From an uncultured Bacteroidales bacterium (GTDB taxonomy: Bacteria; Bacteroidota; Bacteroidia; Bacteroidales; F082), in assembly GCA_946408345.1 (NCBI GenBank), contig CAMJRR010000004.1:1-64000 (forward strand): a stretch of 64,000 bases of DNA, in the 5' to 3' direction. Within the stretch, counting starts at the first letter, position 1; every line of letters begins with the position of its first letter. Positions 1 to 64,000 of the stretch are shown in pieces. Both the position numbers and the translations under genes were made by a program. The notes under the pieces are model-generated. The model was not told where the DNA came from. It saw only the letters and a list, made by a program, of their open reading frames with translations, and did not search any database.

Positions 1-8
1 TTTGCCCC

Positions 9-1850
9 GTGATTAGGAAACCAAAATATCTGTTCTATTGCCTCTCGGTGCTGCTGACGGCCTTCCTCGCCCAGCGTTGTGCCAATGCGGTGGCACCCAC
101 GGGCGGACCTCAAGACACCACGCCCCCTGTTGTGGTCGAGGCCGTGCCCGAAAACCATAGCATCAATTTCACCGGGAAGAAAATCGAAATCACATTTGAC
201 GAATACATCACCCTTGAAAACGCCAACCAAAACGTGATGATTTCGCCACCGATGACCGAAAAGCCCGATATCAAACTGAAGAATAAGACCGTGGTCATCA
301 AATTCAAGGAAGATCTGGCATCAAATACCACTTACACCATCAATTTCGGCCAGGCCATCAAGGACTTGCATGAAGGCAACGCGTTTAAGGATTATGTCTA
401 TAGCTTTTCGACTGGCGATGTCATTGACACGCTGAACATTGCCGGAAAAGTCTTGAATGCCGAAGACAAGAAACCTGTGGAGGACGTTTACGTCACTTTG
501 TATGCTGCCGACCGCGACAACTTGGATTCGCTACCTTTAAGCACCAGACCCAATTATATTACTAAGACCGACAAGGAAGGCAAGTTCAGTCTCAATGGAT
601 TAGCCGATAAAAAATACCTCGTTTTTGCCTTAAAGGATGTGAATTCCAACCTATATTTCGACCAGCCTAATGAGGAAGTGGCGTTTTTGGACACTTTAGT
701 ACCAGCCTCGTATCCGTGGACGCCCCAAAAGCCTCAACCTTTGGATACTATAGCGATAGATAGTTTGACGATGCATGTAGACACACTTGCCATGGATACA
801 CTTCCAAATCATCTGGATACGCTTGTAAACGCTATGGATTCTGTCGTTTTCGAGACGAAAACGACGACAATGTATGACCAAAATTCACTCAATCTCACAC
901 TTTATATGTTCACCGAGGTAGATTCCACCCAGGTGCTTTTGGAAAAGAAACTCATCGAGGAGGGAATACTGCGCTTTGTGTTCCGTCACCCTGCTAAAGA
1001 TGCTGTCGTCATGACCCACGAAATGTTGCCCGACACCTTTAACCTAGTAACTATGCATTCTGCCGATTACGATACGGTTTGGTGGTATTACACACCCAAT
1101 GTGAAAGACAGCCTATGGGTGCAAGTGAAATATGATACCTTAATTAATGACTCATCGCGCTACAGCCTGAAATTCAAGGAGCCTGGGAGCAACAGAAGAC
1201 GGAAACACGAAGTTGAAAAACTGAAAGTCAGCAACAACCTTCTTGGCCGTGGCGGCTTAATTCCAGGCAAAGACTTGATCTTGAAGTTCTCTGAACCCAT
1301 AGTTGAATACCAGATGCGCGACTCAGCCGTCTTCAAACGAGACACAACTGTGTATTACGGCAAACTCGCCTTCGAACCCATTGATGAGCAAGGCATGAAA
1401 TATCGCCTGACCACACCTTTTTCAGCCGATTCAAGCTATAGCTTCGAGATTCCCGACTCGGTGTTTTTTGGTATTCGTGGTCGTACAAATGAGCCTATAA
1501 AAGCTGATTTTCACGTCCTTAAAGACGATGAATATGGAAATATCTACATCACCATCATCCCTCCCGAAGGTATGAAGCAGGTCATCGTACAACTTACAAA
1601 CGAAAGCGGAAAAGTACTGAAACAGGAAATTATCAACAAAAAAGAAGAGGTGATGTTCGAATACCTTATGCCGGCCAAATACAAGCTCCGCGCCATCCTC
1701 GATGCCGACGGCAACGGCAAATGGAGCACGGGCAACTACCATCGCCACACCTTGCCCGAGCTCGTACTTGAATACAAGGACGCGCTTGAAATCAAAGCCG
1801 GATGGGACATCGACCTTGAAGACGTTTGGAACCTGAATCAAAACCCTTAA
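9..1850 (+). CDS. Ig-like (SbsA/Big_5-type) domain-containing protein, probable lipoprotein
   Basis: Signal peptide with Cys (AQRCANAVAPTGGPQDTTPPVV), then the Ig-like pattern KKIEITFDEYITLENANQNVMISPP typical of Bacteroidetes Big_5 proteins. Confidence 0.8.
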   Translation: MIRKPKYLFYCLSVLLTAFLAQRCANAVAPTGGPQDTTPPVVVEAVPENHSINFTGKKIEITFDEYITLENANQNVMISPPMTEKPDIKLKNKTVVIKFKEDLASNTTYTINFGQAIKDLHEGNAFKDYVYSFSTGDVIDTLNIAGKVLNAEDKKPVEDVYVTLYAADRDNLDSLPLSTRPNYITKTDKEGKFSLNGLADKKYLVFALKDVNSNLYFDQPNEEVAFLDTLVPASYPWTPQKPQPLDTIAIDSLTMHVDTLAMDTLPNHLDTLVNAMDSVVFETKTTTMYDQNSLNLTLYMFTEVDSTQVLLEKKLIEEGILRFVFRHPAKDAVVMTHEMLPDTFNLVTMHSADYDTVWWYYTPNVKDSLWVQVKYDTLINDSSRYSLKFKEPGSNRRRKHEVEKLKVSNNLLGRGGLIPGKDLILKFSEPIVEYQMRDSAVFKRDTTVYYGKLAFEPIDEQGMKYRLTTPFSADSSYSFEIPDSVFFGIRGRTNEPIKADFHVLKDDEYGNIYITIIPPEGMKQVIVQLTNESGKVLKQEIINKKEEVMFEYLMPAKYKLRAILDADGNGKWSTGNYHRHTLPELVLEYKDALEIKAGWDIDLEDVWNLNQNP

Positions 1851-1877
1851 ACAGGTAGCTTTCTAAATACCAAAGGT

Positions 1878-2507
1878 TTACTCTAACTTGTCAGCGAGAA
1901 TCACGACCCGCATCCCCACAAAAGCATATTTTTCCTTGAGCTGAATCAAATCGTCGTCGCGGAGGCGGATGCACCCCTCGCTGCCGCGTCCTGGCACCGA
2001 GCTTTCGTTGTTGGTACTGCCATGGATGCCGATGCCTGAATGGCCTGGCGTCTTCAGACGCATGAACCAATGACCATAGGACAAAATCGCGCCGCGACCA
2101 TCGCCAAAGTCGTGTGTCCATTTGGAGGCATCCACAATTTCGGTGATAGTGAAGGGATTATCGGCTGTACATTCAGGGGTCTTCATGTCGCCTTTCTTCT
2201 CCTTTTGGCCTTTCTTCAAGCCTACACAAACGGGATAATGCACACGTTTGACAGTGTCGCCTTCCACCACTTCGCAAACATAAAGCCGATATTCAGGCTT
2301 GGAAATGAGGATGAAGCAATTCTTTTTGTTCACCACTTCGGAATAAAAAGTCGCTGTATCCGCAGGAATAGTGTCTACGGTGTCCATCGCGCTCATTTCC
2401 ACAATAGGTTCTTGTTTTTCCACTACCTTATCTGAAGGTTTGGTACCGCATGACGGCATGGCGAACAACGCGGCCAAAAGACTGAATATGAAGGTCATTT
2501 TTTTCAT
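1878..2507 (-). CDS. L,D-transpeptidase (YkuD) family protein
   Basis: Catalytic motif HGSTNNESSVPGRGSEGCIRLRDDD; N-terminal lipoprotein signal. Confidence 0.85.
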   Translation of the reverse strand: MKKMTFIFSLLAALFAMPSCGTKPSDKVVEKQEPIVEMSAMDTVDTIPADTATFYSEVVNKKNCFILISKPEYRLYVCEVVEGDTVKRVHYPVCVGLKKGQKEKKGDMKTPECTADNPFTITEIVDASKWTHDFGDGRGAILSYGHWFMRLKTPGHSGIGIHGSTNNESSVPGRGSEGCIRLRDDDLIQLKEKYAFVGMRVVILADKLE

Positions 2508-2586
2508 GGTATTTCAAAACGGTGTGCAAAAGTACATATTTTTTGGCGTTTGACCACTTTCCAAACTTGAACAAGACAATTTTCCC

Positions 2587-2594
2587 TATTTTTG
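2587..2594 (+). promoter_or_regulatory. Bacteroidetes -7 element (TATTTTTG) upstream of rlmN
   Basis: TAnnTTTG consensus about 22 bp before the start codon. Confidence 0.5.
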
Positions 2595-2616
2595 CGCCAT
2601 AGTTACTGAGAGAGAT

Positions 2617-3633
2617 ATGGAAAAACAAATACTTTTAGGCAAGACCCCTGCCGAGATTCAAGAGGTCGTCGAGAAACTGGAACTGCCCAAATTCACGGGC
2701 AAGCAGATTGTGGACTGGATTTACCAAAAGCGTTGCGCCTCCATCGAGGATATGACCAACCTCAGCAAGAGTGCAAGAGCCTTGTTGTCAGAGCAATATG
2801 AGACTGGACTAAAGGCTCCCGTCAAGGAACAGGTGTCAACCGACGGCACGAAGAAATACCTCTTTTCTGCCGGTGAGCATTTCATCGAGGCGGCCTACAT
2901 CCCCGACCGCGACCGCGCCACACTGTGTGTCTCCACGCAGGTCGGCTGTCAAATGGACTGCCTTTTCTGTGCCACGGGCAAACAAGGCTTCCAGAAGAAC
3001 CTCTCCGTGGCCGAAATCATGAACCAAATCCTCAGCCTGCCCGAGTTTGACGAATTGACCAACATCGTCTTCATGGGCATGGGCGAGCCTTTGGCTAACT
3101 ACGACAACTTGATGCGCTCGCTCGACATCCTCACGCAGGAATGGGCCTTAGGCTGGAGTCCGACCCGCATCACCGTCTCTACTAGCGGCCTCATTCCCAA
3201 CCTCAAGCGTTTCCTCGAAGAATCGAAATGCAACCTCGCCATCAGTATGCATAGCCCCTTCCATGATGAACGCCTCAAGCTGATGCCCGTCGAAAAGAGC
3301 TATCCCATCAAGGAGGTCATTCATGCTGTGAAGCAACATGACTGGCATGGACAACGCCGCCTGTCGTTCGAGTACATCATCTTCAAGGACCTGAACCACA
3401 GCAAAGACCATATCAAGGAAATCGCGCGGTTGCTGGGCAGCACACGGTGTCGTTTTAATTTAATAAGGTATCACGCCGTACCCGGCATCCCGCTGAAGAG
3501 TCCCGATTTCGCCACGATGACATGGTTCCGCGATGCGCTGAACGAGAAAGGCATTATCGCCACCATCCGAGCTTCACGAGGACAAGACATTGACGCAGCT
3601 TGTGGACTGCTGTCGACGAAAAATCTGTTGTAA
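2617..3633 (+). CDS. rlmN: 23S rRNA (adenine(2503)-C(2))-methyltransferase (radical SAM)
   Basis: CxxxCxxC-type motif CQMDCLFCATGKQGFQKNLS, full-length RlmN-like protein, FMGMGEPLANYDNL. Confidence 0.95.
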   Translation: MEKQILLGKTPAEIQEVVEKLELPKFTGKQIVDWIYQKRCASIEDMTNLSKSARALLSEQYETGLKAPVKEQVSTDGTKKYLFSAGEHFIEAAYIPDRDRATLCVSTQVGCQMDCLFCATGKQGFQKNLSVAEIMNQILSLPEFDELTNIVFMGMGEPLANYDNLMRSLDILTQEWALGWSPTRITVSTSGLIPNLKRFLEESKCNLAISMHSPFHDERLKLMPVEKSYPIKEVIHAVKQHDWHGQRRLSFEYIIFKDLNHSKDHIKEIARLLGSTRCRFNLIRYHAVPGIPLKSPDFATMTWFRDALNEKGIIATIRASRGQDIDAACGLLSTKNLL

Positions 3634-3641
3634 TAAAACAT

Positions 3642-3669
3642 GTAGAGACGCGCCATGGCACGTCTCTAC
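3642..3669. terminator. Palindromic 28-mer hairpin between convergent rlmN and GH97 genes; probable bidirectional terminator and member of the GTAGAGACG repeat family
   Basis: GTAGAGACGCGCCATGGCACGTCTCTAC, flanked by AAAACAT/ATGTTTT that extends the stem; identical 28-mer at 31925-31952. Confidence 0.75.
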
Positions 3670-3674
3670 ATGTT

Positions 3675-6047
<2,373 letters not shown>

Positions 6048-6144
6048 CTATCTTTGCAGCGATAAATACAACAACAATCACCAATCAAATCGACTGCGAA
6101 ATAAAGAGATAAAACTAAAATAGTTACATATAATTAAAGCGTCT

Positions 6145-6501
6145 TTGCTTTTCAACTACTCCGAAATGTGGAAGTTTCAATGTAGTACCGAAGAAGGCAA
6201 GAAACGCTCACGGAAATACCGTGAGCTTTCTGTTGGTACTATAGGTATTCCACAACCTCGGAGTAGACAGGGGTTCACGGTTATTTTTTGTGATGCTTTG
6301 AAAGGCAAAATGCTCAAAACCCTTTCAAAAGCTATGAAAAACAAATACATCGCCCAAGATCGTATCGCCATGCGGATAGCCGACCGTTACGGAATGACCC
6401 GTGAGTACAAGACTGCGCGTCGCCATCATCTGACACCTTTGGAAGCCCTTGAGGACTGGGACTTGATCATGCCCGAAAAGAGGGAATTGTTTAAGAATTA
6501 A
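6145..6501 (+). CDS. Hypothetical protein, 118 aa (or shorter, from an internal Met near 6310); first ORF of the restriction-modification operon
   Basis: ORF ending 12 bp before the RM gene on the same strand; the 5' third coincides with a nested palindrome, so the true start is uncertain. Confidence 0.4.
   Translation: MLFNYSEMWKFQCSTEEGKKRSRKYRELSVGTIGIPQPRSRQGFTVIFCDALKGKMLKTLSKAMKNKYIAQDRIAMRIADRYGMTREYKTARRHHLTPLEALEDWDLIMPEKRELFKN
6156..6266. repeat. Nested 111-nt imperfect palindrome / structured element
   Basis: Pairing arms ctactccga/tcggagtag, gtggaa/ttccac, tagtacc/ggtacta, agaaa/tttct and gctcacgg-aaata-ccgtgagc, all concentric. Confidence 0.75.
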
Positions 6502-6513
6502 AACACTAAAGAT

Positions 6514-8352
6514 ATGGCAAACGAGAGACTTACAGAAGCTATAGTCCGTGACCACTTCAAAGAAGATCCTTTTATCAAATCGGTTAAATTTGAAGAACAA
6601 AAATCCGGTAATAAACGAATTCAAGAATTACTGAAAGGTCAATCAAAGGGAGGTGGTAAGGGTGATGGTTTTCCAGAATTTTTTATTTCATTTCCAACAA
6701 ATAGTAATTATATAATTGTAGTAGAATGTAAGGCAAAAACATCAAATCACGAATCGGAAAACCGTGACAAGCCCAAAGATTATGCAGTTGACGGCGTTTT
6801 GCACTATGCAAAAGCATTATCTGAAGGTTTTAATGTAGTTGCTATTGCCGTTAGTGGTGAAACTGAAGATGAAGCTGTCGTGTCTCATTTTTATTGGAAA
6901 AAAGGGGCCAAGAAATACTCTGAAACAATGGATAAAAAACTCTTGTCCATTGATGACTACCTGCAAATGTTCGAAGACCAGTTCTTTATCAGTGATTTTT
7001 ATACTCGTGATATTGCTTTTAAAGCGCGCTTCTTAAACGAAGAATTCCAAGCTTATACAATACCTGAATACAAGCGTTGTACTATGGTTAGCGCAATGCT
7101 TCTAGCTCTTATTGATAAAGGATTTAAAGAAGAGTATTTTGCCTTGGATTCAATTTCTAAACTCGGACAGAAAATGCTTGCCGCAATAGATTCTGTATTT
7201 GACGAGGAAGATGATATGGTTAGAAATAAAACTATTATTCTTCGTGAATTTGAGAGTATCTTAAATGAACCGCTTTTTGAACAAGAAAAGATAAAGCATA
7301 AAGACAAAAAGACCGATGAATCTACACTTGAAGTGGCAAAATATTTTATTAATTTTCTTGAACGAAATGTCTATCCACTAGTAGAACATTCTAATATTGG
7401 TTACGACGTTTTAGGTAGGTTTTATGTGGAGTTCATCAGATATGCAGCTAGTGAACAGAAATCAGGGCTCGTATTAACTCCTGCACATATTACTGAACTA
7501 TTTTGCGATCTTGCAGAGTTACGTATAAAAGATGTTGTCTACGACCCTTGTTGTGGTACGGGAGGATTCCTCGTTGCTGCCATGCAAAGGATGTTTAAGA
7601 TTGCGGGAGGTGATAAGAAACTGAGAGAAAAAATACGCAAGAAACAATTATGTGGCTGTGAACTACGTCCAGACATGTTCACTTATGCGTGTTCAAGTAT
7701 GAGATTCCGAGGAGATGGTAAGTCAAACTTGTATAATGGATCATGTTTTAACAATGCTCAAATCATTGCGGAGAACCATAAACCGACAGTGGCTTTTCTC
7801 AATCCTCCATACGATGTTGGTAATGCACGTCAAATGGAGTTTGTTGAACATGCTTTAAGGGTATTGGATGAGAAAGCAAATGGGAGAGTAGTTGCAATTG
7901 TTCAGTTTAGTTGTGCTATAAAGGACGAGAAAGACTTAAAAGCTGTCAAAAAGAGGATTTTGGAAAAGCATCATTTAAAAGCTGTATTAAGTATGCCTGA
8001 TGACCTTTTCTATCCGGTTGGAGTTGTGACTTGTATTATGATATTTGAAGCAAACAAGCCCAATAAAGGAAGAAAAACATGGTTTGGCTATTTCAAGGAT
8101 GATGGTTTTGAGAAAAGAAAACATCTTGGAAGAATCGACGCCCGAAACAAATATGCAACAATTCGGAATATGTGGATTGATGCATATAGAAATCAAGATA
8201 ATATACCTGGCATGTCTGTTCGTAGAGAAATAACATATAAAGACGAATGGTGTGCAGAGGCATATATGGAAACAGATTATAGCACATTGTGTGAAATGGA
8301 TTTTGTAAAAACAATGCAAGAGTATGCTGCATTTTTAGTCAAAAACGAATAA
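6514..8352 (+). CDS. BcgI-like type IIB restriction-modification subunit: N-terminal PD-(D/E)XK-like nuclease fused to N6-adenine methyltransferase
   Basis: N-terminal GFPEFFISFPTNSNYIIVVECKAK; MTase motif I DPCCGTGGFLVA and motif IV NPPYD; followed by a specificity subunit. Confidence 0.85.
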   Translation: MANERLTEAIVRDHFKEDPFIKSVKFEEQKSGNKRIQELLKGQSKGGGKGDGFPEFFISFPTNSNYIIVVECKAKTSNHESENRDKPKDYAVDGVLHYAKALSEGFNVVAIAVSGETEDEAVVSHFYWKKGAKKYSETMDKKLLSIDDYLQMFEDQFFISDFYTRDIAFKARFLNEEFQAYTIPEYKRCTMVSAMLLALIDKGFKEEYFALDSISKLGQKMLAAIDSVFDEEDDMVRNKTIILREFESILNEPLFEQEKIKHKDKKTDESTLEVAKYFINFLERNVYPLVEHSNIGYDVLGRFYVEFIRYAASEQKSGLVLTPAHITELFCDLAELRIKDVVYDPCCGTGGFLVAAMQRMFKIAGGDKKLREKIRKKQLCGCELRPDMFTYACSSMRFRGDGKSNLYNGSCFNNAQIIAENHKPTVAFLNPPYDVGNARQMEFVEHALRVLDEKANGRVVAIVQFSCAIKDEKDLKAVKKRILEKHHLKAVLSMPDDLFYPVGVVTCIMIFEANKPNKGRKTWFGYFKDDGFEKRKHLGRIDARNKYATIRNMWIDAYRNQDNIPGMSVRREITYKDEWCAEAYMETDYSTLCEMDFVKTMQEYAAFLVKNE

Positions 8353-8360
8353 GATAAAAT

Positions 8361-9458
8361 ATGGAAGTTTCAACATGGAAATTATTCAGGCTAAAAGACT
8401 ACTTAAGTAAGTCTCCGTATAAAGCAACAGCCTATAATGCACTTGACCTAATACAATGTGATAAAGATAATGATAATGCAATAGAATATGTGACTCGTAC
8501 TGATGAAAACAATGGATGTAAATGCTATGTTATTAACGAAGACTTTGATGATATTGAGCAGGGTAATGCAATAACTATCGGTGACACGACAGCAACTGTA
8601 TTTTATCATGAGAATAGATTTATTTGTGGTGATCATATTGTCGTTTTACGCTCGGATTATTTTAATAAATATGTCGGTCATTTTATTTCGACATTATTAA
8701 AAAAGGAATCATATCGTTATAACTATGGAAGGGCTTTTAATAAAAGGTTAATAGAAGAAACTATGATAAAACTCCCGGCAGACAAAAAGGGGCAGCCTGA
8801 CTGGATTTGGATTGAAAACTATATAAAAAAATCTCTTATTCTTAAATTACCTTCAAAAGCAAAATCTATATGGGAAGGGAGTTACGATATTTCATCTATA
8901 AATAGCGATAATTTATTATTTCAAGTTGAGAAATGGCAATGGTTCCGCTACGATGAAATTTTTGATATTTGCAAGGGCTTTTATAATAAGAAGCCCGAGA
9001 ATCATACTGGGAATAACATACCATTTATTGGAGCCATTGACAACAATAATGGTGTTTCGGAATACTATGATATTCAAGATATTGAAGAAGCAAGTAAGAC
9101 TGGGGACGAAAACAATGTACCATTAACTGAGAAACTCTTTGCAGGTAATTGTATAACCGTATCAAATAACGGTTCTGTTGGTTATGCATTTTATCAAGCG
9201 AAAACTTTTACATGTTCACATGATGTCAATCCTCTCTATTTGCATCATAAATGGAATCAGGAGTTAAATCAATACATTGCGATGTTCCTTTGTTCTTTGA
9301 TTGAAAAAGAACGATATAGATGGACATACGGAAGAAAATGGAGGCCTAAAAGGATGCCTTCATCACTTATAAAACTACCAGTAGATAAAACTGGCATTCC
9401 TGATTGGAAATATATGGAGGATTATATAAAAAGTTTGCCTTATTCAGCAAATATATAA
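8361..9458 (+). CDS. Restriction-modification specificity (S) subunit, BcgI B-like, two target recognition domains
   Basis: Duplicated half-repeats ending IKLPADKKGQPDWIWIENYIK and IKLPVDKTGIPDWKYMEDYIK; 8 bp downstream of the RM subunit. Confidence 0.85.
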   Translation: MEVSTWKLFRLKDYLSKSPYKATAYNALDLIQCDKDNDNAIEYVTRTDENNGCKCYVINEDFDDIEQGNAITIGDTTATVFYHENRFICGDHIVVLRSDYFNKYVGHFISTLLKKESYRYNYGRAFNKRLIEETMIKLPADKKGQPDWIWIENYIKKSLILKLPSKAKSIWEGSYDISSINSDNLLFQVEKWQWFRYDEIFDICKGFYNKKPENHTGNNIPFIGAIDNNNGVSEYYDIQDIEEASKTGDENNVPLTEKLFAGNCITVSNNGSVGYAFYQAKTFTCSHDVNPLYLHHKWNQELNQYIAMFLCSLIEKERYRWTYGRKWRPKRMPSSLIKLPVDKTGIPDWKYMEDYIKSLPYSANI

Positions 9459-9551
9459 ATCACTTACAGCGTCATCTCTCATTATAGAGGAGATTCATCT
9501 ATTTGCCGGTGGATGAATTAAAGTGGCTTTACCATCGGACTGCAATATGAG

Positions 9552-10430
9552 CTAATAATCTACAGGAATGTTATCTTGAACTTGACGTAGTTTATTGACG
9601 TCAATGTTTTCGTAATTGTCATCGCCAACATTCAAGTGATATGCGTGAAATCCAAGTTGGGGCGTGTTTCCTTCGTTTTCGAAATAGATGAAACAACCGT
9701 TGTTTTCGTCATAATACCAAAGCGCAGAATCTTTGTCTTTACCTACAGCACAACAAAGCAATTGGTTGGTCTGTGCATCATTGGTCAATAACTGGGCCGC
9801 TGGATGTGTTCCATGATGGTCGGTTATGGTTTTGGCTTCATGGTAAGCATCGCCATGCTTGTCGGAATAATGATAAGTACGCTTCGGTTGTCTATATGCT
9901 GAAAGCCATTTGTGTAAAGAAGGGATGTCGCTCATTGCGGGTAGTAAAATACTTTCATGGCTGCTACTCTGCAAGATGACCTCGTTGTCAATAGTATCAA
10001 TGGCTTCATGATGAACCAACACACAAGAAATGCCTTTGGATTGGCACCAGGCCATATCGCCCAACATATCTGATGTGACATCATTGTGATAAAGTTTATA
10101 TGATACGTTCTTTTGTTCGTCAATCAAAGGACGTTCTGTCACACCAAATGCTGCAAATTGTGACAAAAATGTTTGCTCAATATTTGGATAACTTTCGGGA
10201 AGCAATGCTGATTGATATAGTAATCCTTCAAAATTGTCTATATCATAATAAGCGTTTTTTCGCTCATAGTGGAAAAAATCCAAAACATCAATCACGGAAT
10301 AGAACTCATCCTCTATAAATGAAATGGAGTCTAATGGGAAAGTGTCTCCATGAATATATTGATGAGATGGAAGCCTGGATTGATCAACATACTCCTTGAA
10401 TAACAAGTAAATGCTCGTTTGATTATTCAT
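9552..10430 (-). CDS. Hypothetical protein, 292 aa, third gene of the Cas2-like/AAA operon; no family recognised
   Basis: Start overlaps the stop of the AAA gene by 4 bp (ATGA), suggesting translational coupling; no recognised motif. Confidence 0.75.
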   Translation of the reverse strand: MNNQTSIYLLFKEYVDQSRLPSHQYIHGDTFPLDSISFIEDEFYSVIDVLDFFHYERKNAYYDIDNFEGLLYQSALLPESYPNIEQTFLSQFAAFGVTERPLIDEQKNVSYKLYHNDVTSDMLGDMAWCQSKGISCVLVHHEAIDTIDNEVILQSSSHESILLPAMSDIPSLHKWLSAYRQPKRTYHYSDKHGDAYHEAKTITDHHGTHPAAQLLTNDAQTNQLLCCAVGKDKDSALWYYDENNGCFIYFENEGNTPQLGFHAYHLNVGDDNYENIDVNKLRQVQDNIPVDY

Positions 10431-11587
10431 CGCCTTTCTCTATTGGAAGAATACAAGTCGCGAAGATCTGTGGCATATTGTTCAAAGAATTGTCGGGGAG
10501 GATTGAGGATGTGCCCTTCTTGCGTGACTTCAAGGTTTTGAACAGAAGACTCGTAATGCCCATCTTCTCCCTTATGTCCTGAAAAGAAAAGGACCTGCAT
10601 ATCTTTGGCCGAAAGATCAATGTCGCTATTCTTGACAGCAAGAAGCGAGGTATTCAAAATATGGTCGCTATGGGTCTCCACAAACACTTGAATTTTTTTC
10701 TTGATGGCATAATCAACGATAACATTCATCAGCTTTGCTTGAGCTGCAGGATGAAGGTGAGCTTCAGGATTCTCTATAATCAAAGCATCCTCTTCTTTGG
10801 CAATCACTAAAGCCGTTATTACTGACAAAATATATCCATGTCCATAACCAACATTGACAGGTTGAAACAAGACATCGTCTTTTGCCGAGTTGAGCGTAAA
10901 CACAAGTTCGTTTGCCATTGGCTCAATATGAAAAGATGAACCATCAAGTATGCCGTCCATAATACCTTCTACTTCGGTCAGAACTCCCTGATCACGATTG
11001 TTCCAAAGCACACTGAGTACATTTGAACCATTAGGAGTTAAATCAACAGCACTTTCGTCCATCGTTTCATGATATGGCGCGGTTTTGCGATCAGCAGCGA
11101 TATAATGAATACGACGTAAGGCAATAAGCGAAGGATAGTCGTTTAACTGTGAAAGACTTATGTCGAAATCCGAACTAAAATCAGAACTGAAATCGCCCAT
11201 TGTGTTTCCAGAGCTATCAAAAATAGATTTTCCATTGACTTTCGCATCTGATAATTCGATGAGTGTAGGCTTTAAGTTGCTGCGATCATATTTTAACCAA
11301 AATTCATTATCTCCTTCATTATCAGTAACGATATAAAACTCAATGGAAGTATCTGCATCATAAACATTATGGACATCAGCATATAATCCTAAATTCACCC
11401 ATTTTCCATTTGCGAGGAGAGAATTCATAGCTTCTTTATCCCATGTTTGGGATAAAGTGAGAAAAACTTGAAATAATGAGGATTTGCCACGTCCATTGGC
11501 ACCTGTTAGCAGATTTACCCTACCCAGTTCAAGCAATGGCGTTCGTCTTAGGCTTTTAAACCTCTCTATCTGTATTTTCTTGATCAT
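10427..11587 (-). CDS. AAA family ATPase (AAA_15/DUF3696-like, SMC/OLD-type)
   Basis: Walker A LLTGANGRGKSSLFQ, Walker B LIIENPEAHLHPAAQ, H-motif VETHSDHILN, C-terminal NPPRQFFEQYATDLRDL typical of the DUF3696 group. Confidence 0.88.
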   Translation of the reverse strand: MIKKIQIERFKSLRRTPLLELGRVNLLTGANGRGKSSLFQVFLTLSQTWDKEAMNSLLANGKWVNLGLYADVHNVYDADTSIEFYIVTDNEGDNEFWLKYDRSNLKPTLIELSDAKVNGKSIFDSSGNTMGDFSSDFSSDFDISLSQLNDYPSLIALRRIHYIAADRKTAPYHETMDESAVDLTPNGSNVLSVLWNNRDQGVLTEVEGIMDGILDGSSFHIEPMANELVFTLNSAKDDVLFQPVNVGYGHGYILSVITALVIAKEEDALIIENPEAHLHPAAQAKLMNVIVDYAIKKKIQVFVETHSDHILNTSLLAVKNSDIDLSAKDMQVLFFSGHKGEDGHYESSVQNLEVTQEGHILNPPRQFFEQYATDLRDLYSSNRERR

Positions 11588-11861
11588 TCCTATTAATTTT
11601 GAACCACTGCCAAAAAGCTTTGGGCATCCATCCTATCAATCTATTGTTTGAATGAATGGGCATTATTATTATCATATCTTTTTCGCTGTGTAAATGCTGC
11701 TTTAAGTTTTTAATCTCAACTTCTTCATCAAGGTCATTTGAAGACACAAACCAGATGTCATCCATTGGGTGTTGGAAACTACCAAGAGATTTGATATACT
11801 CCTTCAACTCTGTGTAATCATAGAGCCCCTCATTTATATTATATGCTATAAGATATACCAT
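11556..11861 (-). CDS. Cas2-fold / SinR-family small protein
   Basis: MVYLIAYNINEG..YTELKEYIKSLGSFQHPMDDIWFVSS....GWMPKAFWQWF resembles the SinR/Cas2-like ferredoxin-fold pattern. Start placed at internal Met15 of ORF 11556..11903 because a -7 element lies inside the longer ORF. Confidence 0.7.
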   Translation of the reverse strand: MVYLIAYNINEGLYDYTELKEYIKSLGSFQHPMDDIWFVSSNDLDEEVEIKNLKQHLHSEKDMIIIMPIHSNNRLIGWMPKAFWQWFKINRNDQENTDREV

Positions 11862-11883
11862 CGTAACGGTAATAATTTGTGTG

Positions 11884-11891
11884 CAAAGATA
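11884..11891 (-). promoter_or_regulatory. -7 element (TATCTTTG) for the Cas2-like/AAA operon
   Basis: TATCTTTG on the minus strand about 22 bp upstream of the ATG at 11861. Confidence 0.5.
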
Positions 11892-12102
11892 CTTTTTTTC
11901 CATTCATAAATGGTTTTCATTTTGAATATTTTCAAAAAAACAGCCCCACACCAAAGAAAAACCCCTATCATTGTCCCACTATTCAACCCCATAACGACGA
12001 CAGTCTACCCTACCTTCACATCTTCAGCGTTGCATTTTTGAAGTAAATAGACTTCGGACACACTAGTTGAAACACTACCAAAAAATCCTAAATAAAATCA
12101 AC

Positions 12103-12149
12103 TTTATTCCGCTACGAAATGCGATTTTTTGATTTCGTAGCGGAATAAA
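12103..12149. repeat. Perfect 18-bp inverted repeat with 11-nt loop
   Basis: tttattccgctacgaaat-gcgattttttg-atttcgtagcggaataaa between xylA and the defence-like operon. Confidence 0.9.
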
Positions 12150-12261
12150 CGCAAAATTATACCGTTTTTTGTGGAATTCTTACAGCTGCGGTAGTCGTTC
12201 GGCCCTCATTTCCAAAGTTGGCAGTATTTAGCTTGCATTCCTACAGTCCTTTATTGTCCAA

Positions 12262-13575
12262 TCACTTAGCATACAAAGCCACCAAAGTCTCGTACAACTC
12301 TTGCTTGCCGCTGGTCATCTTGGGTTCGCCGACTTTTTTGCCGTATTCGTAGGCTTGCTCGAAGGTGAGTTTGCCGTCCTCGAAGTCCTTGCCGATGCCG
12401 CTGTCGAAAGAAGCATAACGGGCTTTCTTCATCTTGGGCAACTCGCTGTTTTCCAGTAGGTCGGCAGCACTGAGCAACCCACGCGCCATGGCATCCATGC
12501 CGCTGATGTGGGCGATGAAGATGTCTTCGGGGTCGGTGCTGTTACGGCGCAGCTTGGCATCGAAATTGGTGCCACCGTTGGTGAAGCCGCCGCCACGGAT
12601 AATCTCCATCCAGGCCTGGGTGAGGTCGAAGTTGTCGATGGGGAACTGGTCGGTATCCCAGCCGTTCTGGTAGTCGCCGCGGTTGGCATCGATACTGCCC
12701 AACATCCTGTTGTCGACAGCCACTGCCAGTTCATGCTCGAAAGTATGCCCAGCGAGGTTGGCATGGTTCACCTCGATGTTGACCTTGAAGTCCTTGTCGA
12801 GGCCGTGCGTCTTGAGAAAGCCGATGACGGTCTCGGTGTCGACATCATATTGGTGCTTGGTCGGCTCCATAGGCTTCGGCTCGATGAGGAAAGTGCCTTT
12901 GAAGCCGTGGGCGCGTCCGTAGTCGCGGGCCATGCGCAACATTGTGGCTAGGTGTTCCTTTTCGCGTTTCTGGTCGGTGTTGAGCAGGCTCATATAGCCC
13001 TCACGACCACCCCAAAAGACGTAATTGGTGCCTCCGAGCTTGATGGTCGCGTCAATGCTGTTCTTGATTTGCACGATGGCACGGGCCACCACGTCGAAGT
13101 CGGGATTGGTGGCGGCACCGTTCATGTAGCGCTTGTGACCGAAAACGTTGGCAGTGCCCCAAAGCAGGTGGATGTCAGGGTATTGTTTCATCTTCTCCAA
13201 GGCGTAGTCGGTGATGACGCGCATCCGTTCCTCATAATCCTCCACCGTCGCACCTTCCTCGACGAGGTCAACATCGTGGAAACAGAAGTAGTGAATGCCG
13301 AGCTTGTCCATCAGCTCGAAGCCGGCGTCCATCTTGTCCTTGCCACGCTGGATGGGGTCGGTGGCTTTGTCCCAGGCATAGCTTCTGGTCTGACCACCGA
13401 ACTGGTCACCGCTGGCCTGACCGAGGGTATGCCACCAAGCCATGGCGAAGCGCAACCAGTCTTTCATTTTCTTGCCCATCACCACACGCTCGGGGTCGTA
13501 ATAGTGAAAGGCCATCACGTTCTTTGATTCAGTCCCCTCGAAAGGGATTTTCTTGATTTGAGGGAAGTATTCCAT
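12262..13575 (-). CDS. xylA: Xylose isomerase
   Basis: Full-length XylA: FHDVDLVEEG, WGGREGY, FLIEPKPMEPTKHQYD, NIEVNHANLAGHTFEHE. Confidence 0.97.
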   Translation of the reverse strand: MEYFPQIKKIPFEGTESKNVMAFHYYDPERVVMGKKMKDWLRFAMAWWHTLGQASGDQFGGQTRSYAWDKATDPIQRGKDKMDAGFELMDKLGIHYFCFHDVDLVEEGATVEDYEERMRVITDYALEKMKQYPDIHLLWGTANVFGHKRYMNGAATNPDFDVVARAIVQIKNSIDATIKLGGTNYVFWGGREGYMSLLNTDQKREKEHLATMLRMARDYGRAHGFKGTFLIEPKPMEPTKHQYDVDTETVIGFLKTHGLDKDFKVNIEVNHANLAGHTFEHELAVAVDNRMLGSIDANRGDYQNGWDTDQFPIDNFDLTQAWMEIIRGGGFTNGGTNFDAKLRRNSTDPEDIFIAHISGMDAMARGLLSAADLLENSELPKMKKARYASFDSGIGKDFEDGKLTFEQAYEYGKKVGEPKMTSGKQELYETLVALYAK

Positions 13576-13595
13576 TTTATTCAGTTGTTAATTGT

Positions 13596-15128
13596 TCAGT
13601 TTGCAGTTATATGTTGCTTCCACCTCGAATATGCCTCTTTGTACTGCTCAGCCAGCTTCTCATTTGGCTCGATGACCGCCAAGCGATTCAAACTGACAAA
13701 GGCTTCATCTATGGAAGTATAGAATCCAGCTCCGATGCCTGCCGCACGTGCTGCGCCAATGCTGCCATCGGTGTCGTAAAGCTCGATGGTGGCACCGCTC
13801 ACACCTGCGAGGGTTTCGCGGAAAATGGGGGAAAGGAACATATTGGCCTTGCCTGCGTGGATTTTGTCAAGGGTCATGCCAAGACTTTGCATCACCTCCA
13901 TGCCGTACATGAATGCAAATACCACACCTTCTTGCGAGGCACGGAACAGATGGGCATGCGTGTGACGCTTGAAGTTCAGCCCGTGGATGGAACAGCCCAT
14001 GTCGCGGTTTTCCATGACACGCTCGGCACCATTGCCGAAGGGCAAAATGCTAAGGCCGTCGCTGCCAATCGGGATTTCGGCAGCGATGCGGTTCATGTCT
14101 ACGTAGGCCAACTGTTTGGGCGAAATCGTCTCCCACGACCCGATATGGCGACGCATCCATGAGTTGAGGATGCCGCAGCCGTTGACACAATGCAATATGC
14201 CGAGACGAGGATGCTCCAAGGTATGGTTGACATGTAAGAAGGTGTTCACCCTCGATTTCGGGTCGTAACTCACCTTGTCGGAAACGCCATAAACGACACC
14301 CGACGTACCTGCCGTGGCCGCAATCTCACCAGGATGCAACACATTGAGTGACAAGGCGTTGTTGGGCTGGTCACCAGCACGATAGGCGATGGGAATGCCT
14401 TCTTTCAGTCCCAATTCCTTGGCTGCCTCTGCCGAGACCTTGCCCTGGATGCCGAAGGTTGGTACCAACGGCGGAATGATGTCTTTTGGAAAACCATAAT
14501 AATTCATGACATTGTCAGAGAGGCAAGATTTTGCGTCTCTACAACGGTAATCGTACAACATCATTTCCGACAACCCACAGGCCGTGGTGACCGCTTCGCC
14601 CGACAGCCGCATGGCGAGATAGTCGCCCGGCAACATAATCTTGTCAATCTTGTCGAACACTTCAGGCTCATTCTCCTTCACCCAAGCCAGTTTCGATGCG
14701 GTGAAATTGCCTGGTGAGTTGAGCAGATGGCTCAAGCATTTCTCTTCACCGATGTCGTGGAAAGCCTTTTCACCGTAAGGCACGCCGCGCGAGTCACACC
14801 AAATAATGGCATCACGGAGCGGCTGTAGGTTCTTGTCCAAGCAGACTAGGCCGTGCATTTGGTATGATATTCCAATAGCGGCAATGTCATGCCCTTGTAG
14901 AGACGTTTCCTGAAACGTCTCTACGTGCCGCATACATTTTGCAAATGCATTTTTAAAATATTCCCACCAATCATCGGGACGCTGCTCTGCCCATTCGGGC
15001 TGCAAGGCTTTGATGGGGGCTTCCGTCTCAGGATAAGAGGCTGAAGCGGCACACTTTCCGCTGTCAACCTCCACTAATGAGACCTTCACGCTGCTGCTAC
15101 CTAAGTCGATGCCCAATAAATAGTTCAT
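13596..15128 (-). CDS. xylB: Xylulokinase (carries two in-frame palindromic repeats)
   Basis: FGGY-type N-terminus MNYLLGIDLGSSSVKVSLV, GISYQMHGLV, AGDQPNNALSLNVLHPGEIAATAGTSG; between xylA and the xylose transporter gene. Confidence 0.95.
   Translation of the reverse strand: MNYLLGIDLGSSSVKVSLVEVDSGKCAASASYPETEAPIKALQPEWAEQRPDDWWEYFKNAFAKCMRHVETFQETSLQGHDIAAIGISYQMHGLVCLDKNLQPLRDAIIWCDSRGVPYGEKAFHDIGEEKCLSHLLNSPGNFTASKLAWVKENEPEVFDKIDKIMLPGDYLAMRLSGEAVTTACGLSEMMLYDYRCRDAKSCLSDNVMNYYGFPKDIIPPLVPTFGIQGKVSAEAAKELGLKEGIPIAYRAGDQPNNALSLNVLHPGEIAATAGTSGVVYGVSDKVSYDPKSRVNTFLHVNHTLEHPRLGILHCVNGCGILNSWMRRHIGSWETISPKQLAYVDMNRIAAEIPIGSDGLSILPFGNGAERVMENRDMGCSIHGLNFKRHTHAHLFRASQEGVVFAFMYGMEVMQSLGMTLDKIHAGKANMFLSPIFRETLAGVSGATIELYDTDGSIGAARAAGIGAGFYTSIDEAFVSLNRLAVIEPNEKLAEQYKEAYSRWKQHITAN
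14515..14542 (-). repeat. GTAGAGACG-family palindrome inside xylB
   Basis: Minus-strand GTAGAGACGCAAAATCTTGCCTCTCTGA; near-match to 45254-45281. Confidence 0.75.
14897..14924 (-). repeat. GTAGAGACG-family palindrome inside xylB (perfect 13-bp arms)
   Basis: gtagagacgtttc-ct-gaaacgtctctac. Confidence 0.9.
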
Positions 15129-16597
15129 TCCTTATTCTTTTTCCAAAAACGCGTCATGTCTTCCAAAGATTTGCCTTTCGTTTCGGGAACAAGTCGCCAA
15201 ACGAAGATAGCCGCCACGATGCACATCACGCCGTAGAGTCCGTAGGTGAACCAATGGCCGAAGTTGTCGCCCGTCGTGAGGTGCATGTTGAACATGGGAA
15301 CGAAGGTCGAACTGACGACAAAGTTGAAGATCCATTGCGCTGCGACAGCGATTGCCGTAGCCGTGCCACGAACGGTGTTAGGGAAGATTTCCGAAATCAG
15401 CACCCAACAAATCGGGCCCCAGGAGAACATAAACGAGGCGGAATAGAGCAAGATGGAAATCATCGTAATCAGTTGCAATCCTTCCACGCCAAAGGTAGAG
15501 GCCACACCGAAAGCACCGATGGCCATACCTATGCTACCGGAGATGAGCAGCGGTTTGCGGCCCCACTTCTCGACGGTGAAGATGGCCACTAAGGTATACA
15601 GAATGTTGACCACACCCATCATCACGGTGTTGAACATCGGGTTGGTCATGCCCATGTCGCCAAAAATGCGCGGCGCATAGTACAACACGGCGTTGATGCC
15701 CACCACCTGCTGGAAAACGCTCAGCATGATACCGATGAAGACCACCAACCAGCCGTAGGTGAACAGCTTTTCGGTCTTCACCTTGATGGTGCTCTTGATG
15801 TCGGCCAAAATGACCTTAGCTTGTTCCAAACCGTTGATTTTCGAAAGGACGCCCAAAGCCTTGTCATCCTTGCCAGCCATCACTAAATAGCGCGGCGACT
15901 CAGGGACGAAGCATATTAAGATGGTGAAGATGGCAGCGATAACAGCTTCAGAAGCAAACATATAGCGCCAACAAACCGCGATGGTCCAAGGGTCGCTTTC
16001 AGGCATCACTTGGCTGATTCCCTTCCCGATGGACACAATAACGGGATTCTCATGTGACCCTAAAATGAGGAAATTGACGAAATATACCACCAACTGACCG
16101 AAAATGATGGCAAATTGGTTCCAACTCACCAGCTGACCCCGTTTTCCGGTTGGAGCTATCTCGCCAATGTACATCGGACAAATCGCACTCGCCAATCCAA
16201 CGCCCATGCCGCCGATGATGCGATAATAGTTGAAGCTGTTGAGGACGGTCATCGTGGCGGTGGAATGCTGATGAAATGGAAATTCAGGATGCGCGGAGCC
16301 GAGCGCCGACACAAAGAACAGAATGCCGGCCACGAAGAGTGTCTGTTTGCGGCCCAAGCGATTGGCCAACCAACCTGATATTAAAGCTCCGATGACACAT
16401 CCAATCAGCGCACTGCTACAAGTGAGGCCATGGATAAAATCGGTGTACTGGAAGTCGGTAGCGCCGAGGAAATACGCCTGCAAACCCTTCTCCGCGCCCG
16501 AGATGACGGCGGTGTCGTAACCAAAGAGCAACCCGCCCAAGACAGCCACCAAGACGATGCCGTAGAGGTAGCCTTTGTTTCCGTTTTGTTGGTTCAT
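15125..16597 (-). CDS. xylE: MFS sugar/H+ symporter, xylose transporter type
   Basis: Sugar porter motifs GLLFGYDTAVISG, GWLANRLGRKQ, VPESPRYLV, VPETKGKSLEDM; 4-bp overlap with xylB. Confidence 0.9.
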   Translation of the reverse strand: MNQQNGNKGYLYGIVLVAVLGGLLFGYDTAVISGAEKGLQAYFLGATDFQYTDFIHGLTCSSALIGCVIGALISGWLANRLGRKQTLFVAGILFFVSALGSAHPEFPFHQHSTATMTVLNSFNYYRIIGGMGVGLASAICPMYIGEIAPTGKRGQLVSWNQFAIIFGQLVVYFVNFLILGSHENPVIVSIGKGISQVMPESDPWTIAVCWRYMFASEAVIAAIFTILICFVPESPRYLVMAGKDDKALGVLSKINGLEQAKVILADIKSTIKVKTEKLFTYGWLVVFIGIMLSVFQQVVGINAVLYYAPRIFGDMGMTNPMFNTVMMGVVNILYTLVAIFTVEKWGRKPLLISGSIGMAIGAFGVASTFGVEGLQLITMISILLYSASFMFSWGPICWVLISEIFPNTVRGTATAIAVAAQWIFNFVVSSTFVPMFNMHLTTGDNFGHWFTYGLYGVMCIVAAIFVWRLVPETKGKSLEDMTRFWKKNKE

Positions 16598-16618
16598 GAT
16601 TATGCTACTATTCTAAGT

Positions 16619-18226
16619 TTACATTCTAAACACCCCAAACTGTTGCGGCGGGAAGGGTTGGTTCAATGAGGCGGCGATACCCAAGGCGAGGATTTTGCGG
16701 GTGTCGATGGGGTCGATGATGCCGTCGTCCCAGAGGCGGGCGGTGCTATAGAAGGCCGAGCCTTCGTAGTCGTACTTGGCCAGGATTTCCTTTTTCAACT
16801 GCGCGATTTCGTCTTTCGGGACTTCAAGACCTCTGTATTTGTATTGATCTTCCTTCACCGTGGCGAGTACGCTGGCCGCCTGCTCTCCACCCATGACGGA
16901 GATTTTGGCGTTGGGCCACATGAAGAGCAGTCTCGGGCTATAGGCACGGCCAGCCATGCCATAGTTGCCTGCGCCAAACGAGCCACCGAAGATGACTGTG
17001 AACTTGGGCACGTTGGCATTCGAGACGGCATGCACCATCTTGGCACCGTCCTTGGCAATGCCCCCCTGCTCGTACTGTTTGCCTACCATGAAACCCGTGA
17101 TGTTCTGCAAAAACACCAACGGGATGTTTCTTTGGCAGCAAAGCTCGATGAAGTGCGTGGCTTTTAATGCCGATTCCGAGAACAACACGCCGTAGTTGGC
17201 GATGATGCCGACAGGGAAGCCCATCAAATGCGCAAAACCGCAGACGAGAGTCGTGGCATATCTTGACTTGAACTCCTGAAAACGGCTACCATCAACGATG
17301 CGGGCGATGATTTCCCTTGGGTCAACAAGCTTATGGAAGTCGATGGGCGCGAGGCCATAGAGGTCGTGCGGGTCATATAAAGGTGCCTCAACAGGCAGCA
17401 TGTCCAACTTCTGGCGATGACTCTTCTCCAAGGTCTTGAAAATGTTGCGGCAAATCTGCAGGGCATGTTGGTCGTTTTCGGCCAAGTGGTCGGCCACACC
17501 CGACACGGAGGTGTGCATCTCGCCACCACCCAATTCCTCCGCTGTGACCACTTCACCCGTGGCGGCTTTCACCAACGGCGGTCCACCGAGGTAAATCGTT
17601 CCTTGATTGCGCACGATGATGGTCTCGTCGCTCATGGCCGGCACGTAGGCACCACCGGCGGTACACATACCCATCACGATGGCAATCTGCGGGATGCCCA
17701 TGGCCGACATACGCGCTTGGTTGTAAAAGAAACGCCCGAAGTGGTCGCGGTCGGGGAAGACCGTGTCCTGCTCGGGCAGGAAAGCGCCACCACTGTCGAC
17801 CATATAGACGCAAGGCAGGTGGTTCTCCATGGCAATCTCCTGGGCGCGAAGGTGTTTCTTCACCGTATACTGCATATAGGTGCCGCCTTTTACGGTGGCG
17901 TCGTTGGCAACGATGACGGCCTCTCTACCTTGAATCACACCGATACCCGTGATGATGCCCGCCGAGGGGAAGTCATTATTATAGGTGCCGTAGGCAGCCA
18001 TCGGCGACAACTCCAAGAACGGCGTGTTCGGGTCGATGAGCAGGTCGATGCGCTCGCGGGCAAGGAGTTTATTGCGTTTCTTGTGCTTGGCCACGGCACT
18101 CTCGCCGCCACCTTGCATCGAGGCTGCCATGGCCTCGCGGTATTGCGACATCAGGGCGAGGAAGTTCTTTTCGTTCTGCTTGAACTCCTCGGAGTCGGTG
18201 CGTATGTTGGATTTCAGTACTTGCAT
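16619..18226 (-). CDS. Acyl-CoA carboxylase, carboxyltransferase (beta) subunit (methylcrotonyl/propionyl-CoA carboxylase family)
   Basis: Carboxyltransferase motifs [53 protein letters not shown]; start set at an internal Met (MQVLKSN). Confidence 0.88.
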
Positions 18227-18310
18227 AGGCGTAAAGATTGAAAGCACAAAAATAGTTATTTTTTGATTAGAACATAGTTTTTCTGGCGAAAAACAGCCCT
18301 TCTACCATCT

Positions 18311-18400
18311 AAAAAAGTAGGGACAAGCCCTTTTGCCACTAATTGCTACATTGTTGATTTTCAATAAAAACCAATAAGGACATCCCAAAAAAGTAGGGAC
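18311..18400. repeat. Pair of 14-bp direct repeats AAAAAAGTAGGGAC (18311-18324 and 18387-18400)
   Basis: Exact copies 76 bp apart upstream of the TPR regulator gene. Confidence 0.8.
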
Positions 18401-18448
18401 ATCGCCTTCTGGTGAGCCTCGCACCTCTTGACAAATGTTTTTTTGCTA

Positions 18449-18456
18449 TATTTTTG
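18449..18456 (+). promoter_or_regulatory. -7 element TATTTTTG with -33 TTGAC (18428) for the TPR gene
   Basis: TTGAC, about 18 bp, TATTTTTG, about 31 bp before the ATG. Confidence 0.6.
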
Positions 18457-18486
18457 CGTCAGAGAAACGGACAAAAAGTGTGAGTC

Positions 18487-19962
18487 ATGAATAAAAACCT
18501 GAAATCCCTAATCCTAACAGCCGCCGTTTGCCTCGCTTTGGTAGCCTGCGATAGCCAAGCGAAGCGCATGGAACAGGCAAAAGTATTATATGAAAAAGGT
18601 GTGCAACTGCGTGAGCAACGCCGCTCCGAAGAGGCCGCCGAAAAGTTCCTGCAAGGGTTGGCTCTCGTGCAGCGCTCGGACAAGACCGCCGAGACCGTCC
18701 AATTGGAAGGCCAACTTTGTGACAACCTTGGCGCCATGTATCTCAAGCACGGACTTTTTGAGGATGCCTTCAAGCAACATCAGCAGGCACTGAATTGTTT
18801 TAAGCAGGCCGCCGATTCCACGGGCATGATGAACGCCTACCGCAACAGTGGTCGGGCGGTGCGGGCACAGGAACAATACACCCAAGCCAAACAATACTAC
18901 GACTCGGCCTTCCGCGTCGCCACCTTCATCAACGACCAAGCCATGCTCGCTGACCTCTATCTCGAGATGGGTCGCGACTACTACATGGAGACGGGCAACT
19001 TCGCCAAAGGCATCGAGAGCGTCAACCAAGCCTTGGAAATCGGCCTCAGCGACAACGACACCGACATCGCCCACATGACCTTGGGCATCCTATATTATTA
19101 CTCGCGCGAAAACGAGAAAGCGAAGTCCTACTTAAACCAAGCCCTCCGCAGCGAGCGTGCCGGGCTGAAAATGTCGGTATATCAAACGCTTTATGCCATT
19201 GCCTACAACGAAGGCGACTACCAGCAGGCGGTGAAATACCACACGCATTTTTCAGACAACTTGGTGCAAGCCGATGCGGAGCACTCCAGTGAGACCATGC
19301 AAAGAATCAAGGCGGAATACGAGTTGAAAGCCCAACAAAGCGAACTCGAGAGCCTGCACCGCACCCGCGATCTGAAACTCTATCTGATTATCGCCTTAGC
19401 TGTCATTGCCTTGCTCGTCATCCTCCTGATTGTGAGAAAGAAAATCAGCGACCACAAGTTGGAGATGGAGCACTTCGGACGGCAGGTGGAGCGCGACCAG
19501 AACCGCATCCACGAGTTGGTGAGCGACATGGAGAACCTGATTCGCACCAACGACGAACTGCGCCGCAGCCAGCAGTCGCTTCCGCCAAAGGATTTGATGT
19601 CGATCCAGAAAATCTTGACGCGAAACAAGATTATGACCACCGCGCAAGCCCTCACGGAAGAAGTGAACAACGACTCGCTCAACTTCGAGCTGACCGACAA
19701 CGACTGGAACGACTTCATCAGCCTCACCGACTTGGTCTTCGACGGCTTCTCGCAGCGGCTGTTGCAACTCTACCCCAAACTCAGCAAGTGGGATGTGCGC
19801 ATCTGCTGCCTCTCCAAGAACGGCTTCTCTAACCAGGTGATTTCCATCCTGTTGGACACGCAGACCGACTCTTACTACAAACGCAAAACCCGCATAAAAC
19901 AAATGAAGATGGACCTCGGGGATGATAACCGCACCTTTGAGGAGATAGTGAATGCTGTGTAG
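18487..19962 (+). CDS. TPR-TM-coiled-coil protein with C-terminal HTH-like domain (putative transcriptional regulator)
   Basis: Lipoprotein-like signal LVACDSQAK, TPR repeats, TM LYLIIALAVIALLVILLIV, C-terminal KWDVRICCLSKNGFSNQVISILLDTQTDSYYKRKTRIKQ; paralogue of 45436..46779. Confidence 0.8.
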   Translation: MNKNLKSLILTAAVCLALVACDSQAKRMEQAKVLYEKGVQLREQRRSEEAAEKFLQGLALVQRSDKTAETVQLEGQLCDNLGAMYLKHGLFEDAFKQHQQALNCFKQAADSTGMMNAYRNSGRAVRAQEQYTQAKQYYDSAFRVATFINDQAMLADLYLEMGRDYYMETGNFAKGIESVNQALEIGLSDNDTDIAHMTLGILYYYSRENEKAKSYLNQALRSERAGLKMSVYQTLYAIAYNEGDYQQAVKYHTHFSDNLVQADAEHSSETMQRIKAEYELKAQQSELESLHRTRDLKLYLIIALAVIALLVILLIVRKKISDHKLEMEHFGRQVERDQNRIHELVSDMENLIRTNDELRRSQQSLPPKDLMSIQKILTRNKIMTTAQALTEEVNNDSLNFELTDNDWNDFISLTDLVFDGFSQRLLQLYPKLSKWDVRICCLSKNGFSNQVISILLDTQTDSYYKRKTRIKQMKMDLGDDNRTFEEIVNAV

Positions 19963-19965
19963 CTT

Positions 19966-20057
19966 CTGGCTTTTGGCCTCTGGCTTCTGGCAGCGTCATC
20001 AGAAGAAAAACTTCAAACCTCTGTAAAAGCTGCCAAAGGCCAAGAGCCAGTAGCCAG
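19966..20057. repeat. Imperfect inverted repeat (about 29-bp arms) between the TPR gene and the first T9SS cargo gene
   Basis: CTGGCTTTTGGCCTCTGGCTTCTGGCAGC versus reverse complement CTGGCTACTGGCTCTTGGCCTTTGGCAGC, 34-nt loop. Confidence 0.75.
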
Positions 20058-20103
20058 TAGCAGAAAAAGAAATCAAATAATTAACAATCAAATAATTAGA
20101 CCT

Positions 20104-23100
20104 ATGAAAACCATTAAATTTATCGCAGTGATTGCCCTGATGATGATGGGCGGGATGACCATGAAAGCACAAGACTATCATCCTATCGTCGAGGATGGAA
20201 AACAATGGAATGTGCTGTTTTCCTATCCTTGGAATCCGCCGGAGCCGCCGCACAGGTATACCGACATTTATAAAATCGAAGGTGATACGCTGGTGGATGG
20301 CGTGCCGTACAAAGTGATGTACGCGACAAGGAACGAAGACCTTACAGGTTGGAATCTCTGGGGCTTTCTCAGAGAAACCGAGGACGGACAAGTCTTCTCT
20401 CGTAGACCTTCCACTTCTGATGAACAACTTCTGTATGATTTCTCAATGGAAGTTGGAGATACTATTTGCATGTGTGATTATGGGTATGATGAATGTTGTA
20501 TGGTCGTTGTCGAAAAGGGAGAAATCCTCGTTAATGAAGAGCCACGACAACAAATCGTGTTGGAATATCCTTTTGGTGAAACCGAGACTTGGATTGAAGG
20601 TATTGGCAGCCTTTATGGGATAATTGATTCAGGATCACATTTTTTAGTGGGAGGGTCGACTGACCTCCTTTGTTATTATGAGGACGGTGATTTGATATGG
20701 CAAAATTCCTATCCAAGTATTAATAGTTGTTATTTCGTTTATCCTTCGCAGCATGGCGATTTGGTAATTTCGCCAACAACGCTGACTTTTGAGTCGTATT
20801 ATGAATCTCAGACCATCCACCTTATTAATCAGACAGACAATCCTGTCACAATTTCAGACATTGATATTCAGCCCAACAACAATATGCTGATAGTCTACGC
20901 AACTTTTCCCCAAACTTTGCAGCCCAATCAATCTACAGAGATAGAAGTGGAATTGAATGCCATTGGTTTTAAAGGCTATCAAACCATTTATATCAACATT
21001 ACAACCTCGATTGGTAATAAGCAAGTCATCGTTAGGGTGAACGAGGAAGCTTGGGACGAAGGCCTGCAATATATACCTATGCAAGGAATTACTTTCGATG
21101 AAAACACCCCTTTGACGCAATCCTTCTACCTGCAAAACACCAATGCCCTGCAAAGCATCACGGTTTATGAGATTCGCGAATACGGCACCAACTATCTTGA
21201 AATGGTGCCTTCGCACAGCCTGCCTTATGAAATCCCGGCGGGTGGCTTTCTTGAGGTTGCGGTCACTTTGGTCAATTTCCCTGAAGAGCAAGTCGTGACA
21301 CATGCCTATTGTCGCAGTTCCGAAGGCGAAGGAAGCGGTTATTTCTTCTTTATTGCCGGAGGCCTTTCAAACGGCGGCAATGTGGTGCATAGCCTTTGGA
21401 AGCCTATCGAAATACCTGGAGTTTTTTTAGGCGCTGATGCGCAAGGAGACCTGTTCTGTAGAAATACAGATGTCTATCCTTCCACGTTGGCTCGTTCGCA
21501 AGATGATGGCGAAACATGGGAAACTGTGTTCGACGGCAGTGTTGGAAATCTCGCCGTCAGCAAAGAAGGAAGGATTTTTGTTTTCAATAATAATACGGTG
21601 ACGGTCATGTATTCTGATGACAACGGCGACACATGGCAACAAACCAACCAAATATCCTCGTGTGGTTTGATAGGTGTAGCAGGTCTATATGCTGCAACCA
21701 ATGACATTGTTGTGGGGTGGACACAAAACAGGGAAATCTTTTGGACGCTTGATGGTGGTGAGACATGGGGCTTTTCAGGCCTTGAATTCTTGGAAGAACA
21801 CCAAGAAATCAGCGACCTTCTCGTCAGCGAAAACGGCGATGTGTATGTCAGTGTTTGGTACTACATCGGGCCTAACATCGGTGTGTATCATTCCACCCTC
21901 TCCGATATGCAGAATTGGGAAATTGCTGCTTTTGAGAATGTTGGCATAAAGGACATGGCATTTGACCCCGAGGGCAATATCATTTGTGCCGTGAATTTCG
22001 GAGGCGAATTTTCGGGCTTCGAGCATGTGCCGGGGTTTTATGCCTTTTGGTCCAATCGTGTGGCCGTTGCCGACAATGGCATCGTTTACAAGACTGCTAT
22101 GACCATGTATGACAATGTGGTTTTGGCCTATTCTTTGGACCACGGCGAGCATTTCTACAACACCATCGAGAACCTTCCTGTGTCGGCACCCGCCCCTGGT
22201 GGTGAAGACGGCTTCCTCTCCAAAAGCTATGACAATCATCTGTATTTCTTTGGCAATGAGCAATACTGGAAGAGCATCCCCAATGCCGACGACGTTCCCA
22301 ATGTGATTGCTTTCCCTTCGGAATGGTACTACGAAATCGAGAACGAGAACGGCAGCATCACCTACCAATACATGTATCAGGCGGGCGACACCATCATCAA
22401 CGATGAGCAGACGCATATCCTTGTGAAAATCAACACGCTTTACGATAAGGGGTTAAGTGATGAGGTGACGCGCGAGTATGTCTATGTACGCGACGGCAAG
22501 GTGTATTGGTGGAACAAGACCTTGGAGGAGTTTACCGTGCTGTATGACTTTGGGGCCGAAGAAGGCGACAGTTGGACGATTAAAGTCGGTACGGAAAGCC
22601 TCATCATGCATGTTGACGCGGTGGAAGAAATCGAATACGAAGGCAAAACCTATCGGATGCTGCGTGTCAGCGATGTGGACGACTACTTCAGCGGCGACAT
22701 CGTGTGTGGCATCGGTCACCTCACCAGTTTCTTCCCCGAAAGATTGATGAACAACCGAGACGGCATCCGTGTGGAAGGCCTGCGTTGCTATTGGATTGAG
22801 GACGAATTAGTCTTTAAACCCGGCGACGAGGACTGCGACGCAGTCATTAGCGACCTGCATGGCATTGAGGAGGACGGCCCTTCGACAGGCTCAGGAACCT
22901 TTACGGTTTATCCTAATCCTACCAATGGTGTTTTGTTTGTACAGACGTTGCGAGCAACGTCTCTATCGACCCAAACCTACCGCATCAGCAACCTGATGGG
23001 TCAAACCGTGCTGACAGGTCAAATCACGGCCGAAACTCAACAAATTAATGTTTCATCATTGCCTCAAGGTATGTATTTCATTACCTTTGCAGGCGAGACG

Positions 23101-23121
23101 CGGAAATTTGTGGTGCGTTAA
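20104..23121 (+). CDS. T9SS type A sorting domain-containing multi-domain protein 1 (module, Ig-like, Asp-box propeller, C-terminal module)
   Basis: Signal peptide; Asp boxes RSQDDGETWE, YSDDNGDTWQ, TLDGGETWG; shared C-terminal module EWYYEIENENGSITYQ...; CTD YPNPTNGVLFVQT...GMYFITFAGETRKFVVR. Confidence 0.9.
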   Translation: MKTIKFIAVIALMMMGGMTMKAQDYHPIVEDGKQWNVLFSYPWNPPEPPHRYTDIYKIEGDTLVDGVPYKVMYATRNEDLTGWNLWGFLRETEDGQVFSRRPSTSDEQLLYDFSMEVGDTICMCDYGYDECCMVVVEKGEILVNEEPRQQIVLEYPFGETETWIEGIGSLYGIIDSGSHFLVGGSTDLLCYYEDGDLIWQNSYPSINSCYFVYPSQHGDLVISPTTLTFESYYESQTIHLINQTDNPVTISDIDIQPNNNMLIVYATFPQTLQPNQSTEIEVELNAIGFKGYQTIYINITTSIGNKQVIVRVNEEAWDEGLQYIPMQGITFDENTPLTQSFYLQNTNALQSITVYEIREYGTNYLEMVPSHSLPYEIPAGGFLEVAVTLVNFPEEQVVTHAYCRSSEGEGSGYFFFIAGGLSNGGNVVHSLWKPIEIPGVFLGADAQGDLFCRNTDVYPSTLARSQDDGETWETVFDGSVGNLAVSKEGRIFVFNNNTVTVMYSDDNGDTWQQTNQISSCGLIGVAGLYAATNDIVVGWTQNREIFWTLDGGETWGFSGLEFLEEHQEISDLLVSENGDVYVSVWYYIGPNIGVYHSTLSDMQNWEIAAFENVGIKDMAFDPEGNIICAVNFGGEFSGFEHVPGFYAFWSNRVAVADNGIVYKTAMTMYDNVVLAYSLDHGEHFYNTIENLPVSAPAPGGEDGFLSKSYDNHLYFFGNEQYWKSIPNADDVPNVIAFPSEWYYEIENENGSITYQYMYQAGDTIINDEQTHILVKINTLYDKGLSDEVTREYVYVRDGKVYWWNKTLEEFTVLYDFGAEEGDSWTIKVGTESLIMHVDAVEEIEYEGKTYRMLRVSDVDDYFSGDIVCGIGHLTSFFPERLMNNRDGIRVEGLRCYWIEDELVFKPGDEDCDAVISDLHGIEEDGPSTGSGTFTVYPNPTNGVLFVQTLRATSLSTQTYRISNLMGQTVLTGQITAETQQINVSSLPQGMYFITFAGETRKFVVR
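22878..22899 (+). repeat. CCCTTCGACAGGCTCAGGRACC repeat, coding (linker PSTGSGT)
   Basis: Direct sequence match; recurs in five more T9SS genes and at two other sites. Confidence 0.85.
22939..22966 (+). repeat. GTAGAGACG-family palindrome (degenerate) in T9SS CTD 1
   Basis: gtacagacgttgcgagcaacgtctctat. Confidence 0.75.
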
Positions 23122-23123
23122 TC

Positions 23124-26015
23124 GTGGTAAAAGATAACAATCAAAAACATACAACCATGAAAAGATTAGTATTAACTATAGCGATTTTGGCAGGCTTCGC
23201 CCTTGGCGGCGTGGCGCAAAATGTTTGGAAAACCATCGGAATGGAAGGCGATTTTCTTGGTGTCTCCGCCGACGGCAGCATTTTTAGCAACTGGGGCTAT
23301 AGCGGCTTCCATCGCTCGCAGGATGAAGGCGCGACATGGGAACTGAACTATGATCTGAGTTATGTCAGCTCGAATCATTTTTTGGTTAGTGAGAATAATC
23401 GTATTTTCATTTTCAATGAAAACAACTACCGGCTCTATTATTCCGACGACAATGGCGACACTTGGCAGGAACAGACCTCGGGTATTTCCACCAATTGGGT
23501 TGAAGGGATATTCTCGCTTTCCAACGACACCATATTTATGGCCAACCGCAACAAGTTCTTCTGGACCTTTGACGGTGGCGAGTCGTGGAGCGAGACCCCC
23601 ATTGATTTCATAGATGATGCGCTGTTTGGTAGCATCTTGGCAGATCATGCTGGAAATGTCTATGTTAGCGCCTACAGCTGGACCTATCCCGTGGAACACA
23701 CCGGAATTTACACCGCGACTTTAGATGACTTGACCCACTGGACAATGAAAACGCAAGGCGGCGCAAGGGATATGGCTTTCGACAGCCAAGGGAACATCTT
23801 GGCCTCCAGCCCTGGGACGTTCTATTACGACAACGGCGTTTATTTTGTCAATGCCGATCGTTTTGCGCTAACAGACGATGATGTCATCTTCGCGATGAAA
23901 CGTCTGGACAATTACTGCGAGTCGCTTTTTTATTCCACCGATCACGGAGAGACCTATACGCAGTACGGCGAAAGCATCCCACAGTCACACGGCGCTCCCG
24001 ACCCAGATTTGGGGCTTCTCAAGGGTCGTGACAATCATCTTTATTTCCATTCTTTTGTTTGGGACCGCGATGAGTGGACCTATTACAAGAGCATTAGGGA
24101 AATTGATGAGATAGTGAATCCCAACATACAGTATCAGGAGGGCTGGCAGGAACTCCAAACGGGTGTTTCGGAGGATTTATATGGCGTTTACTGCATTAGC
24201 CAGACCCAAGTGGTGACTTGCGGTGAGAACGGAAAGATATTGAAGACCAGCGATGCAGGCAGGTCGTGGGATGTGGTGTACGAGAAACCTGGTTATGACA
24301 TGATACATATGGCCTTCTCTTCCTCCGAAGTGGGATACGCTTGCGGTGACTCTTGCAGTTGGGATGAAACGAACCACAAGGGTATCATAGTGAAAACGAC
24401 AGATGGCGGAGCGACATGGAATGAACTGCCGAACACCGAATTTGTGTCGCTTGACCATCCGTCATGGACCCAAAACAACAAATTCGTTGTGCTTCCTAAC
24501 GGTAATGAAAGCCTGTTGTATCTTTTCGATGACAATGGCATCCTGTGGAGCAGTGACGACAGCGGCCAAACTTTCATTTCGCATCAATTTGATTTTGGAC
24601 GTGTCGATTATTGCGAGATGTATATGGAAAATTGTTATGATTATATTGGTGGGTGCCTGCTTATCGCCGATGTAGATGCGCAATTCCAAAGACGACTCCA
24701 TGCTTTCATTACATCGGATGGTGGCGCGACCTGGACGGAAAAACTGACATTGGATTGTGATTCGTGGTATCAGTTTGCTGCACAGTTTGGTGCCTATTAT
24801 ATGGTCGAATTGTACGGCTATTTCAATAATGGCGAGAATAACCTCCTGATTACGAGCAATGGATTCGACACCTATTTCTACACCAACATGGAAAGCGGAG
24901 TTCTTGATGAATATGCAGGAGATTTCGCTCGGGCCAAATTCTCCGATTCATACGGCTGTGTCTTGATGGGAAGGGCATTGGATAAAGGCTCAATAGATTG
25001 GTCTCCGATTATGATTGAAAACGGTTGGTGGCAGGGTGAATGCGAGATGAATCACATCGGTATTCCATACTGTTACAACGATGGTATGACGCACTGCCGC
25101 GACTTGAACTGCATCGATGGCCTCGGATCCACGTTCTTCATTGCTTCGGAAGAGGGAATCGTATATAAAAATGGCATGGTTCCAGTAGGTGGCACCATCT
25201 TTCCTAATAGTTCCGAATGGTATTACGAAATCCAGAACGAGAACGGCAGCATCACTTACCAATACATGTATCAGTCAGGCGATACCATTGTACAAGACGA
25301 GCCTACACATATCCTTGTGAAAATCAACACGCTTTACGACAAGGGCGTTCACACTGAAGAGACACACGAGTATGTCTATGAACGTAACGGCAAGGTGTAT
25401 TGGTGGAACAAGACCTTGGAAGAGTTTACCGTGCTGTATGACTTTGGTGCCGAAGTGGGCGACAGTTGGAACATTTTTGTCGGCACGGAAATCCTTACCA
25501 TGCATGTGGATGGCGTGGATTTCATCGAATACGGGGACAGATACTATCCGATGCTGCATGTCAGCGACCCTGACGACATCTTCAGCGGCGACATCGTATG
25601 CGGCATCGGCCACCTGACGAGCTTCTTCCCTGAAAGGCTGATGGACAACGGTGACGGCATCCGTGTGGAGGGCCTGCGCTGCTATTGGGTTGAGGACGAA
25701 TTGGTCTTCAAACCCGGCGACGAGGACTGTGATGCGATTTATTCGGAGGTACACGGTGTGGATGAGGACAGCCCTTCGATGGGCTCAGGGACCTTTGCGG
25801 TTTATCCTAACCCGACCAACGGTGTTTTGTTTGTAGAGACGCGATTAATCGCGTCTCTACCAGACCAAACCTACCGTATCACCAATCTGATGGGTCAAAC
25901 CGTCCTTTCAGGCAATATTATCGCTGAAAACCAGCAGATTAATGTCTCATCATTGCCCGAAGGTATGTATTTCATCAGCATTGGTGACATGACACGTAAA
26001 TTTGTGGTGCGATAA
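23124..26015 (+). CDS. T9SS type A sorting domain-containing protein 2 (propeller; likely start at MKRLVLT near 23157)
   Basis: Asp boxes RSQDEGATWE, YSDDNGDTWQ, TFDGGESWS, TSDAGRSWD; shared C-terminal module; CTD YPNPTNGVLFVETRLIASLPDQTYRITNLMGQTVL. Confidence 0.9.
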   Translation: MVKDNNQKHTTMKRLVLTIAILAGFALGGVAQNVWKTIGMEGDFLGVSADGSIFSNWGYSGFHRSQDEGATWELNYDLSYVSSNHFLVSENNRIFIFNENNYRLYYSDDNGDTWQEQTSGISTNWVEGIFSLSNDTIFMANRNKFFWTFDGGESWSETPIDFIDDALFGSILADHAGNVYVSAYSWTYPVEHTGIYTATLDDLTHWTMKTQGGARDMAFDSQGNILASSPGTFYYDNGVYFVNADRFALTDDDVIFAMKRLDNYCESLFYSTDHGETYTQYGESIPQSHGAPDPDLGLLKGRDNHLYFHSFVWDRDEWTYYKSIREIDEIVNPNIQYQEGWQELQTGVSEDLYGVYCISQTQVVTCGENGKILKTSDAGRSWDVVYEKPGYDMIHMAFSSSEVGYACGDSCSWDETNHKGIIVKTTDGGATWNELPNTEFVSLDHPSWTQNNKFVVLPNGNESLLYLFDDNGILWSSDDSGQTFISHQFDFGRVDYCEMYMENCYDYIGGCLLIADVDAQFQRRLHAFITSDGGATWTEKLTLDCDSWYQFAAQFGAYYMVELYGYFNNGENNLLITSNGFDTYFYTNMESGVLDEYAGDFARAKFSDSYGCVLMGRALDKGSIDWSPIMIENGWWQGECEMNHIGIPYCYNDGMTHCRDLNCIDGLGSTFFIASEEGIVYKNGMVPVGGTIFPNSSEWYYEIQNENGSITYQYMYQSGDTIVQDEPTHILVKINTLYDKGVHTEETHEYVYERNGKVYWWNKTLEEFTVLYDFGAEVGDSWNIFVGTEILTMHVDGVDFIEYGDRYYPMLHVSDPDDIFSGDIVCGIGHLTSFFPERLMDNGDGIRVEGLRCYWVEDELVFKPGDEDCDAIYSEVHGVDEDSPSMGSGTFAVYPNPTNGVLFVETRLIASLPDQTYRITNLMGQTVLSGNIIAENQQINVSSLPEGMYFISIGDMTRKFVVR
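25772..25793 (+). repeat. CCCTTCGAYRGGCTCAGGGACC repeat, coding
   Basis: cccttcgatgggctcagggacc. Confidence 0.8.
25833..25860 (+). repeat. Perfect 28-bp palindrome in T9SS CTD 2
   Basis: GTAGAGACGCGATTAATCGCGTCTCTAC, identical to 29002-29029. Confidence 0.95.
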
Positions 26016-26023
26016 TCGTGGGC

Positions 26024-26094
26024 TGTAGGGCTGTCGTATTACGGCAGCCGCACATGGAAAACCAAGGCGGCTGCCACAATGTGACAGCCCCACA
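26024..26094. repeat. Intergenic inverted repeat of a second palindrome family (TGTAGGGCTGTC...)
   Basis: TGTAGGGCTGTCGTATTACGGCAGCCGC versus reverse complement TGTGGGGCTGTCACATTGTGGCAGCCGC, 15-nt loop. Confidence 0.85.
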
Positions 26095-26109
26095 AACCGA
26101 AACAAATAA

Positions 26110-29100
26110 ATGAATAACAATCAAAAATATACGACAATGAAAAGATTAGTATTAACTTTAGCGATTTTGGCCAGCTTCGCCTTTGGTGGCGTGGCGCAGA
26201 GCTTAGACAACACCCACTATGCTGATGCCATACAAATATGTGCTACAGGTAATCAGCCTCAGTTTCCTCTCACCGTTAATGTAGAAAATGCCGAATCGGG
26301 TCCTTATTACGGCTGTCTCTACACCCAACCCAATCCGGCTTGGTTCTTCGTCAAGATGGATGAATCGGGCGATGTCATCATTAATATCAATGCACTAAGT
26401 GATGGCGGTTTTTTTGATGTGGATTTCTGCTGTTGGGGACCATTTAGTGCACTTCCCGAAAATTCTGGAGAATTGGCGCAAGACAAAGTTGTCGATTGTT
26501 CATACGATAGTTCTGTGCCTACGGTGTGTACGATTCCAAGTGAAGCTCAAACGGGTGAATACTATGTGATGGTCGTTACTAATTATGCTAATCTGCCAGG
26601 CGACCTCACCTTTACTATAGAAGGAGGAACTGGCAGCCTTGAATGTCCTGGTACTATACAGCAAAATAGTTTGGTGATTACACCCGATACGCTGTGGTTT
26701 GAGAACAATACTGCCCAAATGGTTACCATTACTAACGAGTCCAATGAAGCGGTGGTTGTTTCGGAATTCAACCAACCCAGCAACGCCTACCCCTATGCAA
26801 CCATATATTATGAAAACCAACCCATTTACAATGTCCTGCCCTTGACCTTGCAACCCAATCAATCCATAGAGGTAGCCATCTTTTTTGTTGAGCCACCCTA
26901 TCCTGGCAAGAGCGATTATGTCAGTTCATACATTGACATTGTTTCTTCGGTAGGCAACAAAGGCATCACACTGATGGCCAGCGAATCCATTTTTGGCGGA
27001 CTGTTGTATTTTTGGGACATTTGGCTTGACGGAACGAACCCTGAGCCAGAAGTTGTTTACAACTATTACCTGTCAGACATTACCATCAATGACATTTACG
27101 AAGTAGGGACGGATTTCCTCATCATTGAAACCGCGGAATCGTTGCCCGTCAGCCTTCCGATGGTTTCGGGGTTTGAATTCACTGTAAGGTTAAGAGAGAA
27201 CTTGAAAGGTTACGTTGATACGCAAATCTGCGTTTCGACGAGTCAAGGAGACTCCTTTATCCCAGTATATATCTCAATCGCTAATGGCATATTGACCCGC
27301 GTTCCCGCTCCCTATTTCGAGCAAAACGCTTGCGACACCCGACTGGCTATCGTTTCGGGAGAGGAAACATTTTATGTCACCGTGGATGGCTTTTGGCCCA
27401 ACCCGAACTTGGATGCACTCGTTGTTCACTACGATACCATACCCATTGGTACTGCCATTGACGTGTCTGGAACCATTAAGACGATGTCAGATGAATTGGG
27501 TAATCAGTTTTATGTGATAGATATTCAAGAGACTACAGCCCATTATTACGATGCCATCACGTCCTTGCTTAAGGGGTTTGGAGAGTATTTGTATATCCAA
27601 CCTGATGTTTCTCCCTATCAAGTATATTACCTTACCATCAATGGCGAACGACAAACCTCGCCTTTGGTTTTCAATGGCGTGACGTATGAAGGCTACGACC
27701 TGCGTACTTACATCGGACATTGCAGCATTCAGACGGATTCCATCGGAAACGAGTTTATGGGCATGGAATTACAAGATATACAACCATTTAGGGATTACAC
27801 CTTCGACCTAGAAGATGGTACACTTTCCACGAATTATTGGAATCCACTCTATCTTTCTGCTCCTATTGAGGATCAGCATTTTTTGACCTTCCTATGGGGT
27901 GATTTCACGTTTCCAAGCCCATTTTATCCGATGCACAATGGCCATCTTTACAAGGAGTCGTTCATCAACAACGATATTTTCAGGGAAGGCACACACGTTA
28001 ATCTCAAAGGCATAGAGCACATTCGTTATGATATTTATGGCTCTGAGGTGAATACTGTCGAAATAGTTGAAATGGATACTGAAGAAGAAACCACTTTGAC
28101 AGGAACCATTGAAACAGCTCCTATGCCATTCAACTCCTTTATTCCTGTACCAGGAGTTGAGATTGTCTTCAAATCGAACGGAAGGAAGTATTATCTATAT
28201 AACCAGCAAGGAACATCTTACAATGGTGAGTATTTTGTCGTGGATAATGATACAATATACGAAGGTCAGGAAATCACAGCGACGTTTACTTCAAAGATAT
28301 TGATAGACAATAGATTGAATTTCTATTATCGAATCAACATCAACGAAGCCGAAGTTTTGAATCCAATCCTTCCTCCTGGTGCCGAATGGTACTACGAAAT
28401 CGAAAACGAGAATGGCAGCATCACCTACCAATACCTCTATCAGGCGGGCGACACTATTGTCCAAGATGAGCCGACGCATATCCTCGTGAAAATCAACACG
28501 CTTTACGACAAGGATTTGCATCAAGACGTGACGCACGAATATGTCTATGAGCGCGACGGCAAAGTGTATTGGTGGAACAAGACTTTGGAAGAATTTACCG
28601 TGCTATATGACTTTGGTGCCCAAGAAGGCGACACTTGGGTCACCAAGGTCGGCACGGAAACGCTCATCATGCACGTTGACGCCGTGGAAACCGTTGAATA
28701 CGAAGGCAAAACCTATAGGATGCTTCGCGTAAGCGATGCGGACGATATTTTCAGCGGCGACATCGTATGCGGCATCGGCCACCTGACGAGCTTCTTCCCT
28801 GAAAGGCTGATGGACAACGGTGACGGCATCCGTGTGGAGGGCCTGCGCTGCTATTGGGTTGAGGACGATTTGGTCTTCAAATACGGCGACGAGGACTGTG
28901 ACGCGATTTATGATGAATTGCATGGGGTTGAGGAAGACGGCCCTTCGACAGGCTCAAGTGCCTTTGCGGTTTATCCTAATCCTACCAACGGCGTTTTGTT
29001 TGTAGAGACGCGATTAATCGCGTCTCTACCAGACCAAACATACCGTATCACCAATCTGATGGGTCAAACCGTCCTTTCAGGCAACATCAACGCTGATAAC

Positions 29101-29187
29101 CAACAGATTGATGTTTCGTCATTGCCCAAGGGTATGTATTTCATCACCGTTGCGGACGAGACGCGAAAATTTGTGGTGAATAAATAA
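26110..29187 (+). CDS. T9SS type A sorting domain-containing protein 3 (likely start at MKRLVLT near 26137)
   Basis: Signal peptide; PPC-like N-terminal domain; module APYFEQNACDTRLAIVSGEETFYVTVDGFWPNPN shared with gene 4; C-terminal module and CTD. Confidence 0.9.
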   Translation: MNNNQKYTTMKRLVLTLAILASFAFGGVAQSLDNTHYADAIQICATGNQPQFPLTVNVENAESGPYYGCLYTQPNPAWFFVKMDESGDVIININALSDGGFFDVDFCCWGPFSALPENSGELAQDKVVDCSYDSSVPTVCTIPSEAQTGEYYVMVVTNYANLPGDLTFTIEGGTGSLECPGTIQQNSLVITPDTLWFENNTAQMVTITNESNEAVVVSEFNQPSNAYPYATIYYENQPIYNVLPLTLQPNQSIEVAIFFVEPPYPGKSDYVSSYIDIVSSVGNKGITLMASESIFGGLLYFWDIWLDGTNPEPEVVYNYYLSDITINDIYEVGTDFLIIETAESLPVSLPMVSGFEFTVRLRENLKGYVDTQICVSTSQGDSFIPVYISIANGILTRVPAPYFEQNACDTRLAIVSGEETFYVTVDGFWPNPNLDALVVHYDTIPIGTAIDVSGTIKTMSDELGNQFYVIDIQETTAHYYDAITSLLKGFGEYLYIQPDVSPYQVYYLTINGERQTSPLVFNGVTYEGYDLRTYIGHCSIQTDSIGNEFMGMELQDIQPFRDYTFDLEDGTLSTNYWNPLYLSAPIEDQHFLTFLWGDFTFPSPFYPMHNGHLYKESFINNDIFREGTHVNLKGIEHIRYDIYGSEVNTVEIVEMDTEEETTLTGTIETAPMPFNSFIPVPGVEIVFKSNGRKYYLYNQQGTSYNGEYFVVDNDTIYEGQEITATFTSKILIDNRLNFYYRININEAEVLNPILPPGAEWYYEIENENGSITYQYLYQAGDTIVQDEPTHILVKINTLYDKDLHQDVTHEYVYERDGKVYWWNKTLEEFTVLYDFGAQEGDTWVTKVGTETLIMHVDAVETVEYEGKTYRMLRVSDADDIFSGDIVCGIGHLTSFFPERLMDNGDGIRVEGLRCYWVEDDLVFKYGDEDCDAIYDELHGVEEDGPSTGSSAFAVYPNPTNGVLFVETRLIASLPDQTYRITNLMGQTVLSGNINADNQQIDVSSLPKGMYFITVADETRKFVVNK
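28941..28962 (+). repeat. CCCTTCGACAGGCTCA repeat, coding (3' part diverged)
   Basis: cccttcgacaggctcaagtgcc. Confidence 0.75.
29002..29029 (+). repeat. Perfect 28-bp palindrome in T9SS CTD 3
   Basis: GTAGAGACGCGATTAATCGCGTCTCTAC. Confidence 0.95.
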
Positions 29188-29206
29188 AAATCAAAACACA
29201 AACAAT

Positions 29207-32107
29207 ATGAAAAAACTAGTTTTATCCTTAACCATTTTGTTTGCCCTTGTGCTCGGAGCCAAGGCGCAGCAAGGCGACTTGGTCATCAATCCCGATACGC
29301 TGTGGTTTTACCACAATGGGGATATTGAGTATTTCACCGTCACAAACGAATACAACTACCCCGTGCAAATCGATTCTATGGGTGATTATGGCGGGTATTT
29401 GTGGCCTGGCTACGACCTTCCCGACCTTCCCTATACTATCGAACCTGGAGAAAGCATATCGTTCAACTTCCGCTTCACCTATCCTGTAAAAGACAACCAG
29501 GACTTGAGGGAGTATGTCACAACATCGGTATCCATCTTCACTTCGGTCGGACAAAGGGAACTGCCGGTAATGATTGATCAAGCAGGCATGGTGAATCTCT
29601 TGTTCGCGCGTGAGATGTACTTCGATAATCCGTCCGGTGTCGTTCAAACAATGATTATGAACAAATCATGGTACATCCCGACGATACACGTCTATTCCAT
29701 TGCAGAGAAGAACACTGACTATTTGAATATTGAGATTGAACCAATGGCACCACCATTCGACTTGACCCTAAATGGTTATGATGCAGATATGACCGTAACC
29801 TTGAAGGACCTGGTTAGAGGTTATGTGGAGACAGCCATCGAAATTGAAACGGACTATGGAACCTTCGAGATAGCGGTTTACATCAACGAGGAAATCATCA
29901 CTATCAACGGCATCTTGACCCAGGTTGAAGCCCCGTATTTCGAACAAAACGCCAGCGACAACCGTCTGGCCATCGTCACGGGCGAAGAGACTTACTATAC
30001 GACTGTAGATGGCTACTGGCCCAATCCCGATGGCGATGCCCTCATCGTCGGTTTCGACACTATCCCGATTGGTTCACAAATCGAGGTTGGCGGCACCTAT
30101 TCCCTGATGGAAGACGATAACGGCGACAGTTTTAAGGTATTTGATATCAAGCGTCTTGCCCATCCAGTTTACACATCAGCCATCGGATATTTGAGTCAAT
30201 TTGCCATATTTGCGGGTCCTCAGTACACTTATGCCTGGTCAGTTTACGACCAAAAAACGCTACACGGCAATTATTTTCTGACCGTTAACGGGGCGCTTCA
30301 GACCGAGCTTCCTATTCTCCCTGATGGAACAATGCTGACCGATTCCGTCCGTTATATTGTCGTCGGCATCGCTGACACCATTCAGGACTACTACGGCAAC
30401 CCAATCCATGTGCTTGAACTGACCAGCGTCATCCCTTACGAACCCAGCTTCACCGCCAACGGCCTCCTGAGCCTGCAAGGCGACCTTTGCCTCTCCTCTC
30501 CCTGCGGTGAGACAGCCTATTTGTCGTTGGACGAGGGCACTGACCGTCATTACCTCACCCTTGTGGGCGAAGTGCAGCACAACTATATCAACGACTCCAT
30601 CTTCAGCGAAGGCGTTCAGGCACAAATCAACGGCCTTGAAGCCACGCATTACGACCTCTTCGGAGCACCTTTCCAAATCCTCGACATCCTTGAGCTGGAG
30701 ACCGCCGTTGAGCAAACGTTAGTGGGTCCTGTAGTTTCCACAGGTAATCCGAACATAGGCCCCTTCCCTCCGTTGGGTATGGAACTCGCTTTCTATCATA
30801 ACGGCATCGAGTACTACTTCTCGCCTTACATTGAAGAAATCTATTATCCCCTAGGCGGGACTAATTATCAGTATATTTTGTTGTATGAACTCGACAACGA
30901 CACCCTGATTGTCGGCAAAGAGGTGACCGCCCAACTCACCACCTCCACCATGCGTATTGATAATTACTTGAGGCCCAATTATCGTGTCACGATTAACCAT
31001 GCGGAGTATTACGACCATTTGGAGACGTTGCACGGCAGACTGGCCATCATAGAGGAACCATACAACATGCCCATGTACGCCATCATCACAGACGATGACG
31101 AGCGCTATCTGATTGAGCCTTATTTCGTTAATTATGCGGAATATGACGAACTCGTCTTTGGCGAAGACACAGTTGCTGTGGGTAATTCATTCACCGCCAC
31201 AGGTGAGGTGTTCAAATATTATGACGATTCTTATGAATACTTCTATTTCAACGGCATTAATGTTCTGGAGATCAACGAAATCGATGCTCCATTCCTCATC
31301 GGCAACGAATGGTACTACGAAATCCAAAACGACAACGGCAGCATCACCTACCAATACCTCTATCAGGCGGGCGACACTATTGTCCAAGATGAGCCGACAC
31401 ATATCCTTGTGAAGATCAACACGCTTTACGACAAGGATTTGCATCAAGATGTGACGCACGAATATGTCTACGAGCGCGATGGCAAAGTGTATTGGTGGAA
31501 CAAGACTTTGGAAGAATTTACCGTGCTGTATGACTTTGGTGCCCAAGAAGGCGACGAGTGGGAAATCAAGGTTGGCAACGAAAGCCTTGTGATGCATGTG
31601 GACGCGGTAGAGAACATTGAATACGAAGGTAAAACCTATCGGATGCTGCACGTAAGCGATCCCGAAGACCTCTTTAGCGGCGACATCGTATGCGGCATCG
31701 GCCACCTGACGAGTTTCTTCCCCGAGCGGCTGATGAACAACGGCGACGGCCTACGCGTGGAAGGCCTGCGCTGCTATTGGGTTGAGGACGAATTGGTGTT
31801 CAAACCCGGCGACGAGGACTGCGATGCAGTTTATGAGGAATTACATGGCATTGATGAGGACGACCCTTCGACAGGCTCAGGGACCTTTACGGTTTATCCT
31901 AATCCTACCGATGACGTTTTGTTTGTAGAGACGCGCCATGGCACGTCTCTACCAGACCAAACCTACCGTATCACCAATCTGATGGGTCAAACGGTCCTTT
32001 CTGGCAACATTAACGCTGATACCCAGCAGATTAATGTGTCTTCATTGCCTCAAGGCATGTATTTCATTACCTTTGCAGGCGAGACACGAAAATTTGTAGT
32101 ACGATAA
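29207..32107 (+). CDS. T9SS type A sorting domain-containing protein 4
   Basis: Signal peptide MKKLVLSLTILFALVLGAKAQ; Ig-like region; APYFEQNASDNRLAIVTGEETYYTTVDGYWPNPDGD module; C-terminal module and CTD. Confidence 0.9.
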   Translation: MKKLVLSLTILFALVLGAKAQQGDLVINPDTLWFYHNGDIEYFTVTNEYNYPVQIDSMGDYGGYLWPGYDLPDLPYTIEPGESISFNFRFTYPVKDNQDLREYVTTSVSIFTSVGQRELPVMIDQAGMVNLLFAREMYFDNPSGVVQTMIMNKSWYIPTIHVYSIAEKNTDYLNIEIEPMAPPFDLTLNGYDADMTVTLKDLVRGYVETAIEIETDYGTFEIAVYINEEIITINGILTQVEAPYFEQNASDNRLAIVTGEETYYTTVDGYWPNPDGDALIVGFDTIPIGSQIEVGGTYSLMEDDNGDSFKVFDIKRLAHPVYTSAIGYLSQFAIFAGPQYTYAWSVYDQKTLHGNYFLTVNGALQTELPILPDGTMLTDSVRYIVVGIADTIQDYYGNPIHVLELTSVIPYEPSFTANGLLSLQGDLCLSSPCGETAYLSLDEGTDRHYLTLVGEVQHNYINDSIFSEGVQAQINGLEATHYDLFGAPFQILDILELETAVEQTLVGPVVSTGNPNIGPFPPLGMELAFYHNGIEYYFSPYIEEIYYPLGGTNYQYILLYELDNDTLIVGKEVTAQLTTSTMRIDNYLRPNYRVTINHAEYYDHLETLHGRLAIIEEPYNMPMYAIITDDDERYLIEPYFVNYAEYDELVFGEDTVAVGNSFTATGEVFKYYDDSYEYFYFNGINVLEINEIDAPFLIGNEWYYEIQNDNGSITYQYLYQAGDTIVQDEPTHILVKINTLYDKDLHQDVTHEYVYERDGKVYWWNKTLEEFTVLYDFGAQEGDEWEIKVGNESLVMHVDAVENIEYEGKTYRMLHVSDPEDLFSGDIVCGIGHLTSFFPERLMNNGDGLRVEGLRCYWVEDELVFKPGDEDCDAVYEELHGIDEDDPSTGSGTFTVYPNPTDDVLFVETRHGTSLPDQTYRITNLMGQTVLSGNINADTQQINVSSLPQGMYFITFAGETRKFVVR
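31864..31885 (+). repeat. CCCTTCGACAGGCTCAGGGACC repeat, coding
   Basis: Exact 22-mer. Confidence 0.9.
31925..31952 (+). repeat. 28-bp palindrome in T9SS CTD 4
   Basis: GTAGAGACGCGCCATGGCACGTCTCTAC, identical to the intergenic copy at 3642-3669. Confidence 0.95.
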
Positions 32108-32125
32108 ACAACTGGTTTTTATTAC

Positions 32126-32165
32126 ACCAAAAGTCCGGGAAGCGATTCTCGGACTTTTGGTTTTG
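32126..32165 (+). terminator. Rho-independent terminator after T9SS array 1
   Basis: accaaaagtccg...cggacttttggttttg, 12-bp stem. Confidence 0.85.
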
Positions 32166-32213
32166 AAACTAAGTCTTTTTTCGTTTTTTCCACCCCTTTT
32201 CAAATATTTCCCC

Positions 32214-32221
32214 TATCTTTG
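32214..32221 (+). promoter_or_regulatory. -7 element TATCTTTG for ftsX
   Basis: TAnnTTTG about 14 bp before the annotated ATG. Confidence 0.5.
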
Positions 32222-32235
32222 CCGTTTCATTTGCA

Positions 32236-33120
32236 ATGAAGATGTCAGAAAAGAGTTCAAGCAAACGCCGCGTGGCAGGATCCTATTTCTTGTCATTGAT
32301 GAGTATCACACTGGTACTCTTTCTCTTAGGCGTGTTTGCCCTACTCATGATGCATGCGCAGAAACTCTCCAACCACCTCAAGGAAAACATCGGATTCGAG
32401 GTGGTGATGAATAGCAATGTGAAAGAAGCCAATATCCTCAAACTCCAAAAGGAACTTGACGATATGCCCGCCGTGAAATCCACCGAATACATCACCAAGG
32501 AGGAAGCCATCCGTCGCCTGAGCGAAGACCTCGGCGAAGACTTCCTGCAATGGCTCGGCAACGAGGAAAACCCGCTCCTTCCCTCCATCGACGTGCGTTT
32601 CAATGCGGACTGGGCCAACAACGACAGTATTGCTGCCATTCAAGCACAATTGCGCAAGAATCCCGACATCAAGGAAATCTATTACCAGAGGTCGCTTGTC
32701 GATGTTATTACCAAGAATGTCAATCACATCGGCCTCGCGCTGATGGTGGCCAGCCTTGTGCTACTTATCATCGCCATCACCTTGATTCGCAACACCATAC
32801 GGCTTTCCATCTATTCCAAACGTTTTCTCGTGCGCAGCATGCAACTTGTGGGCGCCACCTCTTCCTACATTCGCCGTCCTTTCATCAAAAGCGGCATCTT
32901 GCAGGGATTCTTTGGGGCTCTGATGGCAGATGCCTTCTTGGCTTTGCTGCTTTATGGCCTCAACAAACGCTTACCCGAACTAACACTGGTTCAAGACTAT
33001 ACCATCATCATTAGCATCTTTGTAGGCATCATCATATTGGGCATCCTTCTTGGCGGAATCTCCACACGACTGGCCCTCCGGAAATACCTCCACGCCGATG
33101 TTGACCGACTATACGCATAA
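32236..33120 (+). CDS. ftsX: Cell division protein FtsX (permease-like)
   Basis: Four-TM FtsX architecture, KLSNHLKENIGFEVVMN...KEEAIRRLSEDLGEDFLQWLGNEENPLLPSIDVRF. Confidence 0.9.
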   Translation: MKMSEKSSSKRRVAGSYFLSLMSITLVLFLLGVFALLMMHAQKLSNHLKENIGFEVVMNSNVKEANILKLQKELDDMPAVKSTEYITKEEAIRRLSEDLGEDFLQWLGNEENPLLPSIDVRFNADWANNDSIAAIQAQLRKNPDIKEIYYQRSLVDVITKNVNHIGLALMVASLVLLIIAITLIRNTIRLSIYSKRFLVRSMQLVGATSSYIRRPFIKSGILQGFFGALMADAFLALLLYGLNKRLPELTLVQDYTIIISIFVGIIILGILLGGISTRLALRKYLHADVDRLYA

Positions 33121-33128
33121 AAGCTAAG

Positions 33129-33150
33129 GGTCCCTGAGCCTGTCGAAGGG
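33129..33150. repeat. CCCTTCGACAGGCTCAGGGACC repeat, intergenic, inverted
   Basis: ggtccctgagcctgtcgaaggg between ftsX and the DUF3098 gene. Confidence 0.9.
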
Positions 33151-33212
33151 CCCGCCCAAATTTTATATCTTAAATCTTGAATCTTAAATTTTGAATTTTA
33201 AATCTACTGAAT

Positions 33213-33482
33213 ATGGCAAAAGAAACACCAAAGACAAAAACTCCAGAAGTGACTGACGAACAGAACGTCATGCCCTTCGGCAAACAAAACTACATCATCG
33301 TGCTCATCGGCATCGCGCTGCTGGTTTTGGGCTTCATCCTCATGCTGGGCGGCGGCTCCAACGACCCCGATGTCTTCAACGAAAAAATGTTTGATTTCCG
33401 ACACATCACACTGTCCACCATTTTGATTCTGGCAGGTTTTGTCGTTGAAATCGTCGCAATATTTTGGAAAGGAAAGAAATAA
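33213..33482 (+). CDS. DUF3098 family small membrane protein
   Basis: MPFGKQNYIIVLIGIALLVLGFILMLGGGSNDPDVFNEKMFDFRHITLSTILILAGFVVEIVAIF; conserved between ftsX and uppP. Confidence 0.88.
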   Translation: MAKETPKTKTPEVTDEQNVMPFGKQNYIIVLIGIALLVLGFILMLGGGSNDPDVFNEKMFDFRHITLSTILILAGFVVEIVAIFWKGKK

Positions 33483-33504
33483 TAAATGCAGAATTATAAA
33501 TTAT

Positions 33505-33576
33505 GAATGCAAAAATCGGAGATTCAACGAAGTTAATGTCGCAATGCGACACTGGACTTCGCTCCATTCTGCATTC
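33505..33576. repeat. Nested intergenic palindrome
   Basis: Concentric arms gaatgc/gcattc, ggag/ctcc, cgaagt/acttcg, gtcgca/tgcgac. Confidence 0.7.
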
Positions 33577-33602
33577 TAAATTCTTAATTCTTAATTAAAT
33601 AA

Positions 33603-34442
33603 TTGATTATGGACTGGTTACAAGCATTAATCTTAGGCATTATTCAAGGTTTGACGGAGTATCTTCCCGTCAGCAGTAGTGGTCACTTAGCCATTGGTCA
33701 AGCCCTCTTCGGTCTCGAAGACGGCGAATCGAATCTCGCATTTACGGTCTTGCTCCATGTGGCCACCGTGCTTAGCACCTTGGTTATCCTGTGGAAGGAA
33801 ATCGTGTGGATTTTCAAAGACCTGTTTGCCAAACAGTCGTGGCGCAAATATTGCAATTTGAACGACGGTACGAAATACGCCTTCAACATCCTCATCTCCA
33901 TGATCCCCGTAGCCATCGTCGGATTCTTCTTCAAGGACAAAGTGGAGGAAGTCTTCGGCTCAGGCCTGCTCATCGTCGGCATCATGCTCCTGGTGACTGC
34001 CTCATTGCTGGCTTTCTCTTATTTCGCAAAGCCGCGTCAGAAGGAAAACATAAGTCCCCTACATGCCTTCATCATCGGTATCGCCCAGGCTTGCGCAGTG
34101 ATGCCGGGTCTGTCGCGCTCGGGCTCAACGATTGCCACCGGATTGCTTCTCGGCAATAAAAAGGAAAAATTGGCACAGTTCTCTTTCCTGATGGTCATTC
34201 CTCCTATTCTCGGTGAGGCTCTGCTCGACGTCAAGGACATCTTTGAGGTCGGTTTCAGTGAGGCCATGAGTGGCATCTCGCCCGTGGCCGCCATCGTCGG
34301 TTTCTTGGCTGCTTTCATCGCCGGTTGCTTCGCCTGCAAGTGGATGATCAATATCGTGAAGAAAGGCAAGCTGATTTGGTTTGCCGTGTATTGCGCCATC
34401 GTGGGTATTTTGGCCATTGTTTTACCTTATATCCTCAAGTAA
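33603..34442 (+). CDS. uppP: Undecaprenyl-diphosphatase
   Basis: [20 protein letters not shown] and [18 protein letters not shown] motifs. Confidence 0.95.
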
Positions 34443-34545
34443 TTGCTTCGAAGAAGCATCATCGGCAGCCCGATAAGGGCAAGCCGACAGATAGCGACTG
34501 GAAAAAGATTTATTATAGATTGATGTAAGATTTGCTTCAAAAAAA

Positions 34546-35289
34546 ATGTTCAACTTCGAAGAAGGCGAGGTCATCCTTATCGACAAACCGCTGGACTGGA
34601 CGTCGTTCGACACGGTCAACTTCATCCGTTCCTTGCTTAACCGTTGCTATGGCATCCGCAAGCTGAAGGTGGGTCATGCCGGTACTTTAGACCCATTGGC
34701 AACAGGCTTACTCATCCTCTGCACAGGTAAGATGACCAAGCAAATTGACAACTATCAAGCGCAGGTGAAGACCTACACGGGCACCATCCTACTCGGCCAG
34801 ACCACCCCTACCTTCGACTTGGAGAGCGAGCCCAATGCCTTCTTCCCCACTGATGGCATTACTCCAGAGCAAATTGAGGCTGCCCGACAGCAGTTCATTG
34901 GCGACCTCAAGCAATATCCGCCCAAGTACTCCGCCATCAAAATCAAGGGAAAACGCGCCTTCGACTATGCCCGCTCCGACGAGGAAATCGAACTGAAAGC
35001 CCGTGATGTTCGTATCGACGACTTCAAGCTGAACCTCGACCGATTCCCTGAATTGAACTTTGAGGTGACCTGTAGCAAAGGCACTTATATCCGTAGCCTC
35101 GCTAACGACTTCGGCAAGGCTTTGGGCAATGGTGCCTGCCTGACTTCGCTTCGCCGCACCCGCATCGGTGACTTCAAAGTTGAGGACGCCTGGCCATTAA
35201 TGGAGTTGAAACAGCATATCATCGACACTGGGGATGCTTTTAAGGAGTGGAAGAAAGAACAATTGGAGAAAGAGCAAAAACAACATTGA
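34546..35289 (+). CDS. truB: tRNA pseudouridine(55) synthase
   Basis: VGHAGTLDPLATGLLILCTGKMTK catalytic motif. Confidence 0.95.
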   Translation: MFNFEEGEVILIDKPLDWTSFDTVNFIRSLLNRCYGIRKLKVGHAGTLDPLATGLLILCTGKMTKQIDNYQAQVKTYTGTILLGQTTPTFDLESEPNAFFPTDGITPEQIEAARQQFIGDLKQYPPKYSAIKIKGKRAFDYARSDEEIELKARDVRIDDFKLNLDRFPELNFEVTCSKGTYIRSLANDFGKALGNGACLTSLRRTRIGDFKVEDAWPLMELKQHIIDTGDAFKEWKKEQLEKEQKQH

Positions 35290-35337
35290 CAATCAGTCAA
35301 TTAATAAAAATCACTTGACAAAATTTCGATTTTGTTG

Positions 35338-35345
35338 TATCTTTG
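35338..35345 (+). promoter_or_regulatory. -7 element TATCTTTG with -33 TTGAC (35315) for queA
   Basis: TTGAC and TATCTTTG separated by about 19 bp, about 40 bp upstream of ATG 35385. Confidence 0.6.
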
Positions 35346-35384
35346 TAGTTTGTTTTGGACGAAAAGCAACAAAAACAGCATATA

Positions 35385-36443
35385 ATGAAACTCTCACAAT
35401 TTAAATTCAATCTGCCGAGCGAGCTCATCGCGCTGCAGCCTTCGCAAAACCGCGACGAGGCCCGCTTGATGGTCGTTGACCGCAGGACGGGAAAAATCGA
35501 ACATCGTGTTTTCAAGGATCTCATCGACTACGTGAAAGATGGAGACGTGTTTGTGATTAACAACACCAAGGTGTTTCCTGCCAAACTCTATGGTAAAAAG
35601 GAAAAGACCGAGGCCGACATCGAAGTATTGCTGCTACGCGAACTGGATCACGAAAGCCGTCTATGGGATGTGCTCGTCGACCCTGCCCGCAAAATCCGCA
35701 TCGGCAATAAGCTGTATTTCGGTCCCATCGACCAAGGTGAAGGTCTTGTGGCCGAGGTCATTGACAACACTACCTCACGCGGTCGCACCCTGCGTTTCCT
35801 CTACGACGGCACCTACGACGAGTTCAAAAAGACCTTGTCATCTTTAGGTCACACACCTATTCCAAAGGAACTGAACCGTGCCGAAATGCCTGAAGACGAA
35901 GAAAACTTCCAGACCGTCTATGCCAAAGTGGAAGGTGCCGTTTCAGCTCCCACCGCTGGTATGCACTTCAGCAAAATCCTGATGAAACGCCTTGAAATCA
36001 TCGGCGCCTCATTCGCCGAGCTGACCTTGCATCCTGGTATGGGTAACTTCCGCGACATTGAAGTGGAAGACCTCACCAAGCACAAACCCGACTCGGAAGA
36101 AATGTACATCGACGAGGACTGCTGCACCTTGGTCAACGAGGCCAACGCACGCCACAACAACGTGTTTGCCGTGGGCACTACCTCATTGAAGGCCCTTGAG
36201 ACAGCCATGACCATCGGCGGCAAAATCAAGCCCTACAAAGGCTGGACGAACAAGTTTATCTTCCCGCCTTACACCTTCTCGGTGGCCAACTGCATGATTA
36301 CCAACTTCCACCTGCCCAAATCGCCTATGATGATGGAAGTGGCCGCCTTTGCTGGATACGACCTGCTCATGAAGGCCTACAAGGAAGCTATCGCCGAGAA
36401 ATACCGTTTCTTCACTTACGGGGACGCGATGCTGATTATTTGA
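35385..36443 (+). CDS. queA: S-adenosylmethionine:tRNA ribosyltransferase-isomerase
   Basis: [62 protein letters not shown]; start at the second Met. Confidence 0.95.
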
Positions 36444-36474
36444 ATGCTGAATGAGGAATGCAGAATGAGGTATG

Positions 36475-36540
36475 TTGAATTTTGAATCTTTGAATTTTGA
36501 ATCTTTGAATCTTTAAATCTTTGAATCTTTGAATCTTAAA
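36475..36540 (+). repeat. Short imperfect tandem repeat (TTGAATCTT)n
   Basis: ttgaattttgaatctttgaattttgaatctttgaatctttaaatctttgaatctttgaatctt. Confidence 0.85.
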
Positions 36541-36551
36541 TACATAAATAA

Positions 36552-38075
36552 ATGAACCAAGAAGATTTCTTTAAGAAAATAACCGCTCATGCGAAGGAAT
36601 ATGGTTTTATTTTCCCTTCGAGCGAGATTTATGACGGACTGTCGGCTGTTTATGACTACGGCCAGAACGGCGTGGAGTTGAAGAAGAACATCCGCGAATA
36701 CTGGTGGAAGGCCATGGTGCAGATGCACGAGAACATCGTCGGCATCGACGCCGCCATCTTCATGCACCCCACCACCTGGAAGGCCTCGGGCCACGTCGAC
36801 GCCTTCAACGACCCGCTCATCGACAACCGCGACAGCAAGAAACGCTACCGCGCCGATGTGCTCGTCGAGGACTATATGGCCAAGATCGAGGAGAAGATTA
36901 ATAAAGAGGTGGAAAAAGCCCGCAAGCGCTTTGGCGACGCCTTCAATGAAGAACAATTTGTGACCACCAACCCGCGTGTTTTGGAGCACAAGGCCAAGAT
37001 TGAGGAAATCAGCCACCGCCTTTATGGTGCCATGGAGCGTAACGACCTCGACGCTATCAAACAACTCATCCTCGACCTGGAGATTGTATGCCCTATCAGC
37101 GGCACCCGCAACTGGACTGATGTGCGTCAGTTCAACCTGATGTTCGCCACCAAGATGGGTAGCGTTGCCGACGGCTCCGACACCATCTACCTGCGTCCCG
37201 AGACAGCACAGGGCATTTTCGTCAACTACCTCAATGTGCAAAAGACCGGCCGTATGAAAATCCCATTTGGCATCGCCCAAACCGGCAAGGCCTTCCGTAA
37301 TGAGATTGTGGCCCGTCAGTTCATCTTCCGCATGCGCGAGTTCGAGCAGATGGAGATGCAGTTCTTCGTCCGTCCTGGCACGGAGCTCGAGTGGTTCCAA
37401 CACTGGAAACAAGAACGCCTCGCTTGGCACCTCTCATTGGGTCTGCCCGCCGAGAAATACCGCTTCCACGACCACGAGAAGCTGGCCCACTACGCCAACG
37501 CCGCCACCGACATCGAGTTCGACTTCCCCTTCGGCTTCAAGGAGCTGGAAGGCATCCACAGCCGCACCGACTTCGACCTCTCGGCCCATGCCAAATACTC
37601 GGGCAAGAAACTCCAGTACTTCGACCCCGACACCAACGAGAGCTACACGCCTTACGTCATCGAGACCTCCATCGGCCTCGACCGCATGTTCCTCGCCATG
37701 TTCAGCAACGCCTTCACCGAGGAGAAGCTGGAAGACGGCTCGGAGCGCGTGGTGCTGAAGTTGCCGGCCATCCTGGCACCTTACAAAGTCGCCGTGCTGC
37801 CGTTGGTGAAGAAAGACGGTCTGCCGGAAAAGGCCCGCGAGATCATCGACTCGTTGAAGGCCGACTTCATGTGCCAGTACGAGGAGAAAGACTCCATCGG
37901 CAAGCGTTATAGAAGACAGGATGCCATCGGTACGCCGATGTGCGTCACCGTCGACAACGACACCTTGGTCGACAACACCGTCACAGTGCGCGACCGCGAC
38001 ACGATGCAGCAGGTGCGCGTCCCGATCGATAACCTGCGCAACATGATTTTCGACGAATTGAAGCCGAAGAAGTAA
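36552..38075 (+). CDS. glyS: Glycine-tRNA ligase
   Basis: Class II aaRS, FMHPTTWKASGHVDAFNDPLIDN, YLRPETAQGIFVNY, ETSIGLDRMFLAM. Confidence 0.96.
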   Translation: MNQEDFFKKITAHAKEYGFIFPSSEIYDGLSAVYDYGQNGVELKKNIREYWWKAMVQMHENIVGIDAAIFMHPTTWKASGHVDAFNDPLIDNRDSKKRYRADVLVEDYMAKIEEKINKEVEKARKRFGDAFNEEQFVTTNPRVLEHKAKIEEISHRLYGAMERNDLDAIKQLILDLEIVCPISGTRNWTDVRQFNLMFATKMGSVADGSDTIYLRPETAQGIFVNYLNVQKTGRMKIPFGIAQTGKAFRNEIVARQFIFRMREFEQMEMQFFVRPGTELEWFQHWKQERLAWHLSLGLPAEKYRFHDHEKLAHYANAATDIEFDFPFGFKELEGIHSRTDFDLSAHAKYSGKKLQYFDPDTNESYTPYVIETSIGLDRMFLAMFSNAFTEEKLEDGSERVVLKLPAILAPYKVAVLPLVKKDGLPEKAREIIDSLKADFMCQYEEKDSIGKRYRRQDAIGTPMCVTVDNDTLVDNTVTVRDRDTMQQVRVPIDNLRNMIFDELKPKK

Positions 38076-38118
38076 TGGGGTCGCCTTACGGCAAGAAATC
38101 GTTCAAAAATAACATTTC

Positions 38119-38155
38119 AAATCTCCCAAAAATCAAATTTTGGGAGATTTTTTTT
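38119..38155 (+). terminator. Rho-independent terminator after glyS
   Basis: aaatctcccaaaa...ttttgggagatttttttt. Confidence 0.9.
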
Positions 38156-38448
38156 CGATTTTAGTAAGATTTAACTGCGTTGAATACTGCGTATTTCTTG
38201 CGAAGCAATCCCTTAACAACATAGACAATACCATAGACAACAGTTGGATTTCGATTTCGCAACAAATTGAAATCCAATTTTTTATATTTTTATCTCTTCA
38301 CGAAATGATAGACAAGCCGTCTAAAGGGCTTGACAAAACGTTTTTTCGTTTGAGAAATGTTATACTTTTGCAATGCAAACCCAAAAGGTATGTATAAATC
38401 AAAACAACGGACAACAAAACAAAGTATAAAAATAAGAAACCTAATACA

Positions 38449-40239
38449 ATGAAAAAGCTATTTGTAATCTTCATCCTCTGCCTCGGCTGCTGCGGCATCC
38501 TTGAAGCGCAAAACATTTGGGAACCCTTGAATCTTCCAGGTTCGCTCAGGGGTGTGAATACCCAAGGTGATTTGTTCTGCATCAAGTACGCCTATCCTCT
38601 AACTCTGCAACGCTCGCAAGACAAAGGTGAAACATGGGAAACCGTGTTCACTGGCAATATCGGAAATTGCATCATCGGAGACAGAGGCAGGATTTTCCTC
38701 ATAAACGACCGTATCGTTTATTACTCAGATGATAACGGCGACACTTGGTCTCACACTTCACCTATTAATGAAGGTTCCGGCTATAACCATTTCAGCAGTA
38801 TGAGAATGTGTTCTCCTTTGAACGATACACTCGTTGGATGGGAATCTCCTTATATTACTTGGACATTTGATGGCGGCAACACTTGGGATTCGACACACAT
38901 CGCCTTCATGGAATACGACCAAGTAATCTCAAGCCTCCTCGTCAAAAAAAATGGTGACGTATATGCCAGTATTTGGCATCACATCGGACCCAACATCGGT
39001 GTGTACCATACCACCCTTTCAGATATGCGTAACTGGGAACTCGTTGCCTTTGAAGGCATTGGCATTAAAGATATGGCATTTGATCCTGAAGGCAATTTGC
39101 TTTGCGCTGTTGATTTCGATGGTAGCTTTTCAGGCTTTGAGCATGTGCCTGGATTTTATGCCTTTCGGGCCACCAGTATCGATGCCTCCCGCAATGGCAT
39201 CATTTACAAACATAGCATTTCGAATACAAACACGGCGGTTCTGGCCTATTCCTTTGACCATGGTGAGCACTTCTACAACACCTTTGAAAACCTTCCCATC
39301 TCAGAACTCGCTCCTACTGGCCTCTCCATTGGCTGGGACAATCACTTGTATTTTGTTGGCGACGGACAATTTTGGAGGAGCATTCCCTATGCCAATGACA
39401 TTCCAAGCATTTTCACTTTGTTTTCTGATTGGTATTACGAAATCCTCAACGATGATGGCAACTACTCTTACCAGCATCTGGAATATGTCGGTGATACGCT
39501 GTTCGACCGAGCAGGCAAACGCCCCAAAGTCATCGTGCGCAGCAATACGCACTATGACCGCAACTCAACCACTGAAGTCACCCACGAATATGTCTACGAA
39601 GAAGACGGCAAAGTGTATTGGTGGAACAAAACCACTGAAGAATTCACAACTCTATACGACTTTTGGGCTAACGTAGATGACGAATGGGACATCAAGGTAG
39701 GGAACGAGACCATCACTGTCCATGTAGATGCCATTGACGATAGTTACGAATACAACAGTAGGAATTACAGAGCGTTGCATATCACCGACGCAAACGACAT
39801 TTTCAGCGGCACCATCATTTGCGGTCTTGGCCATCTGTCGAGTTTTTTCCCTGAAAAAATGATGACGCAAGGTAAAAGATCCAATGTGGAAGGTTTACGC
39901 TGTTACTGGAGGGATGGCATCTTGGCATACAAAGATGGTGAAAGGGACTGTGATGAGATTTATCAACAACTGCACAACGGTATTGAGGAAGACAGCCCTT
40001 CGACAGACTCCGGGACCTTAACGATTTGTCCGAATCCCGCCAACGGCGTTTTGTTTGTAGAGACAGTGCATGCACCATCTCTACCAGACCAAACCTACCG
40101 CATCACCAACCTCGTGGGACAAACCCTTCTGCAAGGTTCAATTAACACAGAAAACCAGCAGATTGACATTGCCAATCTGCCTGCGGGCATGTATTTCATT
40201 AATGTGGGTGAACAAACCGCGAAATTTGTTGTAAAATAA
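38449..40239 (+). CDS. T9SS type A sorting domain-containing protein 5 (Asp-box propeller)
   Basis: Signal peptide; RSQDKGETWE, YSDDNGDTWS, TFDGGNTWD; shared C-terminal module; CTD CPNPANGVLFVETVHAPSLPDQTYRITNLVGQ. Confidence 0.9.
   Translation: MKKLFVIFILCLGCCGILEAQNIWEPLNLPGSLRGVNTQGDLFCIKYAYPLTLQRSQDKGETWETVFTGNIGNCIIGDRGRIFLINDRIVYYSDDNGDTWSHTSPINEGSGYNHFSSMRMCSPLNDTLVGWESPYITWTFDGGNTWDSTHIAFMEYDQVISSLLVKKNGDVYASIWHHIGPNIGVYHTTLSDMRNWELVAFEGIGIKDMAFDPEGNLLCAVDFDGSFSGFEHVPGFYAFRATSIDASRNGIIYKHSISNTNTAVLAYSFDHGEHFYNTFENLPISELAPTGLSIGWDNHLYFVGDGQFWRSIPYANDIPSIFTLFSDWYYEILNDDGNYSYQHLEYVGDTLFDRAGKRPKVIVRSNTHYDRNSTTEVTHEYVYEEDGKVYWWNKTTEEFTTLYDFWANVDDEWDIKVGNETITVHVDAIDDSYEYNSRNYRALHITDANDIFSGTIICGLGHLSSFFPEKMMTQGKRSNVEGLRCYWRDGILAYKDGERDCDEIYQQLHNGIEEDSPSTDSGTLTICPNPANGVLFVETVHAPSLPDQTYRITNLVGQTLLQGSINTENQQIDIANLPAGMYFINVGEQTAKFVVK
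39996..40017 (+). repeat. CCCTTCGACAGRCTCMGGGACC repeat, coding
   Basis: cccttcgacagactccgggacc. Confidence 0.8.
40057..40084 (+). repeat. 28-bp palindrome in T9SS CTD 5
   Basis: GTAGAGACAGTGCATGCACCATCTCTAC. Confidence 0.9.
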
Positions 40240-40259
40240 ACCATTAAAAACATAATACC

Positions 40260-42716
40260 ATGAAAAAGTTATTTACCATAGCATTAATCTTATTGGTAGC
40301 CACAATGGGTTACTCACAAGTGAGAAAAGTGTCAAAAAACGACGCAAAAAACAAGGTCGCTACCATGCAGGCAACAAAAGGCATGGAAAGCCTTGAGAAC
40401 TCGCTAAACAGACCAATTTCCCCTCTCTCTGAAGGCGAACTCGACTACACGATCTACGATTGGCAGACCAACTGGAGCAACATCAACCGCACCATCGTTT
40501 GGCCTGACGGGAAAGTCAACTTTGCCTACAACATGGCTAATAGCGAGAGCCTCAGCGATTGTGGTACCGGCATCGGCACTTACGACTCCAACCTTGACGA
40601 ATGGATTCCGTCAGATGGACGTATAGAAATTGAAAAAACCAGTTTCGGTTCCATCGCCCGCTATCAGGAAAACAGTATTGTTGTTGCTGCCCAAACTGAA
40701 TCCATGTGTGGCTTATACATTGTGGAGGACAAAGACAACATAACCCCTAACAGTGTCCCTGCTGTCAGTTACCTTGACCCCACATACAATCCTCGCTGCC
40801 CCAATGTAATGACCTCGGGAGCCAACCGTGACATCATCCACGTGGTTGCCACTGCCAATAGTAATTTTGGTGTTCCTGGTGCTGAAGGCGTCAACATGCC
40901 CGTCATTTACTTCCGTTCGATGGACGGTGGCGAAACTTGGGACAAAGAAAACATCGTTCTTCCCTACATGGGTCCTGAATATGGTATTGCCTGGGGTGTC
41001 CACGTGTGCTACTGGATGGAAACTACTGATGACAACTGCCTCGCTCTCGTCGTGAACAACCCTTGGAGCGACGGTATGGTTATCTACAGCTATGACGATG
41101 GTGAAACATGGGAAAGAAAGGTATTCTACCATCATCCTGGCATCGACACTACTTTCGACACTTGGTTCATGTATCCGCGTTGGACCTCCTGTGTCTGGGG
41201 AGCCAACGATGAACTCTGTCTTGCCTACGAATTTAACTGCACCACTGGTGAACCTGGCTCAAGAAATTACGATCCAAGCATTGGCGGTGTTGCATTTTGG
41301 AGCGAAAGCCTGCCTTACCATGGTGAGACCCCACCCCCCACTCCTGGCCAACCCTTTGTCATGAACACTGATTACCTACTCGAACTCTATAATAGCTGGT
41401 ACAACGGCTTTAACAACTACTATAACTGGTACAACCCTTTGCAAGAGATATGGACAGAATTTTTTGGCTACATTGAAGAAGGAAATACATACTATATAGA
41501 TTTACACGGCAATTATAACTGTGGTCCAGTGGCCATGCCGGTCCTCTGCAAGGTGCCAAACACCGACGATGACCTAATAGCTGTTTGGATTGCCTGGGAT
41601 CCAAACAATATGGATTATAATGGCAAGTTTTACTTTAAACTCTTCGCCAGCTATTCCCTTAATGGTGGTCTCACGTGGACTCCTCAAACCCAACTTACCG
41701 ACGATTTCATGTGGGCACTCAACGAGTTCGTTTATCCACAAGCCGCTGTGATTGGATCAACCCTCGTGGTTGCTGTCCAGACTGATAGTGAAACGGGTAC
41801 CTTCATCCAAGACGACGACCCAGATGGTGACAACAACTTTTACCAAGGCTTCACCTTCGATATCAGCGGTTTCATCCCCCCAGTCCCACCCTCACCACAC
41901 CCGAATAATTCAGAATGGTACTACGAAATTGAGTGGGACAACGGCGACATCACCTACCAACACTTGGAATGCACAGGCGACACAGTCATGCAAGGCAAGC
42001 GGCCTAAGGTAATCGTGCGCAGCAACACGCATTACGACCGCGAAGAAATCGAAGTGACGCACGAATACATTTATGAAGAGGATGGCATCGTCTATTGGTG
42101 GAACAAGAATTTGGAAGAATTCACCATTCTATATGACCTCAATGCCGATGTGGGCGACGAATGGGAAGTCAAAGTCGGCTTGGAAAGCCTAATCATGCAC
42201 GTGGATGCCGTAGAGAGTTACGAATACGAGGGCAACACCTATCGGATGCTGACAGTGAGTGACCCCGAAGACCTCTTCAGCGGCGACATCGTGTGCGGCA
42301 TCGGCCACCTTACTAGTTTCTTCCCCGAACGACTGATGAACCGAGGCAAAAACTACCGCGTGGAAGGCATACGTTGCTATTGGGTTGACGGCAACTTGAT
42401 ATTTAAAATCGGCGAGGAAGACTGCGATGCAATTTATGGCGAACTTCATGGAATGGAAGAGATCGGCCCTTCGACAGGCTCAGGGACCTTCACGGTCTAT
42501 CCCAATCCAGCTAATGGCATTTTGCTTGTACAACTGCCACAATGTGACAGCCCTACAACGGGACAAACCGAATACCAAATCTCCAACCTAATGGGGCAGA
42601 CCTTGCTGAAAGGCTGCATTTCGGCTGAAACCCAACAGATTGACATTGCCAATCTGCCTGCGGGCATGTATTTCATCAATGTGGGTGAACAAACCGCGAA
42701 ATTTGTTGTAAGATAA
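40260..42716 (+). CDS. T9SS type A sorting domain-containing protein 6 (sialidase-like propeller)
   Basis: Signal peptide; RSMDGGETWD, YSYDDGETWE; shared C-terminal module; CTD YPNPANGILLVQLPQCDSPTTGQTEYQISNLMGQ. Confidence 0.9.
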   Translation: MKKLFTIALILLVATMGYSQVRKVSKNDAKNKVATMQATKGMESLENSLNRPISPLSEGELDYTIYDWQTNWSNINRTIVWPDGKVNFAYNMANSESLSDCGTGIGTYDSNLDEWIPSDGRIEIEKTSFGSIARYQENSIVVAAQTESMCGLYIVEDKDNITPNSVPAVSYLDPTYNPRCPNVMTSGANRDIIHVVATANSNFGVPGAEGVNMPVIYFRSMDGGETWDKENIVLPYMGPEYGIAWGVHVCYWMETTDDNCLALVVNNPWSDGMVIYSYDDGETWERKVFYHHPGIDTTFDTWFMYPRWTSCVWGANDELCLAYEFNCTTGEPGSRNYDPSIGGVAFWSESLPYHGETPPPTPGQPFVMNTDYLLELYNSWYNGFNNYYNWYNPLQEIWTEFFGYIEEGNTYYIDLHGNYNCGPVAMPVLCKVPNTDDDLIAVWIAWDPNNMDYNGKFYFKLFASYSLNGGLTWTPQTQLTDDFMWALNEFVYPQAAVIGSTLVVAVQTDSETGTFIQDDDPDGDNNFYQGFTFDISGFIPPVPPSPHPNNSEWYYEIEWDNGDITYQHLECTGDTVMQGKRPKVIVRSNTHYDREEIEVTHEYIYEEDGIVYWWNKNLEEFTILYDLNADVGDEWEVKVGLESLIMHVDAVESYEYEGNTYRMLTVSDPEDLFSGDIVCGIGHLTSFFPERLMNRGKNYRVEGIRCYWVDGNLIFKIGEEDCDAIYGELHGMEEIGPSTGSGTFTVYPNPANGILLVQLPQCDSPTTGQTEYQISNLMGQTLLKGCISAETQQIDIANLPAGMYFINVGEQTAKFVVR
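42467..42488 (+). repeat. CCCTTCGACAGGCTCAGGGACC repeat, coding
   Basis: Exact 22-mer. Confidence 0.9.
42528..42560 (+). repeat. Second-family repeat (TGCCACAATGTGACAGCCCTACAA) occupying the same CTD position as the 28-mer palindromes
   Basis: tgtacaactgccacaatgtgacagccctacaac; matches the arm at 26067-26094. Confidence 0.8.
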
Positions 42717-42736
42717 ACCATTAAAAACCTAATACC

Positions 42737-45439
42737 ATGAAAAAGTTATTCGCATTTCTTATAATGATGGTCGCAACGAGTACTTTTGCCCAAAACTACG
42801 ATTTCTCAGCTGTGTGCGAGACTGGACAGACCTTGTATTACCATATCCTCTCCGAGGAAAACCAAGAAGTGAAAGTGACATTTCCAAACAACAATCCTAT
42901 AGGCTGGTATGGCTATGCCCAACCTGAAGGAGACCTTGTCATCCCAACGTTTGTTGAGTATGAAAACACAACCTATACTGTGGTTTCCATTGGCTTTAAT
43001 GCGTTCGATGCTTGTTATGGAATCACATCTGTTGAACTGCCTAATACCATTCGAAGAATTGAGGCAGAAGCTTTTATGGATTGCACAGGTCTTTCCAGTA
43101 GTTTCGTTATCCCCGACCAATGCACTTTCATCGGCGGTTATGCCTTCATGGATTGCACGGCACTTTCTTCCTTAACCATCGGTGCTTCCGTTGAAACCAT
43201 ACAATATAGTGCTTTTGAAGATTGTATAGGTTTGCAATCCATCCACTGTAAAACTCCAGCACCACCATTCGCCGAACATATTCCAAGCAACCCTTATTAT
43301 GAGGATCGCAGTATATTCCATAATGTTCCCACCGACATTCCAGTATTTGTCAGTTGCCTTACCATCGACCAATTTCAGATGAGCCAAGATTGGAGCCGAT
43401 TTACCAACTTGGAAGGCATTTTCGTAGGAGCACCCTCGCTAACAGTTGATGTCAACAACCCCGAATACGGCTCTGCCGAAGTGGTCTCCATTCCTGAAAA
43501 TTGCGACGAACTAACTGCAACCGTGCGTGCCACACCCAGTCCAGGCCATACTTTCGGTTATTGGAAATGTGGATCCATTGTTTCTTTTGACCAAGAATAT
43601 ACTTTCACCCTAAAACATAATACCACTCTCACTGCCTATTTTGATTGTATAGCAATAATTGACGATGAAATCGCTTTCCCTGACCATATTGTTGGAAGAA
43701 AGTATAATGCCTCTGGCCAAGTCACAAATGAATACCCCTCTAATTTCGTCTATTCCAATGAAGGCATAATGACGGACTTCTCATTTCCTGGAATCGTTTC
43801 AACCCAATACAATTTTGCACATTTCCCTTCTCGCCCCTCCTCCTTCCTTTCCTTTTTTGGCGGACATCCATTGATGACAGAACGTTACAATTTTGGCTAT
43901 AACAACTACAACAAAATCGAACACTCTAGTATTGATCGCGATGGAGCCGGGGATTCATACATTAGCCATTATTACTACTATTATGATGACGAAATGAGAC
44001 TGATAGAAAAGGAATTCTATTATAACGATTACATCTTTGAAGGCTACACCCAAAGGCATTTCTACATCTATTCTGATGGAAACCGAACCAGAACAGACTC
44101 TGTAGTACACTATGACACAAGCGAAGGTCATGTTTCCAAATGGACTCTAACCACAAACCATTACAACCAACGAATCCAACCCTTGACCGTCGAAAATGAG
44201 ACTTTCAACAGTGCGGGCGAACTGACAGCTCACACACTAAAAACCTATTCATACACCTCAAACAATAAGACGGATAGCATCATTACCCAAACCTTCATCG
44301 ATGGAGAATGGGTCAATTCGAGCCTTATCCATTACGTTTATGACAATAAGAACCGTGTGGTTGAATATCAAACAGGCTCGTGGTCGGCTGAAAACGAGGT
44401 TTGGAACATCAACCATAAGATCATTTACGACTTCCACGATGAGGAGCAAAAACTAATTGTATCGTTCAAAAAGAAAAGCAACGGTGAATGGATATGGGAC
44501 TCTTTTTCTGGCCAAACCCTTTTCTATGAATCAGAGTTATACGAATGGCAAAGAGCCATATCTAACTATAAAGGTTTATACATCAACCAATTTGAAATCG
44601 ACTTGCATTATGTAACGAAAGAGATTGAATTTCCTTTGCAGTCGGAATGGTATTATGAAATCGTGTGGGATGATGGCAGCACAACTTATCAACATCTCGA
44701 ATACGCCTCCGACACTACCATCGGCACCTCACGTCCCAAAGTCATCGTGCGCAGCAATACACATTATGACCGCGATACCATTAACGAAGTGACCCATGAA
44801 TATATCCTTGAGGAAAACGGCATAGTTTATTGGTGGAACAATACATTGCAGGAATTCACCACGCTCTATGACAATAACGCTGATACAGGCGACGAATGGG
44901 AAATCAAGGTGGGCACGGAGAGCATCATCGTACACGTGGACCATGTGGATGTCTTCGAATATCAAGGGGGAACATTTAAAATGCTGCAAATCAGCGATGC
45001 AAATGATATCTTCAACGGCGACATTGTCGTCGGATTTGGCCACATGACCAGTTTCTTCCCTGAAAAACTGATGAACCAAGGCAAAGGCTTCCGCGTGGAT
45101 GGACTCCGATGCTACTGGGTGGAAGGTGCCTTGCTCTATCACAACGGTGAAGAGGACTGCGATGCCATCCATAGCGAACTGCAAGACATTGAAGAACATC
45201 CTTCGAAAACCGCTTTCGTGGTGTATCCCAATCCCACCAACAATATCCTGTTTGTAGAGACGCAAAATCTTGCGTCTCAACCGACGACAACCGAATACCA
45301 TATCACCAACCTCATAGGCCAAACCCTGCTGCAAGGCCACATCACCGCCGAAATCCAGCAGATTGACATTGCAAATTTGCCCATGGGTATGTATTTCATC
45401 AGCGTGGGCGGACAGACAGTGAAATTCGTAAAGCAATGA
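42737..45439 (+). CDS. T9SS type A sorting domain-containing protein 7 with BspA-like LRR_5 repeats
   Basis: LRR_5 pattern IGFNAFDACYGITSVELPNTIRRIEAEAFMDCTGL; shared C-terminal module; CTD YPNPTNNILFVETQNLASQPTTTEYHITNLIGQ. Confidence 0.9.
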   Translation: MKKLFAFLIMMVATSTFAQNYDFSAVCETGQTLYYHILSEENQEVKVTFPNNNPIGWYGYAQPEGDLVIPTFVEYENTTYTVVSIGFNAFDACYGITSVELPNTIRRIEAEAFMDCTGLSSSFVIPDQCTFIGGYAFMDCTALSSLTIGASVETIQYSAFEDCIGLQSIHCKTPAPPFAEHIPSNPYYEDRSIFHNVPTDIPVFVSCLTIDQFQMSQDWSRFTNLEGIFVGAPSLTVDVNNPEYGSAEVVSIPENCDELTATVRATPSPGHTFGYWKCGSIVSFDQEYTFTLKHNTTLTAYFDCIAIIDDEIAFPDHIVGRKYNASGQVTNEYPSNFVYSNEGIMTDFSFPGIVSTQYNFAHFPSRPSSFLSFFGGHPLMTERYNFGYNNYNKIEHSSIDRDGAGDSYISHYYYYYDDEMRLIEKEFYYNDYIFEGYTQRHFYIYSDGNRTRTDSVVHYDTSEGHVSKWTLTTNHYNQRIQPLTVENETFNSAGELTAHTLKTYSYTSNNKTDSIITQTFIDGEWVNSSLIHYVYDNKNRVVEYQTGSWSAENEVWNINHKIIYDFHDEEQKLIVSFKKKSNGEWIWDSFSGQTLFYESELYEWQRAISNYKGLYINQFEIDLHYVTKEIEFPLQSEWYYEIVWDDGSTTYQHLEYASDTTIGTSRPKVIVRSNTHYDRDTINEVTHEYILEENGIVYWWNNTLQEFTTLYDNNADTGDEWEIKVGTESIIVHVDHVDVFEYQGGTFKMLQISDANDIFNGDIVVGFGHMTSFFPEKLMNQGKGFRVDGLRCYWVEGALLYHNGEEDCDAIHSELQDIEEHPSKTAFVVYPNPTNNILFVETQNLASQPTTTEYHITNLIGQTLLQGHITAEIQQIDIANLPMGMYFISVGGQTVKFVKQ
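45254..45281 (+). repeat. 28-bp palindrome in T9SS CTD 7
   Basis: GTAGAGACGCAAAATCTTGCGTCTCAAC. Confidence 0.9.
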
Positions 45440-46779
45440 AAACCCGATGTATATTAATGACCGTGCTTGTGCTGGCGGGCCTTTCGGCCTGTCGGCATGA
45501 GGCGCGCTGGCTCAAAGAAGCGGAGACACACTATCAGCAAGGCCTCGAACAGCGTGCTGCCAGACAGTCGGAGGAGGCGGCCGAGTCGTTCAGCCAGGCG
45601 CTGATCGACATCAACCACTGCAACCAAGATCACCCCGAGGTGAAACGCCTGAAAGCACAAATTGAGGACAACCTCGGCTTCACCTATTGGAAGCACGAAC
45701 TGTTTGCCGAAGCCCTGCCGCTGCACACCGACGCCGCCATGCTGGCCCGCGAACTCAACGACTCCACCTTATTGATGAACGCCCTGCGCAACTGCGGTCG
45801 CGCAACGGCCTCGTTAGGTGATATCGATGCGGCAGAACAGCATTACAACGAAGCCCTTGCCATCGCCAAGGCCTTGAACGACAAGACCATGGAAAACGAA
45901 ATCCTGCTTGAATCGAGCCGCGATGTGCTGTTGGTGAAGGAAGACTACGAACAAGTAATCGAGCACGTCAGTCAAGCCTTGGCCAACGGTGCACAAGGTG
46001 ATGGCCCACTGACTTTGGGCTTGGCCTACTATTATTTGGAGCAGGACAGCCTCGCCATTGTCCACCTCACTGAGGCCACCCATAATGAGATGGCTGGCGT
46101 GCGCATGTCGGCCTATCAAAGCCTCTATTTCATCCATCAGATTGAGGAGGACTACCAAAAGGCTTTGGAATGTCACGAACTGTTTAACGAGAACATGATG
46201 CAGGCCGACAGCACCCACCGCAGCGAGCAGGTGCAGCGCATCAAGACGGAATACGACCTCCAGATGCAGAAAAGCCAACTGCAATCGGAGCAGAAACTGA
46301 AGAGCCTCTACCTTTATCTCATCCTCGGTGTCTTGTTGGTCGTTTTGGCTATCACCTTGCTACTCTTGAGACAAAAATCGCTCAGTGCCAAGCTGAAAGC
46401 CGAAGAAATGAAGAACCAACTGGAGTTAGAATTGAAGAAAAACAAGGTTTATGTGACCGCCCTCGCCCTCACCGAGCAAATCACCGCATCCACCTTGGAC
46501 TTCAACCTGAAGGAAACCGAATGGGACGACTTCGTGACCCTCATCGACAAGGTGTACGGCGACTTCACCAAACGGCTGATGGACAAATACCCCACCCTCA
46601 CCAAGAGCGACCTGCAGATCTGCTGCCTCACCAAGCAAGGCTTCAGCAACCAGGTCATCTCCATCATGATGAACCTGCAAACCAACTCCTATGCCCGCCG
46701 CAAGTCGCGCATCAAGCAGGAAAAAATGAACGGCTTGGAGGATGAACGGAGTTTTGAAGAAATTATTAATGAAATATGA
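45436..46779 (+). CDS. TPR-TM-coiled-coil protein with C-terminal HTH-like domain (putative regulator), paralogue of 18487..19962
   Basis: LTKSDLQICCLTKQGFSNQVISIMMNLQTNSYARRKSRIKQ; 4-bp overlap with the upstream T9SS gene. Confidence 0.8.
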   Translation: MKTRCILMTVLVLAGLSACRHEARWLKEAETHYQQGLEQRAARQSEEAAESFSQALIDINHCNQDHPEVKRLKAQIEDNLGFTYWKHELFAEALPLHTDAAMLARELNDSTLLMNALRNCGRATASLGDIDAAEQHYNEALAIAKALNDKTMENEILLESSRDVLLVKEDYEQVIEHVSQALANGAQGDGPLTLGLAYYYLEQDSLAIVHLTEATHNEMAGVRMSAYQSLYFIHQIEEDYQKALECHELFNENMMQADSTHRSEQVQRIKTEYDLQMQKSQLQSEQKLKSLYLYLILGVLLVVLAITLLLLRQKSLSAKLKAEEMKNQLELELKKNKVYVTALALTEQITASTLDFNLKETEWDDFVTLIDKVYGDFTKRLMDKYPTLTKSDLQICCLTKQGFSNQVISIMMNLQTNSYARRKSRIKQEKMNGLEDERSFEEIINEI

Positions 46780-47312
46780 ACAATCAAAAACACACAACTA
46801 TGAAAAAAGCATTCGTAATTCTAATTGTCGCGATGGCCGCGACAGCAATGGTATCCTGCAAAAAGGATAACACAAACAACAATGACAAGCCCAACTACAA
46901 CGAACTAGTTGTCGGAAAATGGGATGTGCAGACTTATCACTATTGGATGCACGACTTTACTATGGACACATACGAAGATGCAACTTACACCCCGGCCACC
47001 GACACCAATTATCGTGGATATGACGCAGCCGAGTTCTATTCCGATGGTACTACTCGGTGGCACATGAGCGACTTATATGTCTACGATGGAATGTATACCG
47101 AACCTTACAGGCACTTCGAATGGCGCATCAGCGGTGACTCACTATTTGTCTCTCCCAACTGGTTAGAGGGTAGTGTGTTAAAATACGCAATCAAGGAACT
47201 CAACAAGGAAACCCTTGTCATTGAACAGTATACGAACAACGGGCATCCAGAGTATTCTCATCACCACTTAGAGCAAACCCATTGCTATACTTTCAAGCGC
47301 GTACAACAATAG
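46776..47312 (+). CDS. Hypothetical lipoprotein (likely start MKKAFVIL near 46800)
   Basis: Lipobox ATAMVSCKKD; leader similar to T9SS genes 2 and 3; ORF overlaps the TPR gene by 4 bp. Confidence 0.7.
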   Translation: MNNQKHTTMKKAFVILIVAMAATAMVSCKKDNTNNNDKPNYNELVVGKWDVQTYHYWMHDFTMDTYEDATYTPATDTNYRGYDAAEFYSDGTTRWHMSDLYVYDGMYTEPYRHFEWRISGDSLFVSPNWLEGSVLKYAIKELNKETLVIEQYTNNGHPEYSHHHLEQTHCYTFKRVQQ

Positions 47313-47359
47313 AATTCATTACCCATACCGGCGAAACACAGAAATTTGTGGCAAGATAA
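47313..47359 (+). pseudogene. Remnant of a T9SS CTD C-terminus
   Basis: gaattcattacccataccggcgaaacacagaaatttgtggcaagataa = EFITHTGETQKFVAR*, matching YFITFAGETRKFVVR* of the cargo family. Confidence 0.7.
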
Positions 47360-47363
47360 CATA

Positions 47364-47440
47364 GGCTGAAGGGCTGTCGTACCACGGCAGCCGCATAATA
47401 AAAATGGCACGGCAGCCGCCACAATGTGACAACCTTACAA
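47364..47440. repeat. Second-family palindrome fragments (GGGCTGTCGTACCACGGCAGCCGC / CGGCAGCCGCCACAATGTGACAACC)
   Basis: Same sequence family as 26024-26094. Confidence 0.75.
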
Positions 47441-47473
47441 CCTAACAATGAAAACCAACAAAATCAATGTAAT

Positions 47474-48322
47474 ATGAAAAAGCAACTTTCCATTATGATG
47501 GCTCTGGCCGTATTGGCCATTGGCATCGTCACATCTTGCAAAAAAGACCCTATCCCGAACAACAACGAACAGAATAACGAGCAACCTTCCGACACTATCC
47601 CTAGCGGGAATGATACTATTCCTAACGGGAATGACACCATACCCATAGTAATTGATGGCATCCGTTTTGGCGATACCACTGGAATGATTGTCACCACCTA
47701 CAACACCATCATGGAATTCGATGAAGGACGGAATCCTATCATTCTCGACCTTAACGACGGTGGAATCGATGACATTAAGATTGAAACCTATTACGACGGG
47801 CCCTTGGCGATAGGAGAATTTCAAACCCTCACCTTGCACTGCCTTAATGACCATACCGAGCTGCTTGGTGATAGTATCGTAAAAGAGAGCTACTCACATC
47901 GTGAAACGACCTATGACACTATCGATGACTACATTGTCATTACCCACGCATATACATTTTCAACATGCGAGACAATAGAAGAAAACGACCCCGTTAACAC
48001 CTCAAAAGTGTTTGAGGTCTTCGCCAATGATTATGATAACACTTTGGGTGCTGAAGATCATTTTCAAACCGGTAACGCCGTTTTGTTTAGGGAAAATGTC
48101 AAGTATAGTTTGGCATACCCTGGAGATGAAATAGTTGATGTCGACTATTATAACAACATCTACGACTGCTGGAACTTCCCGACCGATGAAGAGAAATACA
48201 TTGGCTTCAGAATCACCAAAAACGGTAATTCACGTTACGGCTGGTTAAAAATCAAATTGCATCCGACTTGGGGCGGTAAAGTGGTCAACACAGAGCTCAT
48301 CGAAACCGCCATACAGAAATAG
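47474..48322 (+). CDS. Hypothetical lipoprotein with DTIPxGN repeats
   Basis: MKKQLSIMMALAVLAIGIVTSCKKDPIPNN lipobox; DTIPSGNDTIPNGNDTIP. Confidence 0.75.
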   Translation: MKKQLSIMMALAVLAIGIVTSCKKDPIPNNNEQNNEQPSDTIPSGNDTIPNGNDTIPIVIDGIRFGDTTGMIVTTYNTIMEFDEGRNPIILDLNDGGIDDIKIETYYDGPLAIGEFQTLTLHCLNDHTELLGDSIVKESYSHRETTYDTIDDYIVITHAYTFSTCETIEENDPVNTSKVFEVFANDYDNTLGAEDHFQTGNAVLFRENVKYSLAYPGDEIVDVDYYNNIYDCWNFPTDEEKYIGFRITKNGNSRYGWLKIKLHPTWGGKVVNTELIETAIQK

Positions 48323-48336
48323 AAATCTGCACTTGC

Positions 48337-51300
48337 TTACCTCACATTCGCCTTCAAACGGTCGGCAATCTTCTTCTTCAGCTCATAATACAACTGTTCG
48401 CGGTCGCTGCGCTTATTGGGCTTGTAGAGGTTGGGATACTTGCAGTCTTCAAGCTTGTAATCCAACTTATTGAGTGGCCCTGAAATCTTCAATCCCAAAC
48501 GTACAGGCAGCGGAGACTGTGTCACTGAAAGATGGTATTCACCATTCTTGTCTAAGGTCATGCGACCATCCACCGTAACCTTGTATTTCCCAATGGCGAT
48601 TTGCGACGGCCAAAGATCAATTTCATCTTTGAAAGCAGTAAGCTGTACATCGAGGCTGTCGACACGATACTCGCCATTGGTGCTAACATCCAGCATGTCG
48701 GTAATCTTCGTGAAAGTGAATTTGTCTTTCACAGTTAGGTTCTTGCCCTCAATGTCGGCGGCAGCACGAAGGGTTGAAATCTTAGGTTCGTAATTTGACT
48801 TGAGATTGGTCTCCGCACCAATATGTAGCTCAGCTTGCCCATCGAAGGTTTTCAGCATAGGCACCAGAGTGTCGATATACGGAATCATGTGTAGCAAATC
48901 GTTAATTTGCACATCAAGCAGGTGAAAATCCATGGCCAGAAACAGATTGTTCTTACGCGGTGATTGGTACATCGCGATGAGTTGCATTTGGGCGGCCTTG
49001 TTGGTGAATCCTATTTCCTGCAAAATCAAAGTGCCATCCTTCACAGTTATTGTTCCACTAAGGTTGTTCAAGTCGAAGTTATCGTACAATGACTTCTTTG
49101 TTTTGACAACAAAATTGAAATCAACGCCTTCGGGTACCATGAAGGGATTGTCTTCTTGAGTTTCGGTCTCCCCCTTTCCAGTGGCTAAATCTGAATCATC
49201 CGAGCGCCCAAAACCACTGGTCAAATCCATTATTTCATTGATATTCAACATATCAGAAGTCAATTGCAACTCACCTTTCATCAGATTTTTATGGTCTTCT
49301 ATCCATTCCTTGATGCCTATCACGCTACCTTGCAGACTCAAGTCTGATTGGCCGATGCGGAAGGTACTCTTCTTGAAATCCAATGCACTGGAATTGAACA
49401 AGAAATCAATGTTGTTGATACGGATGTCCTCCTCTATACCAGCCATCTGCACCACGGCATTGCCGAGTAAAAAGTCCGCCGTAGGATTCCATTGGTTCAG
49501 GAAGTCCGTCTTCCCTTTATCCTGATTCACCGACGCATCGATTTTCAGCAAATTGGTATTTAAGGCATAGCCTTTACCCATATTGGCGACCACCTCCTTG
49601 CCATTGAAAGTGACACGGGCTTTCAAACCATCCGCGCTTTTCTCTGGCATGGTGACGAGGGCAATTGCTGGTGTATTAAAAGTGGCTTTAATCGTATCGT
49701 AAACCACATCTAAATGGCTGAAATTCATGTCGGCCTTCAAATCCATCTTTTCCATGCCACCCTTGAAATGGTCGGCGGTGAGCTTGATGTCAGGATGTTT
49801 CAAGTCCGCATTGATGCCTTTGCCGACTTGGGCTTGAAGCGCATTGGAAGCCAAAGAAACGTAAGCTCCTTTACGCCCCTTTTCCTTCGCCGAGGCTGGC
49901 AAAACAAGGGCAACGTTCATCAAAGGCGAAGCGGCGTGGATGGTGTCTCTATCGAAGGCAAAATCCTTGATTTTCAGGTTAGCCTTCGCTGATAAACGAT
50001 TCAGATTATAATCCTTAAGCGATTTCATCAACTGATCAACAGTGAAATTAGTGGTCAGATCAAGATTGGTGCGACCATTCAGTTTCATCGTTTTAGGCAG
50101 GAAGGTTTTCAAATCCGTCATTGGAACGTCGCCAATCACTTTGAGTTTCAAGCCTATATCACCCAACAAATCGTCCACCAATCCATTGGCAGTCAAGCTG
50201 CTACGATTGAATTTGGCATCCAGACTATTGACCGTGACACTGCCTTTGTTTTCATTAAGATCCAAGTCCAAAAAGGCATCCAAATTGACCGCCGTAAACG
50301 GATAAGGAAGGCTTGGCACATTCACCATTGCGTTATCTGTCAATATTTTAGCCGAAATAATGGGCAAAAGGCTGTCGTTATAAGTACCCTTGACCTCGGC
50401 CTCAGTAAGGGTAAGCTTACCTTCATACGATATGCGACTCAATTTCTTTTGCAACTGTTCTGGCAGGTAAGTTAATACTTCTTCAATGGATAAAATATTG
50501 GTATTCAGTCCTAAATCAAGATTGACATCCCCGTTTTTGGCCACTTCGGCATCACCAACAATATTAATCAGGAAATGATTCAAACCAATCTGAGCCTGAT
50601 TAAGACGACCTTTCAAGTTATTGATACTGAACTGCAAAGGCAGGTCAAGGCTCAAAGTATCGTTTTTGAGATAGGTTTCTTTCAAATCTAAGCTGATGTC
50701 GGGAGTATTCAGTTTCAGTGTACCATTGATTTGGTCCAATTGAGCGAGTTCACCATCAAAGCCAAGATTCAAAGTCTTCAGTGCCAACTGCATAGCTTTC
50801 ATCTTCAAGTCCATGACTGCGGCGTTCAGTGTCAAGTCTGCATCTATGTCTTTGTCTTGCATTTTGCCTTTCAGGTCGAGGTTGAGGTCTTTGACTTGGG
50901 CTACCATGCCATTACGGTCGTCGGTGTAGAGCAAAGTTGAATTCTTCAGTTTTATTTCCTCAATATCAACCAGATAATCAAAAGTATTGGTGGTATCATT
51001 GTCTTCCTTTTTGTTAAAAACATCAAGGTTGCTATTGCCAATAGAATCGGTATAGAGGTTGACAAAAGCACTTTCAAGAAGACATCTTCTAATCACTATC
51101 TCCTTTTCTTTCAATAGTTTCTTAATATCGACCGCAACAATCAAGTTATCGATATTGGCCAATGTGTCAGACGGTGCCCCCCCCATGGGGTTGATAAGCG
51201 CTACTTTCTCTATGTCAATGCCCACATTGGGAAAGGTCTTGAACAACGTGAGGTCGGCCTTGCCCAATTGCATCTCGCAGTTGACAAACTCAGGAGCATA

Positions 51301-51426
51301 TTTCTTGACCATCTTGGTGAGCCGCCCCGATGAGGTTATCATTGTCGCAACGATGACAGCCACAACGATTACCAATCCAACAAGGGAAGCCAAAGTTATT
51401 CCAGCGATTTTCAGTACTTTTTTCAT
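48337..51426 (-). CDS. AsmA family protein
   Basis: MKKVLKIAGITLASLVGLVIVVAVIVATMITSSGRLTKMVKKYAPEFVNCEMQLGKADLTLFKTFPNVGIDIEKVALIN. Confidence 0.85.
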   Translation of the reverse strand: MKKVLKIAGITLASLVGLVIVVAVIVATMITSSGRLTKMVKKYAPEFVNCEMQLGKADLTLFKTFPNVGIDIEKVALINPMGGAPSDTLANIDNLIVAVDIKKLLKEKEIVIRRCLLESAFVNLYTDSIGNSNLDVFNKKEDNDTTNTFDYLVDIEEIKLKNSTLLYTDDRNGMVAQVKDLNLDLKGKMQDKDIDADLTLNAAVMDLKMKAMQLALKTLNLGFDGELAQLDQINGTLKLNTPDISLDLKETYLKNDTLSLDLPLQFSINNLKGRLNQAQIGLNHFLINIVGDAEVAKNGDVNLDLGLNTNILSIEEVLTYLPEQLQKKLSRISYEGKLTLTEAEVKGTYNDSLLPIISAKILTDNAMVNVPSLPYPFTAVNLDAFLDLDLNENKGSVTVNSLDAKFNRSSLTANGLVDDLLGDIGLKLKVIGDVPMTDLKTFLPKTMKLNGRTNLDLTTNFTVDQLMKSLKDYNLNRLSAKANLKIKDFAFDRDTIHAASPLMNVALVLPASAKEKGRKGAYVSLASNALQAQVGKGINADLKHPDIKLTADHFKGGMEKMDLKADMNFSHLDVVYDTIKATFNTPAIALVTMPEKSADGLKARVTFNGKEVVANMGKGYALNTNLLKIDASVNQDKGKTDFLNQWNPTADFLLGNAVVQMAGIEEDIRINNIDFLFNSSALDFKKSTFRIGQSDLSLQGSVIGIKEWIEDHKNLMKGELQLTSDMLNINEIMDLTSGFGRSDDSDLATGKGETETQEDNPFMVPEGVDFNFVVKTKKSLYDNFDLNNLSGTITVKDGTLILQEIGFTNKAAQMQLIAMYQSPRKNNLFLAMDFHLLDVQINDLLHMIPYIDTLVPMLKTFDGQAELHIGAETNLKSNYEPKISTLRAAADIEGKNLTVKDKFTFTKITDMLDVSTNGEYRVDSLDVQLTAFKDEIDLWPSQIAIGKYKVTVDGRMTLDKNGEYHLSVTQSPLPVRLGLKISGPLNKLDYKLEDCKYPNLYKPNKRSDREQLYYELKKKIADRLKANVR

Positions 51427-51468
51427 ATAAAATCCATATATTTGTAGAGAGCCACATGCTTGACACAA

Positions 51469-51831
51469 TTAGTCCACTTTTGAAAAATAATGTGTCTTCC
51501 CAAAATCATCGTGATAAGTCAAGTTATTGGAATTCAGCATAGTTACAGTATACACTTTGGGAACGGTGACAAAAGTCCCAATATGTTCATGAATGAGCGT
51601 CGAGCCTTCCAATGTCCATTTGAAAAGCTGGGCTTCCTCTTCCTCGACATCGTCGCTTGCATCCCAAGTGGCACCATAGCCGGTCTCGTCATAGCGTTCA
51701 TAAACAGAGCCTTCCTGCCAACGACCATACAGCATTGAGGCATCAAAACTATCGTCGCTGAAGTTCAAGTCGCCGCAAGAACTGAAACCCAACAAGAGAA
51801 CTGCACCTAAAAGAAAAACAATCTTTTTCAT
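51469..51831 (-). CDS. Small lipoprotein, lipocalin-like
   Basis: Lipobox LLGFSSCGD; YGRWQEGSVYERYDETG...FKWTLEGSTLIHEH...YTVTMLNSNNLTYHD. Confidence 0.6.
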   Translation of the reverse strand: MKKIVFLLGAVLLLGFSSCGDLNFSDDSFDASMLYGRWQEGSVYERYDETGYGATWDASDDVEEEEAQLFKWTLEGSTLIHEHIGTFVTVPKVYTVTMLNSNNLTYHDDFGKTHYFSKVD

Positions 51832-51940
51832 AAAGTTATGAGTTTAAAGCCATTCATAATCCCAGCAAATATCATGCAAATAGAATTTTCCGCAAAAGTA
51901 AGATTAATTTTCTATTTTTGCATCAATATATCGTTTTATC

Positions 51941-52753
51941 ATGCAAGACCTCAACATTGCCTATCTTCAAGCTGACCTCAAATGGGAGGACAAGGATGCT
52001 AACTTGTCGCATTTCAGCCACTTAATGGAACAAGTACGTCCCGACACCGATTTGATTCTCATTCCTGAGACGTTCACCACAGGCTTTCCCGTCGACCCAA
52101 AGCAATTTGCCGAAACCGTAGACGGGCCGACAATGCAGTGGCTACGCGAACAAGCTAAAACCAAAAATGCCGTCATCGCCACCACCTTCCCTTTGGACAT
52201 CGACGGGCACTACTACAACAGTCTCGTTTGGATGCGACCCGATGGCAGTTATGAGCTGTATTTCAAACGGCACACCTTCACCATGGGTGGTGAGGATAAG
52301 CTGGTAGAACGTGGTGAGAAACAACTGATTGTGGAACTGAAGGGCTGGCGTATCAAACCTATGGTGTGCTATGACATCCGCTTTCCCGTGTGGGCGCGCA
52401 ACCGTTACGAAAATGGACAATATGAATACGACTTAGCCTTCTATCTCGCCAACTTCCCTGATTCGAGGATGATTGTATGGAACACGCTTTTAGTGGCTCG
52501 CGCCATCGAGAACCAAGCTTATTGGATTGGCGTGAACCGCGTCGGCGAAGACGCCAACGATTTACATTATAGTGGCGAGTCGCAGGTCATCAATTCCCGC
52601 GGTGAGGTCATCTCGAAAGCGGAGCCCTACCAAGAAGCCGTGATGCATTGCACTTTGGACTATGAAAAGCTGGAACGCTTCAGAAAAAAATTTCCCTTGG
52701 GGCCGGACTGGGATGAGTTTGAAATTTCTGGCCTGCTTCGTTCTTCGCAGTGA
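51941..52753 (+). CDS. Carbon-nitrogen hydrolase (nitrilase/omega-amidase, YafV-like)
   Basis: LILIPETFTTGFP, MVCYDIRFPVWARN, LLVARAIENQAYWIGVNRVG. Confidence 0.9.
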   Translation: MQDLNIAYLQADLKWEDKDANLSHFSHLMEQVRPDTDLILIPETFTTGFPVDPKQFAETVDGPTMQWLREQAKTKNAVIATTFPLDIDGHYYNSLVWMRPDGSYELYFKRHTFTMGGEDKLVERGEKQLIVELKGWRIKPMVCYDIRFPVWARNRYENGQYEYDLAFYLANFPDSRMIVWNTLLVARAIENQAYWIGVNRVGEDANDLHYSGESQVINSRGEVISKAEPYQEAVMHCTLDYEKLERFRKKFPLGPDWDEFEISGLLRSSQ

Positions 52754-52797
52754 CACAAAGCGAAAACTGAACAACTGAAAACTAAAAACTGAAAACA

Positions 52798-53238
52798 ATG
52801 CTCTCCGTTTTCTCCGACGAATACTACATGAAACAGGCCTACCAAGAGGCTGAAAAAGCCCTTGAGGCCGACGAAATTCCCATTGGCGCCGTAGTGGTGT
52901 GCAACAACAAAATTATTGCCCGTGCCCACAACCAAACCGAGACCCTCAACGACGTGACCGCCCACGCCGAGATGCTGGCCATCACTGCTGCTGCCAACGC
53001 TTTGGGGGCAAAGTATTTGGACGAATGCACACTCTATGTCACCCTTGAGCCCTGTCCAATGTGTGCCGGTGCTTTGTGCCATTCACATATTGGAAAAGTC
53101 GTTTGGGCTGCCGATGACCCGAAAAACGGCTTTTCACGTTTCTGCAATATTCTACACCCCAAGACAAAGACTGAAACAGGCATAATGCGGGAGGAATGTC
53201 TCTCGCTGCTGACGGAGTTCTTCAAAAAGAGAAGATGA
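52798..53238 (+). CDS. tadA: tRNA-specific adenosine deaminase
   Basis: HAEMLAITAAANALGAKYLDECTLYVTLEPCPMCAGAL zinc/catalytic motifs. Confidence 0.92.
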   Translation: MLSVFSDEYYMKQAYQEAEKALEADEIPIGAVVVCNNKIIARAHNQTETLNDVTAHAEMLAITAAANALGAKYLDECTLYVTLEPCPMCAGALCHSHIGKVVWAADDPKNGFSRFCNILHPKTKTETGIMREECLSLLTEFFKKRR

Positions 53239-53339
53239 TTCCTCACGCAAAATCCGCAGAAAGCGCAGAACCTACCGGCCATAAGCTTAGCGTCGCTTTG
53301 CGTTTCACATGATTCTGCGTATTCTGTGTGCAAAAAAAT

Positions 53340-55124
53340 TCAATCTTCCGAGATTTCACTCATCATGGCGCGATAGGCTGAGAACACATTGGCACGCGAG
53401 ACATAGCCCAAATACTTCCCTTCTTGGATTACGGGAATATTGTATTTGCCCGACTTCTGGAACTTATGCACAATCTCCTCCATAGGCTCCTCAGGGTGGA
53501 TAACGTAATCAGGAAGGACGGCAAAGTTCTGGATGGATTGGTCGTAATAACTCGAATCGAAGAGGATGGGGCGCACATCGTCGAACAGGACATGGCCACA
53601 GAAGAAACCTTCCTTGTCGACCACAGGGAAGATGTTGCGCTTCGATGACGACACCAAAGGCAGCAAGTCGCCGAAAGTGCAATTCGGATCAATAGGGCTG
53701 AAATTGGTCTCAATCAACTGATTAATCGCCATCATGTTGAGAATGCTCTTGTCCTTATTATGTGTCACCTCAACGCCTTTCTCGGCCACAGCATTGGTAT
53801 AGATGGAATGGTTGAAGAACAATCTATTGATGACATAGGCCAAAGCCGAGACAATCATTAGGGGTACGATGAGCGCATAGCCATTGGTGATTTCGGCAAT
53901 GAGGAAAATGCCCGTCAAAGGCGCATGGAGCATACCTGCCACCAAGCCACTCATGCCGACGAGGGCGAACTTTGCAGGATCTAAATTGCCTATACCCAAA
54001 TAGTTGACCAAAGTTGCAAAGAAAAGACCCGTAAAAGCGCCGATGAACAAGGCTGGAGCGAAAGTACCACCTACACCGCCCGCACCAAAGGTAAAAGCAG
54101 TGGCAAATGCCTTCAGCAGAATCATGCCAGCAAAAAGGATGATGACTACCAAATCAAGGTCTTTGAACTTAGCAAACCAAGGATTGCCGAATACAGGGCT
54201 ATAATCACCGCGCAAAGCTGAGTTGATGGCCTCATAGCCTTCGCCGTAAAGAGCGGGGAACAAGAAAATTAAAATACCCAACATCGTACCACCTACAAAA
54301 AACCTCGTCCATGGTGATTGTATCTTTTTAAAACGTTTCTCTACTCCGAACGACACCTTCAGAAAATAGGCAGACACCAAACCTGCGAAGAGGCCCAACA
54401 GCACATAATACAATGCATTGGACGGAATGAAACCTTCGGCAATAACCGTTGGATACTCCACAGTCTGACCCAAAAACCAATAGGCCGTCAGAATAGCGAC
54501 AAACGAAGAGCAGATGATAGGTACTAAAGCATTGAGCGACAGGTCTATCATGAACACTTCTAGGGCAAATACGATGCCTGTGATAGGCGCCTGAAAAATA
54601 GCCGCCAATGCTGCCGCACCGCCCATACCAATGAGCAAGATGGTGTGCTTATAGTCTAATTTCAGCAACTGAGCAATATTGGAGCCGATGCTGCCACCTG
54701 TTGATACACTGGGACCTTCCAATCCCACCGAACCGCCAAAGCCAACGGTCAAAGCACTTGTGATGATACTCGACCAAGTGCTGCTGCGGTCCACCTTGCC
54801 CTTGTTTTTCGAGATATCGTAAAGTATTCCAGGGATGCCGTGGCCGACGTTTTTTCTCAAAATGTACTTGCAAAACAAGATGGTCAGCAAGATACCGATG
54901 GCGGGACAGATGAAAAAGAGGAAATGTGCATATTGACCCTGAAAATTGAACACCAATTCCCGGATGCCATGGGCCAGTTTCTTGATGATGACGGCAGCCG
55001 CACCCGCAAGGAAACCTGTTGGGATGCTGAGCAATAGCATGAACCGGCGATCCGTCATGTGGGTCGCACGCCATGTATTGAACTGATCAATCCATCCGTT
55101 AAGCTTATCTTTTAACACAGTCAC
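53340..55124 (-). CDS. ClC-type chloride channel/antiporter with C-terminal CBS domains
   Basis: GSVGLEGPSVSTGGSIGSN, GAGGVGGTFAPALFIGAFTG, CBS-like C-terminus. Confidence 0.92.
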   Translation of the reverse strand: MTVLKDKLNGWIDQFNTWRATHMTDRRFMLLLSIPTGFLAGAAAVIIKKLAHGIRELVFNFQGQYAHFLFFICPAIGILLTILFCKYILRKNVGHGIPGILYDISKNKGKVDRSSTWSSIITSALTVGFGGSVGLEGPSVSTGGSIGSNIAQLLKLDYKHTILLIGMGGAAALAAIFQAPITGIVFALEVFMIDLSLNALVPIICSSFVAILTAYWFLGQTVEYPTVIAEGFIPSNALYYVLLGLFAGLVSAYFLKVSFGVEKRFKKIQSPWTRFFVGGTMLGILIFLFPALYGEGYEAINSALRGDYSPVFGNPWFAKFKDLDLVVIILFAGMILLKAFATAFTFGAGGVGGTFAPALFIGAFTGLFFATLVNYLGIGNLDPAKFALVGMSGLVAGMLHAPLTGIFLIAEITNGYALIVPLMIVSALAYVINRLFFNHSIYTNAVAEKGVEVTHNKDKSILNMMAINQLIETNFSPIDPNCTFGDLLPLVSSSKRNIFPVVDKEGFFCGHVLFDDVRPILFDSSYYDQSIQNFAVLPDYVIHPEEPMEEIVHKFQKSGKYNIPVIQEGKYLGYVSRANVFSAYRAMMSEISED

Positions 55125-55220
55125 TCTCTTTTTTTCGGCCGCTAAAATAGGAAAAAGTAACGCGCAAAGAAAAAAGAAATGACTTTTTCACTATTTTCGC
55201 AGTTTAATATAATCATACGG

Positions 55221-55242
55221 CCCTTCGACAAGCTCAGGGACC
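55221..55242. repeat. CCCTTCGACARGCTCAGGGACC repeat, intergenic
   Basis: cccttcgacaagctcagggacc between divergent clcA-like and exoIII genes. Confidence 0.85.
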
Positions 55243-55301
55243 TTCAAAAGCCAAGGTCGTTGAGCATGTCGAAACGCCGACACTTAGACAAATAGACAAC
55301 C

Positions 55302-56063
55302 ATGAAAATCGTCAGCTACAACGTGAACGGCATCCGTGCGGCCATTAACAAAGGCCTGCTGCAATGGATCAACGACTACCAACCCGATGTGCTCTGCTTC
55401 CAAGAGCTGAAAGCCACCCCCGACCAAATCCCTCTGATGGACTTCGAGATGATGGGCTATCATCATTATTGGTTTCCTGCGCAAAAGAAAGGTTATAGTG
55501 GTGTGGGGCTCATCACAAAACGGGAGCCTGACAATGTGGTCTATGGCATGAATGAGCCTTTATACGACAATGAAGGCCGCTTTCTCCGTGCCGACTTTGA
55601 TGACCTTTCGGTAGTGAGTGTCTACCATCCCTCGGGCACCACGGGCGACGAGCGCCAAGCCTTCAAGATGGTGTGGCTCGACTTCTTCCGCAAGTATGTC
55701 AACGAATTGAGAAAAGAACGCCCCAACCTGGTGCTCTCTGGCGACTACAACATCTGCCACGAGGACATCGACATCAACAACCCGAGAAAACATGACACCT
55801 CATCGGGATTTCTGCCCGAGGAGCGCCAATGGATGACCGACTTCCTCAGCGACGGCTACATCGACAGTTTTAGACATTTGGTGAAGGAGCCCAACCAATA
55901 CAGCTGGTGGAGTTTTCGCGCTGGCGCCCGTGCTAAGAACCTCGGTTGGCGCATCGACTACCACATGGTGACCGACAACCTTGAGAGCCGTATCGCCAAC
56001 GTTGGCATCCTGCCCGAGGTGATGCACTCTGACCATTGTCCTATTGTATTGGAATTGGCATAA
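55302..56063 (+). CDS. xth: Exodeoxyribonuclease III
   Basis: MKIVSYNVNGIRAAINKGL, VLCFQELKA, LSGDYNICHEDID, WRIDYHMVTDNL, HSDHCPIVLEL. Confidence 0.93.
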   Translation: MKIVSYNVNGIRAAINKGLLQWINDYQPDVLCFQELKATPDQIPLMDFEMMGYHHYWFPAQKKGYSGVGLITKREPDNVVYGMNEPLYDNEGRFLRADFDDLSVVSVYHPSGTTGDERQAFKMVWLDFFRKYVNELRKERPNLVLSGDYNICHEDIDINNPRKHDTSSGFLPEERQWMTDFLSDGYIDSFRHLVKEPNQYSWWSFRAGARAKNLGWRIDYHMVTDNLESRIANVGILPEVMHSDHCPIVLELA

Positions 56064-56093
56064 ACTCCGACATATCTTATAGCTAGCCTCCTA

Positions 56094-56285
56094 TGTCATT
56101 CCCGCGTGAGCAAGTGTGTTGGAGGGAAATGCTTTGCATTCGACGTAGTCAATCTATGGGAGGCGGTTCAAAGCAGAAAAACCTTATTGACACGGCATCA
56201 GAAAGCATAGATTCCTGCCATCGCACCGCCTTACGTAGGAATGACATGCTTTCTGTTGCCTGCTTCTGCCCTCGCGGGGATGACA
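56094..56285. repeat. TGTCATTCCCGCG-type inverted repeats (56094-56106, 56238-56246, 56273-56285)
   Basis: tgtcattcccgcg ... ggaatgaca ... cgcggggatgaca. Confidence 0.65.
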
Positions 56286-56363
56286 TACTTGTTGAGGCCT
56301 GCAACAATTCACCACATGGTAAACGTTTTTTCAAAACATTTGTTCCTATCTCAGAAAAAGTAG

Positions 56364-56371
56364 TACCTTTG
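56364..56371 (+). promoter_or_regulatory. -7 element TACCTTTG with -33 TTTG (56338) for tRNA-Arg
   Basis: Spacing of about 21 bp; 17 bp upstream of the tRNA. Confidence 0.6.
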
Positions 56372-56388
56372 CAGCGGATTTATCCGAT

Positions 56389-56460
56389 GGCCTAATAGTT
56401 CAAGGGATAGAACGGAAGTTTCCTAAACTTTAAATCTAGGTTCGAGTCCTAGTTGGGCTA
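56389..56460 (+). tRNA. tRNA-Arg(CCT)
   Basis: Cloverleaf by eye: acceptor ggcctaa/ttgggct, D arm gttc/gaac, anticodon stem gaagt/actttt with loop TTCCTAA, T arm ctagg-ttcgagt-cctag; CCA not encoded. Confidence 0.9.
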
Positions 56461-56463
56461 CAG

Positions 56464-56498
56464 AAACCCCCATTTTGAAGCCTCAAAATGGGGGTTTT
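56464..56498 (+). terminator. Terminator hairpin after tRNA-Arg
   Basis: aaacccccattttga...tcaaaatgggggtttt. Confidence 0.9.
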
Positions 56499-56512
56499 GG
56501 GTAGTTATATCT

Positions 56513-57080
56513 CTACTCTTTCACCACCATGTTTGTATAGGTCTTCCCATTTTTCATAGTCACTTTCATCAAGTATTGTCCTACTGTAAGATTTTGTAAA
56601 TCAACACTTTCAAAATTCGATTGCACCAAATACACACAACGCCCTTGCAGGTCATAAAATTCTATACGAGCAGGCTGCACATCAGGGGAATACCTTAAGT
56701 GAAGTTGATTTGCGGCGGGATTGGGCCAATAGTCATAGGGACGAACGTAGGTTTCTGCTTCAGGAGTGTTTTCTATACCATTGTCGTTGAAGAAAAAGAA
56801 ACAATAGTTGTGGTAATCATCGTAATTGTAATAGAAACTGCTCACCAAAAACCACCGTCAAACGTATCCATGCGACAATCGGTCTGTCCTATCTTATTGG
56901 CATCTAAACAAAACTGCTGCCAGATGATATTCAGGTCTTTATCCAACTTGACCACGATTATGCGACCTTTCTGTGGAGCGGGTTGCAGATTGCTGGTGCA
57001 ATGGCACGTCCTATATGCAAAATAGATGTTGCCGTCATCCGACTTGGCCAAACCAATAGGATAAGCTATCCAAACATAGC
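56513..57080 (-). pseudogene. Truncated, frameshifted T9SS sorting-domain protein
   Basis: IGLAKSDDGNIYFAYRTCHC...DGGFW* then, in another frame, LVSSFYYNYD...YWPNPAANQLHLRYSPDVQPARIEFYDLQGR...YTNMVVKE; adding one T to the T-run near 56845 joins them; no upstream start. Confidence 0.75.
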
Positions 57081-57280
57081 CTTATTGTGTTTTGATTGTG
57101 TCAAACTAATGTTTTACAATAAATGTTGACATCACATTGAATGTCAATGCTATGGCGAAAATAGAAAGTAACGATTTCTTCATTTTGTTCGTATTTTCCC
57201 TGCAAAATTATAAAACAATTCGCCCAAAACCGCGTTATCATCCTATAAATTCGTATTTTTACCGCCTAAAATTGCATTGT

Positions 57281-59605
57281 ATGAAGTATCTGAAGTTTTT
57301 TACCCTCATTATAGCCTCTTGGCTTGTTTCGGCAAATCTTTTCGCACAAGACGGAGTGTCAATCGGCAACTGGCGAACCCATCTGCCTTACCAAAAAGTC
57401 ATCGCTGTGGAGCCTGTCGGCAACAAAATCTACGCTGCCACACAGTTTGAACTGTTCTACTACGATACGGAGGACAACTCCATCAATATATTAAACAAAA
57501 TCAACGGTTTGTCGGATATCGGCATCAGCACTATCGGCTACAACGAGAGCCAGCGCAAACTCTTTGTGGCCTACACCAACGCTAACATCGACCTCATTGA
57601 CATTGATGGCAACATCAAAAACTTGACCGACATCAAGGACAAGACCATCATAGGTAACAAGAGCATCAACCATGTTTATTTCCAAGGCGACTTGGCATAC
57701 GTGGCATGTGGTTTTGGCATTGTGGTTTTCGATTTGAAGAAGGAAGAGGTAAAAGATACTTATTATATTGGAAATCAAGGTGATGCTGTAAATGTTACTG
57801 ACGTTGCTATTTTCAACGACAAAATCTATGCTTGCACTGACGATGGCTTGTATTATGCTGCACAAAATGCCCAAAACTTAGCCAATTATGCCGCCTGGCA
57901 TTTCGACAATAGCCTCATCCATCCCCATTTGGCCTACACCGAAATGGAAGTATTTGGAGGTAAATTACTGCTCAACTATGACGGTGGCTTCAATGCCGAT
58001 ACCCTTTTTGTTTACGACGGCAACCAATGGGGTTACTTCAATAAGCAGGATGTCAGCCAGAAAAAAGAACTGCGCGCCTACACAGACTGCCTCCTTATGA
58101 CCAACAGATACAACACCTTTGTGTATGACCTCAACTTCAATGAAGTGCAAAATATTTACTCGCCTGGCGGATCCATAGAGCCCTTATCTTCTGCTTTTGA
58201 CAGCAATGGGAATTTTTGGATTGGTGACACAAAGCGCGGACTCATCAAGACCTCTGATGGATGGAACAATAGGGATATAAAACCCAATGGAACAGCTTCG
58301 AACAACGTTTTTGAGCTTCATGCCTGCGGCGAACAAGTGTGGATTGCCACAGGCGGCCATGCCTCCAACTGGAGCAAGCGCTACATGAGAGAAGGTGTTG
58401 CCCGATTTGATGGCTATTGGACTATTCTCAATTACACCACCCTACCTGATTTCGACAACTACACCGACTTCGTTTGCACTGCCACCAATCCCAAGGACCC
58501 GTCAGTCACCTATGTGGGCACTTGGGGTAGCGGCATTCTGAAATTCAAGGACAACGAACTGGTTGAGGTGTATAATGCCGACAACAGCACACTTGAATAC
58601 TGGGTACAAGACCCCAATCTCATCAACATCAGCGGTCTGGCCTTTGACAGCCACGGCAACCTCTGGGTAGCCAATACAGGTGCCACCAAACTCCTTTCTA
58701 TGATGGAACCCAATGGCACATGGCATTCCTTTAATTTGGGCGGATCGTTGAGTGGCATTGACATCGGTACGCTACTCATCGACAACAACGACTATAAGTG
58801 GATCATCAGACGTGGCGGAGAAGTTCTCGTCTTTAATGACAATGGCACTTTCGACAACCCTGCCGACGACCAAACCGTCAATCTCAATACAGCCACAGGA
58901 AACGGACATTTGGCTGGGGCAGTCAACTGCCTCACCGTCGACAACAAAGGTGAAGTTTGGGCCGGCACTGACAAAGGTCCCTGCCTATTTGAAGACACAA
59001 AAAAGATTTTCAGCGGAGGCAACTTTGATGCCACCCAAGTCCGTGTGCCTCGCAACGACGGCACCGACCAATATGACTACCTCTTCGCGGAATCCAACGT
59101 GCTATCGATGGCCGCTATGGATGGTGCCAGCCAAATCTGGTTCGGCCTCGAATCGGGTGTCTACCTCATGTCGTTTGACGGCAAACCGAAAGAAATCCAT
59201 TATTTCAACACTGATAACAGCCCACTGTTGGACAATGCCGTAACGACCATGGCCATTGACAAAAGTGGCGAGGTGTTTTTCGGCACAGCCAATGGCGTCA
59301 TCTCTTATCGAGGTGAATATGCCACACCCGAGCCTCAAGTCAGCGATGTGATTGCCTATCCCAATCCAGTCAGACTTGGTTATAACGGCTTTGTGGGCAT
59401 CAAAGGTTTGGTTGCCAACTCATTGGTGAGAATTACAACAGTTGATGGTACCTTCGTTACCCAATTGATTTCGGAAGGAGGCCAAGCGGTTTGGGACTGC
59501 ACTACCATCAATGGTGAGAAAGTGGAACCTGGGGTGTATTACATCTTCGTTAGCACCAAGCAAGGCACCGACAAGTTTGCCACCAAGATCCTGATCATGA
59601 ACTGA
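57281..59605 (+). CDS. porZ: Type IX secretion system protein PorZ (propeller + CTD)
   Basis: QDGVSIGNWRTHLPYQKVIAVEPVGNKIYAAT...; CTD YPNPVRLGYNGFVGIKGL; immediately upstream of recO. Start placed at MKYLKFF. Confidence 0.85.
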   Translation: MKYLKFFTLIIASWLVSANLFAQDGVSIGNWRTHLPYQKVIAVEPVGNKIYAATQFELFYYDTEDNSINILNKINGLSDIGISTIGYNESQRKLFVAYTNANIDLIDIDGNIKNLTDIKDKTIIGNKSINHVYFQGDLAYVACGFGIVVFDLKKEEVKDTYYIGNQGDAVNVTDVAIFNDKIYACTDDGLYYAAQNAQNLANYAAWHFDNSLIHPHLAYTEMEVFGGKLLLNYDGGFNADTLFVYDGNQWGYFNKQDVSQKKELRAYTDCLLMTNRYNTFVYDLNFNEVQNIYSPGGSIEPLSSAFDSNGNFWIGDTKRGLIKTSDGWNNRDIKPNGTASNNVFELHACGEQVWIATGGHASNWSKRYMREGVARFDGYWTILNYTTLPDFDNYTDFVCTATNPKDPSVTYVGTWGSGILKFKDNELVEVYNADNSTLEYWVQDPNLINISGLAFDSHGNLWVANTGATKLLSMMEPNGTWHSFNLGGSLSGIDIGTLLIDNNDYKWIIRRGGEVLVFNDNGTFDNPADDQTVNLNTATGNGHLAGAVNCLTVDNKGEVWAGTDKGPCLFEDTKKIFSGGNFDATQVRVPRNDGTDQYDYLFAESNVLSMAAMDGASQIWFGLESGVYLMSFDGKPKEIHYFNTDNSPLLDNAVTTMAIDKSGEVFFGTANGVISYRGEYATPEPQVSDVIAYPNPVRLGYNGFVGIKGLVANSLVRITTVDGTFVTQLISEGGQAVWDCTTINGEKVEPGVYYIFVSTKQGTDKFATKILIMN

Positions 59606-60330
59606 TGGACAACACAATCCAAGGCATAGTCCTGCAATCCATACGCTATGGCGACACCAGTCTCATCGTGAAGGTATTCACTAGAAACTATGGTTTGCGC
59701 TCCTATATTGTGAAAGGAGCCTTCAACCGCAATTCGAAAAGCCGTGCCGCCTTGTTTCAAAACCTTCACCTTATTAATTATGTTGAAGCAGGAAAGCCCA
59801 ACAAGAGCAATTTGGGCTATTTGAAAGACGTACAACTCAATACAGTTTACCAAAGCATTCCTTTTGTCATGAACAAAGGAGCCATTTCAATGTATGTCAG
59901 CGAATTACTTGCAAAAACCATAACTGAACAAGAACAAAATGAGCCTTTGTATGACTTTATCGTCCAGTCTTTACACTGGCTTGATTTAGTCGAACAAGGC
60001 TATGCCAATTTTCCTTTGTTCTTTACTTTGGAATTGACCCGTCATCTTGGTTTCTATCCCAAAAACAATCACATAATGGGCTATTGTTTCGACATGATGG
60101 AAGGCTCGTTTGCCCACGACTATCCGCTACATCCGTATTATTTCGATGCAGAGACGGCACAACTACTTTCACAATTGCTCAATGTGGGAATAGATGAGGC
60201 TTGCCGTATACCTTTACATGTGAACCAACGCCGGGAATTGCTCGATGGTCTCATTATCTTCATGCGGCTCCATGCCCCGGTGATGAAAGACTTTCACTCA
60301 CATGAAGTGCTGAAAACCGTGTTGGAATAA
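59605..60330 (+). CDS. recO: DNA repair protein RecO
   Basis: IVLQSIRYGDTSLIVKVFTRNYGLRSYIVKGAFN N-terminal OB fold; overlaps the porZ stop by 1 nt. Confidence 0.9.
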   Translation: MDNTIQGIVLQSIRYGDTSLIVKVFTRNYGLRSYIVKGAFNRNSKSRAALFQNLHLINYVEAGKPNKSNLGYLKDVQLNTVYQSIPFVMNKGAISMYVSELLAKTITEQEQNEPLYDFIVQSLHWLDLVEQGYANFPLFFTLELTRHLGFYPKNNHIMGYCFDMMEGSFAHDYPLHPYYFDAETAQLLSQLLNVGIDEACRIPLHVNQRRELLDGLIIFMRLHAPVMKDFHSHEVLKTVLE

Positions 60331-60335
60331 AGTCA

Positions 60336-60385
60336 AAATCGCCCGCCTATGTCATTCCTGAATAGAATCTATAGGCAGGCGATTT
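60336..60385. terminator. Bidirectional terminator hairpin between convergent recO and the coiled-coil gene
   Basis: aaatcgcccgcctat / ataggcaggcgattt, 15-bp arms with one mismatch, 20-nt loop. Confidence 0.75.
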
Positions 60386-60415
60386 CAAAGAATCTAAAAG
60401 TCTTGGCTAATAAAA

Positions 60416-61330
60416 CTATTTCAAATCAACGGCAGTCTGTCCAATCAGCTTGCCACCTTCTTCATAAACGTCGATGAAATAAGTGCCAGGCATCATCTCG
60501 ACACCGTCAGGTTTCACATAATAGGCACGAACAGCCGTCTCCTTGCCGTCATAGTTGACTCTCACCTTTTCGGTGAACTGCAAGGTCTCACCATTCGACT
60601 TGAAAGCATATTCATCACCCGTACCCTTACTGATAATGGCACGTTGGGGATTGGCGATACGTACATAGAACAGCTTGGTACCTGGCTGAACAATATCGTT
60701 GGCAGCCACAGTAAAGTCAATCCTGATACGTTCAGCACGGCTCGCCCTATCCGTTGTGGCTTCGCCACCATTACCTTTAAAACGCACAGCTTGAGCAGAG
60801 TAGTTGAACAACTTCAACGTTGCAGCCTGGTTCACTTTATTCGTCAGCTCCTCTTTTTGACGGGTAAGGTTGGTGTTTTGACGGCGTTCGTTTTGGAACT
60901 CCTCACGAATGCGTTCGTTTTCGGCCACCAATTCACGGTTGACGGTGTAAAGCGAGTCCATTTGGCGAACATAATGTTGTGAAATCTCTTGCAAGGCAGC
61001 CAGTTTCTTCTTCACGCGATAGTAGTCCCATTGAGAATCAAGAAGCTTCTTGATTTCAACGGCATCAGCTTGGATGATACTGTCTTTTTCGGCTAACTGT
61101 TGACTCAACTCGCCATAGTTGTCTTTCAACTCGTTATGCACTTTCATCAAGCTATCAACCTCAGCTTGAAAATCAAGGCGTTGCATTTCCTTTTCAGCCT
61201 CAAGTGTTTCTTTTTCGGTTTTCAATGAAGAATTGCGAACCAAGAGGAAGACCAAAGCGATGGCAAGCACGCCAAGGATGGCATAGAGCCATATAGGTTG
61301 GCTTTTCCTTTTCTTGTTTTCTGTTTCCAT
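60416..61330 (-). CDS. Membrane-anchored coiled-coil protein, conserved hypothetical
   Basis: N-terminal TM PIWLYAILGVLAIALVFLLV, long coiled coil, C-terminal beta domain. Confidence 0.75.
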   Translation of the reverse strand: METENKKRKSQPIWLYAILGVLAIALVFLLVRNSSLKTEKETLEAEKEMQRLDFQAEVDSLMKVHNELKDNYGELSQQLAEKDSIIQADAVEIKKLLDSQWDYYRVKKKLAALQEISQHYVRQMDSLYTVNRELVAENERIREEFQNERRQNTNLTRQKEELTNKVNQAATLKLFNYSAQAVRFKGNGGEATTDRASRAERIRIDFTVAANDIVQPGTKLFYVRIANPQRAIISKGTGDEYAFKSNGETLQFTEKVRVNYDGKETAVRAYYVKPDGVEMMPGTYFIDVYEEGGKLIGQTAVDLK

Positions 61331-61399
61331 GGCTTATCTGTTTTAATTCTCTGCAAAAATAGAAATAATCTTTAAATGAACGAATCTCATCCAGCATCT

Positions 61400-61933
61400 T
61401 CATACAGGTTCCACTTTCGCCCTGGGAAGATGCACTGGGATATATTGTCCCACAACTTCGATGAAGACAATCAAATGACGTTTGTTGCGTATGGTTTCGA
61501 GACGACCTGTAAGACCTTTGAAAGGACCATTGATAATCCTAACCATCTGCCCCACTTTCAAGTCCTCGTTGTTCATCAACTTGTACTCTTCCCCTTTCTC
61601 ATAGTCATTGACAAACTTTTTGATGGCAAGAATCTGGTTTTCAGGAACGACAACGGCTTTTCTTTCGAACGAGACAAATCTCACCACGCCATAGACATTC
61701 AAAATCGGTATATACTCCTTCTCGTTGGAATAGACGAATACATACGATTTGAACAAAGGTTCTTCCACCTTCTTTTTTCGGTCGCTCCATTTTTTGACCT
61801 GCGTAACTAAAGGCAAATAGGCCTGAAAGCCGTTTTCCTCCAGTTGAGACAACACCTTCTTTTCCGACCGCGACCTGACATAGAGGGCATGCCAAAACCT
61901 TTCTTCACGCTTGTCAATCTCAGCTGAGTCCAT
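61400..61933 (-). CDS. UpxY-family transcription antiterminator (NusG-like)
   Basis: RFWHALYVRSRSEKKVLSQLEENGFQAYLPLVTQVKKWSDRKKKVEEPLFKSYVFV, KOW region GQMVRIINGPFKGLTGRLE. Confidence 0.9.
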   Translation of the reverse strand: MDSAEIDKREERFWHALYVRSRSEKKVLSQLEENGFQAYLPLVTQVKKWSDRKKKVEEPLFKSYVFVYSNEKEYIPILNVYGVVRFVSFERKAVVVPENQILAIKKFVNDYEKGEEYKLMNNEDLKVGQMVRIINGPFKGLTGRLETIRNKRHLIVFIEVVGQYIPVHLPRAKVEPV

Positions 61934-61948
61934 TATTATTTATCCTCT

Positions 61949-64000
61949 TTATTGTTTTTTGGAAGAGGAATGGTGATGCTTTTTCTTATCATCATCACTA
62001 TCACCATAATAATCACTGCTATAGCCGTAACCATAACCGTAGCCATAACCGTAACCGTAGCCATACTTCTTGCCGTAGCCATAACCCTTCTCTGCTTGGA
62101 GACCATTCAACACGATAGAGAACTGCATACCGCGGTCTTCAAGATCCTTGATGAGGGTTCCAAATGCATTCTTGTTGGTCACGCCTTGACGGACAATGAA
62201 GATGTTGGCATCAGAATAACGCATCAGTAACAATGAATCGGTAACAAGACCAATAGGCGGTGTGTCAATGACGATGTAATCATACTGTTTCTTCAACTCT
62301 GCAAACAATTCATCGCATTTCTCGGAAGAAATCAATTCCGATGGATTGGGCGGAATGGGACCGCTAGTGATAATATCAAGAGTAGGCATCTTGCCCGAAT
62401 GCTGAATGATGTTGTCAAGCGTTTCCTTATTGCTTAAATAGCTGCTCAATCCGACATTGTTGTTGATGCCAAATTCCTGGAATAGCTTGGGCTTACGCAT
62501 ATCGAAACCAAGCAATACAGTCTTCTTGCCATAGAGAGCATAAATTGAGGCGACATTGATGCTATTGAAGGTCTTACCGATACCTTGAGCATCACCCGTA
62601 ACAAGGACAGTGCATGGCAGTTTGCTTCTTGTAATAAACTCCACATTCGTACGAATGGAGCGGAACGACTCTGAAATAGGTGACTTGGGGTTATTGATAA
62701 CCAAGAGTGGATCTTTGTCTTTGGTTTGCGCCACTTGACCAATGATGGGGTAACGTGTAAGTTTCTCCACATCCTTGCGGTCGGTAACCGTTGTGTTGAA
62801 GAAACTCTTCAAGAAGAGGAACAGGGCAGGAATCAATAGTCCCAAAAGGATTGCGATGAGATAATTCATCGAAGTACGAGGTGCTATTCTAGTAACTCTT
62901 TCCAGACGAGCCTCGTCAAGAATCTCATTATCTGGGGTATTGGAAGCACGCAAAATCTGTGCCTCAGCACGACGTTGCATCAAATACTTATAAGTATCGT
63001 CGTTAAATTTATAATTACGCTGGTAATTGATAAGTTGTTGCTGCTTGCTGGGGAGCAGGCGAGATTCCGATTCAAGTGCACTTATGCGACGATTGATTTC
63101 ATTCAAGCTCATCTGAGCATTTTCAACAAGGTTGTTGACATTTTCAAGCAAAGCTTTCTTTGTAGTGACAATCTGCTCATTGAGTTTTACGATTTGTGGG
63201 TGTTGCTCAGTGTGGGTGAGTAACTGCGTGGCTTTGGTTTGTGATAAATTGACCAAATCACGTGCCAACTGGTTAAGCAAAGGATCACTAATACCCATAG
63301 TGCTAGGTGCAGCCAAGTTTTCAGGGTCATCAATTTGTACTTTGATATAGTCCTGCAAACGTTTGTAAATCTTCACATTCACAGTCATCTCAGCTCTTTC
63401 TTTCTCCAAGGAACGAAGATTGGTGTAAACTTGACTGGTTTGCAAATCAATGTTCATAAGGTCATTCTGTTGGCGGAAATCCTTCAGTTCAGTCTCAGCC
63501 TGGTTCAAAGATTCTTGGATGCCACTCAATTCGTTGTCTATGAACTCAATAGTGTTTTCGCTTACAACATTCTTCTTCTCCAACCCACGTGTGACGTATT
63601 CATTCATCAACAAATTGACAAACTCTACTATTTTTTGCTTATTGGTACCATTCATTACCACAGAGGCAACAGAGGCCTGTTTGGTAATGGGGCTCACCGA
63701 AAACCTACTCATCGTTCTGACAAGACTCGGGTAACTATTGAGCCAAAAACAGAACTTCCTCCCCTGAATGTTCTCGGGGTCAAATAGTTCAGTCATGGTG
63801 ATACGGATTTTATTGTATCCGTTATCAATCCATTCGCCTTGGTGATAAGTACCAATAGTATCTATTTTGACAAACGGATTCTTTTCCGTCTCTTGGCAAA
63901 GAATAAAATCGTATTTGGTGAGACCTTCACCTAAAGTATGAAGTTTGATGTCACCCTCTGCGGAAAAAGATATTTCATAAGCTAGACCTACTGCTTGAGG
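61949..64000 (-). CDS. Polysaccharide biosynthesis tyrosine autokinase (Wzz + BY-kinase), 5' end outside window
   Basis: Walker A-like VTGDAQGIGKTFNSINVA, Walker A' LLGFDMRKPKLF, DYIVIDTPPIG; the reading frame stays open upstream of 63796 (...GEWIDNGYNKIRIT-MTELFDPENIQG). Tail KKYGYGYGYGYGYGYGYSSDYYG. Confidence 0.92.
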   Translation of the reverse strand, partial: PQAVGLAYEISFSAEGDIKLHTLGEGLTKYDFILCQETEKNPFVKIDTIGTYHQGEWIDNGYNKIRITMTELFDPENIQGRKFCFWLNSYPSLVRTMSRFSVSPITKQASVASVVMNGTNKQKIVEFVNLLMNEYVTRGLEKKNVVSENTIEFIDNELSGIQESLNQAETELKDFRQQNDLMNIDLQTSQVYTNLRSLEKERAEMTVNVKIYKRLQDYIKVQIDDPENLAAPSTMGISDPLLNQLARDLVNLSQTKATQLLTHTEQHPQIVKLNEQIVTTKKALLENVNNLVENAQMSLNEINRRISALESESRLLPSKQQQLINYQRNYKFNDDTYKYLMQRRAEAQILRASNTPDNEILDEARLERVTRIAPRTSMNYLIAILLGLLIPALFLFLKSFFNTTVTDRKDVEKLTRYPIIGQVAQTKDKDPLLVINNPKSPISESFRSIRTNVEFITRSKLPCTVLVTGDAQGIGKTFNSINVASIYALYGKKTVLLGFDMRKPKLFQEFGINNNVGLSSYLSNKETLDNIIQHSGKMPTLDIITSGPIPPNPSELISSEKCDELFAELKKQYDYIVIDTPPIGLVTDSLLLMRYSDANIFIVRQGVTNKNAFGTLIKDLEDRGMQFSIVLNGLQAEKGYGYGKKYGYGYGYGYGYGYGYSSDYYGDSDDDKKKHHHSSSKKQ

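Follow-up and report, generated by a model that had tools for sequence, protein, structure and literature searches.

Organization of the Locus

The stretch of DNA analysed here (hereafter, the window) is 64,000 nucleotides long and comes from an uncultured Bacteroidales bacterium. Three ORFs lie on its minus strand, at 11556-11903, 10427-11587, and 9552-10430, and their layout confirms an operon: the first and second genes overlap by 32 bp (11556-11587) and the second and third by 4 bp, in an ATGA (10427-10430), just as an earlier note on this DNA had described. The features of the locus are the following:

6514-8352, plus strand: type IIG-like REase/MTase (N6_Mtase), a neighbouring defense gene (PADLOC E 1.2e-96, Pfam PF02384)
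8361-9458, plus strand: specificity subunit, a neighbouring defense gene (Pfam PF01420 E 8e-22, PADLOC Specificity_II)
9552-10430, minus strand: nsnC, 292 aa, with a shared N-terminal half and a swappable C-terminal domain, about residues 170-292 (PADLOC)
10427-11587, minus strand: nsnB, DUF3696/AAA_15/21 ABC-type ATPase, 386 aa (PADLOC and Pfam)
11556-11861, minus strand: gene in the nsnA slot, encoding a 101-aa Cas2-fold (SinR-like) protein (AlphaFold2 and Foldseek; start reassigned)
11884-11891, minus strand: Bacteroidetes -7 promoter element TATCTTTG (TAnnTTTG), position read from the window sequence

Among the ORFs around the locus, restriction-modification and xylose genes adjoin the operon. 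The former are convergent with it, at a distance of 93 bp, and their matches to the PADLOC type IIG REase/MTase and type II specificity models bear out the convergent restriction-modification system proposed in the earlier note. The G+C content is 38% in the operon and 35% in the restriction-modification genes, versus 56% in the adjoining xylA and 47% in the window as a whole; the low G+C of the operon and its restriction-modification neighbours is compatible with acquired defense genes. When xylA flanks were compared in search of an empty site, xylA was detectable in none of 12 same-genus relatives. Between xylA and the operon lies a perfect 18-bp inverted repeat (ATTTCGTAGCGGAATAAA, window 12103-12149), a single site in the genome and probably a terminator.

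The -7 element that had been said to precede the operon does exist, but it falls within the first ORF as originally drawn (start at 11903); because of this position inside the longer ORF, we moved the start to the ATG at 11861, which is most likely the true one and gives a protein of 101 aa with a 22-nt spacing to the -7 box. Close homologues of the protein start at the same Met, and in a related locus (L039) a -7 box likewise lies between an upstream ATG and the equivalent start Met. A TAnnTTTG box is found at most 100 nt 5' of the homologous gene in 15 of the 16 relatives presented below, as compared with 0/16 for NsnB, 1/16 for NsnC, and 5.3% of random windows; the first gene is, therefore, the promoter-proximal gene of the operon.

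The Second and Third Genes Are NsnB and NsnC

The earlier note had taken the three genes for a candidate defense operon without recognizing a named system. The defense assignment is supported, and a name can now be given, as the second and third genes match the PADLOC models for NsnB and NsnC of Menshen. This system (NsnABC) was reportedly described by Millman et al. in 2022.

The ATPase matches NsnB over nearly its full length (247 bits, E 1e-73) and is the sole NsnB match in its own genome. Pfam AAA_21, AAA_15, and DUF3696 are all above their gathering cut-offs, in agreement with the DUF3696 AAA ATPase proposed beforehand, and the motifs are intact (Walker A GANGRGKSS, ENPEAHLHP, and ETHSDHI).

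The 292-aa protein, whose gene directly follows nsnB through the ATGA overlap, matches NsnC with an E of 1.9e-24. We cut 70 NsnC proteins into halves and found that the N-terminal halves form one cluster (67/70) and the C-terminal halves seven, a contrast seen at E 1e-2 to 1e-3 when the cut is placed near the middle, but less marked when the cut-off is made stricter or the N-terminal part shorter. One C-terminal type, in the NsnC of L106 (3297-4151), is a YoeB toxin above the Pfam cut-off (residues 203-282 of 285), and the C-terminal half of the L061 protein matches the C-terminal portion of a model for a CARF_DUF2103 protein. With a shared N-terminal half and a C-terminal half that swaps among at least seven types, one of them YoeB, NsnC looks like an effector.

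The window NsnC carries the C-terminal type C1, with invariant W175, H192, D241, and H262 and a near-invariant H265. Its AlphaFold2 model is confident (pLDDT 89.7), yet a fold search against PDB and BFVD returned no match, and neither did a sequence search against PDB and Pfam. Because neither profile nor fold comparisons link this C-terminal domain to a known toxin, we infer its activity by analogy with the sister NsnC proteins, and it may be a toxin of the RNase or nuclease type. Viral contigs scanned with the NsnC alignment contained no relatives, as was the case when they were scanned with the first or the second protein as a single-protein query.

A Cas2-Fold Protein in the NsnA Slot

The first gene is where the operon departs from Menshen. 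The AlphaFold2 model of its product, built from a 17-sequence alignment, has a pLDDT of 91.1 and a beta-alpha-beta-beta-alpha-beta topology, and its top Foldseek matches in PDB are nearly all Cas2 (probability about 1.00, query TM 0.45-0.56, best E 2e-3), which upholds the Cas2-fold/SinR-like protein of the earlier note; GhoS (2llz) also appears in the list, at rank 45 with a probability of 0.95. The protein thus shares the fold of the Cas2/VapD/GhoS family. It differs from CRISPR-associated Cas2 in carrying Asn8 at the position of the catalytic Asp and in matching Cas2 profiles weakly, if consistently: the Pfam Cas2 profile matches 6 of the 17 members (best 5.5e-4), and a single PADLOC Cas2 model matches at most 8 of the 17 (best 2.2e-5 across all Cas2 models). 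The PADLOC NsnA models gave no match to the window protein at E up to 10 and none to its 16 relatives.

In a profile alignment to solved Cas2, it is the Asp of "LITYD" that aligns with Asn8. Since this column varies among the 17 members, window included (D 8, N 5, S 2, E 2), conserved Cas2-type catalysis is unlikely; the protein may still bind nucleic acid.

Within the order, just 8 of 393 genomes contain a detectable homologue of the first protein. No sign of cas1 or CRISPR was seen among the neighbouring genes that were read. In the window's own genome, no Cas2 is found above the Pfam cut-off, and three DUF262 genes lie on other contigs. Elsewhere, standalone homologues occur in two-gene layouts, directly 3' of PIN_8, HEPN, or membrane-anchored proteins. 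Examples are L020 (1471-2909), L122 (1495-2492), and L021, L022, L121, L123, and L124, where a SinR-like gene lies 3' of a PIN_8, HEPN_RiboL-PSP, or membrane-anchored protein, possibly as a general toxin-antitoxin-like or defense pairing. Plasmid homologues were considered as Menshen members and rejected, those inspected being standalone genes. On Rhodobacterales plasmids (L018 75-5516, L016 3073-5517), a DUF2188 gene comes after the Cas2-like gene, which is itself divergent from an ImmA/IrrE-containing trio.

Recurrence of the Cas2-Type Arrangement

GTDB genomes were scanned with an NsnB alignment, and the 80 loci closest to the window were kept. In 16 of them, a figure that is not a frequency as the ranking favours window-like loci, a Cas2-like gene of about 90 aa directly precedes NsnB, with no DUF262 match in the fetched flanks. 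A DUF262-type gene without a Cas2-like gene was found in 61 loci and neither type in three (L046, L084, and L099), so that the two NsnA types exclude each other in 77 of 80 loci; it should be kept in mind that both profile models were built from the same loci that were counted, that the DUF262 model included one wrong sequence (a poly-A polymerase from L084), and that some flanks are short where contigs end. Two sister Cytophagales loci, L084 (6001-8078) and L099 (6001-8101), carry NsnB-NsnC without a recognizable NsnA, next to a poly-A polymerase and a histidine kinase, and are perhaps two-gene Menshen systems.

In the 16 Cas2-type relatives, the genes follow one another as they do in the window, the first and second being separated by -8 to +16 bp, and all 16 are MAGs of Bacteroidota, for the most part Bacteroidales from gut and rumen. 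The co-occurrence implied by the earlier note is, thus, found in at least 16 other genomes, and since the same order and tight junctions recur there, the gene arrangement is beyond chance. On the NsnB tree, the Cas2 type is clustered, with two changes versus a shuffled mean of 15.7 (0/500 shuffles as low); a single clade of Cas2-type loci is not rejected (p-AU 0.43), even though the tree gives two changes.

Cas2-type operons carry the NsnC C-terminal types C0, C1, and C3, each of which also occurs without the Cas2-like gene; the occupant of the NsnA slot, therefore, varies independently of the NsnC toxin type. In L039, an N-terminally truncated NsnC (7137-7560), probably a decayed copy, lies beside an intact Cas2-like gene and NsnB.

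Relation to Known Systems

Menshen has been summarized as a DUF262 gene plus a predicted OLD nuclease (Mariano and Blower, PMC10952713), and a 2026 review (PMC12926258) gives its mechanism as unknown. The canonical order of DUF262, DUF3696 ATPase, and NsnC is seen in L007, L011, and L012 (in the stretch fetched for L007, the first gene is represented by its C-terminal part alone), and two sister loci match PADLOC NsnA directly, at 7.5e-115 and 1.3e-108. In the window, as in these systems, the NsnB ATPase is followed by NsnC with the same style of overlap and in the same kind of defense-gene setting, but the first gene encodes a 101-aa Cas2-fold protein in place of a DUF262 NsnA of about 370 aa. 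No DUF262 NsnA lies directly before NsnB in the window, and the operon is, therefore, a variant of Menshen and not a canonical member; that it is a distinct Cas2-type subtype is well supported. The earlier note had allowed for the trio matching a known system, which is true of two-thirds of it, NsnB and NsnC, whereas the first gene differs.

Other systems come less close. PARIS (AriA), Gabija (GajA), and other AAA_15/OLD systems have a related ATPase fold but weaker profile matches, NsnB fitting the window ATPase far better (1e-73 versus 6.5e-23 for AriA and 1.8e-15 for GajA); we rejected an identity with PARIS, which would call for AriB, or with Gabija, which would call for a GajA with a Toprim domain and the helicase GajB, as the best profile is NsnB, the third gene is NsnC, and no helicase gene is present among the ORFs around the locus. 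The DUF262 NsnA found in the sister loci is similar to the model for the A subunit of PD-T4-2, but the window has no DUF262 protein beside NsnB.

Our literature search found no description of a Cas2-like first gene in Menshen. The work of Li et al. 2025 on domain polymorphism in Menshen lay outside that search and may already include a Cas2-like NsnA; with this reservation, the Cas2-type operon would be a new variant.

Proposed Mechanism and Alternatives

The mechanism that we infer, and hold to be probable with some reserve, is a division of labour with the Cas2-like protein as sensor or restraint, NsnB as the gate, and NsnC as the effector that kills or stalls the cell. In the first-gene position, the small Cas2-fold protein would have taken the place of the DUF262 NsnA; it would bind altered nucleic acid or nucleic acid of phage origin, probably in dimeric form and with no need of Cas2-type catalysis, and would act as the sensor or restraint. 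The NsnB ATPase would then pass the signal on through an ATP-driven conformational change to NsnC, whose N-terminal half would dock to the common core and whose C-terminal domain would be the exchangeable toxin, in this operon probably of the RNase or nuclease type, by which the infected cell is stalled or killed. The role given to the Cas2-like protein is suggested by its non-conserved catalytic Asp and its promiscuous partners: as the fold is found with many effector partners (PIN_8, HEPN, and membrane-anchored proteins), a sensor or restraint fits better than a dedicated effector.

A restraint could also be antitoxin-like, with the Cas2-like protein disarming NsnC or the NsnB-NsnC complex, as GhoS does GhoT, at the level of protein or mRNA, until phage infection removes it and releases NsnC. 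GhoS is indeed among the Foldseek matches of the first protein, and the standalone homologues do sit directly 3' of PIN_8, HEPN, and membrane-anchored proteins; however, the Cas2-like gene is the second of these pairs but the first of the window operon, NsnC is apparently tolerated without a recognizable NsnA in L084 and L099, and the DUF262 NsnA, which takes this slot elsewhere, is not known to be an antitoxin. We consider this reading unlikely. The option in the earlier note's model that the Cas2-like protein is itself a nuclease effector gated by the ATPase would agree with its Cas2 fold and with the nuclease activity of some Cas2 and VapD proteins. DUF262, the occupant of this slot in other loci, belongs to a family with NTPase and nuclease-regulating members (PMC10952713), which also speaks for it. 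Yet the catalytic Asp is an Asn in the window and is not kept in 9 of the 17 members, and the exchangeable toxin-like domain, with the anatomy of an effector, sits in NsnC, which makes a nuclease effector in the first position quite improbable.

Finally, the Cas2-like gene could be a chance neighbour, the result of some unrelated SinR-like gene having inserted ahead of a Menshen operon from which NsnA had been lost. SinR-like proteins do occur as standalone genes, and the genome does hold three DUF262 genes on other contigs, but 16 other loci have the two genes side by side, tightly joined and with the promoter 5' of the Cas2-like gene, and the scarcity of detectable homologues in the order (8/393 genomes) also argues against it. 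A one-off insertion is refuted by this recurrence, and chance neighbourhood in general is the most improbable of the readings, by far.

Starting from the sensor-or-restraint reading, a wider proposal can be put forward tentatively, as we give it somewhat less than even weight: the NsnA slot may be a truly exchangeable module, in which DUF262 and a catalytically degenerate Cas2, two unrelated folds, would be alternative sensors or restraints for one ATPase that fires an independently exchangeable toxin. Cas2-fold proteins would, in that case, be all-purpose sensors or restraints outside CRISPR, with HEPN, PIN, and membrane effectors among their other partners.

Implications for Menshen

The current defense-gene models recognize Cas2-type Menshen only partly, and in gut Bacteroidales the subtype would escape any search that makes a DUF262 NsnA a requirement. 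The natural swap of one part of Menshen, with the other two kept, offers a clean way to tell the sensing part from the killing part, and Cas2-type Menshen suggests that the Cas2 fold has a use in defense outside CRISPR.
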